Shown in pieces: positions 1 through 64,000 of a DNA stretch of 64,000 nt. The first letter of the stretch is position 1. Every line of letters begins with the position of its first letter. The DNA comes from Flavobacteriaceae bacterium (lineage in GTDB: Bacteria > Bacteroidota > Bacteroidia > Flavobacteriales > Flavobacteriaceae): NCBI GenBank assembly GCA_002702745.1, contig PABM01000006.1, positions 1-64,000 on the forward strand. Direction: 5' to 3'. A program made the position numbers and the translations under genes. The notes under the pieces are model-generated. The model saw only the letters and a program-made list of their open reading frames with translations. It made no database searches and was not told the origin of the DNA.

Positions 1-90
1 AATAAAGAAGATCAAAACAAAGACGATCAGAAGGAGGATAATGAGAATAAAGAAGATCAAAACAAAGACGATCAGAAGGAGGATAACGAG
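1..90 (+). repeat. 45-bp tandem repeat inside the batC-like gene
   Basis: Positions 1-45 and 46-90 are identical except for one base (t at 42, c at 87). A third, degenerate copy begins at 91. Each unit encodes 15 residues rich in Asp, Glu, Asn, Gln and Lys. The repeat is in frame and may continue to the left of the window. Near identity at DNA level suggests recent expansion or homogenisation. Confidence 0.9.
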
Positions 91-300
91 AATAAAGATG
101 ATCAAAATAAGAATGATCAAAACAAGGATGATAATAAATCTGAAAAACCTAAAGAAACCAAGAATCAACAATCAAAACTTTCTCCTCAACAGATTAAAAA
201 TATATTAAAGGCTATGGAAAATGCTGAAAAGAAAGTTCAAGCAAAAGTAAATGATAAGAAACAAAAAGGCACAAAAGTTGTTTCAGAAAAAGACTGGTAA
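1..300 (+). CDS. batC: C-terminal end of a BatC-like TPR protein (partial)
   Basis: An open frame runs from base 1 to the TAA at 298-300, giving the last 99 residues of a protein that begins outside the window. What is visible is a highly charged stretch of Asn, Lys, Asp, Glu and Gln, then a Lys-rich tail ending Ser-Glu-Lys-Asp-Trp. The assignment rests mainly on context: the stop overlaps the start of batD by one base and batE follows, which is the Bat aerotolerance operon order. BatC proteins of Bacteroidota are TPR proteins with a low-complexity charged C-terminal half. The TPR part is not in view, so the name is inferred. Confidence 0.7.
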   Translation, partial: NKEDQNKDDQKEDNENKEDQNKDDQKEDNENKDDQNKNDQNKDDNKSEKPKETKNQQSKLSPQQIKNILKAMENAEKKVQAKVNDKKQKGTKVVSEKDW

Positions 301-2057
301 TGTTTAGAAATAAATTTATATATATAATTATTTTCCTGATTAGCTTTTCAGCCTTTTCACAAGTTAATTTTACCACAAAATTGAGTAAGAATCAATTGGG
401 TTTAAATGAAAGAGTCAAAGTAGAGTTTTCAGTTGACAAAGATGGTGATAATTTTATACCACCAACTTTTGAAAACTTTAGAATTGTTGGAGGTCCAAGT
501 CAATCAATCAGAAATTCTTGGATTAACGGTAAAAGATCATACTCTAAAACTTATTCATATTTTTTATCTCCAATTGAAAAAGGTTCTTTTGAAATTGGTC
601 AGGCTTCCATTGAAGTAGATGGGGAAATTTATAAAACTCTTCCGGTTAAAATTATTGTAATATCAGCTGTTGATAAACCAACAAATCCTAATGATCCAAA
701 TTACATAGCAGATAAAAAGATACACTTGGTTGCTGAGTTATCCGATAACACTCCTTTTTTAAATGAAGCAGTTTCAGTCATCTATAAGCTCTATGTTGCA
801 CCAGACACAGGGGTAGATAATTGGAGGGAATTGGAGGCTCCAAGATATGCTAATTTTTGGAGTAATAATATTGATATTAAGTCATTGAATGTTCAAAATG
901 GTACATACAAAGGCGAACCTTACAGGTATGTCGTATTACGAAGAACATTATTGTATCCACAAAAAACAGGTAAGTTAAAAATTGAGCCATTAACTTTAGA
1001 TATTTCTGTTCAGGTTCCTTCAAATAGGAGAGATTTTTTCGGAAATCTTATATCATCAAGCGTAAACAAAACTGTTTCCTCTGGAAGCTCAATTATTGAT
1101 GTTAAGCCATTGCCGCTTAATAATAAACCAATGGACTTTTCCGGTGCCGTTGGGAACTTTAATTTTGAGATTAAATCAGATAAAAAAGAATTGTTATTAG
1201 ACGAGGCATTTCAATTAAGTTTGATTGTTTCTGGTAAAGGTAATTTTAATTTATTTGATGATCCAAAGATATCTTTACCAGCATCCTTAGAGGTATACGA
1301 GCCTGAAAAAATATCAAATGTTTCAGTTAGATCAAATGGAATTAAAGGAAAAATAAACAATAAATATACAATTGTTCCCAACAACCCAGGAAAGTATACG
1401 ATCCCCCAAACAAAATTTTCGTTTTTTGATCCCGGGTTAGAAGAGTATAAAACCATTTATTCAGATCCAATTTTTATTGATGTTGAAGGAGTTTACAAAC
1501 CTTCCTTAGATTCCGAGGATAATTCTGAGAATATTAAAACAAATAAAATTCAATTATCTGAAAGTCAATTCTCATCCTTTAAAACCAAAACAAAATTTTC
1601 AAAAGTAAACGAGGGTATATTTTTTAATTCAATTTTCTATTGGATTTTATTAATTGCACCATTAATAATCTGTTTTATAATTATAGTTGTAAGTAAGTTT
1701 ATTAGAAATTATAACTCAAAAAAGATTGATGAACTAAAGCTTGCCCGAAATAAAATAAATAAACTTTTAGATGAGTCAAAGGTCTTAATCGGTAACAAAG
1801 AAAAATTTTATGAATCTATTGATAAAGCATTAACAATATATTTAAAGACAAAGCTAAAAATTAAAAATTCCGATTTTAAAAATGAAGTTATTCAAATTAA
1901 TCTGGAGCAAATGAATGTAGAAAAAAATACAATTGATTTATTATTTGAGATTTTTGAAAATTGTCAACTTGCAAGATATACCCCTTTAAATATAGATGCA
2001 ATGAGCGATGATTATTATAAGACAAAACGATTTATTGAGCAGCTTGAAAAATATTAG
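300..2057 (+). CDS. batD: BatD family protein (oxygen tolerance, membrane anchored)
   Basis: A 585-residue protein with an N-terminal signal peptide (about residues 1-21, hydrophobic core then Ala-Phe-Ser-Gln), a long beta-rich periplasmic part, one transmembrane helix at about 445-467 and a cytoplasmic C-terminal helical region. This is the architecture of BatD. Bat proteins are linked to aerotolerance in Bacteroides and may act as an envelope complex with the VWA proteins BatA and BatB; the biochemical role is not established. The start ATG overlaps the preceding stop (TAATG), and batE begins 3 nt after its stop, so translation is probably coupled. Confidence 0.9.
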   Translation: MFRNKFIYIIIFLISFSAFSQVNFTTKLSKNQLGLNERVKVEFSVDKDGDNFIPPTFENFRIVGGPSQSIRNSWINGKRSYSKTYSYFLSPIEKGSFEIGQASIEVDGEIYKTLPVKIIVISAVDKPTNPNDPNYIADKKIHLVAELSDNTPFLNEAVSVIYKLYVAPDTGVDNWRELEAPRYANFWSNNIDIKSLNVQNGTYKGEPYRYVVLRRTLLYPQKTGKLKIEPLTLDISVQVPSNRRDFFGNLISSSVNKTVSSGSSIIDVKPLPLNNKPMDFSGAVGNFNFEIKSDKKELLLDEAFQLSLIVSGKGNFNLFDDPKISLPASLEVYEPEKISNVSVRSNGIKGKINNKYTIVPNNPGKYTIPQTKFSFFDPGLEEYKTIYSDPIFIDVEGVYKPSLDSEDNSENIKTNKIQLSESQFSSFKTKTKFSKVNEGIFFNSIFYWILLIAPLIICFIIIVVSKFIRNYNSKKIDELKLARNKINKLLDESKVLIGNKEKFYESIDKALTIYLKTKLKIKNSDFKNEVIQINLEQMNVEKNTIDLLFEIFENCQLARYTPLNIDAMSDDYYKTKRFIEQLEKY

Positions 2058-2060
2058 TTA

Positions 2061-2852
2061 ATGGTATTAAAATATTTACATAATATAATTTTTGTTCTTT
2101 TTGTAATGATTATTTCTAATAATCTTCACAGTCAAGACCAGCTTGATTTTTCCGATTTGAATGATAAATTCACAGAGGCCAACAACCTTTATAATGATTC
2201 AAAATATGAAGAATCAATCGAGCTATATTATCAAATTTTAGATTCAGGATTTCATTCAGCTGAACTTTACTATAATCTTGGAAACTCGTTTTACAAATTA
2301 AATGATATAGCAAACAGTATATTGTCTTATGAAAAATCGTTAAAACTTAATTCTAATGACAAAGATGCAATCAATAATTTAAAAATGGTTAATAATGCAA
2401 TTATTGATGATATAACAAAAATCCCAGAACCATTTATCGAAAGTCAATTAAATATAATTTCAAATATTCTGAGTTTTTCTATATGGAGCTATATACCAAT
2501 AATCTTATCATTACTGTTTCTTCTTCTATTTGTCTTATATTTCTTTTCTAAAGAACCTAATTTCAAAAGAGCTTCATTTACTTTTTTATTCGTTTTATTT
2601 ATTATAATCGGAACAACATTAAGAATTAGCTTTCATACCTATGAAAAAAATCATGTTGAACAATATGCAATTATCTTTTCAACAAAAACTGAAATTAAAT
2701 CAGAGCCAAATGAAAGAAGTGAAAATTTGCTTATTTTACACCTAGGTACTAAAGTAAAGATAATAGACAGTTTTAATGAAGAATGGGTAAAAATAAAATT
2801 GGTAAATGGTCAAGAAGGCTGGATTAATAATAAAGAAATCAAGACAATATGA
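2061..2852 (+). CDS. batE: BatE: TPR plus SH3-like domain membrane protein
   Basis: A 263-residue protein. It has a signal peptide or anchor at about 1-24, TPR-type helices at about 30-105 (with a Leu-Gly-Asn-x-Phe-Tyr-Lys-Leu-like repeat), two transmembrane helices at about 135-185, and a C-terminal bacterial SH3-like domain at about 200-260 ending in a Gly-Trp-Ile motif. This is the BatE architecture in Bacteroidota. It follows batD closely and its TGA overlaps the next start (ATGA at 2849-2852). TPR and SH3 domains suggest protein and peptidoglycan contacts in the envelope; that is family inference. Confidence 0.87.
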   Translation: MVLKYLHNIIFVLFVMIISNNLHSQDQLDFSDLNDKFTEANNLYNDSKYEESIELYYQILDSGFHSAELYYNLGNSFYKLNDIANSILSYEKSLKLNSNDKDAINNLKMVNNAIIDDITKIPEPFIESQLNIISNILSFSIWSYIPIILSLLFLLLFVLYFFSKEPNFKRASFTFLFVLFIIIGTTLRISFHTYEKNHVEQYAIIFSTKTEIKSEPNERSENLLILHLGTKVKIIDSFNEEWVKIKLVNGQEGWINNKEIKTI

Positions 2853-3310
2853 TAACAAAAGAATTAATTCATGAAGCTCAAAAAAAATGGGGCGAAGGAA
2901 TTATAAGAATCGGAAGCTTAAAGGATAATAATTTGGAGTGCATTAAATACACTACTTCATTTTTAAATGAAATGTATGATTTTGAAAATAATGATATATT
3001 ATTCAAACCTACAAAAGCATCTGTTAAACAATTTAGACCAACATTTAAAATGGCATTATCATATTTCCTAGGAGGAGATGATTCTTTTTGCCCTGAAGAT
3101 GACGGTTTTGCCATGAAGCCCTGGGTTGAGGTGAATTTTGAAAATTCAGAATATATTATAGAAGATGGTAGAGCAATTGCAATGGGAAATTACTTTTTCA
3201 AAGATGATTCAGCTAATGTAGTAAAGGTGGAGTTTACATTTGGGTATAAATTAAATGATGGAAAGCTAGTAATAGATCTTCATCACTCCTCATTACCATT
3301 TTCCCTATAA
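2849..3310 (+). CDS. Small NTF2/SnoaL-like protein of unknown function
   Basis: A 153-residue soluble protein without signal peptide. It has an N-terminal helix followed by alternating beta segments, with a Phe-Arg-Pro-Thr stretch, a Gly-Gly-Asp-Asp motif and a Leu-His-His-Ser-Ser-Leu-Pro end. The pattern resembles cone-shaped NTF2/SnoaL-like proteins found in marine bacteria and algae. The start overlaps the batE stop (ATGA), so it is translationally coupled to the Bat operon although it is not a classical Bat gene. Its 3' end overlaps the convergent cvpA gene by 28 bp. I cannot assign a substrate. Confidence 0.6.
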   Translation: MITKELIHEAQKKWGEGIIRIGSLKDNNLECIKYTTSFLNEMYDFENNDILFKPTKASVKQFRPTFKMALSYFLGGDDSFCPEDDGFAMKPWVEVNFENSEYIIEDGRAIAMGNYFFKDDSANVVKVEFTFGYKLNDGKLVIDLHHSSLPFSL

Positions 3311-3780
3311 TTACTTTCAATTATTAGATTATTAATTTTCTCAATTTTTGAGTAAATAAAAGATTGATTAAGTTTTTCTGTTTCGATTATACTTATCACC
3401 TTGTTAATATTTGAAAATATAAAAACCAAAATACATAAAAGAAAGACTGTTTTTATAAGTCCGAAAACTGATCCAATAATTCTATTTAGTAAACCAAGTG
3501 TAATTATTTTTAAGAGTTTTGTTAAAATTTTAGCAATAATTTTAAATAGCATAATTGTTATCAAAAAAATCACTGTAGCTGAAAGAATAGATATAAAATT
3601 TGCATCAGATTCAAAAATCGGTTTTAGTTTTAAATCTAAGTATGGGTAGTAATTTTTTGCTAAGAATATCCCCGCAATAACTCCTACTATTGAAGCTAAT
3701 TCTTTTATTAACCCTTTTGAGAAACCACTGTAAGTCCCCCAGGCTATTATTAATCCAAAAAAAAGATCTAGGCAACTCAT
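3283..3780 (-). CDS. cvpA: CvpA family membrane protein
   Basis: A 165-residue protein with about four transmembrane helices. The N-terminal signature Asp-Leu-x-Phe-Gly-Leu-Ile-x-Ala-Trp-Gly-x-Tyr-x-Gly-Phe-x-Lys-Gly is typical of CvpA/colicin V production proteins. CvpA is an inner-membrane protein linked to colicin V secretion in E. coli and to envelope stress and bile tolerance elsewhere; its direct activity is unknown. It is transcribed alone, divergent from the gene at 3862. Its last 28 bp overlap the end of the NTF2-like gene on the other strand. Confidence 0.88.
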   Translation of the reverse strand: MSCLDLFFGLIIAWGTYSGFSKGLIKELASIVGVIAGIFLAKNYYPYLDLKLKPIFESDANFISILSATVIFLITIMLFKIIAKILTKLLKIITLGLLNRIIGSVFGLIKTVFLLCILVFIFSNINKVISIIETEKLNQSFIYSKIEKINNLIIESNYRENGNEE

Positions 3781-3861
3781 AATAAAATATTCATTGTAGT
3801 TAATTTAATAAATATTAACTTCTTTATATTAGTAAAGGTAATATTGTAATAAAGTTAAGCA

Positions 3862-4212
3862 TTGAAATCTGAGTTAAAAATAAAGTGGGATAAATTAAAA
3901 AATAAACTTTCTGTTAATTTTTCAGATGATCAAATAATTGATTTAGATTCAATAATTTTTTTGATTGGATTACAGGAATTGGGTCAATTTCAAAAAAGAC
4001 TTAATAAGCAAAGAAAAATGGAAGTTATACATATAGCTGTTTGTAAGTTATTAAGTGATTATGGATATTATGAATTTGACTTTGTAGATGAAGATGGCTG
4101 GCCTCACTATAAGCTAATTAAAAAATTACCAAATCTAAAGCCAGGGGAGCAAGCAATTCTAATGAAAAAAGCAATTATTAACTATTTTATTAAATCAAAT
4201 TATATTAATTAA
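3862..4212 (+). CDS. Conserved flavobacterial hypothetical protein upstream of pheS
   Basis: A 116-residue acidic and basic mixed protein without signal peptide or membrane segments, probably mostly helical. It contains an Ile-Gly-Leu-Gln-Glu-Leu-Gly-Gln stretch and an Asp-Glu-Asp-Gly-Trp-Pro-His motif. The reading frame opens with TTG at 3862; no ATG lies near the N-terminus, and downstream ATGs would remove the conserved-looking core. From memory, small proteins of this type often sit beside pheS in Flavobacteriia, but I know no function. It ends 28 nt before pheS. Confidence 0.6.
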   Translation: MKSELKIKWDKLKNKLSVNFSDDQIIDLDSIIFLIGLQELGQFQKRLNKQRKMEVIHIAVCKLLSDYGYYEFDFVDEDGWPHYKLIKKLPNLKPGEQAILMKKAIINYFIKSNYIN

Positions 4213-4219
4213 GTTTTCA

Positions 4220-4227
4220 TAAATTTG
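4220..4227 (+). promoter_or_regulatory. Possible -7 box upstream of pheS
   Basis: TAAATTTG matches the Bacteroidota -7 consensus TAnnTTTG exactly and lies 13 bp before the pheS ATG. No clear TTTG/TTG -33 element was found at the expected 18-20 bp upstream, so the call is weak. Confidence 0.35.
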
Positions 4228-4240
4228 GGAATAGATTATT

Positions 4241-5257
4241 ATGGAGGATAAAATAAAAAAAGATATTCAGGAGATTCAAGATTTCAAATCTGATTCAATT
4301 GCTGAAATAGAGGAGTTTAGAGTAAAATTTTTGGGAAAGAAAGGTTTATTAAATTCATATTTTGTTGAATTTAAATCTTTAGATAGTGGTGAAAAGAAAA
4401 ACGCTGGTCGTTTATTAAATGAATTAAAAACTTTAGCTCAGGATAAAGTAGAAGCGCTTAAAGCCAGTAGCTCTAAATCTTCTGAAAATATAAAAATCAA
4501 TGATGTTTCAAGACCTGGTGATCAAATTAATATCGGATCTCGCCACCCTATTTCTGTAGTCAAAAATAGAATAATTGATATTTTTTCTAATATCGGTTTC
4601 ACAATTAGTGAGGGACCAGAAATTGAAGATGATTGGCATAACTTTAGCGCTTTGAACCTCCCAGAGCATCACCCTGCAAGAGATATGCAGGACACATTTT
4701 TCATAGAAAAAAACCCCGACGTTTTGCTTAGGACACATACAAGTTCTGTTCAGGTTAGACACATGGAGAATAATAAACCTCCTATTAGAACAATTTCACC
4801 TGGAAGAGTTTATAGAAATGAAGCAATCTCTGCCCGTTCTCATTGTTTTTTTCATCAGATTGAAGGATTATGCATTGATAAAGATGTCAGCTTTGCAGAT
4901 TTAAAACAAACATTAGAATATTTTACAACCCAATTATTTGGAAAGTCAAAAATTAGACTTAGACCCTCTTATTTTCCATTTACTGAGCCTAGTGCAGAAG
5001 TTGATGTTTATTGGGGCTTAAATAATGAAACAGATTATAAGATGACTAAAGGAACTGGCTGGCTTGAAATTATGGGTTGTGGGATGGTTGATCCAAACGT
5101 TTTAGAAAATTGTAAAATTGATCCTAATGAATACTCTGGATTTGCTTTTGGGCTGGGGATTGATAGGATTGCTTTACTACTTCATCAAATTGATGATATA
5201 AGATTGCTAAGTGAAAATGATGTGAGATTTTTAGATCAATTTAAATCTTCATTTTAA
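4241..5257 (+). CDS. pheS: Phenylalanine--tRNA ligase alpha subunit
   Basis: A 338-residue class II aminoacyl-tRNA synthetase subunit that charges tRNA-Phe as an alpha2-beta2 enzyme with PheT, which is not in the window. It has the N-terminal coiled coil (about 1-85), motif 2 around the Arg-Val-Tyr-Arg-Asn-Glu segment (about 190), and motif 3 Phe-Gly-Leu-Gly-Ile-Asp-Arg near residue 305. Length is normal. pheS and pheT are commonly split in Bacteroidota. Its stop codon overlaps the stop of the convergent gpsA gene by 4 bp. Confidence 0.97.
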
Positions 5258-6258
5258 GATATTATATCACTTAAATCTTTAAATATTTTTTTAGCACTTC
5301 TCTTTTCGTAAAGAATTTTATAAACTGCATCAATGATAGGTGTTTTCGCTTTTTTCTTTGAATCAAAGTTAAGTAGATATGCTTTTTTTGTTGCAATATA
5401 TCCTTCGGCGACCATTTTCATTTCAAGTTGAGCTGCTTTAATAGTGTAACCTTTGCCAATCATATTTCCAAACATTCTATTCCTTGAAAAAGATGAATAT
5501 CCTGTAACTAGTAAATCACCTAAATATGCCGAATTATTTATATTCCTTTTAATTTTATGTCTTTTTGAAATAAACCTTTTCATTTCTTTTATAGAATTAC
5601 TCATCAATACACTTTGATAATTATCTCCGTAGCCTAAACCATTGGAAATACCAACAGCCAAAGCAAATATATTTTTAAGCATACTAGCATATTCAATTCC
5701 AATGATATCATCAGAGGCTTTTACTTTTATATACTTACATTTGAATCTTTTGGAGATTATTTTACATAATTCTAAGTTCGTAGACCCAATGGTAAGATAT
5801 GATAGTTTTTCTAATGCAACCTCTTCCGCATGACATGGCCCCCCAATTACCAAAAACCTTTCAATTGAAATACCATAATATTTTTGCATGTGTTCTCCGA
5901 ATAAAAGATCAGTTTCTGGGACAAGCCCCTTGAGTGCACATATTATTATTTTGTTTGAAATATCGATATCAATTTTTTTCATCTCATAATTCACATACTC
6001 GGAAGGGATAGCTATAATAATTACATCAGAGGCTTCTACAACTTCATTAATTTCTGCAGAAATTTTCAATTTTTTTAGATTAAGCTCTACGGAACTTAAA
6101 TAGTTTGGATTATGAGAATTCTTTTTAATGAAGTCTATGTTTTCTATATTTCTGATATACCAGTTTATATTGCCATTATTTTCAGAAAGAATTTTAATTA
6201 ACGCAGTTGCCCAACTTCCGCTTCCTATTACTCCAAATTTTAATTTAGTTTCTTTCAT
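5254..6258 (-). CDS. gpsA: NAD(P)H-dependent glycerol-3-phosphate dehydrogenase
   Basis: A 334-residue cytoplasmic enzyme that reduces dihydroxyacetone phosphate to sn-glycerol-3-phosphate for phospholipid synthesis. It has the N-terminal Rossmann motif Gly-Ser-Gly-Ser-Trp-Ala-Thr-Ala (about 12-19), the Gly-Gly-Pro-Cys-His-Ala-Glu-Glu segment in mid protein, and the catalytic-Lys segment Leu-Lys-Asn-Ile-Phe-Ala-Leu-Ala. It is the last gene of the reverse operon and overlaps nadD by 4 bp. Confidence 0.95.
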
Positions 6259-6839
6259 TGGTATAATTTATTACTATTAATATACTCCATAACCTTAGCA
6301 GAAATTAAATCTTTTGGATCAGATTTATTAGACACGATATTTCTAATATTAGTCGAGCTTAAATCAATTCTTGGACCTCCGATATACATAGCATTCTTGT
6401 TAATTATGTACGGGTTTTCTTTTAGTGTTCCTTTGCGTGGGTAGATAAAGATCTTATAATTGCTTAGTATTTTTTCATAATCTTTCCAAGTATCAAAAAT
6501 TTTATAATTGTCTTCCCCTATAATTAAACTAAATTCAATATCCTTTAGTTTGTTTGAAATGTATTCCAGTGTGTCGATAGTATAATTAGGTTTTTTTAAA
6601 TTAACTTCTAAGTCACTTGGCATTATATTATCGTATTTTTCAGTTGCAATTTTAGCCATATTAAATCTATGATTAAAACCTGATATTTTACTTCTCAGTT
6701 TTATCGGATTTTCAGGTGTAACAACAAGCCAAACTTTGTCAGCCAATTTTTCTTCAGTAATATATTTAGCAATTCTTAAATGTCCATTATGAATAGGATC
6801 AAAAGTACCAAAAAATAAACCAATTTTTTCTTTAACCAT
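6255..6839 (-). CDS. nadD: Nicotinate-nucleotide adenylyltransferase
   Basis: A 194-residue nucleotidyltransferase that makes deamido-NAD from nicotinate mononucleotide and ATP. The N-terminus has Gly-Thr-Phe-Asp-Pro-Ile-His-Asn-Gly-His, the (H/T)xGH nucleotide-binding signature, and the C-terminal part has Leu-Ser-Ser-Thr-Asn-Ile-Arg, equivalent to the family ISSTxIR motif. It overlaps gmk upstream by 8 bp and gpsA downstream by 4 bp, indicating coupled translation. Confidence 0.95.
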   Translation of the reverse strand: MVKEKIGLFFGTFDPIHNGHLRIAKYITEEKLADKVWLVVTPENPIKLRSKISGFNHRFNMAKIATEKYDNIMPSDLEVNLKKPNYTIDTLEYISNKLKDIEFSLIIGEDNYKIFDTWKDYEKILSNYKIFIYPRKGTLKENPYIINKNAMYIGGPRIDLSSTNIRNIVSNKSDPKDLISAKVMEYINSNKLYQ

Positions 6840-7401
6840 TTAAGAAACATTTAACCAATTCAAATACTTTACTATAGCTTGTTTCAAGAATATTGTTTTC
6901 AACAATGTAATCAAATTTATCCGCTAACAATATTTCATCTTTAGCTTTTTCGATTCTGATTTTTATACTAGCATTTGAATCTAAATTTCTGTTTCGTAAT
7001 CTGTTTTCAAGCTCATCAATGCTTGGTGGCTTAATAAAAATTGTGATAGTTTGTTTTGGAAATTTTTTCTTAATATTTAAACCTCCAATAACATCAATAT
7101 CAAAAACTAAATTTTTATTAACGGAATTTTCTAATTCAGTAGTAAGTGTTCCATAAAAATTATCCTTATAAACCTCTTCCCACTCTACAAATTCTTTGTT
7201 TTCAATCTTTTTAATAAACTCATCTTTTGTTAAAAAGAAATAATTAATTCCGTCAACTTCATTGTTTCTCGGAGCTCTTGATGTTGCTGAAATAGAAAAA
7301 GATAAACTTAAGCTCTTGTCGTTAAGAAGCCTATTAACTATAGTGGTTTTTCCTGATCCGGAAGGGGCTGCAATAACTATGAATTTTGAATTACTCATCA
7401 C
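6832..7401 (-). CDS. gmk: Guanylate kinase
   Basis: A 189-residue P-loop kinase that phosphorylates GMP to GDP. The Walker A loop Ala-Pro-Ser-Gly-Ser-Gly-Lys-Thr-Thr is at about residues 11-19. The GMP-binding segment Ser-Arg-x-Pro-Arg-x-x-Glu-x-x-Gly-x-x-Tyr-Phe-Phe follows at about 41-56. Length is typical. The ATG overlaps the yicC stop (ATGA at 7398-7401), the usual yicC-gmk pairing. Confidence 0.96.
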   Translation of the reverse strand: MMSNSKFIVIAAPSGSGKTTIVNRLLNDKSLSLSFSISATSRAPRNNEVDGINYFFLTKDEFIKKIENKEFVEWEEVYKDNFYGTLTTELENSVNKNLVFDIDVIGGLNIKKKFPKQTITIFIKPPSIDELENRLRNRNLDSNASIKIRIEKAKDEILLADKFDYIVENNILETSYSKVFELVKCFLNG

Positions 7402-8303
7402 AGGATGTTTAAGATGTTCTCTTTAATTTTTTCTAAGTTATCTTTCATTTCAATAACATGTTTTTGGAGGTTTGCATCATTAGCTTTAGAGCCTATTGTA
7501 TTTATTTCACGCCCTATTTCTTGACAAATAAACCCAAGTTTTTTGCCAACCGGATGGTTTGACTGAAGCGTGTCTTCAAAAATTAAAATATTACTTTTTA
7601 GTCTGATTATTTCTTCATTTATATCAAATTTTTCTAAATAATATATCATTTCTTGCTCAAGCCTATTGTTATCAATTTCTAAATCTATCTTTTTAAGTTC
7701 TTCAAGAAGTTTTTCTCTTTTTTTTGAAATTCTATCTTTTTCAATTTTTTCAATATTGCCTAATAACTTTTTAATTAGAGAAATTTTATTTCTAAAATCT
7801 TTTTCCATTTCTGAACCTTCTCTAGCCCTGTAATCATTAAGATTTTTCGTAGCTATTGAAATTTTGTCAATAATAGTTGTAATCTCAGAATCACTTAAAT
7901 CTATAGATTTTGACGAGTACGCATTTGGCAGTCTCATTGCAATCTTCAAATAGTCTTTTTCACTGGAAATATTTAGGAATTGATTCGTCGACTCAGAAAG
8001 ATCGTATGAATTAATGTTATTTAATCCCTTAAGTTGTTGAATATAGTTGCTGATAATTTCTTGATTTATACTAATTTCATCAGTATTTGCCCCTATTTCA
8101 GAATTAACATTAAGCTCAACCTTACCCCTAAAAAGTTTACTTGAAATCTCCTTTCTTAAGTCATTTTCATAAGATTTTAGAAAATGTGGACATCTTATGT
8201 TTAAGTCTAATGTTTTACTGTTTACAGACTTTATTTCAACAATAAATTTTGTTGAATTAATTATGAAAGATTCACTGGCATAGCCAGTCATTGACTTAAT
8301 CAT
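7398..8303 (-). CDS. yicC: YicC family endoribonuclease-type protein
   Basis: A 301-residue protein starting Met-Ile-Lys-Ser-Met-Thr-Gly-Tyr, the characteristic YicC N-terminus. The C-terminal DUF1732 region includes a Gly-Lys-Lys-Leu-Gly-Phe-Ile-Cys-Gln-Glu-Ile-Gly-Arg-Glu segment. E. coli YicC has been reported as an RNase; activity here is inferred from family. It lies second in the reverse operon, 35 nt after the EamA transporter and overlapping gmk. Confidence 0.93.
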   Translation of the reverse strand: MIKSMTGYASESFIINSTKFIVEIKSVNSKTLDLNIRCPHFLKSYENDLRKEISSKLFRGKVELNVNSEIGANTDEISINQEIISNYIQQLKGLNNINSYDLSESTNQFLNISSEKDYLKIAMRLPNAYSSKSIDLSDSEITTIIDKISIATKNLNDYRAREGSEMEKDFRNKISLIKKLLGNIEKIEKDRISKKREKLLEELKKIDLEIDNNRLEQEMIYYLEKFDINEEIIRLKSNILIFEDTLQSNHPVGKKLGFICQEIGREINTIGSKANDANLQKHVIEMKDNLEKIKENILNIL

Positions 8304-8338
8304 TTTATGAAATATTTAGCAAATATATGAATAGATTT

Positions 8339-9232
8339 TTAAGTTGCTTTGCTAGTTTTTTTAGAAACTAAATAAACACCTGTAAAAACAAGAATCACCG
8401 ATGTTATATCAGCAAGTGTTAGTTTATCAGCTCCTCTGTAAATTGCAAATAGAATACCGATAACGGGTTGAAGATAAATAAACATTCCAACAGTTGAAGC
8501 CTTTAAGTTTTTCAGGGCAAATAAGTTCAATAGATAAACAAGAAATGTTGTACAGATAACAACGTAAGAAATTTTAAGAAAAGAATTTCCAGAAATTTCA
8601 ACCCATTTTATTTCTGAAAACTCAATCAGTCCAAATGGCATATTAATAAATATGGAGAACAGAAATAGCCATTTCATTATTGTAATCATACTATATTTTT
8701 TGGTAAGTGGTTTGACCAAAATAAAATAAAGTGCATATGAAATACTATTTATAAAAAGATAAAAATTTCCTAGATTTATGTTGGGGGCACCAGAAATCGA
8801 CTTTTCATTTAGAAGAATTAAAGTTAATGTCCCACAAAATCCAATAAATACCCCAACATATTTTCTCTTAGTAATTTTTTCGTTTAGAATAATTACTGAA
8901 ATAATAAAAATAAATATTGGTGCAAGAGTAGTAATAATTGCGCTATTGATAGGAGTTGAATTGTAAAGGCCATTTAGTGCGGTGATCATATTCAAACCCA
9001 TTCCAAAAATTGCGCAAATAAAAATTAATTTAAAATCTTTAAGCTCTATTTTCTGTCTTTTAACAAATAATGAAAGAAACCAAAAACATACCGCAGCACC
9101 AACCACCCTACAATATAATAATGCATTTGGGGACAACACGTCTGGCATGAGTTCCTTAGCAATTGTATGATTAAATCCAAAAATTGAGGTTGCAATTAAA
9201 GCTGCTGTAAGAGCTAGGATTCTTTTATTCAT
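8339..9232 (-). CDS. EamA-family (DMT superfamily) transporter
   Basis: A 297-residue protein with about ten predicted transmembrane helices arranged as two EamA repeats (about 5-140 and 150-290). The first helix has the Ala-Thr-Ser-Ile-Phe-Gly-Phe-Asn-His segment typical of the family, and the protein ends with a short Lys-rich cytoplasmic tail. DMT carriers export metabolites such as amino acids; the substrate cannot be read from sequence. It is the promoter-proximal gene of the run leading to gpsA and is divergent from the trans-sulfuration gene. Confidence 0.88.
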   Translation of the reverse strand: MNKRILALTAALIATSIFGFNHTIAKELMPDVLSPNALLYCRVVGAAVCFWFLSLFVKRQKIELKDFKLIFICAIFGMGLNMITALNGLYNSTPINSAIITTLAPIFIFIISVIILNEKITKRKYVGVFIGFCGTLTLILLNEKSISGAPNINLGNFYLFINSISYALYFILVKPLTKKYSMITIMKWLFLFSIFINMPFGLIEFSEIKWVEISGNSFLKISYVVICTTFLVYLLNLFALKNLKASTVGMFIYLQPVIGILFAIYRGADKLTLADITSVILVFTGVYLVSKKTSKAT

Positions 9233-9240
9233 TATAATGA

Positions 9241-9270
9241 ATTGAGTTTTAAAGATAATCCATACATTTG
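9241..9270 (+). promoter_or_regulatory. Predicted sigma-A promoter of the trans-sulfuration gene
   Basis: A TTG at 9242-9244, an 18-bp spacer and TACATTTG at 9263-9270 match the Bacteroidota -33/-7 consensus (TTTG, about 19 bp, TAnnTTTG). The predicted transcript start, about 7 bp downstream, gives a 5' leader of roughly 30 nt before the ATG at 9308. It lies in the 75-bp divergent gap. Confidence 0.5.
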
Positions 9271-9307
9271 TTTGCAGCTAATATGACCTCATTTAATTTA
9301 TAGAATT

Positions 9308-10447
9308 ATGAAATTTAACACTAAAACAATTCACGGAGGTCAAAAAATTGATCCTGCATTTAATTCGGTTATGCAGCCAATCTATCAAACATCTACTTAT
9401 GCTCAAAAAAGTCCTGGTGTTAACAAAGGTTTTGAATATTCGCGAACTCATAATCCAACAAGAACAGCTCTTCAAAATTCATTTGCTAGTCTTGAAAATG
9501 CAAAATATGGTATTGCATTTTCATCTGGTTTAGCAGCAATTGATGCAATTATAAAATTGCTCAGCCCCGGAGATGAAGTAATCAGCACAAATGATTTATA
9601 TGGCGGCACATTTCGTTTATTTACTAAGATTTTCGAAAAATATGGATTGAAATTTCATTTCACATCTTTACATAATGTTTCAGATGTAGAATCACTAATA
9701 AACGAAAAAACTAAGGTTATTTGGGCTGAAACGCCTACAAACCCAATGATAAATGTTTTTGATATTGAAGCACTTTCAAATATTAGTAAGCCTAAAAATT
9801 TATTATTGGTAGTTGATAATACTTTTGCATCTCCTTACTTGCAAAATCCTCTAACTTTAGGTGCTGATATAGTAATGCATTCAGCTACTAAATATTTAGC
9901 TGGTCATAGTGATGTTGTACTGGGCGCTTTAATGTTAAACAATGATAAAATTGCTGAAAAATTATACTTTATTCAAAATTCAAGTGGTGCAGTACCTGGA
10001 CCTCAAGATTGTTTTTTAACCTTGAGAGGAATTAAAACATTGCATGTGAGGATTCAGAGACATTGTGAAAATGCACATAAAGTTGCACATTTTTTAAATG
10101 ACCATAAAATGGTTGAGAAAGTATATTGGCCAGGCTTAGAATCTCATAAAAATCATGAAGTTGCAAAAAAACAAATGTCAGATTTTGGAGGAATGCTTTC
10201 TTTTAGAATTAAAGATTATAGCAAAGAACAAACTATAAAATTTCTAGAAAAACTTAACTTATTTACTTTAGCTGAATCTCTTGGAGGAGTTGAGTCATTG
10301 TGCGGGCATCCTGCAACTATGACTCACGCTAGTATACCAGCAGAAGAAAGGGAAAAATCTGGGGTTACAGATTCCTTAATTAGATTAAGTATTGGAATCG
10401 AGGATGTTGATGATTTAATTGATGATTTGAAAAATGCTTTTTTATAA
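9308..10447 (+). CDS. metB: PLP-dependent trans-sulfuration enzyme (cystathionine gamma-synthase type)
   Basis: A 379-residue Cys/Met-metabolism PLP enzyme of normal length. The cofactor-binding Lys195 lies in the Ser-Ala-Thr-Lys-Tyr-Leu-Ala-Gly-His signature. The Tyr-Ser-Arg-Thr-x-Asn-Pro-Thr motif near residue 44 and the C-terminal Glu-Ser-Leu-Gly-Gly-Val-Glu-Ser-Leu motif are present. Family members make or cleave cystathionine, or act on homocysteine or methionine. Gamma-synthase and gamma-lyase cannot be separated with certainty by eye, so the symbol is a best guess. It appears monocistronic. Confidence 0.82.
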   Translation: MKFNTKTIHGGQKIDPAFNSVMQPIYQTSTYAQKSPGVNKGFEYSRTHNPTRTALQNSFASLENAKYGIAFSSGLAAIDAIIKLLSPGDEVISTNDLYGGTFRLFTKIFEKYGLKFHFTSLHNVSDVESLINEKTKVIWAETPTNPMINVFDIEALSNISKPKNLLLVVDNTFASPYLQNPLTLGADIVMHSATKYLAGHSDVVLGALMLNNDKIAEKLYFIQNSSGAVPGPQDCFLTLRGIKTLHVRIQRHCENAHKVAHFLNDHKMVEKVYWPGLESHKNHEVAKKQMSDFGGMLSFRIKDYSKEQTIKFLEKLNLFTLAESLGGVESLCGHPATMTHASIPAEEREKSGVTDSLIRLSIGIEDVDDLIDDLKNAFL

Positions 10448-10523
10448 AATTGTTAATTATTCTATTTTTTTTTGGTAAAATAAAAATTTTAAATCCCTAA
10501 TTTTATTTAATATTTAATTTCGG

Positions 10524-10534
10524 CCTATTATAGG
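10524..10534. promoter_or_regulatory. Short palindrome upstream of gdhA
   Basis: CCTATTATAGG is a perfect 5-bp-arm inverted repeat around a central T, 18 bp before the gdhA ATG. It could be an operator or leader hairpin for a nitrogen-responsive gene; there is no other support. Confidence 0.25.
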
Positions 10535-10552
10535 TTAGGATAATTATCAATT

Positions 10553-11896
10553 ATGAAAAGAAAGATTGACGCTTTTTTAAACATTGTTCGAAAAAGAGAC
10601 GGACACCAACCAGAATTCATGCAGGCTGTTGAAGAAGTTGCAGAAACGGTCATTCCTTATATTATAGAAAATGATATTTACCATGGTAAAAATATTTTGA
10701 TGAGAATGTGTGAACCTGAAAGAGCTGTAGCATTTAGAGTTTCATGGGTCGATGATAAGGGAGAAATATGGGTAAACAGAGGTTATAGAATTCAGATGAA
10801 TTCAGCTATTGGGCCTTACAAAGGGGGATTAAGGTTCCACCCCTCCGTAAATATGAGTATTTTAAAATTTTTAGCTTTTGAACAAGTTTTCAAAAACAGT
10901 TTAACAACCCTACCAATGGGTGGTGGTAAAGGAGGTAGTGATTTTGATCCTAAGGGTAGAAGTGATAATGAGATAATGAGATTTTGTCAAGCATTTATGA
11001 CCGAACTGTATAGGCATATTGGACCAAATACTGATGTACCCGCTGGTGATATTGGAGTGGGTGGTAGAGAAATTGGTTACATGTATGGTCAATATAGGAA
11101 ACTTGCTAATGAATTTACGGGAGTTTTGACAGGTAAAGGTATTTCATGGGGAGGCTCTTTAATTAGACCAGAAGCAACTGGTTATGGTACGGTTTACTTT
11201 GTTCAGGATATGTTGGCTCAGAAAAATGATGGTATTAAGGGCAAAAAAGTAGTTATTTCAGGATCAGGAAATGTTGCCCAATATGCTGCTGAAAAAGTAT
11301 TAGATTTTGGCGGGAAAGTATTGACAATGTCTGATTCTTCTGGCTATATATACGATTCTTCAGGATTAGATGAGGAAAAATTAAAATTTATAATGTATCT
11401 AAAAAATATTAAACGAGGAAGAATCGGAGAATATGTGAAAAAATATCCTAAAGCTATTTTTAAAAAAGACAAGACCCCTTGGTCTGTAAAGTGTGATATA
11501 GCTTTGCCTTGCGCAACACAAAATGAATTGAACGGTAAAGATGCAAAAATATTAGTTGATAACGGATGTAAATGTGTTAGTGAAGGCGCAAATATGCCTT
11601 CCACCAAAGATGCAATTGAAGTTTTTCTTAAGGAAAAAATATTATTTGCACCAGGAAAAGCTGCAAACGCTGGTGGAGTAGCTACTTCAGGTTTAGAAAT
11701 GACTCAAAATTCCTTGAGATACAATTGGACACGTGAAGAGGTAGATCAAAAGCTTCGTGAAATAATGCTGAATATCCACAATTCATGTATTGAACATGGA
11801 AAGCAAAAAAATGGATATGTAAATTATGTTAAAGGAGCGAACATTGCCGGTTTTGTTAAAGTTGCTGATGCTATGCTAGCTCAAGGAGTAATCTGA
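10553..11896 (+). CDS. gdhA: NADP-type glutamate dehydrogenase (hexameric)
   Basis: A 447-residue enzyme that interconverts 2-oxoglutarate plus ammonia and glutamate. The substrate-binding segment Gly-Pro-Tyr-Lys-Gly-Gly-Leu-Arg-Phe-His-Pro (about residue 90) and catalytic Lys126 in Pro-Met-Gly-Gly-Gly-Lys-Gly-Gly are intact. The Rossmann motif Gly-Ser-Gly-Asn-Val-Ala is near residue 240. Length and motifs match the small hexameric class, usually NADP-dependent and biosynthetic. It stands alone between the trans-sulfuration gene and the PorZ-like gene. Confidence 0.96.
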   Translation: MKRKIDAFLNIVRKRDGHQPEFMQAVEEVAETVIPYIIENDIYHGKNILMRMCEPERAVAFRVSWVDDKGEIWVNRGYRIQMNSAIGPYKGGLRFHPSVNMSILKFLAFEQVFKNSLTTLPMGGGKGGSDFDPKGRSDNEIMRFCQAFMTELYRHIGPNTDVPAGDIGVGGREIGYMYGQYRKLANEFTGVLTGKGISWGGSLIRPEATGYGTVYFVQDMLAQKNDGIKGKKVVISGSGNVAQYAAEKVLDFGGKVLTMSDSSGYIYDSSGLDEEKLKFIMYLKNIKRGRIGEYVKKYPKAIFKKDKTPWSVKCDIALPCATQNELNGKDAKILVDNGCKCVSEGANMPSTKDAIEVFLKEKILFAPGKAANAGGVATSGLEMTQNSLRYNWTREEVDQKLREIMLNIHNSCIEHGKQKNGYVNYVKGANIAGFVKVADAMLAQGVI

Positions 11897-11915
11897 TTTT
11901 TTATTTTATATATAT

Positions 11916-11931
11916 TATACCGGTATATTTG
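11916..11931 (+). promoter_or_regulatory. Perfect palindrome overlapping a -7 box before the PorZ-like gene
   Basis: TATACCGGTATA (11916-11927) is a perfect 12-bp palindrome. Its right half is also the start of TATATTTG (11924-11931), an exact TAnnTTTG -7 box, 31 bp before the ATG at 11962. No good -33 element is visible. The overlap would let a dimeric regulator block polymerase, but this is inference. Confidence 0.4.
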
Positions 11932-11961
11932 TCGTTTATTAGATATAATTGCTAGTATCAT

Positions 11962-14337
11962 ATGTTAAAGACCAGGTTATTTTTATTTTTTTGTTTTACA
12001 GTATCCTTATTATATTCTCAACAAAACAAACTGTCAATTGAAACTAATTCATCGGCATATTCAGGTTGGCAAACATATTTTTCTTACAATTCAATTTCCT
12101 CAGCTGCTAACGCTGAAAATAAGATTTATTTTGCCTCCTATAACTCAATTTTTTCATATAATACTCTTGACTCTCAAATTGAAAAATTTGACACATTAAA
12201 TGGATTATCTGGAGCTGAAATTTCAGCTCTTTATCATTCTGAAAATAAGAATCTTATAGTGATAGGCTACAGAAGCGGATTTTTACAGATAATTAATTTG
12301 AATTCAAATACAATAATTAATATTTATGACATATTAAATAAACCTACAATTCCTGCTGATAAAAAAACAATAAATCACTTTTACGTGAATGGAGATGGAT
12401 TGTTAATTTCAACAGGCTATGGAATATCTGTCTATGATTTAAACGAATTTGAATTTGGAGACACCTATTATATAGGAGGTTTTGCTTCAATGCTAAATAT
12501 AAGTAGTACTATTGTTTACGAAAATTTTATATATGCATCAAGTCCAGATTTAGGAATTTTAAGAGCAAATATCGAATCTAATTTAATTGACTTTAACAGC
12601 TGGCAAACAACTTACACAGGGAATATAAATGAGTTATTGATAAATGAAAACAATATATTATTCTATGATAATTTTAATTTGATGAGCATAAAAAATGATG
12701 AAATAATCACTTTATTAACGTTAGAAAATCAAATAAAAAAAGTTAATAGTAATGACTCAAAAATCGTTATTATTTCTGAAGATAATTGTATAGTTTATAA
12801 TAATGATTTATCCCAAATATTAAATATTTTTGAATCTGAAACATATATGACAATCTTCAATGATGGAGTTGTAAAAAATAATAAAACATATATTGCAACT
12901 GAAGAAAAAGGTGTTTTAGTAATAGAAAATATTGGTAGTGATTTTTCCTATCTAAAGCCTGACGGACCGTTAGAAAATAATATATTTTCTGTAGAAACAT
13001 TGAATAATTATACCTGGGCTTCATTTGGGAATTATACAGAATATTTTAATCCACACCCTCTAAAAATTAGTGGTATTAGCAGTTATGATGAAAATTTAGA
13101 AAGTTGGTTAAATATTACTAAAGATTCCATTCCCAATCAAGCAGTAAATTTGAATAATATTGCTATAAACCCCTTTGATAATAATAATGTTTTTATAAGT
13201 TCATTTCATGGAGGATTAATTGAAATGGATAATTTTAATTTTACTGAATTTTATGATAATAATAATAGTGGATTAGAAAGCATTGCTACTTCTAATATTG
13301 AATATGTGAGTATTAGAATTTCTGATATTGAATTTGACGACAATGGTGATTTGTGGATTTTAAATTCCAAAGTTGACAATCCTTTAAAATCATTCAACCT
13401 TGAAAATTATAACTGGAATAGTTATGATTTTACCGAAATTATAAGTGACGGTTTTCAGGATGAACTTGGATTTAATGATATTGAGATAGATGATTATGGA
13501 AATAAATGGATTGCTAGTTTAAGATCTGGATTAATTGGATTTAGTAATGATTCGGGAAATATTAGACTTAGAAAAGTATTTAGTCAAGACCAATCTGATA
13601 TGCCATCATCATATGTAAAATCAATTGCTATTGATAATAACAATCATCTATGGATTGGAACAATCCAGGGTCTTAGAGTTTTATATAATACATCTAACTT
13701 TTTTGACGCCCCTGTTATTACAACTCAGAAGATTGTGATTTTAGAGGACGGTATTCCTAGAGAACTGCTAGAACAACAATATATTACAGATATTGAAGTA
13801 GATGGCGCAAACAATAAATGGGTTGGAACAATTGGTTCTGGTATATTTTATTTTTCACCTAATGGTCAACAAACAATTTATCACTTTACAAAGGAAAACT
13901 CACCACTTCCTTCAAATAATATTAATGATATTTCTATAAATCCTACCAACGGTAAGGTTTATTTTGCAACTGATCAAGGATTAGCAAGCTTTAATACTGG
14001 TGGCAGTTCAATTTCTGAAAACTTCTCAAATAGTTTTGTTTTCCCCAACCCAGTTAGACCACAATTTAGCATACAAAATGAAAAGATTAAAATTAAGGGT
14101 TTGACCGAAAATGTTAATATTAAGATTACTGATATTGCAGGAAATTTGGTAGCTGAAGCCCAATCCAATATTAATTCTAGATACAGAAATTTCAATTTAG
14201 AAATTGACGGTGGAACTGCATTTTGGAATGGTAAAAACTTGAGAAATCAAAATGTTGCTTCAGGTGTCTATATTATAATGCTTTCCGATTTGGAATCTTA
14301 TGAGACAAAAATTTTAAAACTAATGATAATTCGCTAA
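11962..14337 (+). CDS. porZ: PorZ-like T9SS protein: beta-propeller with C-terminal sorting domain
   Basis: A 791-residue exported protein: signal peptide at about 1-19, a long series of beta-propeller repeats of the two-component-regulator type with recurring Trp-Ile/Trp-Val-Gly-Thr blades, and a C-terminal domain from about 690. The Phe-Pro-Asn-Pro-Val motif starts that domain and it ends in an Ile-Leu-Lys-Leu-like T9SS sorting-domain finish. PorZ is a surface component of the type IX secretion attachment complex that handles A-LPS. The assignment rests on architecture plus location directly before recO, the usual flavobacterial place. Its stop overlaps the recO ATG by one base. Confidence 0.75.
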   Translation: MLKTRLFLFFCFTVSLLYSQQNKLSIETNSSAYSGWQTYFSYNSISSAANAENKIYFASYNSIFSYNTLDSQIEKFDTLNGLSGAEISALYHSENKNLIVIGYRSGFLQIINLNSNTIINIYDILNKPTIPADKKTINHFYVNGDGLLISTGYGISVYDLNEFEFGDTYYIGGFASMLNISSTIVYENFIYASSPDLGILRANIESNLIDFNSWQTTYTGNINELLINENNILFYDNFNLMSIKNDEIITLLTLENQIKKVNSNDSKIVIISEDNCIVYNNDLSQILNIFESETYMTIFNDGVVKNNKTYIATEEKGVLVIENIGSDFSYLKPDGPLENNIFSVETLNNYTWASFGNYTEYFNPHPLKISGISSYDENLESWLNITKDSIPNQAVNLNNIAINPFDNNNVFISSFHGGLIEMDNFNFTEFYDNNNSGLESIATSNIEYVSIRISDIEFDDNGDLWILNSKVDNPLKSFNLENYNWNSYDFTEIISDGFQDELGFNDIEIDDYGNKWIASLRSGLIGFSNDSGNIRLRKVFSQDQSDMPSSYVKSIAIDNNNHLWIGTIQGLRVLYNTSNFFDAPVITTQKIVILEDGIPRELLEQQYITDIEVDGANNKWVGTIGSGIFYFSPNGQQTIYHFTKENSPLPSNNINDISINPTNGKVYFATDQGLASFNTGGSSISENFSNSFVFPNPVRPQFSIQNEKIKIKGLTENVNIKITDIAGNLVAEAQSNINSRYRNFNLEIDGGTAFWNGKNLRNQNVASGVYIIMLSDLESYETKILKLMIIR

Positions 14338-15041
14338 TGATTATTTCTTCTAGTGCTATTGTTTTAAGTAAGCTTAAGTATAGAGACAATGATTTAATCG
14401 TAAAGTTATTGGTTCGGGATTTAGGCATTACCTCTTTTATCGTAAGGGGAGGTTCTAGAAAGAATAAAACTAATTACTTTCAACAACTCAACTTACTTGA
14501 AATTGAATTTGATTTTAACAGTAAAAGAAGCTTGCATTACTTTAAAGATTTTGAAAATAAATTTAGTCTCAGAACAATTCACACTGATTATAAAAAAATG
14601 GGTGTTATTATTTTTTTATCCGAGATTTTATCTAAAATTTTAGTTCATCAAGAAAAAGATTTTGAACTATTTACCTTTATTGAGAATTCGATTAAGTACT
14701 ATGATGATACTAAATTTAATTCTTCCTTTCATTTAGCTTTTTTAATTAAGTTATCTAGGTTTTTAGGGTTCTATCCTGAAACTGAAAACAAAGACTATAA
14801 ATTTTTTGATTTGCAACATGGTTGTTACACAAACACTGATGATTCAAAGTATCTTATTTCTCATGAAGAATTGGAGTGCTTTAATATGATTTTAGGCATA
14901 AATTTTGATGAACTTAATTCACTAATCATTAACTCTGTGCAAAGAAAAAATTTACTTGATAACATCATTCTGTATTACAAACTACACATTGAAAATTTTG
15001 TTTCTGTAAAGTCACTTGAAGTTCTCAGAAAATTATTTTGA
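14337..15041 (+). CDS. recO: DNA repair protein RecO
   Basis: A 234-residue protein with the N-terminal OB-fold start (Ala-Ile-Val-Leu-x-x-x-Lys-Tyr-x-Asp-x-Asp-x-Ile-Val, about 7-22) and an all-helical C-terminal half. RecO loads RecA onto SSB-coated single-stranded DNA together with RecR. No full four-Cys zinc site is visible, as is common in this phylum. It overlaps both neighbours, so translation is probably coupled across porZ, recO and the receptor gene. Confidence 0.9.
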   Translation: MIISSSAIVLSKLKYRDNDLIVKLLVRDLGITSFIVRGGSRKNKTNYFQQLNLLEIEFDFNSKRSLHYFKDFENKFSLRTIHTDYKKMGVIIFLSEILSKILVHQEKDFELFTFIENSIKYYDDTKFNSSFHLAFLIKLSRFLGFYPETENKDYKFFDLQHGCYTNTDDSKYLISHEELECFNMILGINFDELNSLIINSVQRKNLLDNIILYYKLHIENFVSVKSLEVLRKLF

Positions 15042-17446
15042 TTGTGAATAAGTTTTATCTTTTTTTAGTGTGGACAATTACAGGCTTCTCTCAGAGTCTA
15101 ACCATAATTGATGAAAATAATAAACCTTTAATTGGGGTATCAATATTCAGTGATTTTAGTAATTACGAGACAACAGATAAAAATGGATATGTAAGTCTTG
15201 ATAAATTTTTTAGTTCCGATACTTTAACGATAAAGCAATATGGATTCAAGGAAGAAAAACTCCCAAAGTCTAAACTAAAAAAGACGTTAATATTATTGTA
15301 TGACAATGAGTTGCTGGATGAAGTAGTAATCTCAGCTTCAAAATTTTCACAGAAGTTTAGAGAGGTCTCGAAAAAAGTAACTCAAATCAATAGCTCAATG
15401 ATTGAATTCACAAATCCAATGACAAGTGCAGATTTACTTGAGAAAGGGGGTTATGTATACATTCAAAAAAGTCAATTAGGTGGCGGAAGCCCAATTATAA
15501 GAGGTTTATCAACTAACAGGCTAGTTTTATCAGTTGACGGTGTAAGACTAAATAATGCAATATTTAGAAGCGGAAATATACATAACGTAATATCAATTTC
15601 TCCACTGAATATTGAAAACACTGAAGTTATTATGGGTTCAGCATCTGTTTTGTATGGTAGCGATGCCATAGGAGGAGTTATGAATTTTTACACAAAAAAA
15701 GGCAAGTTATCAAATGATTCAAGTCCAAATATTCAAATAAATATAAACTCTAGATATTCATCGGCTTCAAATGAAAAAATGTATCACTTTGATTTTAATT
15801 ATGGACGTCAAAAAATTGCTTTTTTATCAAGTTTTTCAAAATCTGAGTTTGGAAATTTAACCATGGGTAAAAACGGGCCATCAGATTATTTAAGGCTAAA
15901 TTATATTAATCAAAATTCAACAGGTGATGATATATTAGTAACTAACTCAAAACCAAGAGTTCAGAGAAATACAGCATACAGCCAAATTAACTTTATGCAA
16001 AAAGTTCTTTATGAGCCAAATCAAAATTTAAGTATTGATATAGGATTTCATTTTTCAAAAACTGGAAATATACCTAGATATGACAGGCTGATAAGGTCTA
16101 ATGAAAATCAAGGCCTTTATTATTCTGAGTGGTATTATGGACCACAGGAATGGCTATTGATAAACAGCCAATTGACCTTTATTTCAAAAGAAACTAAATT
16201 TTATGATGAATTAAAATTTGGCTCATCATATCAGAAATTCTCAGAAAGTAGAAACAGTAGAAGGTTTAGTGATGGTTTTCTAAAATCAAGAGAAGAGGAA
16301 TTGGATATATTTTCTTTTAATCTAGATTTTTATAAAAAAATATCAGAAAATTCTAATATTACATATGGGCTAGAGATGATAGAAAACAAGGTTGGTTCAT
16401 TTGCTAAAAGTATTAATATAAGTGATTTATCTGAAACCCCAATTTCAACAAGATATCCTAATAATTCATCTTTGAATTCTGTGGGACTGTACTTTAATTA
16501 CAAAACTAAACTTATTGAAGATGTATTTTTACAAAGTGGTGTAAGATATAGTTTAACAGAATTAAAATCAGATTTATCTCAAAATAATATTTTTTATGAT
16601 TTTATGTATGAAAATACAACTCTTGAAAATGGAGCATTCGTTGGAGGTATAGGACTAAGCTGGGTTAGAAATATTTATAATAATTGGAAGTTTAATATCA
16701 ATACAGCTTTTAGATCACCAAATATAGATGATCTTTCTAAGGTTTTTGATTCTGAACCTGGAAGTGTAGTTGTTCCTAACCCTGACTTAAAACCAGAAAG
16801 ATCTTTTGGGCTTGAGTTTGGAGGTTACTTTAGAACAAAGAATAATATTGAATTAGATTTTTCATCATACGTAACATATTTATATAATTCGTTTATAAGA
16901 GATGATTTTACATTGAATAATGGTGTGTCAGAAATAATTTATGACGGGGAACTATCCCAAATTCAAGCACTTCAAAACAGCTCAAAGTCTTTTATTTATG
17001 GATTTGAATTTGGGATAAACATGTTTTTAAATAAAAACTTTCGCATAAAATCTCAGCACAATTTAATTGCGGGATATGAGTTAAATAAATTACCTTTTGA
17101 AATGCCAGTTAGGCATATACCACCTAACTATGGTAATTTCCATTTTATTTATAATAATGGAAATATAACCATCGATTCATATATCAATTATAACTCTGAA
17201 ATTTCTTTTAACAAACTTGCTCAGTCTGAAAGGGCGAAATCTTATATGTATGCATTAGACGAAAATGGTAACCCATACTCGCCGTCATGGATGACATTTA
17301 ATGTTAGATCAAAATATTCTTTTTCCAAAATGCTAAATATCAATTTTACTGTTGAGAATATAACAAATAAATTGTATAGACCCTATTCATCAGGAATTTC
17401 AGCACCTGGTTTAAACTTTATTTTTTCTCTGAGCTATGCCTATTAG
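15038..17446 (+). CDS. TonB-dependent outer-membrane receptor with carboxypeptidase-regulatory-like N-domain
   Basis: About 800 residues: signal peptide, a carboxypeptidase-regulatory-like beta domain (about 18-95), a TonB plug at about 105-225 with the Gly-Ser-Ala-Ser-Val-Leu-Tyr-Gly-Ser-Asp-Ala-Ile-Gly-Gly motif, then a 22-strand type barrel ending in a C-terminal aromatic residue. The plug resembles the siderophore/heme receptor branch; the ligand is unknown. No ATG exists near the N-terminus. TTG at 15038 overlaps the recO stop, and GTG at 15044 is an equally good start directly before the signal peptide. Its 3' end overlaps recX by 11 bp. Confidence 0.88.
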   Translation: MIVNKFYLFLVWTITGFSQSLTIIDENNKPLIGVSIFSDFSNYETTDKNGYVSLDKFFSSDTLTIKQYGFKEEKLPKSKLKKTLILLYDNELLDEVVISASKFSQKFREVSKKVTQINSSMIEFTNPMTSADLLEKGGYVYIQKSQLGGGSPIIRGLSTNRLVLSVDGVRLNNAIFRSGNIHNVISISPLNIENTEVIMGSASVLYGSDAIGGVMNFYTKKGKLSNDSSPNIQININSRYSSASNEKMYHFDFNYGRQKIAFLSSFSKSEFGNLTMGKNGPSDYLRLNYINQNSTGDDILVTNSKPRVQRNTAYSQINFMQKVLYEPNQNLSIDIGFHFSKTGNIPRYDRLIRSNENQGLYYSEWYYGPQEWLLINSQLTFISKETKFYDELKFGSSYQKFSESRNSRRFSDGFLKSREEELDIFSFNLDFYKKISENSNITYGLEMIENKVGSFAKSINISDLSETPISTRYPNNSSLNSVGLYFNYKTKLIEDVFLQSGVRYSLTELKSDLSQNNIFYDFMYENTTLENGAFVGGIGLSWVRNIYNNWKFNINTAFRSPNIDDLSKVFDSEPGSVVVPNPDLKPERSFGLEFGGYFRTKNNIELDFSSYVTYLYNSFIRDDFTLNNGVSEIIYDGELSQIQALQNSSKSFIYGFEFGINMFLNKNFRIKSQHNLIAGYELNKLPFEMPVRHIPPNYGNFHFIYNNGNITIDSYINYNSEISFNKLAQSERAKSYMYALDENGNPYSPSWMTFNVRSKYSFSKMLNINFTVENITNKLYRPYSSGISAPGLNFIFSLSYAY

Positions 17447-17903
17447 TTTTACGGAAGATGATAAGATTATAATTGAAAAAATTCAATCTTATTGTCTTTA
17501 TCAAGAGAGGTGCGTTAAGGAAGTAAAAAATAAATTATTTTCGTTGAAAACAAGCTCAAAATCTACCAATGATATTATAGAATATTTGATTCATAATGAT
17601 TATTTAAATCAAGAAAGATATATTAAGATGTTTATCCAAGGAAAGATTAGAATAAAAAAATGGGGAAGAATTAAGTTGAAGTATGAGTTGAGATTAAAAG
17701 GTATTGATATAAAGACAATTAATGAACATATTAATCAAATTAAAGAAGAGGATTACATAAACTATTTCAATGAATTTTCGACAAACAAGATTAAATTTTT
17801 AAAAGGGTCAATGGATCAAAAGAAAAGATCATTTATAAATTATTTCACATATAGAGGTTGGGAAAACAGCCTTATTTATGAAAAACTAAAAGATGTAAAT
17901 TAA
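17436..17903 (+). CDS. recX: RecX family regulatory protein
   Basis: A 155-residue basic helical protein with the RecX three-helix repeats. Motifs seen are an Ile-Gln-Ser-Tyr-Cys-x-Tyr-Gln-Glu-Arg start, an Asp-Tyr-Leu-Asn-Gln-Glu-Arg-Tyr segment, and Lys-Trp-Gly-Arg-x-Lys-Leu-x-x-Glu-Leu-Arg. RecX proteins bind RecA filaments and modulate strand exchange. It overlaps the receptor gene by 11 bp, so recO and recX flank a receptor in one transcription unit. It converges on the next receptor with a 4-bp stop overlap. Confidence 0.87.
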   Translation: MPISFTEDDKIIIEKIQSYCLYQERCVKEVKNKLFSLKTSSKSTNDIIEYLIHNDYLNQERYIKMFIQGKIRIKKWGRIKLKYELRLKGIDIKTINEHINQIKEEDYINYFNEFSTNKIKFLKGSMDQKKRSFINYFTYRGWENSLIYEKLKDVN

Positions 17904-19759
17904 AACGAATATTTTATTCCTATTAATGTATTAAACCCAGGCATAGGAACCAGATTTGTTTCAGAATATTTTGCATCTAATATATTATTTAATATTAACG
18001 ATAGTGTTAGTTTCTCAAGTTTAAATGTGGTTTTAAAATCAATAATTGTATAATTTTCCTCATATACTCTTTCAGCATTTTTGTATGCTAAAGTAGATGA
18101 TATCTTTTCGTTAACCTCAAATACATAAGTAGCAGTAATTTGATTTTTTAAAGAATTCAAAGTATATCTTGAAAAAGCAAAATTGGTTTCTAAAAGCTCA
18201 TCATTAATATTACTGTATCCAATATTTAAAATTTGTGATCTAAAAGCGCCCGAATAGAATTTATAACTCATGTTTAATTCAAAACCATCGGTGATTATTT
18301 TTCTTATATTAGTTGCTTGCCAAGGATCAGTTTCATTATTCCTAACATAATCAATTATGTCTGACGCATCCCTTTGATACAAAGACATACTAAGATTGAA
18401 ATTATTCTTTAAATATTTTAATCCAAATTCTTTGGTTAGGGCTTTTTCAAGTTTCAAGTTTTCATTACCTAAAGTAGTGGGGCTTGAATAAAATAAATCT
18501 GTATAAGTGGGTATTCTGTAAGTGTAACCGATATTACTATAAAGTTTTAGATTTTGGTCAACTCTGTATCCCAAATCCATCCCTGGATAGAAAAATAAAT
18601 TATTAAAAAAATTATTTTGATAGTTCAAACTTGTTGATACATCAGAAAAATATGTAATAGCTACACCAGGTGTTAAATCAATTTTTTGATTTTCAAAATT
18701 GATTTTTTGCTCAATAAACATATTTAACATGGTTCTATTTCTATTACCAAGATTATTACTGCTCAAGTAAACTTTTGACAAATCAAAACCTATTCCTAAA
18801 TTACCCAGAGAGTTTGGGGTAGATGCATTAACTTCAATTCCGACTTTATTAGAGATATGTAGGTTTCTGTAAACCGAAGGGTCTTGCCTTAAATATACAT
18901 ACATGTCTTGATTTCTCTTCCAATAAAATTTAGGTTTAATGATTAATTTTTCTTTTTTGTATGTTGTGCTTAATCCAACTATACTGGCTTGCGTTTCTTC
19001 ATATTGATCAATTGCTGCTGGGCTTGCATAGAATCCGTTTGCACCAAATTTTCTTTCATTAAAAGCTCCAATAGCTGAGATATTCTGCCTCTTTATTTTA
19101 AAATTACTCTTGACGAAAAATTCATCATTTTTAAAGTCTGTATTATATCTGTAGCCCTTGGATTCTTTTCTGTTATAATTAAATAATATATCTGAGTTTT
19201 CAAGTTTTCTTTGAACTGTTAAGCCTCCTCTTTTTTGATCAAATGATCCTCCTTCAAGTTTCAAAGCAATATTATTTTCAACATCTTTTTTTGTGATAAT
19301 ATTTATGGCCCCAGTAAATGCATTTTGTCCGTATATTCTTGCTGCCGACCCCTTTGTGATTTCTATTTTTTCTATCACTTCTAACGGCAGTGTCATATTC
19401 ATTGTGTGATGACCGGTTTGCGGGTCTTCAACTTTTATCCCATCAATCAATAATAAAGTTTGATCAAACGAGCCTCCTCTTATGTAAAGATCTGCTTGCA
19501 TACCCTCTGCACCTCTTCTTCTTATATCCAGTCCTGCTATTTGTTGTAGCAACTCGCTAACATTCGTCGCTGTACTTTTTTTAATTTCTTCTCTTGAGAT
19601 TGTTAAAACACTAATTGAATTATCTGTATTTTTAATTTCTATTCTCGGACTAGAAATCAATTCAACTTGATCAAGTTGAATTTCTGATTTATTTTCTTGT
19701 GCATTTATGTGTGTTGTAATTGCTTGAAAAATTAATATTACTAGCAGAGTTTTTTTCAT
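17900..19759 (-). CDS. TonB-dependent receptor (BtuB/siderophore type, no N-terminal extension)
   Basis: A 619-residue outer-membrane protein: signal peptide at about 1-20, plug at about 45-160 with Leu-Leu-Ile-Asp-Gly-Ile-Lys-Val-Glu-Asp-Pro-Gln-Thr-Gly-His-His and an Ala-Arg-Ile-Tyr-Gly-Gln-Asn-Ala-Phe-Thr-Gly-Ala motif, then the barrel ending in Ile-Lys-Tyr-Ser-Phe. The short form without a carboxypeptidase-like domain resembles vitamin B12 or siderophore receptors. No cobalamin riboswitch was recognised in the 124-bp upstream gap shared with umuC, so the substrate is open. Confidence 0.88.
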   Translation of the reverse strand: MKKTLLVILIFQAITTHINAQENKSEIQLDQVELISSPRIEIKNTDNSISVLTISREEIKKSTATNVSELLQQIAGLDIRRRGAEGMQADLYIRGGSFDQTLLLIDGIKVEDPQTGHHTMNMTLPLEVIEKIEITKGSAARIYGQNAFTGAINIITKKDVENNIALKLEGGSFDQKRGGLTVQRKLENSDILFNYNRKESKGYRYNTDFKNDEFFVKSNFKIKRQNISAIGAFNERKFGANGFYASPAAIDQYEETQASIVGLSTTYKKEKLIIKPKFYWKRNQDMYVYLRQDPSVYRNLHISNKVGIEVNASTPNSLGNLGIGFDLSKVYLSSNNLGNRNRTMLNMFIEQKINFENQKIDLTPGVAITYFSDVSTSLNYQNNFFNNLFFYPGMDLGYRVDQNLKLYSNIGYTYRIPTYTDLFYSSPTTLGNENLKLEKALTKEFGLKYLKNNFNLSMSLYQRDASDIIDYVRNNETDPWQATNIRKIITDGFELNMSYKFYSGAFRSQILNIGYSNINDELLETNFAFSRYTLNSLKNQITATYVFEVNEKISSTLAYKNAERVYEENYTIIDFKTTFKLEKLTLSLILNNILDAKYSETNLVPMPGFNTLIGIKYSF

Positions 19760-19883
19760 GATTTTAAATCAAAAATTGATTTTTTAAAAGTACTTATTTG
19801 CTTATACTTATCAAATTATTTTTTTGTTAAATAAGTTATGAAATATTATAATTTTCAAACCTTTAAAAACCTATATTTATATC

Positions 19884-21137
19884 ATGTTTGCTTTAATAGA
19901 TTGTAATAATTTTTACGTCTCTTGTGAGAGGGTGTTTAATCCAAATTTAAACGGCAAGGCTGTAGTTGTATTATCAAATAATGACGGGTGTGCTATTTCT
20001 AGAAGTGATGAGGCTAAGCGATTAGGAATTCCTATGGGAGCTCCTATTTTTAAATATAGATCAATCATCAACCAGCATAATGTGATTGTTCTATCTTCAA
20101 ATTATCCTTTATATGCAGACATGAGTCATCGTGTAATGACAACAATCTCAAAGTTTATCCCAGAAGTTGAAATTTATAGTATTGATGAGGCTTTTTTAAA
20201 ATTTAAAGGATATGAAAATTATGATCTTTTAAACTATACCTCAAAAATGAGAAATACAATTTTGAAATGTACTGGAATACCAACTTCTGTAGGTGTTGCT
20301 CCCACAAAATCATTAGCAAAGATTGCTAATAAAATAGCAAGAAAATTTCCACATCAAACAAAGCATGTATATGTTTTGGATACAGACTATAAAAGATCTA
20401 AAGCATTAAATTATTTTCCACTTAACCATATATGGGGAATAGGTAGAAGGTTGTCCAAACGCCTTCAAAATATAGGATGTAAAAATGCATCAGACTTTGT
20501 TAATTTACCTGAACAATGGGTCAAATCAAATTTATCTATTGTTGAATTAAAGATTCAACAAGAATTAAAAGGTGTGTCAAATTTAGATTTAGATTCCTTG
20601 AAGATTAAGAAGTCTATAGCCACTACAAGGTCTTTTGAAAAACCTATTTCAGATTTAGCTAAATTAAAAGAAAGGGTTTCAACTTTTTCACTTTCTTGTG
20701 CTGAAAAGTTAAGAAGACAGAACTCTCTGTGTAATGTTATGATTATATTTATAAGAAGTAATTATTTCAGAAAAGATTTGCGACAACATTCTTGTTCTAG
20801 GGTTGTAACATTACCATATCCAACAAACTCTTCATTTGTTTTAAACAGCTATGCTCTAAAGGCAATTGAAAATATGTTTCAAGACGAAATAGATTACAAA
20901 AAGGCTGGTGTAATTGTGACTAGTCTTGTTCCTGATAATAGCTATCAACTTGGTATTTTTGAAAATGAAGATTACAGGCATAAGCCTTTGATGAAGACAA
21001 TGGATTACATTAACTCTAAATATGGTGAAAAAATCAAGTTGGCAAATCAAGATTTAAAAAGAAAATGGAAGATGAAGCAGGAGTTTTTATCACCTTGCTA
21101 TACAACTAAAATTGATGATATTATTAAGATTAAATGA
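19884..21137 (+). CDS. umuC: Y-family DNA polymerase V catalytic subunit
   Basis: A 417-residue translesion polymerase. The N-terminus Phe-Ala-Leu-Ile-Asp-Cys-Asn-Asn-Phe-Tyr-Val-Ser-Cys-Glu carries the first catalytic Asp and the steric-gate region. Tyr-Ser-Ile-Asp-Glu-Ala-Phe at about 103-109 gives the second acidic pair. HhH and little-finger regions follow, and the end resembles the DUF4113 tail of UmuC. It lies upstream of umuD and its stop overlaps the umuD start (ATGA at 21134-21137). No obvious SOS box was found upstream. Confidence 0.93.
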   Translation: MFALIDCNNFYVSCERVFNPNLNGKAVVVLSNNDGCAISRSDEAKRLGIPMGAPIFKYRSIINQHNVIVLSSNYPLYADMSHRVMTTISKFIPEVEIYSIDEAFLKFKGYENYDLLNYTSKMRNTILKCTGIPTSVGVAPTKSLAKIANKIARKFPHQTKHVYVLDTDYKRSKALNYFPLNHIWGIGRRLSKRLQNIGCKNASDFVNLPEQWVKSNLSIVELKIQQELKGVSNLDLDSLKIKKSIATTRSFEKPISDLAKLKERVSTFSLSCAEKLRRQNSLCNVMIIFIRSNYFRKDLRQHSCSRVVTLPYPTNSSFVLNSYALKAIENMFQDEIDYKKAGVIVTSLVPDNSYQLGIFENEDYRHKPLMKTMDYINSKYGEKIKLANQDLKRKWKMKQEFLSPCYTTKIDDIIKIK

Positions 21138-21568
21138 AAAACAAGAATAATTTAAATTTTTTCACACCCAGCAAGAATACTAATCTTGATGCACTTTTAA
21201 TCAATACCGGAATCTCGGCAGGATTTCCTTCACCTGCAGGAGATTTTAAGCAGGAAAGAATAAGCCTTGATCAGGAACTAATAAAAAATAAAGAAGCTAC
21301 ATTTTTTGCTAGAGTTTCAGGAGAGTCAATGATTAATGCCGGTTTAGAAGATGGGGACTTAATCGTAATTGATAGAAGTATAGAGCCAGGTAACAATAAA
21401 ATTGCAGTTTGCTTTATAGAAGGCGAGTTTACAGTGAAAAGACTTATCGTAAAAAGAAATAAAATTTGGTTAAAACCTGAAAATTCCAGTTATAAACTAA
21501 TTGAGGTTAAAGATGATGATCAGCTAATTATTTGGGGAATTGTAACAAATGTAATTAAGAAACTGTAG
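21134..21568 (+). CDS. umuD: UmuD-type S24 self-cleaving translesion subunit
   Basis: A 144-residue LexA/UmuD-fold protein. The catalytic pair is Ser65 in Val-Ser-Gly-Glu-Ser-Met and Lys102 in Phe-Thr-Val-Lys-Arg-Leu. The cleavage site is probably Ala29-Gly30, just before Phe-Pro-Ser-Pro-Ala. RecA filaments stimulate self-cleavage in the family, giving the active polymerase V accessory subunit. It has no DNA-binding domain, so it is not LexA. It converges with atpC, leaving a 5-bp gap. Confidence 0.93.
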   Translation: MKNKNNLNFFTPSKNTNLDALLINTGISAGFPSPAGDFKQERISLDQELIKNKEATFFARVSGESMINAGLEDGDLIVIDRSIEPGNNKIAVCFIEGEFTVKRLIVKRNKIWLKPENSSYKLIEVKDDDQLIIWGIVTNVIKKL

Positions 21569-21573
21569 ATTCT

Positions 21574-21849
21574 CTATTCAACTAATGCGGTTACTTTATT
21601 ATTTTTCATTTCAACAGTTCCAGACTTGATATCTAAGTAATAACCCCTATCACACTTTTCAAAAATTTCTTTTTGCATATCATCAAGGGTAATATTTCCG
21701 TAAACTTTTATTGCACCTTTTTTTAGGTTTGATACAATTGCTGCGTGGTTATTTAACATTTCAAATTCACCGTTAATACCCGGTACAGCAACGGACTCTA
21801 CCTCGCCGGTAAAGATTATTTTTTCTGGAGAAATTATTTCTAATATCAT
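21574..21849 (-). CDS. atpC: ATP synthase F1 epsilon subunit (short form)
   Basis: A 91-residue protein matching only the N-terminal beta-sandwich of the epsilon subunit, with Gly-Glu-Val-Glu-Ser-Val-Ala-Val-Pro-Gly-Ile-Asn-Gly-Glu-Phe near residue 16. The C-terminal helical hairpin that inhibits ATP hydrolysis in E. coli is absent; the short form is usual in Bacteroidota. It follows atpD after 11 nt. The remaining F1Fo genes are not nearby, also normal for this phylum. Confidence 0.93.
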   Translation of the reverse strand: MILEIISPEKIIFTGEVESVAVPGINGEFEMLNNHAAIVSNLKKGAIKVYGNITLDDMQKEIFEKCDRGYYLDIKSGTVEMKNNKVTALVE

Positions 21850-21860
21850 CTGTAAAAAGT

Positions 21861-23390
<1,530 letters not shown>

Positions 23391-23471
23391 CTAATTCAAT
23401 TAAGTCGCAAATATAGATTTTTTATGAAATATATTCAATAGATTTTTTAAGATTTAATCAAATATTTTAAA

Positions 23472-23508
23472 CAAAAAAAAGTCTAGATTAAATCTAGACT
23501 TTTTTTTT
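23472..23508. terminator. Bidirectional-looking intrinsic terminator
   Basis: A run of A, then AGTCTAG, a 7-nt A/T loop region, CTAGACT, and a run of T form a stem with A and T tracts on both sides. On the minus strand it lies just downstream of the SGNH lipoprotein gene stop (23527) and before the atpD leader, so it separates the receptor/lipoprotein unit from atpD-atpC. Confidence 0.85.
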
Positions 23509-23526
23509 AGTTTGTTTTTCTAAAGG

Positions 23527-24966
23527 TTACAAACCATTAGGATAATTTGTTGGATAATCTCCAATATTTAATCCAGCATCAGAAAGATTTGAGCCATATT
23601 TAGCATCAATTTCAGCCATCATTAGTTTAGCAATAATTGCATTACCTCTTGATGTTGGATGAACCCCATCAAGACCAAAAAGCCCCCCAAACACTAGATC
23701 ACCAGTGATTGTAAAATTATCCATTTGAAGACCTGTTGTTGATATTTGATTAAGTACAGCATTCGCGTCAAAGTGTGCCCATCCAAACTGAGATGCCATT
23801 GCAGAAATTGTTCCATTATATGAAGCAGTAGCCATTTGTACTTCCATTACTTCATTTGCAGTTAAAACAAAATTATCAGCAAGAGCTACACTAACTCCAT
23901 TTATTTGAGTTGGATCTCCGCCAACAGTCGTACCTAATATTGTTGCAGCAGGTAAAATAATTTTATCTGCGGCAGTCGCCATTCTAAAGTTTGGTAACCC
24001 TAAAACTGATAAATCAGTAAGATCACTATCTTCTATTGTAACAGCATTTAGACCAGCGACAAATACTATTGTTCTTGAAGCAGCTTCCTCACTAGAAATC
24101 ATACCTATTGCTTCAACTAGAATTAGTCCAGCATTATAAGCTCCAAACGCTGCATTTAACATATCAGCAGTTGCTTGATCTAATGGAATAGAATTATAAG
24201 GTACTGTATTTAAGTATGGAATAGATGTAACATCAGGAACATTCCCGATTATACCGTCCGTACCGGCTTGAGCTAAAGCACCCATAATATTTGAAATAGC
24301 AAAATCAAACTCACTTGTATCTGTGAGTGGAGTTACTCCACCAGAAGTTGCAAAACCTAAAGCGTCGTTATTACCTACCCAAACTGTAGCAAATGTTGGT
24401 GATTGAGCTAATACGTCTTCTAAAATACTTGCACCAGGACTTGAAGCCATCCTAACAAAATATGGATTAGCCAAACCTAATGCTACACCTTCAAGATTAC
24501 CGTATCCAGGTGCTAATGCATGAATTGCATTCATACCACCAACACCCATATTGTTATAGGGGCCAGGCATAATATTTGAAACCTCAGTACTGGGTGTTCC
24601 ACTTACTGTTTCAGGTCCAGCACCATTAAAGAAAAGTCTCGGACCAGCAATCACATTTCCGAATAAAGTTAATCCTCCAACATTATCATTAACATATGGC
24701 TGAGTAAACTCACCGCCACCTGCCATTGACATTACATTTGCTAAGATTTTGGGAAATGAGTTCATTTGTCCAGCAAGGAACAATGTACCATCGCTAGTTC
24801 CAGCAGTAATACTTGCACCTACAGAAACAAAAGTACTAAAATCTGTATCTCCTGATGTAATTTCTATTACAGGATCAGGCCCATTAGCATTTGGATCCTC
24901 AAGGTCTGTTTCACAACTCCAAAGAGCTAGAATGAAAACAGAGAGTAATAAATATTTAATTTTCAT
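23527..24966 (-). CDS. Outer-membrane SGNH/GDSL hydrolase lipoprotein
   Basis: A 479-residue lipoprotein: signal peptide with lipobox ending Leu-Trp-Ser-Cys18, then an SGNH hydrolase fold. Block I is Val-Gly-Ala-Ser-Ile-Thr-Ala-Gly (nucleophile Ser52), block III is Gly-Asn-Asn-Asp-Ala, and block V is Asp433-Gly-Val-His436, giving a complete Ser-Asp-His set. Such proteins act as esterases or lipases. It lies 16 nt downstream of a large TonB receptor in the same direction, in the position SusD takes beside SusC. The receptor may import the product of surface lipid or ester hydrolysis; that is inference. Confidence 0.85.
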   Translation of the reverse strand: MKIKYLLLSVFILALWSCETDLEDPNANGPDPVIEITSGDTDFSTFVSVGASITAGTSDGTLFLAGQMNSFPKILANVMSMAGGGEFTQPYVNDNVGGLTLFGNVIAGPRLFFNGAGPETVSGTPSTEVSNIMPGPYNNMGVGGMNAIHALAPGYGNLEGVALGLANPYFVRMASSPGASILEDVLAQSPTFATVWVGNNDALGFATSGGVTPLTDTSEFDFAISNIMGALAQAGTDGIIGNVPDVTSIPYLNTVPYNSIPLDQATADMLNAAFGAYNAGLILVEAIGMISSEEAASRTIVFVAGLNAVTIEDSDLTDLSVLGLPNFRMATAADKIILPAATILGTTVGGDPTQINGVSVALADNFVLTANEVMEVQMATASYNGTISAMASQFGWAHFDANAVLNQISTTGLQMDNFTITGDLVFGGLFGLDGVHPTSRGNAIIAKLMMAEIDAKYGSNLSDAGLNIGDYPTNYPNGL

Positions 24967-24982
24967 AATTCTAATTTAATTT

Positions 24983-27763
24983 TTAAAAGTTATTTGCAGT
25001 CCAGGAAATGTAATATTGAGTACCAATAAATCCAGAACCAAATGCAGTGAAGTATTCTTCACCTCCTAAGTTAGTTGCACCAATTTTAACAACTGATTTC
25101 CATTTTGGAAGGGTAAAATTAACCTGAGCATCAATAACATGAGTTTCAGGCACCATTCCGTCACCGAAAGATGCTTGCCATAAGTATTCGCTCCAATACC
25201 TCCAAGCAACATTAAACCCGATATTTTCAAATAAACTGGTATTTCCAAATTGAGCTTTAAATTTATGCTCAGGGGTATTCCAATTTGTTCTAAAATCTGG
25301 GTATAAATCTTGTTCAAATTCTAATTTTGAATGCGTGTAACTTCCAGATAAATCAAAACTTCCAAATACTTTAGTTGCCATTCCCACAGAGACTCCCCAG
25401 GAAGAAATTTCAGCAGGAGAATTAGTGTAAGAACTCCATGTTTCAAAATCTTGATTTGCAATTGCTAACACTGAAAGACCTCCATCACCAACTTCTCCGT
25501 AAAGTGGAGAAAGAACTACTTGAGTATTAATAAAGTCTTGGAAATCATTTCTATATACAGCAGCATCCACGGTGAATGTTCTAGATAATTTACCTCTAAA
25601 ACCAAATTCCATAGATTGCATTTGCTCTGGCTTAACATAATCAACTTCAGCTACTCTAAGTAGTGATGGATCACCAGCAGCAGCAAAAGCTTGAACGGAA
25701 CTAGCTTCATATGCATTATTATATGCAGATGCTCCTGAAAGTGTTACTGTTGCTGGAATTCCTAAAGCCTGACCTGCAGAACTAACTGCATAATCTCTAA
25801 TATATCTTTCAGGATTACCATCAGCAGAACCAACTAATCTAGCTTGTCCAGCATCTAATCCAATAAATAAATCCTGAGTAGTAGGAGTTCTAAATCCAGT
25901 TTGGTAAGACACTCTGAAATTTAAATTTTTGTACTCACCAGCAGTGTAACTTAAAACTGCTCTTGGAGAAAATTGACCATCAAAGTATTCTGATTTGTCA
26001 TATCTAATTGCACCGGTTACCACAAGTCTATCATCCATCATTTTCTTCACAGCTTGTGAGTAGAAACCAGTTTCCTGATATTCAATTGGACCATCAACAT
26101 CAGTAAAGATTGTTCCACCAGAATTTAACGAGTATCTTCTAGCAGATCCTCCAACTTGTACTTCAGCCCAATCCCACATATGACCAAAATTATAATTGTA
26201 GTCTAAGTGGTAGAATTTAGAATTATCTGTAAATCTAGCTCCAGTTGTTAAATCTGGATCTTGAATTACTTCAGCTAAATTGGATTCAAATTCTGGAGAT
26301 CCAGGAAGCCATCTTCCTGTATCCGCTAATTGCCTACCTAATGCATGAGCTTGGTCAATTGTCATTCCAGAAAGTTGACCATTGACAATACCACCAACGT
26401 ATTCTGCAAACCAGTTAAGGTCTGGTTTCCATCTTCTGTTTACGTTAATAGCGGCAAATGTCATATCGTAAGAATCACCTGCATCATCTTCTACCATATA
26501 TGCCCTAGCAAACCAGTTATCGTTTGTAACTTCAAGCTTGTGTTGGTTCATAGTAAAGTTTTTGATTGCATATCTGTTGATACCTTGGTATAAAGTTTTA
26601 CCAGTACCCCATTTTCCTACATATGAAATTTCAAGGTTACTTCCTTCTATTGGTCTGTAGTATACACCCCAATCAGCCTTTTTGCTAGTAGCGTCAGGCT
26701 CAGCCATATCTGTTTCATTATATCCTGTTCTACTAACATTAGTTGAAGGAACTAGTGCTTCAGCACCAGCTGGTAAAAGACCTAAGCCAACCATTGATTG
26801 TGCTACGCTATATATGTTAGTCTGAACTTCATCTCCATAAATGTTAATCCCGTCTTTATTGTATACACCAGCAAAAACAGCTCTATTCAGCTTGTCTTCT
26901 TCACTATTAGCTATCCAATCTGTACCAGTTAAGTAACCAAAGTTTACTTTCATAGCCAGCTTGTCACTAAATTTGTGACCCCATCTAATCTGAATATCTT
27001 GGAATTCGTTTGTTCCTGCAGCATTTTGTTCAGTTAAACCTCTTTTATACTGACCACTAACTCCTTGGTGATCAAATGGGTTTTTACTTCTCATTAAAAG
27101 AATACCGTTAAATGCGTTTGCACCATATAATGCTGACGAAGTTCCAGGAACTAATTCAACATCAAGTACATCAGTTTCAACCATACCTAATAAGTTTCCT
27201 AATGGGAAATTAAGAGCGGGAGCAGAATTATCCATTCCGTCAACTAATTGTACAAACCTAGTGTTTGCAAAAGTTGCAAAACCTCTAGTGTTGATAGACT
27301 TAAAAGTAAAACTATTCACATTTATATCTACACCTTTTAAATTTTCAAGACCATCATAAAAGTCTGCAGATGCAGTAGTTCTGATGTCCTTAGTCCCAAA
27401 CCTTTCAACTGTTACTGGAGATTCAAAAACTCTCTGAGGAGTTCTGGAAGCAGAAACAACAACTTCGTCTAAAGCTGTATTTTCTTCTAGAACAATATTC
27501 ACTGTTGAGTCTCCTGTAACTTTCACAGTTGCAGCTTTGAAACCAACGCTACTTGCTTCGATACTAAATGGAGCATCTTGATCCACAGTAATTGTGTAAT
27601 TACCGTCAAAGTCTGCTGCAACACCATTTGATGTTCCAACTACAATAACAGTAGCGCCAGATAATGGTTGGTTATTTTGATCAGTTATACTACCAGAAAC
27701 TGTTGTCTGAGCATAAGAAAAGACCCCAACTAACATTATTAAAATCTTAAGAATTGCTTTCAT
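24983..27763 (-). CDS. Large TonB-dependent receptor paired with the SGNH lipoprotein
   Basis: A 926-residue protein: signal peptide at about 1-19, carboxypeptidase-regulatory-like domain at about 20-100, plug at about 110-235 with Gly-Thr-Ser-Ser-Ala-Leu-Tyr-Gly-Ala-Asn-Ala-Phe-Asn-Gly, then a large barrel. By eye it has more GC and more uniform codons than nearby genes, like atpD, which suggests strong expression. The partner is the esterase-like lipoprotein rather than a SusD homologue, so a polysaccharide substrate is less likely; a lipid or ester-linked nutrient is possible. The 225-bp gap upstream probably holds its promoter. Confidence 0.9.
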   Translation of the reverse strand: MKAILKILIMLVGVFSYAQTTVSGSITDQNNQPLSGATVIVVGTSNGVAADFDGNYTITVDQDAPFSIEASSVGFKAATVKVTGDSTVNIVLEENTALDEVVVSASRTPQRVFESPVTVERFGTKDIRTTASADFYDGLENLKGVDINVNSFTFKSINTRGFATFANTRFVQLVDGMDNSAPALNFPLGNLLGMVETDVLDVELVPGTSSALYGANAFNGILLMRSKNPFDHQGVSGQYKRGLTEQNAAGTNEFQDIQIRWGHKFSDKLAMKVNFGYLTGTDWIANSEEDKLNRAVFAGVYNKDGINIYGDEVQTNIYSVAQSMVGLGLLPAGAEALVPSTNVSRTGYNETDMAEPDATSKKADWGVYYRPIEGSNLEISYVGKWGTGKTLYQGINRYAIKNFTMNQHKLEVTNDNWFARAYMVEDDAGDSYDMTFAAINVNRRWKPDLNWFAEYVGGIVNGQLSGMTIDQAHALGRQLADTGRWLPGSPEFESNLAEVIQDPDLTTGARFTDNSKFYHLDYNYNFGHMWDWAEVQVGGSARRYSLNSGGTIFTDVDGPIEYQETGFYSQAVKKMMDDRLVVTGAIRYDKSEYFDGQFSPRAVLSYTAGEYKNLNFRVSYQTGFRTPTTQDLFIGLDAGQARLVGSADGNPERYIRDYAVSSAGQALGIPATVTLSGASAYNNAYEASSVQAFAAAGDPSLLRVAEVDYVKPEQMQSMEFGFRGKLSRTFTVDAAVYRNDFQDFINTQVVLSPLYGEVGDGGLSVLAIANQDFETWSSYTNSPAEISSWGVSVGMATKVFGSFDLSGSYTHSKLEFEQDLYPDFRTNWNTPEHKFKAQFGNTSLFENIGFNVAWRYWSEYLWQASFGDGMVPETHVIDAQVNFTLPKWKSVVKIGATNLGGEEYFTAFGSGFIGTQYYISWTANNF

Positions 27764-27988
27764 AATTTGTTTATGTTTAATTTTTTAATTGGTTAAATAT
27801 ATGTTAATAATCTGTTAACGCAATACATTATTGTAAAAAAATGGCCTTTAAAAATAAAGTTTTGTTAAAAATATTATGTATTTTTTGACTAAAAGACAAT
27901 CAATATCATACCATATTGACATTTTAATTATCATATATTCAAAGAATTAACATTTTTAATATAAAATGTTGATTTGACTTAAAATAGA

Positions 27989-30331
27989 TTAAAAATCTAT
28001 GGAAAATCCAAAAGAAGGGATAATTGATTCTCTGTTAACATCCACTTCAACAAGATTAAATGGAGTTAATATACTACCAAAATCATCTCTTTCAAGACCA
28101 TATTCAGTAGGTGTAGGTATTTTTTGAGCTAGAAGATTTAATATTTCTAAAAAGAAGTTTATCGAAACATTTTCTTTATTCCATTTTTTATCAAACCTGA
28201 TATCTAATTGTGAAAAGTTACCAAGTTTTACATTCCCAAGTTGTGAATAGTCTAAAACCATATTGGGGTAATTATTTAAACTGGCTTCTAGATCATATGG
28301 GACATAAGGAGTTTTTCCCGCAAAACGCCATCTAGAACTTATCTCCCAATTCCTTTTGAGTTTGTAACCACCACTAAAAGAGGATAAATGTTTGCTGTCC
28401 CATACAGACGGAAGATAATTTCCATATATATCTGTAAATTCACTTTTGAAAAAAGTGTAAGAAAAAATTCCATAAAAATTCCTTGTAAGTTTTTGTTGAA
28501 ATAAAAATTCTATTCCCTTAGTTCTACCTTCACCATTTGTAAGAACATCTTCATTCCCAAGTACTTCAAAATCAGCTCCCTTGTTAGCAATAGATACACC
28601 GTCAGTTACAGAAACTGGGAAATTAGCATATTTCTTTATAAAACCTTCAATAGAAATTTTTGCTGCATTACCAATAGAGTAATCAAGTCCAGTAACGTAA
28701 TGACTACTTTTTGTGTATTTAGCACTTATATTTGCAAACTCCTCAGTTAAATTTTTGAACCCAAGAACAGTGTAAGTTGGAATTTTAAAATATGTACCAA
28801 CACTAGAATTCCACTTTAATCTTCGATTCTTACTTATCGAGTATGATGTTGAAATTCTTGGTGATAGATTATCGATGAGTTTAGATCCATTACTAAAACT
28901 ATCCTCATCAGCTCTAATCCCAATCGATACGTCAAGCTTAGAATTAATAAAGTTTTTTGAAACACCACCGAAAAAACCATATTTATAAAAATTGATTTTT
29001 GTCAGGTAATCAATCTGATTATAAAAATCAGTAGTATTATTGAAATAGTCTGAATATTGGATATTTCCTCCCCATGTTATTTTCCAATCATTTATATAGC
29101 TCGTTGTTTTTGCTCTTATTTTTGTTTCCCACTCATGTGAATCATTTCTAAAATATAATCCCTCCAAGTTTTCGTTATCAGAATATCTTGAGAAAATATT
29201 TTTCAATTTATTAGTACTTATTGCTAATACAAATTGACCTTTAGTTTCTTTAAATTTTCTTACCCATGAAGCTCCAATAGTTGTAGAGTTTTGCTTGATT
29301 ATCGGAACTTGCTCAAGAAAAGATTGTTGTGTAAAATCAAAATCATCTGGAGCTTCAACCGAAAAGTCATCTATTGCCCCAAGCCCTATAATATTTAGGC
29401 TATTATAGTCATCAATTTTATGGTTTATTTTACCTTGAAAATCCCAATAGTCAGGCCTGATTGGAAGTCCAATCAGTTTGAATAAAAATTGCAGGTAACT
29501 TTTTCTAGCAGAAAATATAAAGGTTGTTTTATTATTTTCTTCTTTTGAAAGAGGACCCTCAATTGTAATTGCAGAATCACTGGCTCCAAACCTAAAGTTT
29601 CCACTTAACTCTTTTGGGTTTCCATTTTTTTGATTGAACTGTAATACACCACTCAATGGATTATCATACTCAACACCAAATGCAGAAGTGCTTAGAGTTA
29701 CTTCGTCGATAAATGAAATATTTATCATTCCCTGAGGACCTCCAGCACTACCTTGAGTACTAAAGTGATTTATATTTGGGATTTCTATTTCGTCTAAATA
29801 GTATACGGTTTCATTAGGAGCACCCCCTCTAATTATAATGTCATTCCTAAAACCTCCAACAGAAGGAGAAAGCCCAGGCATACTTTGTACTACTTTGGTA
29901 ACATCATTATCTGCCCCCGGATAACTTTCTATTTCAACTCTTGAAAAAGTATTTATGGACAGTGGAGTTTCTTTTGATTTTTTAAAGGGGCTTTCAAATA
30001 AAATAATTTCTTCTAATTTTTGAACTGACTCTATTAAATATATTTCTAATGTTTGATTTCCTTTACTTTTAATTATGATATTGAATATTTTTTTTGATTG
30101 ATATCCAATATAGCTAACAGACAAATTATATGACTGTGGTTTAATTTTAGAAATTTCAAAGAATCCATTTTCATCTGAAATAGCTCCTTTATCGGTTCCT
30201 TCAACTATAACATTAGCACCTAAGAGTGGTAATTGACTTTTAGAATCGTAAATATATCCATTAATGGCACCGTCAATTTGTGAAAAAATCAGCGTTGGAA
30301 GCACAAATAATAATGATATTAACTTTTTCAC
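27989..30331 (-). CDS. TonB-dependent receptor with carboxypeptidase-regulatory-like domain
   Basis: A 780-residue outer-membrane receptor: signal peptide at about 1-19, carboxypeptidase-like beta domain at about 22-105, plug at about 120-235 with Ile-Ile-Arg-Gly-Gly-Ala-Pro-Asn-Glu-Thr and Phe-Gly-Val-Glu-Tyr-Asp-Asn-Pro-Leu-Ser-Gly-Val, then the barrel ending in Phe-Ser-Ile-Asp-Phe. It has no lipoprotein partner and stands alone, 33 nt after the CDGSH gene. The ligand is unknown. Confidence 0.87.
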   Translation of the reverse strand: MKKLISLLFVLPTLIFSQIDGAINGYIYDSKSQLPLLGANVIVEGTDKGAISDENGFFEISKIKPQSYNLSVSYIGYQSKKIFNIIIKSKGNQTLEIYLIESVQKLEEIILFESPFKKSKETPLSINTFSRVEIESYPGADNDVTKVVQSMPGLSPSVGGFRNDIIIRGGAPNETVYYLDEIEIPNINHFSTQGSAGGPQGMINISFIDEVTLSTSAFGVEYDNPLSGVLQFNQKNGNPKELSGNFRFGASDSAITIEGPLSKEENNKTTFIFSARKSYLQFLFKLIGLPIRPDYWDFQGKINHKIDDYNSLNIIGLGAIDDFSVEAPDDFDFTQQSFLEQVPIIKQNSTTIGASWVRKFKETKGQFVLAISTNKLKNIFSRYSDNENLEGLYFRNDSHEWETKIRAKTTSYINDWKITWGGNIQYSDYFNNTTDFYNQIDYLTKINFYKYGFFGGVSKNFINSKLDVSIGIRADEDSFSNGSKLIDNLSPRISTSYSISKNRRLKWNSSVGTYFKIPTYTVLGFKNLTEEFANISAKYTKSSHYVTGLDYSIGNAAKISIEGFIKKYANFPVSVTDGVSIANKGADFEVLGNEDVLTNGEGRTKGIEFLFQQKLTRNFYGIFSYTFFKSEFTDIYGNYLPSVWDSKHLSSFSGGYKLKRNWEISSRWRFAGKTPYVPYDLEASLNNYPNMVLDYSQLGNVKLGNFSQLDIRFDKKWNKENVSINFFLEILNLLAQKIPTPTEYGLERDDFGSILTPFNLVEVDVNRESIIPSFGFSIDF

Positions 30332-30364
30332 ACTAGTTTAATCACAAATTTTATTCCAATAAAT

Positions 30365-30547
30365 CTAATCCTCTAATTTGTGTGAACCATCGCAGAATGG
30401 AAGTTTTTTCGATTTTGTGCAGCCACACAAAGTAAATCTATCACCATGAGGAATTTTATTTCCGTTAACATCAGTTAAATTAACTTTACCCTGAACTACA
30501 GTTTGGCCTTTTGATTTTCTAAATATGTGAGTGCTTTTCTTTTCCAT
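30365..30547 (-). CDS. CDGSH iron-sulfur domain protein (mitoNEET type)
   Basis: A 60-residue protein. Cys41, Cys43, Cys52 and His56 form the exact C-x-C-x8-C-x3-H set of the CDGSH motif (Cys-Asp-Gly-Ser-His at 52-56), which holds a [2Fe-2S] cluster with one His ligand. CDGSH proteins are redox-sensitive and linked to iron-sulfur or electron transfer functions. It starts 3 nt downstream of the DUF819 gene stop, so the two are almost certainly co-transcribed. Confidence 0.93.
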   Translation of the reverse strand: MEKKSTHIFRKSKGQTVVQGKVNLTDVNGNKIPHGDRFTLCGCTKSKKLPFCDGSHKLED

Positions 30548-30550
30548 GAA

Positions 30551-31804
30551 TTATAAGTTTGAAGTGTATTCCATCAACCAAGTACAAATCATTGCTCCAT
30601 ATGTTCCTACTACATATCCGAATACCGCTAATAAAACCCCAACTGTAGCAAGTGATGGATGAAATGCTGCAGCAACAACCGGAGCAGAGGCAGCACCCCC
30701 CACATTAGCTTGGCTTCCTACAGCTAAAAAGAAATATGGCGCCCTAATTAACTTTGCAACAACAATCAGTAAAACGGCGTGAATTGACATCCAGATTAAA
30801 CCTATCAGAATAAGTTTAGGTTCATCAAGAATAGATCCTAAATCCATTTTCATTCCAATTGTTGCTACTAATATGTAAATAAAAATACTTCCGATTTTAC
30901 TAGCACCGACTCCTTCAAAATTTTTAGCCTTTGTAAATGATAATCCAATTCCGATAAATGTTGCGATTGATATCATCCAAAAAAACTTTGATGCAAACGA
31001 AGAAAGACCAGAACTTTTATCAGCTACAGCCTCAAAATTTGATGTTAGAAATTCTGAAATATATTCTGCGCCTAGATGTGATAAACCAACGGTTCCAAAT
31101 GCAATTGCCAATAAAACCATATAGTCTGTTAGGTTTGGAATCCTTTTAGTACTATTTGAAAATGAAGTCACTTTCTCTTTTAATTCTTCAATAGCTGAGG
31201 AGTCAGCTTTTAGCCATTTATTAATTGACTTTTTCTTTCCAATTCCAAAGAGAATCATAGCCATCCAAATATTAGCTACTACAATATCAACCAAAACCAT
31301 CCCTCCGTATTTTTGAGGATTATATTCAAATATTTCAAGCATTGCCGCCTGGTTTGCACCACCACCAATCCAACTTCCTGCTAAAGTTGATAGCCCTCTC
31401 CAAATTGCGTCAGGACCAGCACCATTAAATAACTCAGGAAAAAATATAGATAAAATCAAGATTGATATTGGTCCTCCTATGATTATACCAAATGTACCAG
31501 TGAAAAACATAATTAAAGCCTTATACCCTAAATTATATATTGCTTTTAAATCAATACTCAATGTCATCAAAAGAAGCGCTGCAGGAAGTAAGTATCTACT
31601 AGCTATATAGTAAGTTTGTGAATCTTCAGACGAAATAATTCCTAAAGAATTAAATATTGCTGGGATAAAATAACACATTAAAAGCCCAGGAATAACTTTA
31701 TAAAATTTGTACCAGAATCCGTCTTTAATTGATTCAGTATAAAAAACAAAACCCAAAGAAATCATTAAAATCCCAAAGACTATTGCATCGTTTGTAAAAG
31801 GCAT
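30551..31804 (-). CDS. DUF819 family integral membrane protein
   Basis: A 417-residue protein with about ten to eleven transmembrane helices and conserved Gly-rich segments: Ala-Gly-Ser-Trp-Ile-Gly-Gly-Gly-Ala-Asn and, near the C-terminus, Gly-Ser-Gln-Ala-Asn-Val-Gly-Gly-Ala-Ala-Ser-Ala-Pro. These match the DUF819 (YjcL-like) family, which resembles secondary transporters. The substrate is unknown. It is followed closely by the CDGSH gene and is divergent from the gene at 31865. Confidence 0.88.
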   Translation of the reverse strand: MPFTNDAIVFGILMISLGFVFYTESIKDGFWYKFYKVIPGLLMCYFIPAIFNSLGIISSEDSQTYYIASRYLLPAALLLMTLSIDLKAIYNLGYKALIMFFTGTFGIIIGGPISILILSIFFPELFNGAGPDAIWRGLSTLAGSWIGGGANQAAMLEIFEYNPQKYGGMVLVDIVVANIWMAMILFGIGKKKSINKWLKADSSAIEELKEKVTSFSNSTKRIPNLTDYMVLLAIAFGTVGLSHLGAEYISEFLTSNFEAVADKSSGLSSFASKFFWMISIATFIGIGLSFTKAKNFEGVGASKIGSIFIYILVATIGMKMDLGSILDEPKLILIGLIWMSIHAVLLIVVAKLIRAPYFFLAVGSQANVGGAASAPVVAAAFHPSLATVGVLLAVFGYVVGTYGAMICTWLMEYTSNL

Positions 31805-31864
31805 ATTTATTTGGTATTAACTATTTGTTATATTTATAAAAGTAACAAAATTAAAAGGCATTAG

Positions 31865-33313
31865 GTGGTTAGAAATATTTTAATAATCATTTTTTTATTA
31901 TTCTACGGTTTGAAGATTAATTCCCAATCTTTTAAGATTCAAATCATTGATTCAATTTCCAGCAAAGCAGTTCCTTATTCTAATGTTTACTTTTCAAATA
32001 ACAATGGTTTAATCTCCGATGATGATGGGCGTTTTGAGTTAATTACATCGCAATTAGCAGAAGAGGATTCAATGCATATTTCAATGCTTGGTTATAAAAA
32101 AAGTTCCTTTTTGATTAAGGATTTTAACGATACCTTGATTAAACTCGTTCAGTCTCCAATAAAATTATCTGATGTCATTTTAACAAACAAAAAATTAAGC
32201 TCAGAGGAAATTATTTCTAAGGTACTTGAAAATATTGACAAGAACTATGAAAAACAATTTACTGAAAATAAGATTTATTTAAGTAGAAAATCTAATACAA
32301 GAACTGAAAGATTTATTATAAATAAGTTTAAATCTTCAGTCCCTGAAATAAACAAAAGTTTAATCGATAGCTTACTGGCTAATCTTGCTAAAGAAAACAA
32401 TTCAGGACTTGAAACATTAGCTTATTATTACAGAAGCTTTGATGATAAGATTAAAAAGAAGATTAAAATAATTAAGTCTAGAGAAACTTATAATAAGGAG
32501 GGTGAAGTACTAGAGTCAATTAATAAAAAAATGAAAGAAGCATTTAAAAATGAATTAAAACCAGACTCCTATTATAAAATTAAATCTGGAATATTTGGAG
32601 GTGATTTAGAGCTTGATGGGCTAGAGGAAGTTGATAGTACAAACACTGAATCGATAAAAAAATTTCAAGAAAAAGAAGTTAAGGAAAAAGATGATTTTGC
32701 AAATAATCAAATACGTACAATAAATAGATTTTATAATTTTCTCTTTTTTGAAAAGGAATCTCCGCTAAATTTTATTTTAAAACCTTCTAAATATATTTTC
32801 TCAGAACCCAAAATAGATATCCTTGGTAATGATCTGGTTTATAAAATGGAGGCTAATCCAAAGGGTAGAAGTAAATACTCAGGTACATTATATATAAACC
32901 CTGATGATTTTGCAATAGTTAGAATAGATTTTAAAAATATTAAAACTGTTTATAGCATAAAATTATTGGGTGTATTTGTCAATATATATCAGCGTGATGG
33001 AAAAATGATTCTTTCAAAATATGAAAATGAAAAATATGTTTTGTCTTATGCAAAAATTAATTTTGGCCAAAGAGCAGGATTCGATAGACCAATAAAGCTG
33101 ATTGAAAAAAATAAAAAAGTTAAGGGCAGAAGAAAACAAAATGAAATTTCATTTAGAATGGATCTAATTTTCGATGAAAAAAGTTCTACAGAATTACAGA
33201 TTTTTGAGTCCAAAAAAATAACAAAAAATGAATTTGATAACATCGCAGGTAAAAATGATGTAATGCCAGAATACTCAGAGGAATTTACAACGAACTTTTG
33301 GGAAGAATTTTAA
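31865..33313 (+). CDS. Exported protein with carboxypeptidase-regulatory-like domain
   Basis: A 482-residue protein read from a GTG start at 31865, directly before a signal peptide (about 1-21). A carboxypeptidase-regulatory-like beta domain follows (about 24-100, with Asp-Asp-Asp-Gly-Arg-Phe-Glu-Leu), then a helical Lys/Glu-rich region and a beta-rich C-terminal half resembling the DUF5686 group of flavobacterial outer-membrane proteins. It is not a TonB receptor, since plug and barrel are absent. Its TAA (33311-33313) abuts the outermost glmS-end repeat at 33314. Confidence 0.68.
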   Translation: MVRNILIIIFLLFYGLKINSQSFKIQIIDSISSKAVPYSNVYFSNNNGLISDDDGRFELITSQLAEEDSMHISMLGYKKSSFLIKDFNDTLIKLVQSPIKLSDVILTNKKLSSEEIISKVLENIDKNYEKQFTENKIYLSRKSNTRTERFIINKFKSSVPEINKSLIDSLLANLAKENNSGLETLAYYYRSFDDKIKKKIKIIKSRETYNKEGEVLESINKKMKEAFKNELKPDSYYKIKSGIFGGDLELDGLEEVDSTNTESIKKFQEKEVKEKDDFANNQIRTINRFYNFLFFEKESPLNFILKPSKYIFSEPKIDILGNDLVYKMEANPKGRSKYSGTLYINPDDFAIVRIDFKNIKTVYSIKLLGVFVNIYQRDGKMILSKYENEKYVLSYAKINFGQRAGFDRPIKLIEKNKKVKGRRKQNEISFRMDLIFDEKSSTELQIFESKKITKNEFDNIAGKNDVMPEYSEEFTTNFWEEF

Positions 33314-33352
33314 TTACTCCACCGTTACAGATTTAGGTTTTCCAACCCCAAC
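33314..33352 (-). repeat. glmS 3'-end repeat, outermost copy (R1)
   Basis: Read on the minus strand, this encodes Val-Gly-Val-Gly-Lys-Pro-Lys-Ser-Val-Thr-Val-Glu followed by TAA (33314-33316). The last six residues equal the C-terminus of GlmS. On the plus strand the inner part is TTCCAACCCCAAC (33340-33352). The copy abuts the stop of the gene ending at 33313, so it probably marks where glmS ended before the two accessory genes were inserted. Confidence 0.75.
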
Positions 33353-33370
33353 ACCATTTCTTAGATATAG

Positions 33371-33446
33371 TGTCGTGACTATGTTATAAAAATGTAGTCA
33401 GATGTCCTGGGAGTGTCGTGGAAATGTCGTTGGGATGTCAAGAGAA
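33371..33446 (+). repeat. Seven-copy 11-bp iteron array upstream of the XRE gene
   Basis: TGT triplets occur at 33371, 33382, 33393, 33403, 33414, 33425 and 33436, that is, with spacings of 11, 11, 10, 11, 11 and 11 bp. The last four units share TGTC, with consensus TGTCGTGGRAA. The phase places every unit on one face of the helix. It ends 30 bp before the XRE start, so it is a likely autoregulatory operator, though a replication iteron or slipped-strand repeat is possible. Confidence 0.7.
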
Positions 33447-33475
33447 ATAACAAATTATTATATAAATTTGTTCTC

Positions 33476-33772
33476 ATGGTATTAGGAAATAGAGTTAAAG
33501 AATTAAGATTAAAAGAAGGATATTCACAAAAGGATTTATCAGTTAAATCTGGATTGTCAGAAAGAACTATTCAACGGATAGAAAAAAACGAGGTTAGTCC
33601 AAACCCTCATACATTAAAATTATTGGGAGAAATATTTGAAGAAAATTTTCACCAATTTGAAAATGAAAACCAATTTGTGAAAAATAAAAAAAAGATGAAT
33701 AAAATATATGTTCTGTGGAACAGTGTCATCAACTTTAAAATCAATATTTTAAAATTCTTCTTAAAAAAATAA
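33476..33772 (+). CDS. Small XRE-family helix-turn-helix regulator
   Basis: A 98-residue protein from ATG 33476. The open frame extends to a GTG at 33413, but that lies inside the iteron array and adds no homologous residues. The HTH covers about residues 4-57 (Leu-Gly-Asn-Arg-Val-Lys-Glu-Leu-Arg, Ser-Gln-Lys-Asp-Leu, Ser-Glu-Arg-Thr-Ile-Gln-Arg-Ile-Glu), a Cro/CI-type fold. The C-terminal tail is Lys/Phe-rich and hydrophobic, possibly membrane-associated. It sits alone between two glmS-end repeats; control of its own promoter through the iterons is inferred. Confidence 0.85.
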   Translation: MVLGNRVKELRLKEGYSQKDLSVKSGLSERTIQRIEKNEVSPNPHTLKLLGEIFEENFHQFENENQFVKNKKKMNKIYVLWNSVINFKINILKFFLKK

Positions 33773-33785
33773 TTAGAAAACTTAA

Positions 33786-33824
33786 TTATTCCACAGTCAA
33801 AGACTTAATGATTCCAACCCCAAC
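33786..33824 (-). repeat. glmS 3'-end repeat, middle copy (R2)
   Basis: On the minus strand this encodes Val-Gly-Val-Gly-Ile-Ile-Lys-Ser-Leu-Thr-Val-Glu and TAA (33786-33788). It matches R1 at about 33 of 43 aligned bases, with an identical TTCCAACCCCAAC block (33812-33824). Further upstream both copies share a looser Tyr-Leu-containing frame. It begins 13 bp after the XRE stop and separates the two accessory genes. Confidence 0.75.
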
Positions 33825-33936
33825 TAGATTTAAATATATCCCTATATTAAAATTTAGTTCTCTGTTAACATTAAAAAAAGGAAAAACTTTAATTCAAAAT
33901 TATTCAGACTTTGAAATTCAAATAATTCAAAATAGA

Positions 33937-34386
33937 TTATTTAGTTTTTGATTTGAAATTGATTTGAAATTGAACTCTCTTATTTTGGATTAGGGAAGTG
34001 TACTCATTATAGTCTAAGAGAATATATTTTTTAAGTATTGTATGAACTATACACAATCTATAATTATTAATAGATTTAAATAAGTTTTCTTCATTTTCTG
34101 TAAATCCAAAAAAAACACCATATGGTAGTTCTTTCACAGATTTTGATGATGTTGTTTTAATCTCTATCAGAGTAAAATCTTCTTTTGATTTAACATCTTC
34201 AAAAGAGTTAACATTTAAAAGAACCCCATCAACACTCCTTGAGTATTTTTTATAGTCAATATTAAGTATATCGTATAATTTTTTAAGTTGTAATTTATTT
34301 GGAACATCAAATCCGTTAAGAAGATTTCTTAGTATCGTTATACCAAGTTTTTCAGTTTTAAGGTTTTTAATATTTTGTTCCCTCAT
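33937..34386 (-). CDS. Small PD-(D/E)xK nuclease-like / DUF3883-like protein
   Basis: A 149-residue protein without signal peptide. Asp53 (Ser-Val-Asp-Gly-Val), then Glu75-Ile-Lys77 on a following beta strand, fit a PD-(D/E)xK nuclease core. The Thr-Thr-Ser-Ser then Phe-Gly-Phe-Thr-Glu-Asn-Glu segment and the Tyr-Arg-Leu-Cys-Ile-Val strand resemble the DUF3883 ('protein NO VEIN' C-terminal) domain often seen in restriction and defence proteins. It begins 24 nt after the glmS stop on the same strand with no visible ribosome-binding site, so it is probably transcribed with glmS. The function is unproven. Confidence 0.6.
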   Translation of the reverse strand: MREQNIKNLKTEKLGITILRNLLNGFDVPNKLQLKKLYDILNIDYKKYSRSVDGVLLNVNSFEDVKSKEDFTLIEIKTTSSKSVKELPYGVFFGFTENEENLFKSINNYRLCIVHTILKKYILLDYNEYTSLIQNKRVQFQINFKSKTK

Positions 34387-34395
34387 GTTAAATTC

Positions 34396-34431
34396 TGGGG
34401 TTGGAAAAAATCACTCGACTGTAACAGACTT
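34396..34431 (-). repeat. Current glmS 3' end with adjoining inverted block (R3)
   Basis: 34411-34431 encodes the true GlmS C-terminus Lys-Ser-Val-Thr-Val-Glu with stop TGA. Just past the stop, TGGGGTTGGAAAA on the plus strand (34396-34408) is the exact reverse complement of the 13 bp TTTTCCAACCCCA at 33338-33350. The insert between the outermost and current glmS ends is therefore bounded by a 13-bp inverted repeat and flanked by direct copies of the glmS end. Confidence 0.75.
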
Positions 34432-36258
34432 AGCTAGGTTTCTTGGCTGATCAACATTTTTTCCAAGCATCACAGCAATATGGTATGATAGAAGTTGGAG
34501 AGGGATTACTGTTATAAAAGGAGTAATTGATTCAATACTGTCAGGAACTTCAATTACGTGATCTGCAATTTCTTTAACCTCTTTATCACCCTTAGAAACA
34601 ATTGCAAATATTTTTCCTTTTCTAGATTTAATTTCCTGAATATTACTTACAATTTTATCGTAATTAATTTTATTTGTTGCAATTACAATTGTAGGCATAT
34701 TTTCATCAATTAATGCAATCGGTCCATGCTTCATTTCTGCAGCAGGATAGCCCTCAGCATGTATGTATGATATTTCCTTTAGTTTTAGCGCACCCTCTAG
34801 TGCAATCGGAAAATTGTAACCTCTTCCTAGATATAAACAGTTTGTAGCTTTGAGAAATTCTTTTGCTATTTTTTTGATTTCATTATTTGAAGATAGTGCC
34901 GTGTGTACCTTTTTATCAATATTTGAAATTTCCAGAATATACTTATGATATAATTTTTCTGAAATGACACCTTTTGATTTACTCAATTTTACAGCCATCA
35001 TATATAAAATTGTCATTTGGGTTGTAAATGCCTTGGTTGAAGCAACTCCTATTTCAGGGCCAGCGTGAGTGTAAGATCCAGAATCAGATTCTCTTGCTAT
35101 TGAAGACCCAACTACATTACATATGCCATAAACAAATGCACCTCTAGATTTAGCTAATTTTATAGCAGCCAATGTATCAGCTGTTTCTCCAGATTGTGAA
35201 ATAGCAATCACAATATCGCCTCTTTCAATAACAGGATCTCTGTATCTAAATTCAGATGCATATTCAACTTCAACTGGGATTCTGGCGATTTTTTCAAACA
35301 TATACTCGCCAACTAAAGCAGAATGCCATGAAGTTCCACAAGCTATTATGGTTATTTTTTTTGCTGAAAGAAACTTATTAATGTAATCATCCAAACCAGA
35401 TAATTTAATTATTCCATTAGAAACATTCAATCTCCCTCTCAAAGTGTCTTTGATAGCTTTTGGTTGCTCATATATTTCTTTTAGCATGTAATGATCAAAT
35501 CCTTGTTTCTCAATTTTATCAAGGCTTAACTCCAGTTTATTAATTGTTGGAGAAATTAATGAGTCATCAGAAATTTTTCTGAAAAAAGTTTCCTTATGAT
35601 TTCTTATAATAGCTAATTCACCATCTTCAAGATATATTACATTTTTGGTGTATTCAATGAATGGTGTAACATCACTTCCTATAAAATGTTCATCATCACC
35701 AATACCTATGCATAAAGGGCTTCCAAGTTTAGCCACAACAATTTCATCGGGTTTTTCATTATCTATAACTGCTATCGCATATGCACCAACAACCTGATTT
35801 AGCGCAATTTGCACCGCTTCTCCAAGTTTGACACTATTTTTATCCTTCACATATTCGATAAGATTAACAAGAACTTCTGTATCAGTTTCTGAGTCAAAAG
35901 AAAACCCTTCCTTAATTAATTTTTGTTTAATTGTTGAATAATTTTCAATGATTCCATTATGTACAAGACATAGTTTTTTAGAATTGGAAAACTGGGGGTG
36001 AGCATTTACATCACTTGGTTCTCCATGAGTAGCCCATCTTGTATGACCTATTCCAATTCCTCCAGAAATATTTTTTCTTTTTTGAAGTTGCTTTTCAAGT
36101 TTGCTAATTTTTCCTTTTGATTTACAACTAGCTATGTTAGACCCATTATACACAGCAACACCAGAACTATCATATCCTCGATATTCTAGTCTTTTTAGTC
36201 CATTCAAAATAATTGGCAATGAATCTCTTTCTCCTAAATAACCAACAATTCCGCACAT
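34411..36258 (-). CDS. glmS: Glutamine--fructose-6-phosphate aminotransferase
   Basis: A 615-residue enzyme that makes glucosamine-6-phosphate from fructose-6-phosphate and glutamine, the entry to peptidoglycan and LPS amino sugars. Met-Cys-Gly-Ile-Val-Gly-Tyr places the glutaminase nucleophile at Cys2. Two SIS sugar-isomerase domains follow (about 290-430 and 460-600), and the C-terminus has Asp-Gln-Pro-Arg-Asn-Leu-Ala-Lys-Ser-Val-Thr-Val-Glu. No glmS ribozyme is expected or seen here. Its last six codons are the unit repeated downstream. Confidence 0.97.
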   Translation of the reverse strand: MCGIVGYLGERDSLPIILNGLKRLEYRGYDSSGVAVYNGSNIASCKSKGKISKLEKQLQKRKNISGGIGIGHTRWATHGEPSDVNAHPQFSNSKKLCLVHNGIIENYSTIKQKLIKEGFSFDSETDTEVLVNLIEYVKDKNSVKLGEAVQIALNQVVGAYAIAVIDNEKPDEIVVAKLGSPLCIGIGDDEHFIGSDVTPFIEYTKNVIYLEDGELAIIRNHKETFFRKISDDSLISPTINKLELSLDKIEKQGFDHYMLKEIYEQPKAIKDTLRGRLNVSNGIIKLSGLDDYINKFLSAKKITIIACGTSWHSALVGEYMFEKIARIPVEVEYASEFRYRDPVIERGDIVIAISQSGETADTLAAIKLAKSRGAFVYGICNVVGSSIARESDSGSYTHAGPEIGVASTKAFTTQMTILYMMAVKLSKSKGVISEKLYHKYILEISNIDKKVHTALSSNNEIKKIAKEFLKATNCLYLGRGYNFPIALEGALKLKEISYIHAEGYPAAEMKHGPIALIDENMPTIVIATNKINYDKIVSNIQEIKSRKGKIFAIVSKGDKEVKEIADHVIEVPDSIESITPFITVIPLQLLSYHIAVMLGKNVDQPRNLAKSVTVE

Positions 36259-36322
36259 AATTATTTTGAATTTATTTTATTGATCAAATTAAAAAATCGA
36301 TATTTATTAGAATATCAGTCAA

Positions 36323-37960
36323 TTAATCTTCAGGTTCTGTGTAGTAAATTTTGATTTTAGGTCTTTTTTCTAAATCTAGACTTAAATTACCGTGTAAAAT
36401 TGTTCCCTTTGGACTTAAAATTACACCAGATGCTAAACTTTTGTTTTCACTTTCTGAATCACTACTTAAAATTTTAAAATTTTGAACCGATCCAACATCA
36501 GAAATTACCGCAAGCGCTAGCTTTGCGTTTGTTGAATCTCTTAAAATTAAGTTGTTTAGATGTTCTGTAATTCTAATCTTGTACTTGATACCCCTATCAT
36601 CATCAAGACTGTCTCTAACAAGAGGCTCTAAATGATTTATTTTAGCATTTATTGTCAAGGAACTGACAGATTGATCTAAAAAGTAGTCAATAAGAGCTGA
36701 ATTTTGTTCATAGTTGTAAAGATATATTCTTTCAGGTTCGTCATTATTTGAAAAATTTTGATTCACAAAAAATTCGATGTAAGCTTCATTTATTATTCTG
36801 ATAGGCTCATCTATGATGTCGTCATAGAAAAAATCCTTAAAAAGATCAAACTCACTAATTTCTTCTCCATCATCATCAATTGTTGTTCCTGAAAATAGGT
36901 CAAGAGTTGAAATTATACCCTCTCCCCCCCTCAAATATATATTTTCATTTCCATTGCTCTGATCTAATAACCCAACATCGATTGGATTTTCATTTTCAAA
37001 TATATTCATCAAATTTCCAGTGAAATTTATTGTATACTCATGTTGATTTGTTTCAATTTCATCCACAGAGCCAGTATCACTATCACCAATACTGGTGTTA
37101 TCTGAAGTGTAATGAATTGTAAGTTTAGTATTAGAAGAAGCAAAGTTAAGAAGCATTAACGACCCTTCTGTATTACTTTCAACTTTAAAATATAAACCCC
37201 TAAAGAATTCTTTAAAGTTAGGTTCATTGGTAAGAACTGAATTTCCCTCATTTTCAAAGAAATTACTTTCCCAAAAATTTTCATTTGGATTGTTTAATTT
37301 AAACCTTAGAGCTGGTGCTAATTTCTGTGAAACATAAGTATTTCCCGATGTATCTATTTCGGTTAAATTAATTTGTTTATTGCTAGGAATAAATTCATCA
37401 ATTTCAAATAGTAATTCAGCTTCAAGTTGTCCAGAATCAATAACTTCTTCAACAGAAAGTGATCCGTTAGAAAAGTAGCTCTGTGATGTATCAAAATCTG
37501 AGTATGGATCAAATGATCTAAAAAAGAAATTATTTTTATAAACAGATATCTTAATCGGTGAATCTCCGTAAACAGAATCTAACTCATAAGTAATATCACC
37601 GTCTTCACTAGTATCAACACCTCTTGAAAAATATGGAATAGTTAAAACAACAGAATCCAAAACAACATTTTCTCCAAATTCATGATTATACTCTGACGGT
37701 ACCATTTGACCAACGAAGTTTGAGTTTGATCTACCGTATTGAGGATGATTATAACTTCCAAGCAGGAATGAAGGTAAATTATTTGTTTGGACTGGATTTA
37801 CCATTTTAGACCTGGAAGTAACATTATATTCTACACTATTTGTTGAAAAATTTATCGCATTTTCAGAATTAATTACCTGCGAGTCAAAACTTGCAAAATC
37901 TTTTTCACATGAAGCAATAACTAAAACAATAAGTAATATTTTAAATAAATTAAATTTCAT
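36323..37960 (-). CDS. DUF4270 family lipoprotein
   Basis: A 545-residue protein with a lipoprotein signal (Val-Ile-Ala-Ser-Cys18). A beta-rich extracellular region includes an Leu-Gly-Ser-Tyr-x-His-Pro-x-Tyr-Gly motif typical of DUF4270 proteins. These are Bacteroidota surface or periplasmic lipoproteins of unknown role. It lies between the GT5 protein (6-bp gap) and glmS, the gene order often seen in Flavobacteriia. Carbohydrate association is guessed only from the neighbours. Confidence 0.8.
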   Translation of the reverse strand: MKFNLFKILLIVLVIASCEKDFASFDSQVINSENAINFSTNSVEYNVTSRSKMVNPVQTNNLPSFLLGSYNHPQYGRSNSNFVGQMVPSEYNHEFGENVVLDSVVLTIPYFSRGVDTSEDGDITYELDSVYGDSPIKISVYKNNFFFRSFDPYSDFDTSQSYFSNGSLSVEEVIDSGQLEAELLFEIDEFIPSNKQINLTEIDTSGNTYVSQKLAPALRFKLNNPNENFWESNFFENEGNSVLTNEPNFKEFFRGLYFKVESNTEGSLMLLNFASSNTKLTIHYTSDNTSIGDSDTGSVDEIETNQHEYTINFTGNLMNIFENENPIDVGLLDQSNGNENIYLRGGEGIISTLDLFSGTTIDDDGEEISEFDLFKDFFYDDIIDEPIRIINEAYIEFFVNQNFSNNDEPERIYLYNYEQNSALIDYFLDQSVSSLTINAKINHLEPLVRDSLDDDRGIKYKIRITEHLNNLILRDSTNAKLALAVISDVGSVQNFKILSSDSESENKSLASGVILSPKGTILHGNLSLDLEKRPKIKIYYTEPED

Positions 37961-37966
37961 TTTTAT

Positions 37967-38773
37967 TTAAGCAAGTAAGGTTTCGTAGAATTCCATATAC
38001 GGTTCTGAGAAATTGTCATTAGGTTGGAAATCTAGTATAGGATTTTTATAGTTTTTTAAATAATTATTTATTTCTGAAGAAATATTTTCAGATCCTTTAA
38101 TAATAGCATCAGATGAATCGATGGCTATTTTCATCAGATTTTCGTAAGTGGGATTGCCTAAAGTACTAATAAGTTTGTTATCAATTTCATCAAATAAAAT
38201 TTTATCTAACATATTTTTATTTAACGAAGTATCGAATTCATTACCATAAAGGGATGTTATAATTTTGCTGTTTTGAAAGATTGGGTCGTCTTTGTAGATC
38301 TGCTGAAAATAAAGCGGCAACAATGCTGCCATCCAACCATGTATATGAATTATATCTGGCGGCCAGTTTAACCTTTTTATAGTTTCAAAAACACCCTTAG
38401 CAAAGAAGATTGCTCTTTCATCATTATCCTCGAAAAGCTTACCGTTTGAATCGGTAAATGTTGCTTTTCTTTTGAAATAATCTTCGTTATCAATAAAGTA
38501 AACTTGTATTCTTTCCTTGGGTATAGAGGCAACTTTAATTATTAACGGCATATCTAAATCATTAATCACAAGATTTAACCCTGATAATCTAATAACTTCA
38601 TGTAATTGATGTCTTCTTTCATTTATATTTCCGTATCGAGGCATAAAAATTCTAATTTGGCCACCTTGTTTGTTAACCATTTTAGGAATTTCAAAGGACA
38701 TTGATGAAATTTCGGACTCGGGTAAGTATGGTACCACTTCAGACGATACGTATAAAATCTTTCTGTTTTTCAT
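37967..38773 (-). CDS. Short glycogen/starch synthase-type protein (GT5 N-terminal domain only)
   Basis: A 268-residue protein matching the N-terminal half of GT5 glycogen synthases: Ser-Ser-Glu-Val-Val-Pro-Tyr at the start, and Ile-His-Ile-His-Gly-Trp-Met-Ala-Ala at about 145. The C-terminal GT-B domain that binds ADP-glucose is missing, as is the Lys-x-Gly-Gly loop usual in full synthases; the loop is replaced by Asn-Lys-Gln-Gly-Gly-like residues. Short forms of this size are widespread in Flavobacteriia beside panC. It may not be a functional synthase. It is divergent from panC. Confidence 0.8.
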   Translation of the reverse strand: MKNRKILYVSSEVVPYLPESEISSMSFEIPKMVNKQGGQIRIFMPRYGNINERRHQLHEVIRLSGLNLVINDLDMPLIIKVASIPKERIQVYFIDNEDYFKRKATFTDSNGKLFEDNDERAIFFAKGVFETIKRLNWPPDIIHIHGWMAALLPLYFQQIYKDDPIFQNSKIITSLYGNEFDTSLNKNMLDKILFDEIDNKLISTLGNPTYENLMKIAIDSSDAIIKGSENISSEINNYLKNYKNPILDFQPNDNFSEPYMEFYETLLA

Positions 38774-38876
38774 TAATTCACTTTTTTGAAGTGCCCCTAA
38801 GAGGTAGCAAAATTACAAAAATTATGTAGATTAATTGCAATGTATTAAGTTTACATGCTGTTAATTTTTTATTAAA

Positions 38877-39722
38877 ATGCTAGTTTTAAGGGATATTTTC
38901 AATTTACAAAATCATCTTAACAATTTAAAGAGTAATGAAAAAACTATTGGCTTTGTCCCTACTATGGGTGCACTTCACAACGGTCATCTTTCTTTGGTTA
39001 ATAAATCAACCTCTCAGAATGATGCTACACTGGTTTCTATTTTTATAAATCCGACTCAGTTTAATAGTGTTGATGATCTTAAAACTTATCCCTCAGATAT
39101 TCATAAGGATTTAGAATTATTAAGTTCTATTTCAGATAAAATCATTGTATTTAACCCTAATCCAAACGAACTGTATTCTGGTGATATTAGACTGGATGAA
39201 TTTAATTTTAATGGGCTTGACAGATATATGGAGGGTAAATTTAGAGGTAATCATTTTGTTGGTGTTGCCACTGTTGTTAATAGATTGTTTTCCCTGATTA
39301 AAGCTGACTATGCATATTTTGGAGAAAAAGATTTTCAACAACTTAGAATAATTGAGAATCTTATTGAAGAAAAAAATTTTAAAATTAAATTAATCAGATG
39401 TGAAACAATAAGATCTGAAGATGGTCTTGCTTTGAGCTCAAGGAATAATAAATTAAATTTTTCGTCAAAAAAAATAGCAACAAATTTGTTTAAAGCACTT
39501 AATTTTACAAAAGAAAAGATTGACATTTTAAGCATAGATGAAATCGAACAAAAAATATATAATAATTTGTCAAATTTTAAAGAAATTAAATTGGAATATT
39601 TTGTAATTGCTGATGAGCAAAATTTAAAACCAATCAGATACAAGCCAACCGAAAAATATAGGGCATTCATTGCCGCATATGTTTCCGGTGTTAGACTTAT
39701 TGATAATATAAAACTTTATTAA
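38877..39722 (+). CDS. panC: Pantothenate synthetase
   Basis: A 281-residue ATP-dependent ligase that joins pantoate and beta-alanine. [10 protein letters not shown] (about 27-36) is the nucleotide-binding HxGH signature, with Phe-Gly-Glu-Lys-Asp-Phe-Gln-Gln and Leu-Ala-Leu-Ser-Ser-Arg-Asn further on. It is followed after 5 nt by panD, which provides the beta-alanine substrate, so two steps of pantothenate synthesis are co-expressed. Confidence 0.97.
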
Positions 39723-39727
39723 TTTTT

Positions 39728-40078
39728 ATGAATATTGAAATTGTAAAATCTAAAATCCACAGAGTTAAGGTAACAGGAGCAGATTTAAATTATATTGGAA
39801 GTATAACAATTGACAAGGATTTAATGGATGCCGCTAATATTATTGAAGGAGAGAAAATACATATTGTGAACAATAACAATGGTGAAAGATTTATTACTTA
39901 TGTAATTCCAGGATCTGGAGGTTCTGGTGAAATCACTGTTAATGGTGCAGCAGCTAGAAAGGTTAATATTGGTGATATTTTAATTCTGATAACTTATGCT
40001 TCGATTAATCTTGACGATGCTAAAAGCTTTAAACCAAGTATAATTTTTCCAAATGAGGAAAATAATTTATTAAGTTGA
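39728..40078 (+). CDS. panD: Aspartate 1-decarboxylase (pyruvoyl enzyme)
   Basis: A 116-residue proenzyme. Self-cleavage is expected at Gly24-Ser25 within Asn-Tyr-Ile-Gly-Ser-Ile-Thr-Ile, making the pyruvoyl group at Ser25. Other family residues are present: Lys-Ile-His-Arg-Val-Lys-Val-Thr at about 10 and the Gly-Ala-Ala-Ala-Arg-like segment (Asn-Gly-Ala-Ala-Ala-Arg). It makes beta-alanine from aspartate for PanC. Confidence 0.96.
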
Positions 40079-40079
40079 T

Positions 40080-41030
40080 TTGATAAAAAATTATTTTAAA
40101 ATATTGCTGCCAATTTCTGTCGGTGTTTTTTGTATTTATTTTTCTTTTAGGAATATCGTTTTTTCTGATTTCACACAATATTTTTTTGAAATAAATTATA
40201 CATGGGTTGCTGTAGGAATAATCCTTGGTGCTTTGAGTCATATTTCCAGATCATACAGATGGAAATTTCTTATTAATCCTTTAGGCTATAAGCTTGGATT
40301 AATAAACAGTGTTTTAGCGGTTTTTTCTGCATATCTAATTAATTATACAATTCCAAGGGCAGGAGACTTAGCCAGAGCTACTATGATTTCAAAATATGAA
40401 AAAATACCCTTAGAAAAAACACTAGGAACAATAGTTGCAGAAAGAGCTATTGATATTATATGTATTATTATTATAATATGTATTGGATTAATTATAGAAT
40501 TTCAGAGGATTTCTGATAAATTAATCTCATTAACTCAGGATACTGAAATATCAGTAATTCTTATTTACTTTAGTGTTTTTGTCTTACTGTTATTTGTTTT
40601 AAAGAGGATTTTGAAAAAATCAAAGTATTATAAATCTATTGCAAATTTTTTTTCAGGAATTATTGAAGGTTTGACTGTAATTTTTAAGATGAAAAAAAGG
40701 AATTTATTTATTTTTCACAGTATTTTTATATGGTTGATGTATATACTTATGTTCTGGGCAACATCTAACGCATTTTTTGAACTACATGAAGTTACATTTT
40801 TCAAATTAATGATTTCATTTACTTTGTCAGCATTATCAATTATGTTTTCTAACGGCGGAATAGGCATTTATCCACTCGCCGTTGAGGAATCATTGGGTTG
40901 GTATGGAATTCAATCTACAACAGCATTAGCATTTGGATGGGTGAGTTGGTTATCCCAAACAATGATGGTGGTAATTTTTGGTGGATTATCCTTATTTGTA
41001 TTACCTTTCATTAACAGAAATAACAAATGA
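40080..41030 (+). CDS. Lysylphosphatidylglycerol synthase TM region / flippase-like protein
   Basis: A 316-residue integral membrane protein with about eight transmembrane helices and the Pro-Arg-Ala-Gly-Asp-Leu-Ala-Arg-Ala motif near residue 98, typical of the UPF0104/YbhN (LPG synthase TM region) family. It lacks the C-terminal aminoacyl-transferase domain, so it is not a full MprF. The frame opens with TTG at 40080, one base after the panD stop; no nearby ATG fits. A role in lipid transfer is inferred from the family. Confidence 0.83.
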   Translation: MIKNYFKILLPISVGVFCIYFSFRNIVFSDFTQYFFEINYTWVAVGIILGALSHISRSYRWKFLINPLGYKLGLINSVLAVFSAYLINYTIPRAGDLARATMISKYEKIPLEKTLGTIVAERAIDIICIIIIICIGLIIEFQRISDKLISLTQDTEISVILIYFSVFVLLLFVLKRILKKSKYYKSIANFFSGIIEGLTVIFKMKKRNLFIFHSIFIWLMYILMFWATSNAFFELHEVTFFKLMISFTLSALSIMFSNGGIGIYPLAVEESLGWYGIQSTTALAFGWVSWLSQTMMVVIFGGLSLFVLPFINRNNK

Positions 41031-42202
41031 TAAAATATATATTAAATACGGTATTTTTTATTTTATCGATAAATTTATTAAGCTCTCAGAGTCTTGATTC
41101 ACTAAATATTTCTAGGCTACATGATACTATTTCATCCAAATATTTAAATGAAGAAAGAACTGTGGAAATCCAGCTACCAAGATCCTACAGTGCTTTAGAA
41201 AAAGAATATCCTCTAGTTATAGTTTTTGATGGAGATTATATGTTTAATCTAGTCTCAGGCAATACAGACTACCTCTCATTTTGGGGAAACATTCCCGAGC
41301 ATATAGTTGTTGGTATAAATCAAAAAAACTCCAGATTTAATGATACCAGTGTTTTTGATAATGTAACTAATTTACCGATTTCGTCCACTGCATCATTCTA
41401 TGATTTTATCGTTTTAGAATTAATTCCGTACCTAAAAAAAAATTACAGAATTTCTAAATTTAATATAATTATAGGCCATGAAAGAACAGCAAATTTTGCA
41501 AATTTTTTTATACTTAAAAAAAACCCACTTATTAGAGGTGTGATTTCAATTAGTCCAAAGATATCTAATCGAATGAATGATTTTTTAATAAATAATCTAG
41601 TAAAAACTAAATCAAAAATCAGTTATATTTTGTTATCATCTTTAAATGATTTTGAAACAATAATTGATAATGTTAACAAATTAAAAAAATCATTATCTGG
41701 TATTAAAAATAATAATTTGATGTTTGAATCAATTATTCTAGATAAGGATAATCATTACACAATCCCTTCTACAGCTCTGCCAGTTGCTTTAAAAAAACTT
41801 TATTCACTTTATCCAGAAATAGATAAGAAAGAATATGACTCAATAATTACAAAGCTAGAATATTCACCAATTGCATATATTGAAAATAAATATAAGTTAA
41901 TAAAGGATTTTTATGATATCGATAAAAAAATTTCAATAAATGATTTTATGGCAATAGAGGAATACATTGAATCATTTGAGCAATTTAAATTATATGAAGA
42001 TTTATCAAAATTAGCAAACCAGGAATATCCTGGTACAATATTACCAAGCTATTATATGGGAAGATTTTATGAGGAAAGGGGAAACCCAGAAAAAGCAATG
42101 CTTATTTATAGATCAGCTTACAATATGAATGAAGTTGAAGGCCTAACAAAAGAATATTTGTTAGAGTTAGCTGATAGAATCAATCAAGATTTTAATTATT
42201 AG
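41027..42202 (+). CDS. Esterase-D/Fes-type alpha/beta-hydrolase-fold protein lacking the nucleophile
   Basis: A 391-residue exported protein: signal peptide at about 1-20, alpha/beta-hydrolase domain (putative esterase type, Val-Ile-Val-Phe-Asp-Gly-Asp at about 64-70), and a C-terminal TPR-like helical part. The nucleophile elbow should read Gly-x-Ser-x-Gly but is Gly150-His-Glu152-Arg-Thr, so the Ser is replaced by Glu. A late His (in Asp-Asn-His-Tyr) is kept. It is probably a non-catalytic or altered member; similar GH(D/E) forms are, as I recall, common in flavobacteria at this locus. Its start overlaps the previous stop by 4 bp. Confidence 0.75.
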   Translation: MIKYILNTVFFILSINLLSSQSLDSLNISRLHDTISSKYLNEERTVEIQLPRSYSALEKEYPLVIVFDGDYMFNLVSGNTDYLSFWGNIPEHIVVGINQKNSRFNDTSVFDNVTNLPISSTASFYDFIVLELIPYLKKNYRISKFNIIIGHERTANFANFFILKKNPLIRGVISISPKISNRMNDFLINNLVKTKSKISYILLSSLNDFETIIDNVNKLKKSLSGIKNNNLMFESIILDKDNHYTIPSTALPVALKKLYSLYPEIDKKEYDSIITKLEYSPIAYIENKYKLIKDFYDIDKKISINDFMAIEEYIESFEQFKLYEDLSKLANQEYPGTILPSYYMGRFYEERGNPEKAMLIYRSAYNMNEVEGLTKEYLLELADRINQDFNY

Positions 42203-42205
42203 ATT

Positions 42206-43564
42206 ATGTCTAAGATTAAAAAAACATTTCATTGTCAAGAATGCGGCGCTGAATATGCTAAATGGCAGGGACAATGTAATAAGTGTGGTAGTTGGAATAC
42301 GATTTCTGAGGAAATCGTAGAGTTAGCGCAAGTTAGCTCTTGGAATCATATGAGTTCAGATTTAAGTGTTTCAAAAAATACACCAACCCCTGTTGACGAA
42401 ATTGAGATAAAAGATGAGTTTAGAGTTGAAACAAATGACAATGAATTTAATAGGGTTTTAGGAGGAGGTATTGTCCCTGGCTCAATCACTTTACTTGGAG
42501 GAGAACCCGGAATTGGAAAAAGTACTTTGTTTTTACAAATTTCATTAAAAATAAACAGTAAAGTTCTATATATTTCTGGCGAGGAGAGTGAAAATCAAAT
42601 AAAAATAAGAGCTAACAGAATAAAAAATTCCAATAAAGAATGTCTAATATATTCCGAAAATAAGTTAGAAAATATATTTTCACAAGCTGAAAAAATTAAA
42701 CCAAATATTCTAATTATTGATTCTATCCAGACTTTGACCACAAACACTGTTGATTCGTTACAAGGTAGTATAACACAACTGAAAACTTGTACAGCTGAAC
42801 TGATTAATTTTGGAAAAAGAACCTCAATCCCAGTCATGTTAATAGGACATATTAATAAAGACGGTAATATTGCTGGCCCAAAAGTTTTGGAGCACATGGT
42901 TGATACGGTACTGCAATTTGAAGGTGACAGGAATCATTTATATAGGATTTTACGTGTTAAGAAAAACAGGTTTGGTTCGACCAATGAGATTGGAATTTAT
43001 GAAATGGTTTCAGAGGGTCTAAAGGAGATAATAAATCCTTCAGAGATTCTTATTGGAAAATCAGAACACAAACTAAGTGGAACAGCTATATGTGCCTCTG
43101 TAGAGGGCTCAAGACCCTTTTTGATTGAGGTGCAGGCTCTGGTTAGCACAGCGGTTTACGGAACTCCTCAAAGAAGTACTACCGGGATTAATTCGAAGAG
43201 ACTAAACATGTTATTAGCTGTTCTTGAAAAAAGAGCAGGTTTTCATTTAGGTTCAAAAGATATTTTTTTAAATATCACAGGTGGTCTAAAAGTTGAAGAC
43301 ACAGGAAATGATTTGGCAATAATTGTTGCAATTTTATCTTCGAATAATGATATAAATGTACCAGAAAACTATTGTTTTGCTGCTGAAGTTGGATTATCTG
43401 GTGAGATTAGGCCAGTAAGTAGGGTTGATCAAAGAATTAAAGAGGCGGAAAAGTTAGGCTTTTCTAAAATATTTATTTCTAAATATTGTGATACAACAGT
43501 AGCAAAAAAAATTGAAGTAGTTTATTTAACAAGTGTAGAGGATTTGATTGACAAGATTTCCTAA
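42206..43564 (+). CDS. radA: DNA repair protein RadA
   Basis: A 452-residue RecA-like branch-migration protein. An N-terminal C4 zinc finger (Cys-x2-Cys ... Cys-x2-Cys, residues about 9-29) is followed by the Walker A motif Gly-Glu-Pro-Gly-Ile-Gly-Lys-Ser-Thr at about 95, the RadA-specific Lys-Asn-Arg-Phe-Gly motif near 254, and a C-terminal Lon-like domain. RadA helps process recombination intermediates. It starts 3 nt after the esterase-like gene. Confidence 0.96.
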   Translation: MSKIKKTFHCQECGAEYAKWQGQCNKCGSWNTISEEIVELAQVSSWNHMSSDLSVSKNTPTPVDEIEIKDEFRVETNDNEFNRVLGGGIVPGSITLLGGEPGIGKSTLFLQISLKINSKVLYISGEESENQIKIRANRIKNSNKECLIYSENKLENIFSQAEKIKPNILIIDSIQTLTTNTVDSLQGSITQLKTCTAELINFGKRTSIPVMLIGHINKDGNIAGPKVLEHMVDTVLQFEGDRNHLYRILRVKKNRFGSTNEIGIYEMVSEGLKEIINPSEILIGKSEHKLSGTAICASVEGSRPFLIEVQALVSTAVYGTPQRSTTGINSKRLNMLLAVLEKRAGFHLGSKDIFLNITGGLKVEDTGNDLAIIVAILSSNNDINVPENYCFAAEVGLSGEIRPVSRVDQRIKEAEKLGFSKIFISKYCDTTVAKKIEVVYLTSVEDLIDKIS

Positions 43565-43615
43565 TAGTTAAGTAAATTTAGTATTTTCGTTCCCTCAATA
43601 AATGTCAAAAAATCG

Positions 43616-46600
43616 ATGACTTTCAAGGAATATAAAAAATTGAATCTATCTCAAATTTCCGATGAAATTCTTTCATACTGGGAGGATAATGATATTTTTA
43701 GAAAATCAATCGAAAAGTCAAATGATAAAAATCCATTTATCTTTTTTGAAGGCCCTCCTTCAGCAAATGGACTCCCTGGAATTCATCATGTTTTAGCACG
43801 TTCCATAAAAGATATATTTCTTAGATATAAGACGATGAAGGGGTATTCTGTCCAGCGTAAAGCAGGTTGGGATACACATGGTCTACCGGTTGAATTGGGA
43901 GTTGAAAACGCCTTGGGTATTACGAAAGAAGATATCGGAAAAAAAATCACAATCGAAGATTACAATAATGAATGTAAAAAGGCTGTGATGAAGTATACCG
44001 ATATTTGGAATGATTTAACAAAAAAAATGGGCTATTGGGTTGATGTTGACAACCCATACATTACATATACCCCAAAATATATGGAGTCAGTTTGGTGGCT
44101 TCTAAAGGAGATATATAATAAGGATCTAATGTATAAAGGATATACAATACAACCTTATTCTCCCAAGGCTGGGACTGCAATTAGTTCACATGAATTAAAT
44201 CAACCAGGTACATATCAAGATGTCACTGATACAACTGTTACTGCACAATTTAAACTGAAGAAAGCTGAGCTCCCAAAATTTTTAAATTCAGATGATGAAA
44301 TTTTTGTTCTTGCTTGGACCACAACTCCTTGGACATTACCAAGTAATACTGCATTGACTGTTGGTGCAAAAATTAATTATTCATTAATCAAATCATTCAA
44401 TCAATATACAGGATTAAGGGCTGATTATATTGTTGCAGAAGATTTGATTTTAAAACAATTTTCAGGGAATTACTATGAGATATCAGATTTAGATGAAATC
44501 AATAAGTATGAATTTGATTCAAAAAAGATTCCTTTCCTTAAGGTGTGTACATTTAAGGGTAAAGATTTGGAGAATATTAAATATGAACAACTTTTAGATT
44601 ATGCTATACCTTTCGATAATCCAGAAAATGCATTTAGAATTATCAACGGTGATTTTGTAACAACGAGCGATGGTACAGGTATTGTACATACTGCACCAAC
44701 TTTTGGAGCTGATGATGCATTTGTAGCAAAAAATGCGAAACCACCGATACCACCAATGCTGGTTAAAGATGAATCTGGAGATCTAGTTCCATTGGTTAAT
44801 TTACAGGGAAAATTCAGGCCAGAAATGGGTGAATTTTCAGGAAAGTTTGTCAAAAATGAATATTATGACTCCAAAAGTATCCCTGAAAAATCTGTTGATA
44901 TTGAGATTGCCATTAAGCTAAAAATTGAAAACAAGGCATTTAGAGTTGAAAAATATAAGCATAGTTACCCTAACTGTTGGAGAACTGACAAACCTATTCT
45001 TTATTACCCGATCGATTCTTGGTTCATTAGAGCTTCTAAGTACAGAAGCAAAATGGTTCTACTTAATAAAAAAATTAATTGGAAACCTAAATCAACAGGG
45101 GAAGGCAGATTTGAAAAGTGGCTTGAAAATGTGAATGATTGGAACCTCTCAAGATCTAGATTTTGGGGTATTCCTTTACCAATATGGAGAACAGATGATG
45201 GTGCTGAGGAAGTTTGTATTGGGTCTATAAAAGAATTGTATAAAGAGATAAACAAATCTATTTGTGCTGGTTACATGAAAGAACATCCCTTTGAAGATTT
45301 TGAACCCAATAATTTTTCAAATGAAAACTATTCAAAAATTGACCTTCACAAAAATATAGTTGACAAAATCATTTTGGTTTCAAAGTCTGGAAAGAAAATG
45401 TTTAGAGAAGCCGATCTAATTGATGTTTGGTTTGACTCTGGAAGTATGCCATATGCTCAATGGCACTATCCCTTTGAAAACAAAGAGTATATTGATAAAA
45501 AAAGTTTTTTTCCAGCTGATTTTATCGCTGAGGGTGTAGATCAAACAAGGGGGTGGTTTTACACTTTACATGCAATAAGTACATTGGTATTTGACTCGGT
45601 ATCCTACACAAATGTAGTTTCTAACGGTCTAGTCCTAGACAAAAATGGTCAAAAAATGTCAAAAAGACTGGGAAATGCAATTGACCCTTTTAAAACACTT
45701 TCTGATTTTGGACCTGATGCCACGAGATGGTATATGATATCAAATTCGAACCCATGGGATAATTTGAAATTTGATATTGAAGGAGTTGACGAAGTGAAAA
45801 GAAAATTTTTTGGAACTCTTTATAATACTTATTCGTTTTTTGCACTCTATGCAAACATTGACAAATTTATTTATAGTGAGAAGGAAATCGAATTTAATGA
45901 GAGACCAGAATTAGACAGGTGGATTTTATCAGAACTTAATTCGTTAATTAATAATGTGGATAAATTTTATAATGATTATGAACCAACTAAAGCTGCACGA
46001 GCTATAAATAATTTTGTTATTGATAATTTAAGTAACTGGTATGTGAGATTAAGCAGAAGAAGATTCTGGAAAGGCGAATATGAAAAAGATAAAATTTCTG
46101 CTTTTCAAACTCTATATAAAGTGTTGATAGATATTTCAAAGTTGTCTGCACCTATTTCTCCATTTTTTATGGATAGGCTTTACGTAGACTTAACAAAAAA
46201 TATAAATAAGAATTATTCTGAAAGCATTCACTTGGAAGATTTTCCGGTTGCCGATAATTCAAAAATTGATTTAAAATTACAGCAAAGGATAAATTATGCC
46301 CAAACAATTTCTTCCCTTACTTTATCGCTTAGGGCAAAAGAAAAAATTAAGGTAAGACAACCATTATCTAAGATATTAATCCCTTTAAATAACTCTGAAG
46401 AAAAAAACATAATTAAAAGTGTTTCTGAAGAAATTAAGCGTGAAGTAAATGTAAAAAGCATTGAGTTTTTGGAGGGAGAATCTGACTTGTTGGTAAAATC
46501 GATTAAACCAAATTTTAAAAAACTTGGGCCAACATACGGAAAGTTTATGAAGGAAATTTCAAGTGTTGTTAATTCATTAGATACTCATAGTATAATTGAG

Positions 46601-47014
46601 CTAGAAAAAACAGGTAAAATTGATTTATTAATTGACAAAAAAACTATAACTTTCAATATTGATGATTTTGAAATCTCTTCAAAAGATATTGAAGGATGGC
46701 AGGTAGCAAATGGGGGAAACATCACTGTTGCTCTTGATATAACAATTAATGATGAGCTTAGAAATGAAGGTATCGCAAGAGAAGTTGTAAGTAAAATTCA
46801 AAATTTAAGAAAATCAGAAGGTTTTGAAGTTACAGACAGAATAAATTTAATTTTTAACGGAGACGATGAAATTCAAAATGCAATAAATAAAAACCTAGAT
46901 TATGTCAAATCCGAAACACTTTCCAACATCATTCAATTTAATGTTGAAAGCAGAGGAGGAATAGATATTATTTTTGATGAATTAAAAACAAAAATATTTA
47001 TAACTAAAGTTTGA
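43616..47014 (+). CDS. ileS: Isoleucine--tRNA ligase
   Basis: A 1132-residue class I synthetase of the long, eukaryote-like type usual in Bacteroidota. The HIGH-equivalent Gly-Ile-His-His and the Lys-Met-Ser-Lys-Arg loop are present, with the CP1 editing domain (Thr-Thr-Pro-Trp-Thr-Leu-Pro motif, about 240) between them and the anticodon-binding region after about 740. The start at 43616 fits the family N-terminus Phe-Lys-Glu-Tyr-Lys. The DksA-like gene follows after 4 nt, the usual flavobacterial order. Confidence 0.96.
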   Translation: MTFKEYKKLNLSQISDEILSYWEDNDIFRKSIEKSNDKNPFIFFEGPPSANGLPGIHHVLARSIKDIFLRYKTMKGYSVQRKAGWDTHGLPVELGVENALGITKEDIGKKITIEDYNNECKKAVMKYTDIWNDLTKKMGYWVDVDNPYITYTPKYMESVWWLLKEIYNKDLMYKGYTIQPYSPKAGTAISSHELNQPGTYQDVTDTTVTAQFKLKKAELPKFLNSDDEIFVLAWTTTPWTLPSNTALTVGAKINYSLIKSFNQYTGLRADYIVAEDLILKQFSGNYYEISDLDEINKYEFDSKKIPFLKVCTFKGKDLENIKYEQLLDYAIPFDNPENAFRIINGDFVTTSDGTGIVHTAPTFGADDAFVAKNAKPPIPPMLVKDESGDLVPLVNLQGKFRPEMGEFSGKFVKNEYYDSKSIPEKSVDIEIAIKLKIENKAFRVEKYKHSYPNCWRTDKPILYYPIDSWFIRASKYRSKMVLLNKKINWKPKSTGEGRFEKWLENVNDWNLSRSRFWGIPLPIWRTDDGAEEVCIGSIKELYKEINKSICAGYMKEHPFEDFEPNNFSNENYSKIDLHKNIVDKIILVSKSGKKMFREADLIDVWFDSGSMPYAQWHYPFENKEYIDKKSFFPADFIAEGVDQTRGWFYTLHAISTLVFDSVSYTNVVSNGLVLDKNGQKMSKRLGNAIDPFKTLSDFGPDATRWYMISNSNPWDNLKFDIEGVDEVKRKFFGTLYNTYSFFALYANIDKFIYSEKEIEFNERPELDRWILSELNSLINNVDKFYNDYEPTKAARAINNFVIDNLSNWYVRLSRRRFWKGEYEKDKISAFQTLYKVLIDISKLSAPISPFFMDRLYVDLTKNINKNYSESIHLEDFPVADNSKIDLKLQQRINYAQTISSLTLSLRAKEKIKVRQPLSKILIPLNNSEEKNIIKSVSEEIKREVNVKSIEFLEGESDLLVKSIKPNFKKLGPTYGKFMKEISSVVNSLDTHSIIELEKTGKIDLLIDKKTITFNIDDFEISSKDIEGWQVANGGNITVALDITINDELRNEGIAREVVSKIQNLRKSEGFEVTDRINLIFNGDDEIQNAINKNLDYVKSETLSNIIQFNVESRGGIDIIFDELKTKIFITKV

Positions 47015-47018
47015 AACT

Positions 47019-47402
47019 ATGAGTAAAGATGTAAATATTAGATATTCAGATTCTGACTTGGCAGAGTTTAAAAAAGTAATCAATGAAAAGATTGATAAAG
47101 CCAAGCATGATCTTGAACTTATCAAAAGTGCATACATGAACGATCTTAACAATGGCACTGAGGACACCTCACCAACATTTAAAGCTTTTGATGAGGGAAG
47201 TACGGTTATGAGTAAGGAGTCCAACTCTCAGTTAGCACTAAGACAGGAAAAATTCATAAGAGATTTGAAAACTGCCCTAATAAGAATTGAAAATAAAACA
47301 TATGGAATCTGTAGAGTAACTGGTAAACTTATTTCAAAGAAAAGGCTTATGCTTGTTCCACATGCTACTTTAAGTATCGAGGCAAAGAATATGCAGAAAT
47401 AG
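47019..47402 (+). CDS. DksA/TraR-family protein with degenerate zinc finger
   Basis: A 127-residue protein with a long N-terminal coiled-coil hairpin (about 10-85) and a C-terminal DksA-type segment, Tyr-Gly-Ile-Cys-Arg-Val-Thr-Gly-Lys-Leu-Ile and Arg-Leu-x-x-Val-Pro-His-Ala-Thr. Only one of the four zinc Cys residues remains; the others are Thr, His and Thr-like positions. This degenerate form is common in flavobacteria beside ileS. DksA proteins insert into the RNA polymerase secondary channel. Here lspA, often next in this order, is replaced by uvrC. Confidence 0.85.
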   Translation: MSKDVNIRYSDSDLAEFKKVINEKIDKAKHDLELIKSAYMNDLNNGTEDTSPTFKAFDEGSTVMSKESNSQLALRQEKFIRDLKTALIRIENKTYGICRVTGKLISKKRLMLVPHATLSIEAKNMQK

Positions 47403-47449
47403 TGTATCGTTCTTTTACACATAATTAACTTTCGTGGTATATTTGATAT

Positions 47450-49270
47450 ATGCCAAAAATCAACTTTACTGATTATTTAAAAAACCTAACTAAATCACCA
47501 GGTGTTTATAAGTTTTTAGATAAGTCTGGAAATGTAATATATGTTGGTAAAGCCAAAAATTTAAGAAACAGGGTACGCTCATATTTTAATTCAAAACATT
47601 CAGACGAAAAAACAAAATCATTGGTTTCTAATATCGATGATATCTCTGTAATTCTTGTTGAAACAGAATCTGATGCTCTTTTACTTGAAAATAATCTTAT
47701 AAAAAAATTTAAACCTAAGTATAATATTTTACTAAAGGACGGGAAATCTTATCCTTGGATTTGTATAAAAAATGAACGATTCCCAAGAATTTTTTTAACA
47801 AGAAAAGTAATAAATGACGGCTCAGAATATTTTGGACCATACACCAACATTAAGACAATCAATACTCTTTTGGATTTAATAAATAACATTTATCCAATTC
47901 GAAAAACAAATTATAATTTACCCCAAAAAATCATAAATGATTCTTCAATAAAATTATCTCTGAGGGTTCTTGAAAAAAACGGACACTTTATAATCTTAGG
48001 TTTTGAAAAAGATGATTTTTCACCATCAAACTTAATTTCTGAAAATAAATACAAAGAAATAATAGTTTCAGTGAAGAGTATTTTGAAGGGAAAATTCTCA
48101 AAATCAAAGTCTCAGCTTAAAAAGCAAATGATTTCTTTATCAAAGGCCGAAGAGTTTGAAAAAGCAGAAGAATATAAAACTAAGTTGAAAGCTTTAGAAA
48201 ATTATCAATTTAAATCAATGGTTGTAAGTTCAAAAATTAAAGATTTAGATATTTATGTGATAATTTCTGATAAAGATTATGCTTATATAAATTTTACTCA
48301 AATTTCAAATGGATTTATAATAAGCTCATTTAATACTCAAGTAAAGAAATCAAATATTATACAAGACAAAATAATACTTGAACAATTAATATCACAGATT
48401 AAACTTAAGTTTTTATCAAAATCAAAACAGATGTGCTCAAATATAAACGTTGAATCAATGGATTATAAAAAGTCATTTGTCCCCGTTTTAGGAGAAAAAA
48501 AACATTTAGTTGAAATGTCAATAAGAAATATTAAAAACTACAAGATGAATTTCTTTAAGTTAAAATTAGAAACAAAATCTTCAGACAGTGGTCTGAGGAT
48601 TTTGAAAACTTTACAAAAAGACTTAAACATGGAATCTTTGCCTCAACACATTGAGTGTTTTGACAACTCCAACTTTCAAGGTTCATTTCCTTCGTCAGCA
48701 TGCGTTGTTTTTAAAAATGGCAAAACCTCAAAAAAAGACTATAGACATTTTAATATTAAATCTGTTTCCTCGCCAGATGATTTTGCTTCAATGAAAGAGG
48801 TAGTTTTCAGAAGATATTCAAGATTGATTAAAGAAAAGCAGAACCTACCAAATTTAATTATTATAGATGGAGGTAAAGGGCAGCTTTCCTCTTCGTTGAT
48901 AGTTCTGCGAGATCTTGGAATAGAAAAAAAAGTTACAATTATAGGAATAGCAAAAAGATTGGAGGAAATATATTTTGCAAATGAAAGCACCCCTCTATAT
49001 ATAGATAAAAAATCAGAATCACTTAAGTTAATACAAAAACTAAGAGATGAGGCTCATAGATTTAGTTTAAGACAATACAGAAATAGAAGAGATAATAATT
49101 TCCTTAATTCAGAATTAAACAGTATTAAGGGAATTGGAGAAAAAACAGAACTAAATCTGATTAGGAAATTTAAGTCGGTTAACAGTATTAAGAGAAAGTC
49201 TATTGAAGAGCTAATTTCTGTAGTTGGTCAGAATAAAGCAAGAATTATTTATAACTATTTCAATAATTAA
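47450..49270 (+). CDS. uvrC: Excinuclease ABC subunit C
   Basis: A 606-residue dual nuclease of nucleotide excision repair. The GIY-YIG domain (Pro-Gly-Val-Tyr ... Val-Ile-Tyr-Val-Gly-Lys-Ala, about 16-36), the UVR UvrB-binding motif at about 225-255, an RNase H-like domain with Glu-Cys-Phe-Asp-Asn-Ser and Ile-Ile-Asp-Gly-Gly-Lys-Gly-Gln, and a C-terminal helix-hairpin-helix (Lys-Gly-Ile-Gly) are all present. TATATTTG ends 4 bp before the ATG, so a promoter there would give a nearly leaderless mRNA. Confidence 0.97.
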   Translation: MPKINFTDYLKNLTKSPGVYKFLDKSGNVIYVGKAKNLRNRVRSYFNSKHSDEKTKSLVSNIDDISVILVETESDALLLENNLIKKFKPKYNILLKDGKSYPWICIKNERFPRIFLTRKVINDGSEYFGPYTNIKTINTLLDLINNIYPIRKTNYNLPQKIINDSSIKLSLRVLEKNGHFIILGFEKDDFSPSNLISENKYKEIIVSVKSILKGKFSKSKSQLKKQMISLSKAEEFEKAEEYKTKLKALENYQFKSMVVSSKIKDLDIYVIISDKDYAYINFTQISNGFIISSFNTQVKKSNIIQDKIILEQLISQIKLKFLSKSKQMCSNINVESMDYKKSFVPVLGEKKHLVEMSIRNIKNYKMNFFKLKLETKSSDSGLRILKTLQKDLNMESLPQHIECFDNSNFQGSFPSSACVVFKNGKTSKKDYRHFNIKSVSSPDDFASMKEVVFRRYSRLIKEKQNLPNLIIIDGGKGQLSSSLIVLRDLGIEKKVTIIGIAKRLEEIYFANESTPLYIDKKSESLKLIQKLRDEAHRFSLRQYRNRRDNNFLNSELNSIKGIGEKTELNLIRKFKSVNSIKRKSIEELISVVGQNKARIIYNYFNN

Positions 49271-49271
49271 A

Positions 49272-50045
49272 ATGAAATATCATCTAATTATCCTGCTGTT
49301 TTTTTTATTGCATTTTGCAAATGCTCAAAATAAAATGGCTTTCAAATCGGGTGAGTGGTTTAAATATAAACTTTCATATAGTGGTTGGTTTAAAGCAGGT
49401 GAGGCAACAGTGAATCTAAATAAAGTCAATAGTAACAAGGAATTACTTCATGCAAAGATGATAGGCAAAAGTACTGGAGCTGTAAATTTATTTTTTAAGG
49501 TTCACGATAGATATGAAAGCTATTTTTATAAAAAAGACATTTTACCAAATAAATTTATCCGAAATATAAATGAAGGTGGATACACCAAGAATATTGAAAT
49601 ACTATTTGATCAAAAAACACAAATTGCTAAGGTTGATAATTTAAAAAATAATACAACTAAAGATTTTTCATTTAAGAAAAATTCTCAGGATATGGTTTCG
49701 GTTTTTTATTACTTACGAAATTTTTTCAGTATTGAAAAACTAGATGGCAGAAACGAAATGTCGATTGATATGTTTTTTGATTCTGAAAATTATAAATTAA
49801 AAATAAAGTATTTGTCAACTGAAATTTTAAATACTAATTTTGGTAAAATTTTATGTTATAAAATTCAGCCTTATGTTCAGTCAGGTAGAGTATTCAAGAA
49901 AGACGAAAGTTTAACCATGTGGATTACTGCTGATAAAAATAGAATCCCTATCAAGATAAAAGCTGACATAATTGTTGGGTCAATACGTATTGATTTGGAA
50001 TCCTTTAGCAATCTTAATAATCCATTTGAAATTAAATTTAATTAG
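49272..50045 (+). CDS. Exported DUF3108 domain protein
   Basis: A 257-residue protein. I start it at ATG 49272, directly before a clear signal peptide (about 1-18, ending Phe-Ala-Asn-Ala-Gln), not at the upstream GTG inside uvrC. The mature part is beta-rich with Phe-Lys-Ser-Gly-Glu-Trp-Phe-Lys-Tyr and a Lys-Ala-Gly-Glu-Ala motif typical of DUF3108, a periplasmic LolA/LptE-like fold of unknown role. It is followed directly by the M23 peptidase gene, hinting at an envelope function. Confidence 0.82.
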   Translation: MKYHLIILLFFLLHFANAQNKMAFKSGEWFKYKLSYSGWFKAGEATVNLNKVNSNKELLHAKMIGKSTGAVNLFFKVHDRYESYFYKKDILPNKFIRNINEGGYTKNIEILFDQKTQIAKVDNLKNNTTKDFSFKKNSQDMVSVFYYLRNFFSIEKLDGRNEMSIDMFFDSENYKLKIKYLSTEILNTNFGKILCYKIQPYVQSGRVFKKDESLTMWITADKNRIPIKIKADIIVGSIRIDLESFSNLNNPFEIKFN

Positions 50046-51335
50046 ATGTCGGAAACATGGAAACATAACACGAAGAGACGTTTTTATGATTCTATAAAAA
50101 CAAGGGCTATTATCCTTTTAATTACTTTCAGTTTTTTTGGTTTAATATTAGCTTTAAATTATTTAACTACTGGTGAAATTAAAGGGGATAAAACTCCAAA
50201 GAAGCAAAATATCGAATTTGGATTTAATTTAGATAATTTCCGAGTCGACAGAGATACTATTCAGTTTGGAGACAGCTTTGGTGAGATAATGCTGAGAAAT
50301 AAGATGTCTTATTCTCAAATATATAACATTGTTCAAAGTATAAAAGATTCTTTTGATGTAAGATGGTTAACTGCAGGTAAACCATACACTATTCTCTCAG
50401 CCAAGGACTCTATAGCAACCCCACAGTACTTTATATACCAGCCAAACCTCCTTAACTATTTAGTAATTGATTTTTCAAACTTTGATTCTATATCAGCCTA
50501 TAATAAGAAAAAACCTTTTAAAATCGTAAATAAAGCAACATCAGGAGTGATAAGCAGTAGTCTTTCTGAAACGATGGATGAAAACGGATTGCCCTGGGAA
50601 CTAATCAATCAGCTTTCTGATATTTATGCTTGGACGATTGACTTTACAAGGATTCAAAATGGGGATAGTTTTAAAATAATATATAATGAGAGATATATAG
50701 AGGATACGATTCTTGTAGGCATAAAAAATATTGATGCAGCATATTTTAAACATAATGGAGAAGAACTATTTGCATTTAATTTCAAAACGGACTCACTTAA
50801 GAAAATTACGGAGTTTTATGATCAAAACGGTAATAGTTTAGAAAGAACATTCTTAAAGTCTCCGGTTAGATTTAGTAATATCTCCTCAAGGTATAACCTT
50901 AAAAGAAGAATCGCTTACTATGGTAATAAAGTAAGACCCCATAAAGGGACTGATTTTGCTGCTCCAACAGGTACACCCATAATGGCAACTGCTGACGGAA
51001 GAGTTGAAAAATCAGCTTATACTAGAGCTAATGGATACTATGTAAAAATAAAACATAATGACACTTACTCAACTCAGTATTTACACATGCAAAAAAATGG
51101 CAGGGTAAAAAAAGGTCAATATGTGAAGCAGGGAGATGTGATAGGTAGAATAGGAATGACAGGAAACACCTCGGGTCCACATGTTTGTTATAGGTTTTGG
51201 AAAAATAATATCCAGGTTGATCCTTTTAAACAAAAATTACCTGCTGGCAGGCCAGTTCCTTCAGAATTAAAAGTTAATTTTGAAATATATAAAGTTCCTC
51301 TAGAAGAAACATTAAATCAAATAAATTTCGAATAA
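50046..51335 (+). CDS. M23 (LytM-type) metallopeptidase, membrane anchored
   Basis: A 429-residue protein with an N-terminal transmembrane helix (about 22-40), an extended region and a C-terminal M23 domain (about 285-400). The zinc motif His299-Lys-Gly-Thr-Asp303 is complete. The second motif, usually His-x-His, is His379-Val-Cys381, so one zinc ligand would be Cys. Such peptidases cut peptidoglycan crosslinks or activate other hydrolases. The His-Val-Cys-Tyr-Arg-Phe form may be lineage-typical. It begins at the base after the DUF3108 stop and overlaps pgi by one base. Confidence 0.9.
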   Translation: MSETWKHNTKRRFYDSIKTRAIILLITFSFFGLILALNYLTTGEIKGDKTPKKQNIEFGFNLDNFRVDRDTIQFGDSFGEIMLRNKMSYSQIYNIVQSIKDSFDVRWLTAGKPYTILSAKDSIATPQYFIYQPNLLNYLVIDFSNFDSISAYNKKKPFKIVNKATSGVISSSLSETMDENGLPWELINQLSDIYAWTIDFTRIQNGDSFKIIYNERYIEDTILVGIKNIDAAYFKHNGEELFAFNFKTDSLKKITEFYDQNGNSLERTFLKSPVRFSNISSRYNLKRRIAYYGNKVRPHKGTDFAAPTGTPIMATADGRVEKSAYTRANGYYVKIKHNDTYSTQYLHMQKNGRVKKGQYVKQGDVIGRIGMTGNTSGPHVCYRFWKNNIQVDPFKQKLPAGRPVPSELKVNFEIYKVPLEETLNQINFE

Positions 51336-52930
51336 TGTCATTAAAGTCAACTAACCCTACTAAAAGTAATTCTTGGAATAAACTTAGAAATCATTTTAAT
51401 GACATTAAAGATATTCATATCTACGATATGTTTATGGATGATATTGATAGGGCTGAAAAATTAAGTCTAAGCTGGCAAGATTTTTATTTTGATTTTTCAA
51501 AAAACAAAATTAATTCTGAAACAATTAATTTATTCAATGATTTATTAATTGAAATTGACTTTAAATCATCAATTGAAAAGTACTTTACAGGTGAAAAAAT
51601 AAATTCAACAGAGTCAAGGGCTGTTCTCCATACAGCACTAAGAACGTCTGAAAATCAAAAAATTTTAGTTGACGAAAAAAATATTATTCCTGAAATAAAA
51701 ACTGTAAAAGAGAAGATTAAATCATTTACCACATCTGTACATAACGGAAATCACAAAGGTTTTAAGGGTGATAAAATCACAGATGTAGTGAATATTGGAA
51801 TTGGAGGCTCTCATCTTGGGCCGTCAATGGTTGTGGAGTCTTTATCACATTATAAAACTGATTTAAATACACATTTTATCAGTAATGTTGATGGAGACCA
51901 TCTTTACGAAGTTTTATATAAAGTCAAACCAGAAACAACACTTTTCATTATAGTTTCAAAAACTTTTACAACAATTGAAACACTAACAAACGCAAACTCT
52001 GTTAGAAGTTGGTTTTTGAAGACAGCCAGTGAAAATGATATTTCAAAACACTTTATTGCGGTAAGTAGTAATGTTGAAAAGGCGATTGAATATGGAATTA
52101 GTTCTGAAAATATTTTCCCAATGTGGGACTGGGTTGGGGGCAGATTTTCCTTGTGGAGTTCAGTTGGCTTGTCAATTTGCTTATCAATAGGATATAAAAA
52201 ATTTAATGAATTACTTGAGGGTGCTAGAAATATGGATATGCACTTTAGAAATAATGATTTTTCTGAAAACATTCCCGTTTTAATGGCTTGCTTGAGTTTG
52301 TGGTACAATAATTTTTTCAATTACCAAACACACGCCATAATCCCATATTCTGAAAATTTAAAAAGCTTTAGTAAGTATCTGCAACAAGCATCCATGGAAA
52401 GCAACGGAAAACAAACTGATAGATCAAACAATCTCATTGATTATGAAACTGGTCAAATTATTTGGGGTCAAACAGGAACCAATGCTCAACATTCCTTCTT
52501 CCAATTACTTCATCAGGGTTCAAAAGTAATAACTTCAGATTTCATTGGTTTTAAAAATTCAATTAAAGGAAATCAAGATCATCATGATATTTTAATGGCT
52601 AATTTTTTTGCTCAAACTAAAGCTTTGATGAAAGGTACAATGGATGAAGAGGTTAAAACCAATCACAAGCTGTTAAAAGGAGATAGGCCCACCAATTCAA
52701 TTTTAATCAATAAACTTACTCCAGCATCTTTAGGCTCACTGATTGCAATATATGAGCATAAGATTTTCACTCTAGGAATTATATGGAATATTTTTAGTTT
52801 TGATCAATTTGGCGTAGAATTAGGTAAAAAACTTGCTGATAAAATCCTTGAAAATATTGAAAATCAAGACTTTAGAAGTCAAGATTCATCCACAAAAAAT
52901 CTTTTAAAAAGGTATTCATCAACAGATTAG
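51335..52930 (+). CDS. pgi: Glucose-6-phosphate isomerase
   Basis: A 531-residue glycolytic enzyme. Family signatures present are Asn-Ile-Gly-Ile-Gly-Gly-Ser-His-Leu-Gly-Pro (about 150), Trp-Asp-Trp-Val-Gly-Gly-Arg-Phe-Ser (about 264) and Gly-Thr-Asn-Ala-Gln-His-Ser-Phe-Phe-Gln (about 382). It lies at the end of the long forward run starting at panC. A weak inverted repeat (52973-52996) lies downstream but has no T tract. Confidence 0.97.
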   Translation: MSLKSTNPTKSNSWNKLRNHFNDIKDIHIYDMFMDDIDRAEKLSLSWQDFYFDFSKNKINSETINLFNDLLIEIDFKSSIEKYFTGEKINSTESRAVLHTALRTSENQKILVDEKNIIPEIKTVKEKIKSFTTSVHNGNHKGFKGDKITDVVNIGIGGSHLGPSMVVESLSHYKTDLNTHFISNVDGDHLYEVLYKVKPETTLFIIVSKTFTTIETLTNANSVRSWFLKTASENDISKHFIAVSSNVEKAIEYGISSENIFPMWDWVGGRFSLWSSVGLSICLSIGYKKFNELLEGARNMDMHFRNNDFSENIPVLMACLSLWYNNFFNYQTHAIIPYSENLKSFSKYLQQASMESNGKQTDRSNNLIDYETGQIIWGQTGTNAQHSFFQLLHQGSKVITSDFIGFKNSIKGNQDHHDILMANFFAQTKALMKGTMDEEVKTNHKLLKGDRPTNSILINKLTPASLGSLIAIYEHKIFTLGIIWNIFSFDQFGVELGKKLADKILENIENQDFRSQDSSTKNLLKRYSSTD

Positions 52931-53051
52931 ATATTAGTATTTTAATCTGTAATGTTAATAATTGGCTTAAAATTATTGTAGTTCTTATAACAATAAGTTA
53001 AAATATTATCTATTTTTGCTCTATCACTTATAATTAAACTTAAAACAAATT

Positions 53052-55538
53052 ATGAAAAATATTACCCACAAATTATTTTTTGTAGTTCTTCTTCTGATGG
53101 GGACTACGATATATGCTCAAGAGTCTACTGAGACTGAACCCATGGATCTTGAGGAATTAGAGGAGGTTCTTTTAGTCGGCGGTGGGGTTATTGACCTTGC
53201 TGAAGACAGAAAAACTCCAGTTGCGGTTTCCACTATAACTGGTGAAGAGATCCAAAAAAAGATTGGAACCCAAGACATAACAATGACACTTGCGAACACT
53301 CCATCTATTTATGTGGCTGGTCAGTCGGGTGCCTTTGGTGACACTAGAATTGCGGTTCGTGGTTTTGATCAATCAAATACTGCATTCATGTTAAATGGAC
53401 AACCAATTAACGGAATGGAAGATGGTAAAATGTACTGGTCAAACTGGTCTGGTATGAACGACATTGCAAATGTTGTTCAGATTCAAAGAGGTCTAGGTGC
53501 TTCAAAATTAGCTATATCATCTGTTGGTGGTACAGTGAATTTTGTTATGAGATCCACCTCAAAGCAGCAAGGTGGTTTTGCTTATGCTGGTTTTGCTAAT
53601 GACAATTATCTTAAGACAACATTTTCATATGATACCGGTGAAAATGATAATGGTTGGTCAACAAGCATGCTTTTGACCCATTGGCAAGGTGATGGATACG
53701 CTGAAGGAACATTTGGTCAGGGTCAAACTTATTTCTTTTCATTAGGATATAAGATGAATGAGAAACACAACTTTAACTTTTTAATGACAGGTGCACCACA
53801 GTGGCATGATCAAAATTTCTCCAAGTCAATTGCAACTTACTTAGACTATGGTAGAAAATATAACAATAATTATGGTTACTATGGTGACACATACCTTACA
53901 GAGAGAAGAAATTTTTATCACAAACCTGTATTTAATTTAAATTGGGACTTTAACATTAGTGATAAATCAAACTTATCTACTGTATTGTATGCTTCCACTG
54001 GAAATGGTGGTGGAACAGGTGGTAGAGGTAATAGACAAAGAACGGAAGATGGTTACATAGATTATGATGCTATATACGACCAAAATGCTGCTGTTCCAGC
54101 AGGTGCAGGTGTATATTTTGGAAGCAATGATAACTATATAACAAGAGCTTCGATGAATATGCATAATTGGCTAGGAGCTGTTTCTAACTATGAAACAAAG
54201 TTATCAGATAATTTGAGTTTTAACCTAGGAGTTGATTTAAGAACTTACTATGGTGAACATTTTAGAATTGTAGAAAATTTCCATGGTTTAAGTTCATGGC
54301 AAGAAAATATAAGGTTAAGAGACCAAAATAATAATCATCAAACGTACGGCTCTTTTGGTACTTATAAATTTGTTTTAGCAACAGAAAGTATGGGTGCTAA
54401 TCCTTGGGAAGCTACTTTTAATAATTTTTCTCAGGATCAAAAAATAGCTTACAGTAATGACGAGAGAATTAATTATGGTGGGTTATTTACTCAACTGGAA
54501 TATGTAAATGATGATTTTTCAGCATTTTTCCAAGGATCTGTTTCTAAAACCATGTATCAAAGATGGGATCACTATCAATATGCTGATGATTCTTTAATAG
54601 ACGGAAGTTCTTCACAATCAACAGGGGAAGCTTTGCCTGCAGGTATAACGGACGGTGTAAAGTCTGATAAGGTAGATAATTTTGGTTTTAACGCTAAAGC
54701 TGGTGTTGGATTTGGAGTTGGAGAAAATGGTCAAGCTTACGTAAACGCTGGATATTACTCAAGAGCACCATATTTCGATAATATCTATCTAAATTATACA
54801 AACCAGATTAACCCAAATACTTCAAATGAAACTATTATTGGTCTTGAGGCTGGTTACGTTTATGAAGTTCCAAATTTTTCTGCAAGAGTTGATTTATATA
54901 GAACATCATGGGCTGATAGGGTAACTTCATCTTTCTATGTAGATAATGACGTAGTATTCTATAATATTTCTGAAGGTGTATCTCAATTACACCAAGGTGT
55001 TGAGCTTACTTTCTTTGCAAAACCCCAGGAAAATGTCCCTTACACATTAAAAGGGTTCCTTTCTTTAGGAGACTGGATTTATGAAGGTGATGCTATCTCA
55101 AGATTACAAGATGAAGACCAAAACATAATTTCTACTGAGACAGTTGATGTTGATGGTGGAAAAGTAGGCGATGCTGCTCAATTTTCAGCTGGTCTAGGTC
55201 TTGATGTAGATTTAGCTGAAAGATTATCTTTTGACTCAGATATTAGATTTTATGATGAATTATATGCTAATGTCGGTGCCGTAAAAGAAAATCTTGAATT
55301 ACCAAGCTACCATGTAGTTGATATGGGTTTATCTTTTAAAATGTTTGTCAATGATGGTACTTTAGATATTAGACTAAACGTCAACAATGTATTTGATAAT
55401 GTTTACATAAGTGAATTAAGGTCTGCTATTGCGGCTGGAGAGGGTACAGGTGTTTTATATGATGGAATTGATACTGCAAACCAAGGTTACTTCGGATTAG
55501 GCAGAACCTGGAATGTAGGTTTGAGATATAATTTCTAA
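53052..55538 (+). CDS. TonB-dependent receptor
   Basis: An 828-residue outer-membrane receptor: signal peptide at about 1-23, an acidic TonB-box-like stretch (Glu-Glu-Leu-Glu-Glu-Val), plug at about 45-180 with Val-Arg-Gly-Phe-Asp-Gln-Ser-Asn-Thr-Ala and Gly-Ala-Ser-Lys-Leu-Ala-Ile-Ser-Ser-Val-Gly-Gly, then a barrel ending in Leu-Arg-Tyr-Asn-Phe. The plug is closely related to the receptor at 56715; both carry Trp-Ser-Asn-Trp. Codon use is richer in GC than neighbours, suggesting high expression. TATTTTTG upstream (about 53014) may be its -7 box. The ligand is unknown. Confidence 0.9.
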   Translation: MKNITHKLFFVVLLLMGTTIYAQESTETEPMDLEELEEVLLVGGGVIDLAEDRKTPVAVSTITGEEIQKKIGTQDITMTLANTPSIYVAGQSGAFGDTRIAVRGFDQSNTAFMLNGQPINGMEDGKMYWSNWSGMNDIANVVQIQRGLGASKLAISSVGGTVNFVMRSTSKQQGGFAYAGFANDNYLKTTFSYDTGENDNGWSTSMLLTHWQGDGYAEGTFGQGQTYFFSLGYKMNEKHNFNFLMTGAPQWHDQNFSKSIATYLDYGRKYNNNYGYYGDTYLTERRNFYHKPVFNLNWDFNISDKSNLSTVLYASTGNGGGTGGRGNRQRTEDGYIDYDAIYDQNAAVPAGAGVYFGSNDNYITRASMNMHNWLGAVSNYETKLSDNLSFNLGVDLRTYYGEHFRIVENFHGLSSWQENIRLRDQNNNHQTYGSFGTYKFVLATESMGANPWEATFNNFSQDQKIAYSNDERINYGGLFTQLEYVNDDFSAFFQGSVSKTMYQRWDHYQYADDSLIDGSSSQSTGEALPAGITDGVKSDKVDNFGFNAKAGVGFGVGENGQAYVNAGYYSRAPYFDNIYLNYTNQINPNTSNETIIGLEAGYVYEVPNFSARVDLYRTSWADRVTSSFYVDNDVVFYNISEGVSQLHQGVELTFFAKPQENVPYTLKGFLSLGDWIYEGDAISRLQDEDQNIISTETVDVDGGKVGDAAQFSAGLGLDVDLAERLSFDSDIRFYDELYANVGAVKENLELPSYHVVDMGLSFKMFVNDGTLDIRLNVNNVFDNVYISELRSAIAAGEGTGVLYDGIDTANQGYFGLGRTWNVGLRYNF

Positions 55539-55558
55539 TAACATTATCTCATAAAAAT

Positions 55559-55590
55559 AAAAAAGGCTCTCATTTTTGAGAGCCTTTTTT
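55559..55590. terminator. Bidirectional intrinsic terminator between convergent genes
   Basis: An A run, GGCTCTCA (55565-55572), a TTTT loop, TGAGAGCC (55577-55584) and a T run form a perfect 8-bp stem with A/T tracts on both sides. It lies between the stop of the forward receptor (55538) and the stop of the reverse EEP gene (55595), so it can serve both. Confidence 0.95.
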
Positions 55591-55594
55591 ATTT

Positions 55595-56641
55595 TTATTT
55601 TATTTCTTTAATAAGAAATATATATGGTGGTAAATGGTCACTATATCCACCGGTAAAAGCACCATACGAAAAGCTCCTATAAGGATAGCCTTTGAACTTT
55701 CCTTTTTTGTTTATTAAATAAGACTTGTTAAATACACCAGCTTTATAGAGCTGATAATCATTGTAATTCTTTTTTAAGAATGGTTTTGATAAAATTATTT
55801 GGTCAAACAATTGCCACTTATCTCTATACGCATTTGTTCCTATACCTTTTTCAACTAATATTTCTTCAAATGGATTATATAAATCATTTTTACCCACATC
55901 CTCAATTTTCTTTTTTGCTCCTAATATCTTTTTGATACTCTTGTCAAAAGGATCATCATTAAAATCCCCCATAGTAATAATTTTAGGGTTATTATGAATC
56001 TTTCTTAGTGAATCAATAATATTATTATTAACCTCTGCAGCAGCCATTCTTTTAGTTTCATCAGCTCCTCTAGAGGGCCAATGATTGACAATAAGGTGAA
56101 TTAACTCACCATCAAGGTTTCCGCTAACAACTAATTGATCTCTTGTATAACTTCTGTCACTTGTATTATTATAGTTGATGTATAAAACATGTGAATTTGA
56201 ATTTATTACTTCAAAAATATCTTTATTATACAATAAACTAACATCAATTCCACGTCTATCTGGAGAATCATAATGAACAATTCCGTAATTATATTTTGAA
56301 AGTTTTCCGTCTGCTATTAGATCTTCAACAACAGCTCTGTTTTCTACTTCACAAATTCCAACGATTGTGGGAGGTCTATTCGTTACATCATATCCAATTT
56401 CTGAAATTACTCTAGCAATATTTGAGACCTTTTGTTTGTAAATTTCCCCCCTATTATATTTTATTTCCATTATCGGGCTTGCCTCATCATTTTTGTTAAC
56501 ATCATTGATGGTGTCAAAAAGGTTTTCAAGATTATAGAATGCTAATGTGTGTATTTTGAATTTCCTCTCTTTATTTTGAGCCAGTGAATTAAATGAAATT
56601 AGTACTGAAAAAGCTATATAAAAGAATGATTTAATTTTCAT
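55595..56641 (-). CDS. Exported endonuclease/exonuclease/phosphatase-family protein
   Basis: A 348-residue protein with a signal peptide (about 1-21) and a full EEP domain: Tyr-Asn-Leu-Glu-Asn-Leu-Phe at about 36, Ile-Cys-Glu-Val-Glu-Asn with the metal-binding Glu, Val-Asn-His-Trp-Pro-Ser-Arg, Gly-Asp-Phe-Asn-Asp-Asp-Pro, and a final Ser-Asp-His. These are the catalytic residues of DNase I-like nucleases and phosphatases. Export suggests action on external or periplasmic nucleic acids or phosphoesters. It is divergent from the receptor and DUF5689 genes, which fits a shared scavenging task. Confidence 0.88.
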   Translation of the reverse strand: MKIKSFFYIAFSVLISFNSLAQNKERKFKIHTLAFYNLENLFDTINDVNKNDEASPIMEIKYNRGEIYKQKVSNIARVISEIGYDVTNRPPTIVGICEVENRAVVEDLIADGKLSKYNYGIVHYDSPDRRGIDVSLLYNKDIFEVINSNSHVLYINYNNTSDRSYTRDQLVVSGNLDGELIHLIVNHWPSRGADETKRMAAAEVNNNIIDSLRKIHNNPKIITMGDFNDDPFDKSIKKILGAKKKIEDVGKNDLYNPFEEILVEKGIGTNAYRDKWQLFDQIILSKPFLKKNYNDYQLYKAGVFNKSYLINKKGKFKGYPYRSFSYGAFTGGYSDHLPPYIFLIKEIK

Positions 56642-56714
56642 AAAAAGTATTTACAATTGACATTTAAACCGTAAATTTAACCTAATTATTGTAATAGTTG
56701 AAATATTTATCGAT

Positions 56715-59276
56715 ATGTATAAAACAAGACTAATATTAATTATAATATTACTTACAAACTTCAATATTTTTTCCCAGGTTGAAGAACAAATCTCTGTAAA
56801 TGACACAATTAATAATCTCTCTACCACAAATGATGTGGTAGATTTTTTTAGTATTTCTTTAAGTGATGATGAATTAAGCGATGACACTTCTGCATCTGAT
56901 AATATTTCTGGATTACTGAATTCATCTATGGATATTTTTTACAGAACTGCAGCTTATGAATTTAGTTCGTCTTTTTTCAAAGTTAGAGGTCTTGACTCAG
57001 ATAATGCTATTGTTCATATAAATGGCATTAAGATGAATAAGCTCTATAATGGGCGTCCCCAGTGGAGTAATTGGGGTGGATTAAATGATGTATTGAGAAA
57101 TCAAGAATTATCAAACGGATCTATTCCCCTTAAGTATAATTTCGGGGGAATTTTAGGTTCAAATAATATTAATATTAGGGCTTCTGAGTATGGAGAGGGT
57201 GGAAGAATCACATATTCTTCCTCAAATAGAAGTTACTCAAACAGATTAATGGCAACCTATAACTCTGGTATGCTTGAAAAAGGATGGGCATACTCTCTTT
57301 CGATTGGGAGAAGATGGGGAAATGAAGGTTATCAAGACGCTTCTTTTTATGATTCTAACTCTGCTTTTCTGTCAGTTCAGAAAATATTTAACATTAAGCA
57401 TAGTCTAAACCTTGCTGCAATTTACACTCCTAACAGAAGAGGTAAAGTATCACCTAATACTCAAGAGGTATATGATTTGAAAGGGATTAAGTATAACGAA
57501 TATTGGGGATATCAAGATGGTGAAAAAAGAAATTCAAGAGTAAAAAGAGTTGTTGAACCCATAATATTATTAAATCATGATTGGTCTATTGATGAAGATT
57601 CATCATTGGAAACAAGTGTTGGATATCAATTTGGGGAAATGGGTAACAGTAGGTTAGATTATGCAGGAGGTGGAAACCCAAGCCCTGCTTATTATCAGGA
57701 TTTGCCTAGCTACTATTTAGCTGATACAAATGGACCTGATTATGAGGGAGCTTATATTGCTCAGGAAAATTTTGTTAACGATGGTCAAATCAATTGGAAT
57801 AGAATATATGATGCTAATCTTACTAATAATTTATCCAATTTAAATGCCGCATATGTTTTATATGAAGATAGAGTTGATGACACTCAACTAACTATAAATT
57901 CAGCTTATAACAGAGAAATAAACGAGAATATCAAGATTACTTCGTCTGTTAATTTCAGAAACTTAGTATCAGATAATTTTGCAGAGATTTCGGATATGCT
58001 TGGTGGCTATTCATACTCTAATATTGATTCATTCGACAATTTAGATTATAATTTATTATCTCCAAACAGCATTGTTTCGGATGGAGATAAATTCAAGTAT
58101 CATTATAAAATGAATGCCGAGGAGATAAGTCTATTTTCCATGATTAATTTTTCATACAATAAACTTGAGTTTTACTTAGCAGGTGATTTAACAAATACAA
58201 CTTATCAAAGAGATGGTATTTTTGAAAACGAAGCAAATACGGGTAATTCATCTGGAAAAGGTGATGAAATTAAGTTTGACGGATATGGAATTAAAGCTGG
58301 TATAACATATAAGTTTTCAGGAAAACATATTCTAGATTTTAATTCAGCTTATTTACAAAAAGCCCCTTCCATCAGAAATACCTTTACAAATTCAAGGGTG
58401 AATCACAATATAGTAGGAAGTGATGTAAATGGATTAATAAATAATTTACCTATTACTGAAGAAAAAGTCATGTCATTTGATGCTAATTACATATTTAGAA
58501 CACCGATTTTTACTGGGAGACTTACTGGTTTTTATTCTGTGGTCAAAGATGCCAATGAGATTTCATTTTATTATGCTGATGGTCTAGTGGGATTTCAAGA
58601 CGATAGCGAGTTTATACAAGAGATTCTTCAAGGTATTGATAAGAAGTATTTAGGAGTTGAATTTGGTGTTGAGGCACAGATTATTCCCACTGTTAAGTTA
58701 AAGGGAGCTGCTTCTGTCGGACAATACACATATGATAATAATCCATATTTATATTTAGGTGCAGATAATAATACAGTTGCTGTTGGCCCCTCAAATCTTG
58801 AAAATTATAAGATTGCTGGTGGTCCTCAAAAAGCTTATTCAGTAGGATTTGAGTACAGAGATCCAGATTACTGGTTTATTGGCATTACATCAAACTTTTT
58901 TACTAATACTTATGTAGATGTAAGCCCTCTTACTAGAACTCAAAATTTTTATTTAGCACAAGACGGACTTCCTTTTAATGATTATGATATTAGTATTGCA
59001 AGAGATTTACTAAGACAAGAAAGATTTGATGACTATATGGTTGTTAACATGATTGGTGGTAAATCATGGAAAATAGATGATTATTTTATTGGGTTTTTTG
59101 CAAGTATCAATAACATACTTGATCAAAAATATAGAACTGGAGGATTTGAACAGGGTAGAAATGCTAACTACCAACAATTACTTCAAGACACTAATAAACC
59201 AAAGCGAGTTTTTGGACCTAAATACTGGTACGGTAGAGGGACCAATTACTTTTTAAACTTATACTTTAGATTTTAA
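56715..59276 (+). CDS. TonB-dependent receptor, first gene of a receptor/DUF5689 pair
   Basis: An 853-residue outer-membrane receptor: signal peptide at about 1-21, plug at about 60-185 with Phe-Lys-Val-Arg-Gly-Leu-Asp-Ser-Asp-Asn-Ala and Pro-Gln-Trp-Ser-Asn-Trp-Gly-Gly, then a barrel ending in Leu-Tyr-Phe-Arg-Phe. It has no carboxypeptidase-like domain. It lies 11 bp before the DUF5689 lipoprotein gene, arranged like a SusC/SusD pair with a different partner. The ATG at 56715 is 74 bp from the divergent EEP start. Confidence 0.9.
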   Translation: MYKTRLILIIILLTNFNIFSQVEEQISVNDTINNLSTTNDVVDFFSISLSDDELSDDTSASDNISGLLNSSMDIFYRTAAYEFSSSFFKVRGLDSDNAIVHINGIKMNKLYNGRPQWSNWGGLNDVLRNQELSNGSIPLKYNFGGILGSNNINIRASEYGEGGRITYSSSNRSYSNRLMATYNSGMLEKGWAYSLSIGRRWGNEGYQDASFYDSNSAFLSVQKIFNIKHSLNLAAIYTPNRRGKVSPNTQEVYDLKGIKYNEYWGYQDGEKRNSRVKRVVEPIILLNHDWSIDEDSSLETSVGYQFGEMGNSRLDYAGGGNPSPAYYQDLPSYYLADTNGPDYEGAYIAQENFVNDGQINWNRIYDANLTNNLSNLNAAYVLYEDRVDDTQLTINSAYNREINENIKITSSVNFRNLVSDNFAEISDMLGGYSYSNIDSFDNLDYNLLSPNSIVSDGDKFKYHYKMNAEEISLFSMINFSYNKLEFYLAGDLTNTTYQRDGIFENEANTGNSSGKGDEIKFDGYGIKAGITYKFSGKHILDFNSAYLQKAPSIRNTFTNSRVNHNIVGSDVNGLINNLPITEEKVMSFDANYIFRTPIFTGRLTGFYSVVKDANEISFYYADGLVGFQDDSEFIQEILQGIDKKYLGVEFGVEAQIIPTVKLKGAASVGQYTYDNNPYLYLGADNNTVAVGPSNLENYKIAGGPQKAYSVGFEYRDPDYWFIGITSNFFTNTYVDVSPLTRTQNFYLAQDGLPFNDYDISIARDLLRQERFDDYMVVNMIGGKSWKIDDYFIGFFASINNILDQKYRTGGFEQGRNANYQQLLQDTNKPKRVFGPKYWYGRGTNYFLNLYFRF

Positions 59277-59287
59277 AAACAGAAAAT

Positions 59288-60643
59288 ATGAAATTAATTA
59301 ATAAAATATCAATAGTATCTTTCATTACACTTTTTGCTTTTTCATGTGTTCAGGATGATGATTATTCTGTTCCACAAAGCATTGGCCAAGAAGAAAATCA
59401 AAAATTAGTTCAATTACTTAATGAAATTGAAAGTGGTTCAGCTGATTTAATGACTATTTCAGAGGTTAAGAACTTATTTGTTAGTGGGGAGGTAAATCAA
59501 ATTGAATCTAATTTGGTTGTTAGAGGATATATTTCTTCATCTGATTTTAGTGGTAATTTTTACAAAGAATTTTATATGCAAGATGAAATCGAAAATCCAT
59601 CTGCTGGAATTAAAGTTTCGATAAATCAGGTTGATAGCTATAACCAGTTTAATGTAGGTAGAGAAGTTTACATTAAGCTTCAAGGACTATCAGTTGGTGA
59701 AACTAATTCTGGTGATGGTGTGATTGCTATAGGTGGAGGAGGAAATGCAGCTGGAGATGAGATTTCTGAAATTTCAGAGAATAGAGCATCTGATTGTATT
59801 TTGAGATCAAGTAACAGTTTTACATTGGTACCTTTAGCTCTTAATTTATCAGAAATAAACGACAGCCATATTGGATTATATGTAAGCGCTCTAAGCGCAC
59901 AATTCTCAGCTGGGCTTGATGGTTTGACTTATGTTGATCCTGATGAAGATTACGATACTCAGCGGGATCTTGAAAGTTGTATTGACTCTGGTACACTAAA
60001 GCTTGAAACAAGTGCATTCTCTAATTTCAATGATTCTATGCTTCCAACAGAGTCAAGCGGTACAATAACGGGAATTATTACTCGTGACTATTTTGGAGAT
60101 AATAGAGTGATGATGTTAAATACTAAAGATGATGTAAATTTTGATTCGTCAAGATGTGATCCATTATTTGCTGATGACTTCTCGTCCAATAATTTAGATA
60201 ATTGGAATATTGTCAGTGTTGTTGGAGAACAGGGGTGGGAGATAACCCCTTACGGAAATCCTGCACCCAGCGCCAAGATTTCTGGTTTCAGTGGAGGAAG
60301 TAATGCTAATGAAGATTGGCTTATAACCAGTATAATTGATTTAAGCACACTATCAACAGTAACATTAAATTTTCAATCTGTAGTAAGATATAATGGACCT
60401 TCTTTGGAGGTATATGCTTCTTCTGATTATTCAGGAGGAGATCCTACATCTGATGGTAACTGGATTGAGCTTTCAGTAACATTAGATGCTGATAGTAGTA
60501 GCTGGTCTTCATGGACTGACTCTGGAAATATTGATTTAAGTTCTTATGCTGGGGGAAATGTATATATTGCATTTAAATATGTGTCTACATCATCTGCTTC
60601 GGCTACTTATGAGATAGATAATGTTTTACTTACGGGCGAATAG
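59288..60643 (+). CDS. DUF5689 lipoprotein with choice-of-anchor-J type C-terminal domain
   Basis: A 451-residue lipoprotein (Phe-Ala-Phe-Ser-Cys20). The first part (about 40-275) is a DUF5689 region with Val-Val-Arg-Gly-Tyr-Ile-Ser-Ser-Ser-Asp, an OB-fold-like beta domain. The second part (about 285-451) has the Phe-Ala-Asp-Asp-Phe-Ser ... Trp ... Asn-Glu-Asp-Trp-Leu-Ile-Thr-Ser pattern of cleaved-adhesin/choice-of-anchor-J jelly-roll domains. DUF5689 proteins often occur with exported EEP nucleases. It is probably a surface binding partner of the receptor just upstream. Confidence 0.8.
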   Translation: MKLINKISIVSFITLFAFSCVQDDDYSVPQSIGQEENQKLVQLLNEIESGSADLMTISEVKNLFVSGEVNQIESNLVVRGYISSSDFSGNFYKEFYMQDEIENPSAGIKVSINQVDSYNQFNVGREVYIKLQGLSVGETNSGDGVIAIGGGGNAAGDEISEISENRASDCILRSSNSFTLVPLALNLSEINDSHIGLYVSALSAQFSAGLDGLTYVDPDEDYDTQRDLESCIDSGTLKLETSAFSNFNDSMLPTESSGTITGIITRDYFGDNRVMMLNTKDDVNFDSSRCDPLFADDFSSNNLDNWNIVSVVGEQGWEITPYGNPAPSAKISGFSGGSNANEDWLITSIIDLSTLSTVTLNFQSVVRYNGPSLEVYASSDYSGGDPTSDGNWIELSVTLDADSSSWSSWTDSGNIDLSSYAGGNVYIAFKYVSTSSASATYEIDNVLLTGE

Positions 60644-60649
60644 TAAGTT

Positions 60650-61057
60650 ATGTCACATTCTATTGAAAATCAATATTTAGGGGAACTCAGGACCCATTCT
60701 ACACATTTGAAATCGTCAGATACAATTACCACTGACGCTCCAATTGATAATAATGGAAGAGGGGATGCTTTTTCTCCCACCGATTTGGTTGCATCTGCAT
60801 TATGTAGTTGCATGACAACAGTTATGGGAATTTGTGCAAAAAAAAATAATTTTGAACTCCCTAGATCAACAGCATATGTGACTAAAATTATGGATTCACA
60901 TCCTAGAAGAATATCAAAAATTATAATCGATATAAATTTTGATAATAATGATCTTTCCGATCAACAAACGGAAAAGTTAGTAGCTGTTGCAAAAGGATGT
61001 CCTGTTGCTCAAAGCTTAAGTTCTGATTTAATTCAAGAAGTTAAGTTCAACTTTTAA
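60650..61057 (+). CDS. OsmC family peroxiredoxin-like protein
   Basis: A 135-residue cytoplasmic protein. Cys52/Cys54 in Ala-Leu-Cys-Ser-Cys-Met and Cys117 in Gly-Cys-Pro-Val-Ala-Gln-Ser-Leu give the OsmC/Ohr reactive pair. OsmC proteins reduce organic hydroperoxides. It follows the DUF5689 gene after 6 nt, but its role does not obviously fit that unit. Confidence 0.93.
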   Translation: MSHSIENQYLGELRTHSTHLKSSDTITTDAPIDNNGRGDAFSPTDLVASALCSCMTTVMGICAKKNNFELPRSTAYVTKIMDSHPRRISKIIIDINFDNNDLSDQQTEKLVAVAKGCPVAQSLSSDLIQEVKFNF

Positions 61058-61405
61058 CTAACATTATTTTTAATAAGTATATTATGATAATAAATTTATT
61101 GTTTATCATTCTAGGTTTACTTATTTAAAGAAGAGATATCCTGTAAGTGTAATTTCGATTTTTACATATAAGTAAATCTGAAAACCCTCTGTCCTCTAAC
61201 TTAATCAAAAGGCAATCATTAAAGAGTTTGAAACAAATAAATTTTTAAGGTCTTGATACTATAATTATATTGATAACAAAACCGGGGTATCAAAAACTTT
61301 CTATCATCATAAGAATACAAATATTAAAATACACTAAGATAACTCTAAAATATTTTTGTATTTCTCACATGACCTAACTTAGTAAAAGAGAACTCTGATT
61401 GAATT
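61058..61405. other. 348-bp gap with no recognised feature
   Basis: This A/T-rich stretch lies between the convergent osmC-like and PorE-like genes. I found no convincing open frame, tRNA fold, strong hairpin with T tract or repeat. It may contain 3' untranslated regions of both genes. Confidence 0.6.
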
Positions 61406-63289
61406 TTATCTGGATATAATTATAAATTCTGATCTTCTATTCTTAGCATGATCATCTTTTGAACAGCCAGCACTACAGTCAATTTCTGGATCATCTTCAC
61501 CCATACCTACTCCGCTAATTCTATTTTCATCAATACCTTTTGAAATTACGTATTGAACGGTAGATTTTGCTCTTTTTTCAGAAAGCGATCTGTTATACTC
61601 AGCATTACCACGACTATCAGTATGAGATTCAGCTTTTACAACCATTTGAGGGTATTTTTTCAGAATTTCAACTAACTTATCAAGCTCAAAAGCTGCTTTA
61701 TTGGTAATATTAAATTTATCAAAATCAAAATATATCGGATTTAATTCAATTGTATCGTCAATAATTAATTTTTCAATAGGATCTAGGGCCACTACAAGCG
61801 TAGGAGGATCAACATCTAATAATTTAACATCAACAATTTTGCTATCATAATCCTCTTTTGCGATAACTAACTTAAATTCATCCTCACATTCAAAGATATA
61901 CTCAGCTTTACCATTACTATTTGTAGATTTGGAATTATTGATTATTCCAGTTTCATCCGAAACCGAAGTTAACGCTAAGTCTATAGGTTTTTTAGAAACA
62001 GCATCGACCACTTCAATTTCAAATAAAATATCGCAAATTGGTTTTAATTTTTTCAGTGCATATATATCATCATTACCAATACCACCAGATCTATTAGAAG
62101 ATACATATCCCGTTTCACCTTTTATAACAAATGAAAAATCATCAGCAGCACTATTAACGGGTATTCCAACATTTCTTACATTAGACCACTTATTATCAAT
62201 ATTTTTTGAATAAAAAACATCTAGCCCCCCAAGCCCCAGATGTCCATCTGACGAAAAATATAGAAAATTATTTTCCAATGATGGAAATGCCTCCTGACCT
62301 TCAGTGTTAATTTTTTGTCCGAGATTTTCAGGTTCACTGAAAGTCCCATCATCATTTATTTTAACTCTGTAGATATCATATAACCCATATCCTCCTGGCA
62401 TGTTGGATGAGAAATATAAATACTCTCCTTTTTCATCTAAAACAGGGTTTTTGTTAGAATAATTACTGTCGTTAAAAGGTAAGGCTTCAAACGAAATCCA
62501 TTTGTCATTTAGTCTGGTAGCTTTAAAAATATATAGTTGACTGTATTTCGTCTTATTTATTTCGTTTTTTTGAAACTCTTTTTCAAAATAACTTTCACGC
62601 GTAAAATAAGCCGTGTTACCGTCTTTACTAAAAGCTATAATTCCTTCATGAAACTTACTGCTAAAATCTTCGTATAATAATGGCTCAAGAAATGATCCTT
62701 TATCGTTAATAAATGAAGAATATATGTCTAAAAAAGGCTCATTATTCCATCCATATGATTTTCTGTCCTCATTTCGAGCGGAAACAAAATAAAGTTCATT
62801 ATTATAAATAGTTGACCCAAAATCAGAAAACTCACTATTAATACTTAGATTTTGAATATTAAATTTTTTCCCTTTGTCAATAATTTTGTCTATATAATTT
62901 GGAGTATTTTTAAAAGCAATTGCTCTTGAATCATAAGGTTTTTTTTCAGAAAATTTATTCATCCACAGGTTTGATTCAGCGTACTTACCATTAGCTTTTA
63001 GCATTTGAGCATATTTATAAATAACATCACTATCTTCTTTATCTACAATATTTTTATACCATTTTTCTGCATTTTTGGTATCAAAAATATTGTAGTAGCA
63101 TTCTGCTAATCTTTTAGTTATGTAATAATCACCTGGATTTTCCTTTATAAGGCTTAAATATTCTTCAGCTGCTTTTACAAATTCAAGTCTTTCATATAAC
63201 CTATCAGCCTTTTTTGTTTTGTTTATTTGAGCATATATAGTAGAATAGTTAATTCCTACTATTATAAAAAGTAAAATAATTTTTTTCAT
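61406..63289 (-). CDS. PorE-like OmpA-family protein (TPR, PD40 propeller, carboxypeptidase-like, OmpA)
   Basis: A 627-residue exported protein: signal peptide at about 1-20, TPR helices at about 25-125, PD40/WD40-like beta-propeller repeats (Leu-Tyr-Phe-Ser-Ser-Asn/Asp motifs, about 150-410), a carboxypeptidase-regulatory-like domain at about 420-500, and a C-terminal OmpA peptidoglycan-binding domain (about 515-627, ending Asn-Arg-Arg-Ser-Glu-Phe). This order is that of PorE and related T9SS-linked anchors. It lies 17 bp downstream of the PorP/SprF gene, the usual pairing for surface adhesin secretion. Confidence 0.87.
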   Translation of the reverse strand: MKKIILLFIIVGINYSTIYAQINKTKKADRLYERLEFVKAAEEYLSLIKENPGDYYITKRLAECYYNIFDTKNAEKWYKNIVDKEDSDVIYKYAQMLKANGKYAESNLWMNKFSEKKPYDSRAIAFKNTPNYIDKIIDKGKKFNIQNLSINSEFSDFGSTIYNNELYFVSARNEDRKSYGWNNEPFLDIYSSFINDKGSFLEPLLYEDFSSKFHEGIIAFSKDGNTAYFTRESYFEKEFQKNEINKTKYSQLYIFKATRLNDKWISFEALPFNDSNYSNKNPVLDEKGEYLYFSSNMPGGYGLYDIYRVKINDDGTFSEPENLGQKINTEGQEAFPSLENNFLYFSSDGHLGLGGLDVFYSKNIDNKWSNVRNVGIPVNSAADDFSFVIKGETGYVSSNRSGGIGNDDIYALKKLKPICDILFEIEVVDAVSKKPIDLALTSVSDETGIINNSKSTNSNGKAEYIFECEDEFKLVIAKEDYDSKIVDVKLLDVDPPTLVVALDPIEKLIIDDTIELNPIYFDFDKFNITNKAAFELDKLVEILKKYPQMVVKAESHTDSRGNAEYNRSLSEKRAKSTVQYVISKGIDENRISGVGMGEDDPEIDCSAGCSKDDHAKNRRSEFIIISR

Positions 63290-63306
63290 ATTAATTTATT
63301 ATTTAA

Positions 63307-64000
63307 TTAGAAATACCTTGGTGATCTAGACACTTTAGATCTAAAATTAATGTCAAAGTTTATAAATATTTCATGAGACGCCTTGGTTATCAGATTTAAT
63401 TCCGACTGTATGCTATCATATGCGTACCCAATTCTAATTGAAGGAGAAACCAAAAAATTAATCATTGCAGTTATTGAATCATCCGTTCTGTACCCTACGC
63501 CAAGCTCGACTAAATCATACATAAACAAATTAGTGTTCAAATCAATACTTACTGGGCTATTTGAAGCGTATTTAATAAAGGTATGTGGTTTTAATTTAAA
63601 ATTATCATTTAAATCAAAAACATATCCAGCCGCACCAAAAAAATGCCTGAACTCAGATCCAATATTGTAATCATTATAGTCTAAATGAACAGATTCTAAC
63701 AAATTTGGTACTGAAACAGAAATATAATATTTGTTAGGTTGATAAAAATATATACCCGCACCAATATTTGGTGTATTTTCGTTTATATCATTTGCAAAAA
63801 AAGGATCATTTGGATCGATTAATTCTAGATCAATTAATCCAATATCATGGAAAGTTCCACCTGCTTTTAGTCCAAATGCCAATCTATTTTTATTATTTAG
63901 ATTTAATGTATATGAAAAGTCAATATATAGGTTTGTTTCACTAACTGGTCCAATTTCATCAGAGATAGCAGAAAAACCAAAACCAATATTTTTTCCTGCT
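63307..64000 (-). CDS. PorP/SprF family T9SS outer-membrane protein (partial)
   Basis: The frame is open from the stop at 63307 to the window edge, giving about 230 residues of the C-terminal part. A TTG at 63882 is not the true start, since homologous sequence continues upstream (Gly-Phe-Gly-Phe-Ser ... Ile-Gly-Pro-Val-Ser-Glu-Thr, then Asp-Phe-Ser-Tyr-Thr-Leu). Phe-Gly-Leu-Lys-Ala-Gly-Gly and Ser-Pro-Ser-Ile-Arg-Ile-Gly-Tyr-Ala-Tyr-Asp are typical of PorP/SprF beta-barrels. These act in type IX secretion of large adhesins; the cargo gene probably lies just outside the window. Confidence 0.9.
   Translation of the reverse strand, partial: AGKNIGFGFSAISDEIGPVSETNLYIDFSYTLNLNNKNRLAFGLKAGGTFHDIGLIDLELIDPNDPFFANDINENTPNIGAGIYFYQPNKYYISVSVPNLLESVHLDYNDYNIGSEFRHFFGAAGYVFDLNDNFKLKPHTFIKYASNSPVSIDLNTNLFMYDLVELGVGYRTDDSITAMINFLVSPSIRIGYAYDSIQSELNLITKASHEIFINFDINFRSKVSRSPRYF

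Follow-up and report, generated by a model that had tools for sequence, protein, structure and literature searches.

Single-gene cassettes behind glmS in flavobacteria and their probable insertion, in trans, by a self-splitting serine integrase

Why should the 3′ end of glmS, an essential cell-wall gene, recur, in one orientation and with one accessory gene between successive copies, in the chromosome of a marine flavobacterium? The window (the whole 64-kb stretch of DNA analyzed) contains the glmS 3′ end three times on the same (minus) strand, at 34411, 33786 and 33314. The gene's own end is AAGTCTGTTACAGTCGAGTGA (34431-34411), copy 2 is AAGTCTTTGACTGTGGAATAA (33806-33786), which codes for Lys-Ser-Leu-Thr-Val-Glu-stop (KSLTVE-stop), and copy 1 is AAATCTGTAACGGTGGAGTAA (33334-33314), which codes for KSVTVE-stop. 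A degenerate KSxTVE-stop pattern, comprising the glmS end with wobble positions free, was scanned on both strands and occurred at exactly these three places in the window, which confirms the positions and strand of the copies reported in the earlier note on this DNA. In control stretches from behind glmS in the wider family (77 stretches, 716 kb) the pattern was present 71 times, as 70 glmS own ends and one near copy in genome G272. Among window ORFs of at least 70 aa, only glmS had its last seven codons repeated (at least five of seven residues, no more than 3 kb downstream).

Read along the minus strand, glmS and its stop are followed by the arm TTTTCCAACCCCA, the 149-aa nuclease-like gene, the arm TGGGGTTGGAA and the KSLTVE-stop copy. 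Beyond this copy are the XRE gene on the opposite strand, the arm TGGGGTTGGAAAA, the KSVTVE-stop copy and the stop of the convergent core gene (Table 1). One accessory gene is therefore present between each pair of copies, as the earlier note had proposed. The inverted arms at the insert ends are TTTTCCAACCCCA (33338-33350), TTCCAACCCCA (33812-33822) and TGGGGTTGGAAAA (34396-34408), and the arm type of the window cassettes is TTCCAACCCC. The arm at 34396-34408 pairs perfectly over 11 bp with 33812-33822 and over 13 bp with 33338-33350.

Table 1. Coordinates of the glmS locus, its displaced end copies and the two inserts in the window.
Feature	Position	Strand	Remark
Convergent core gene, 482 aa	31865..33313	+	adjoins glmS directly in relatives without inserts
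Element 1, 472 bp: XRE gene and displaced glmS-end copy 1	33314..33785	+	
Displaced copy 1, putative attR of element 1	33314..33334	-	abuts core-gene stop
Right outer arm of element 1	33338..33350	-	
Element 1 cargo: 98-aa XRE-family HTH protein, PF01381	33476..33772	+	
Element 2, 625 bp: one gene and its own displaced glmS-end copy	33786..34410	-	
Displaced copy 2 (KSLTVE-stop), putative attR of element 2	33786..33806	-	
Right end common to element 2 and the L012 NERD cassette, 86% over 111 bp	33786..33896	-	
Right outer arm of element 2	33812..33822	-	
Element 2 cargo: 149-aa nuclease-like protein, PD-(D/E)xK-type residues	33937..34386	-	
Left outer arm of element 2, minus strand TTTTCCAACCCCA	34396..34408	-	immediately after glmS stop
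glmS, 615 aa	34411..36258	-	dyad center same in five sites
Occupied attachment site, last 21 bases of glmS	34411-34431	-	predicted
Central dinucleotide AC of Thr codon	34421-34422		predicted; in glmS end

The XRE protein of element 1, for which a longer ORF is possible from GTG 33413, elicited one weak match among 21 genomes of the window genus. The 149-aa protein of element 2 was without a match in a Pfam search. The PD-(D/E)xK motif consists of D ... E-x-K residues; D53, E75 and K77 of the protein are invariant both in 15 and in 27 sequences, and the predicted structure is compatible with this fold. A methyltransferase gene was sought beside the nuclease as a type II partner and none is present within element 2. 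The protein has 381 database homologs at E ≤0.001, and the best 120 of these derive from flavobacteria and also, at 63-66% identity, from a PVC-group bacterium and Cycloclasticus. Homologs are present in 6 of 395 sampled genomes of the order and only two exceed 60% identity. Genome G430, which belongs to a family of 12 genomes different from that of the window genus, encodes the best of these homologs (82% identical); its gene is located behind glmS, beside a glmS-end copy, in an element that bears the IntC gene described below. The second, in G438, lies behind a helicase gene and no glmS-end copy was seen nearby. Phage and plasmid collections yielded no match to the nuclease, and plasmids none to the window region. 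More distant homologs (~40%) were noted in L185-L192. Several are neighbors of XRE genes, and a few of them additionally adjoin a C5- or D12-like methyltransferase gene (identified by eye), an arrangement familiar from type II restriction systems.

The region behind glmS was compared in relatives. A GlmS search of genome contigs produced 30 loci, and the count covered 17 related ones in which the glmS 3′ end could be seen; L021-L027 and L030 were left out, as was L028, in which the 3′ end is missing. Four more distant loci outside the 17 (L013, L014, L016 and L020) had no second glmS-end copy. A clean empty site, in which the glmS stop abuts the same core gene, was found in 7 of the 17 (L001-L005, L007 and L019), the very junction that the outermost copy forms with this gene in the window. 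The nearest relatives, L001 and L002, possess the empty site with flanking genes that are 92-95% identical to those of the window. Inserts of 13 bp and 56 bp are present behind glmS in L008 and L009, respectively, the latter with a terminal degenerate glmS-end copy (18/21 positions). The L006 insert measures ~1 kb and contains a single gene plus a degenerate copy (17/21) that is at the level of shuffled sequence, yet lies exactly at the junction. The 1150-bp insert in L012 carries a NERD-domain gene (PF08378), the protein of which had four weak phage matches, and L017 is the empty counterpart of this locus. Other neighboring genes were located behind glmS in 5 of the 17 loci. Element 2 and the L012 element share their right end, but their cargo is unrelated. 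Among the 21 genus genomes a search with right-end DNA yielded only L012 clearly (E 2.5e-31); the next match (E 9e-4) was dismissed as it looked like AT-rich chance similarity.

Within the wider family GlmS was matched in 287 of 299 genomes. Stretches behind glmS, mostly of ~10 kb, were fetched for 77, and the sole convincing near copy was that in G272, 36 bp away. Weak candidates were L200 (18/21 positions at 44 bp) and L197 (19/21 at 9.5 kb). Nine other loci of the G430 family (0.9-11.9 kb) had no second copy at 19/21. The comparison of relatives advocated in the earlier note disclosed empty sites, a different cassette (NERD, L012) and variation in copy number. Its proposal of repeated insertion of small cassettes that restore the glmS end is borne out by the 7 of 17 empty sites, by L012 against L017, and by rows with up to four glmS ends. 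The further idea that each displaced copy is the old gene end holds for the displacement, but not for a purely host origin: the left part of the copy is element-borne in element 2 and L012, where it reads TTAAGTCTTTGAC against Val in the listed host glmS genes.

These hybrid copies bear on two alternatives. As glmS is the target of Tn7 and the inserts described here have inverted ends, Tn7-like or other DDE transposition beside glmS might have left terminal inverted repeats. However, Tn7 inserts downstream of the stop codon and duplicates only a short target, whereas here ~21 coding bases with element-borne differences have been displaced, and transposition proteins were absent among the cargo proteins given to Pfam. 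This explanation is therefore highly improbable, and the argument in the earlier note that a Tn7-type insertion does not fit is upheld, as ~21 coding bases are repeated and the differences in the copies are element-borne. The second alternative, integration of a casposon- or CRISPR-like kind with duplication of the target, draws on new copies adjoining glmS in the manner of leader-proximal repeats. A duplicated target should match the glmS of its own host, but the window and L012 copies share TTAAGTCTTTGAC, unlike either host, and this alternative is barely credible.

Judged by sequence, the glmS-end copies look like recombination sites. When the two ends of an insert are joined they form an imperfect dyad centered on the AC of the Thr codon in Lys-Ser-Val-Thr-Val-Glu. 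The center is identical in five sites, namely window elements 1 and 2, L012, G430 and the uncut L266 site discussed below, with longest arms of 13, 11, 12, 9 and 11 bp, respectively. Arms of these lengths were reached in 0, 0, 0, 22 and 1 of 3000 shuffles. The two window dyads share one half because the right end of element 1 was paired with the left end of element 2; the own left end of element 1 has no inverted arm. Serine-integrase attP sites are ~50 bp, and element 2 displays a candidate dyad attP of ~50 bp with the fixed center. Scored instead by total matches the dyad is weak (154/2000 shuffles for element 2 and 150/2000 for L012).

The outer arms vary between elements (CCAACCCC, CCAACACAAA, TAATGAAGT, GTATCCG and TCGACCAT), and pairing is kept within each element. 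This covariation was assessed with 50 end copies from 31 loci, identified with a stricter pattern and compared in all upstream same-locus pairs, some of the copies likely being related. Perfect arms of 9 bases or longer were present in 9 of 26 same-locus pairs (17 had no such arm) compared to 24 of 2400 between-locus pairs, which none of 500 permutations reached. When neighboring end-copy pairs were considered, arms of at least 7 bases were present in 6 of 23, in a list that included a spurious L298 end and broken pairs. A history in which the glmS end merely decayed or was duplicated in tandem, and other genes arrived by illegitimate recombination, would accommodate the short scars in L008 (13 bp) and L009 (56 bp) and the 36-bp spacing in G272. 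It is very unlikely in light of the covarying arms, the same site on a circular element, and the same cargo and site in another family.

Which enzyme might act at these sites? Relatives of serine or tyrosine recombinases were not found among the 66 window ORFs of at least 80 aa, which agrees with the statement in the earlier note that no integrase is present, and the window cassettes encode no serine recombinase with PF00239, PF07508 and PF13408. PF00239 was detected in none of the 21 window-genus genomes, which are mostly partial; the same search was positive in 10 of 14 control genomes. Most of the 21 possess one or two PF00589 enzymes of Xer-like length. With no PF00239 match in these genomes, and with PF00589 enzymes of Xer-like length in most of them, action in trans would be needed. 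One candidate is a tyrosine recombinase (host XerC/XerD, or a phage integrase in trans) with the glmS end as core site. Restoration of a gene end is classic for tyrosine integrases and fits this candidate, as do the Xer-like enzymes of the genus and the additional 347-353-aa tyrosine recombinase in two of its genomes. A tyrosine recombinase is nonetheless unlikely: the dyad extends ~25 bp either side of one center, which is the size of a serine-integrase attP, the only enzyme found with the site is a serine recombinase (L266), and the extra tyrosine recombinases belong to arrays with unrelated repeats. XerC/XerD was dropped as the enzyme because the dyad size and the site-bearing enzyme point to a serine recombinase. 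Separately, attC-like hairpins were considered and set aside; the right-end hairpins were no better than shuffles.

The 347-353-aa tyrosine recombinases are part of a second cassette-like system in the same genus, in L194 (G013) and L195 (G318); L196 (G008) has only weak broken matches to the enzyme. The recombinase's own 3′ end, TTAAAAGARGAAGATATGCCTATGATTTAG, recurs several times in ~16 kb, and a repeated gene start with the signal peptide MKKLILLLFIPL fronts single genes. This arrangement resembles an integron-like array that serves secreted proteins. Near prs (L240:547-2154), we also observed a large serine recombinase of 535 aa with the C-terminus GGNRTRT, which presumably resembles an antisense tRNA reading; perhaps this is another recombinase with a site at its own gene end.

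A scan of viral contigs with an alignment of IntC, a 106-aa protein encoded at the terminus of the G430 element, yielded one locus, L266, on a 7404-bp contig. The contig has a 77-bp terminal direct repeat, which indicates that L266 is circular and 7.3 kb in length. It encodes a 733-aa large serine recombinase with PF00239 at residues 26-180, PF07508 at 205-302 and PF13408 at 323-390. The recombinase ORF reads through an antisense glmS mimic at codon 600 of 733, and IntC corresponds to its C-terminus (~130 codons). In glmS sense the mimic is AAGTCCGTTACTGTTGAGTAG, coding for KSVTVE-stop, and it is surrounded by 11-bp arms about the common center. With the site at codon 600, integration at glmS would separate codons 1-600 from IntC. 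Splitting need not inactivate the recombinase as all three Pfam domains precede the site. A second viral scan with the L266 enzyme as query revealed no further intact enzyme, so that the total is one, on one contig, and viral-contig scans with the right end of element 2, the left end, the hairpin, GlmS and the nuclease produced nothing.

IntC has 239 database homologs. Among the best 120 of these, 49 frames read the antisense glmS end (STVT[DE]-like) and then element sequence. Of the 395 genomes sampled from the order, presumably Flavobacteriales, 30 possess IntC, several with two to four matches. When the 30 IntC stretches were inspected at a threshold of at least 19/21 positions, 20 contained a displaced glmS-end copy, 9 only the own end of glmS, and one (G532) neither. 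The glmS gene itself is located in 19 of the 30 stretches, and the displaced copy in G453 is without a stop codon. Among the nine genomes with only the own end, some IntC genes are strand-reversed relative to those in arrays. Two tandem elements in G430 share a 250-bp left end (91.6%), so that stacking next to glmS is seen directly there, and the longest rows comprise four glmS ends, the gene and three copies (L300 and L304). Cargo consists of one to a few genes between ends and most elements are 0.5-2 kb. Examples are a C5 cytosine methylase and a neighbor of unknown family in L300, HNH/DUF3427 in L311, GNAT in L322 and MORN in L304, along with many small secreted-looking proteins. The right ends in the window have no recognizable IntC; that of element 2 has an antisense open frame, but its alignment to IntC is confined to the 9 residues of the site itself. 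Sequence comparison identified no convincing solved relative of the 106-aa IntC, and its model (pLDDT 79) had no fold match at E 0.001, with serine-integrase chains appearing only at E ~2-4. No N-terminal recombinase part was found at genomic arrays in a test of only moderate sensitivity: the L240 serine recombinase escaped the L266 N-terminal query and was recovered with a shorter one.

Certain arrangements at these loci are recorded as observations. IntC homologs on the same strand as glmS, in contrast to those of the arrays, lie close behind it at L312:6424-6705, L313:5961-6206 and 6932-7210, L315:6578-6889, L323:52-243 and L139:5927-6328, the last a distant homolog in G312 of the wider family. 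L312 and L313 additionally have a resolvase-type serine recombinase of 178-198 aa. Longer displaced copies, RNLAKSVTVE or close to it, follow unrelated sequence in L297, L308, L324 and L325, in stretches without glmS, and possibly are a second att type or secondary sites. The two G457 contigs, L300 and L314, each contain a glmS 3′ end and may reflect a mixed bin.

We favor, at a probability of roughly three in four, the view that a self-splitting serine integrase, supplied in trans, placed the cassettes at glmS; the activity of the enzyme and its link to the window are inferred from sequence comparison. The glmS 3′ end would be the chromosomal attB of a family of integrative elements, and attP would be an imperfect ~50-bp dyad containing a glmS-end mimic. 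Because attP carries the mimic, recombination at the AC of the Thr codon would rebuild glmS and leave a hybrid copy at the far end. Integration would cut the recombinase gene into ~600 N-terminal and 130 C-terminal codons (IntC), and what persists in genomes would be the ends, one to a few cargo genes and, in many cases, IntC. New elements would enter next to glmS to generate stacks. The sites, the empty sites, the stacking, the covarying arms, the attP within the recombinase gene and the proximity of IntC to glmS ends are visible in the sequences themselves; catalysis at glmS by an L266-type enzyme, crossover at the AC and mobilization in trans are inferred. The window would then comprise two non-autonomous cassettes (nuclease and XRE regulator) served in trans by a recombinase encoded outside the window. 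Both are assigned to the family on the basis of site, geometry, arms and shared cargo, and probably were moved by a related enzyme of a different arm type.

A broader proposal, to which we give slightly better than even odds, is that these are bacterial suicidal integrases of the serine class in which the glmS-mimic attP splits the enzyme. The remnants would constitute a gene-capture platform at glmS for nuclease, methylase and surface genes in marine flavobacteria, with arm specificity as a diversifying lock-and-key. If correct, the proposal would explain how streamlined ocean bacteria without their own recombinase gain and stack single genes, some for nucleases or methylases, and would make the location of the stacks predictable, at a single site. 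With a self-splitting serine integrase, a strategy described as exclusively archaeal would have originated a second time, independently, and the persistence of self-destroying integrases could then be tested in a further class of enzyme. Grouped around a common core, the arm pairs would provide a natural series for studies of serine-integrase specificity.

How does the glmS system compare with known elements? CIMEs are att-flanked non-autonomous inserts that accumulate in tandem and whose enzyme is located elsewhere. The glmS cassettes resemble CIMEs and other enzyme-less elements in being att-flanked, non-autonomous and tandem, but are far smaller (0.5-2 kb mostly) and feature IntC as a recurrent remnant. 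Integrons stack single-gene cassettes at one site with the newest next to a fixed end, and the glmS stacks similarly are single-gene units at one site with the newest at the fixed end. Unlike integrons, the glmS arrays are without a platform integrase, no relative of four tyrosine recombinases being present among the 66 window ORFs, and an essential gene supplies the site, its end being copied in each unit. The Tn7 family also targets glmS, at attTn7 (PMC10293859), whereas here codons are duplicated and restored and there is no Tns protein among the scanned cargo.

In SSV-type suicidal integrases the site is inside the integrase gene and integration separates int(N) from int(C); a 2021 review (PMC8371274) also reports that the integrase is lost after integration and that several elements integrate in tandem at one locus. 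According to the same text these enzymes are tyrosine recombinases with a catalytic int(C) and are exclusively archaeal. L266 likewise has its attachment site inside its own integrase gene (codon 600 of 733), but its enzyme is a serine recombinase with the catalytic part N-terminal and its target gene is bacterial. In a serine-integrase catalogue (PMC10083194), the word glmS is absent from the main text and the high-quality selection kept enzymes of 400-650 aa; no account of a glmS-end cassette system was found in the open-access literature searched. Large-serine-recombinase elements of the phiC31/Bxb1 type, the subject of that catalogue, share with the glmS system the resolvase, recombinase and zinc-ribbon domains, the dyad attP, and attL and attR at the insert ends. 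The glmS system differs in that the predicted attP lies within coding sequence, before the C-terminal domain, and in its stacked enzyme-less inserts of one to a few genes. Overall, the glmS system is rated as serine-integrase elements with a self-splitting enzyme combined with integron-like stacks.
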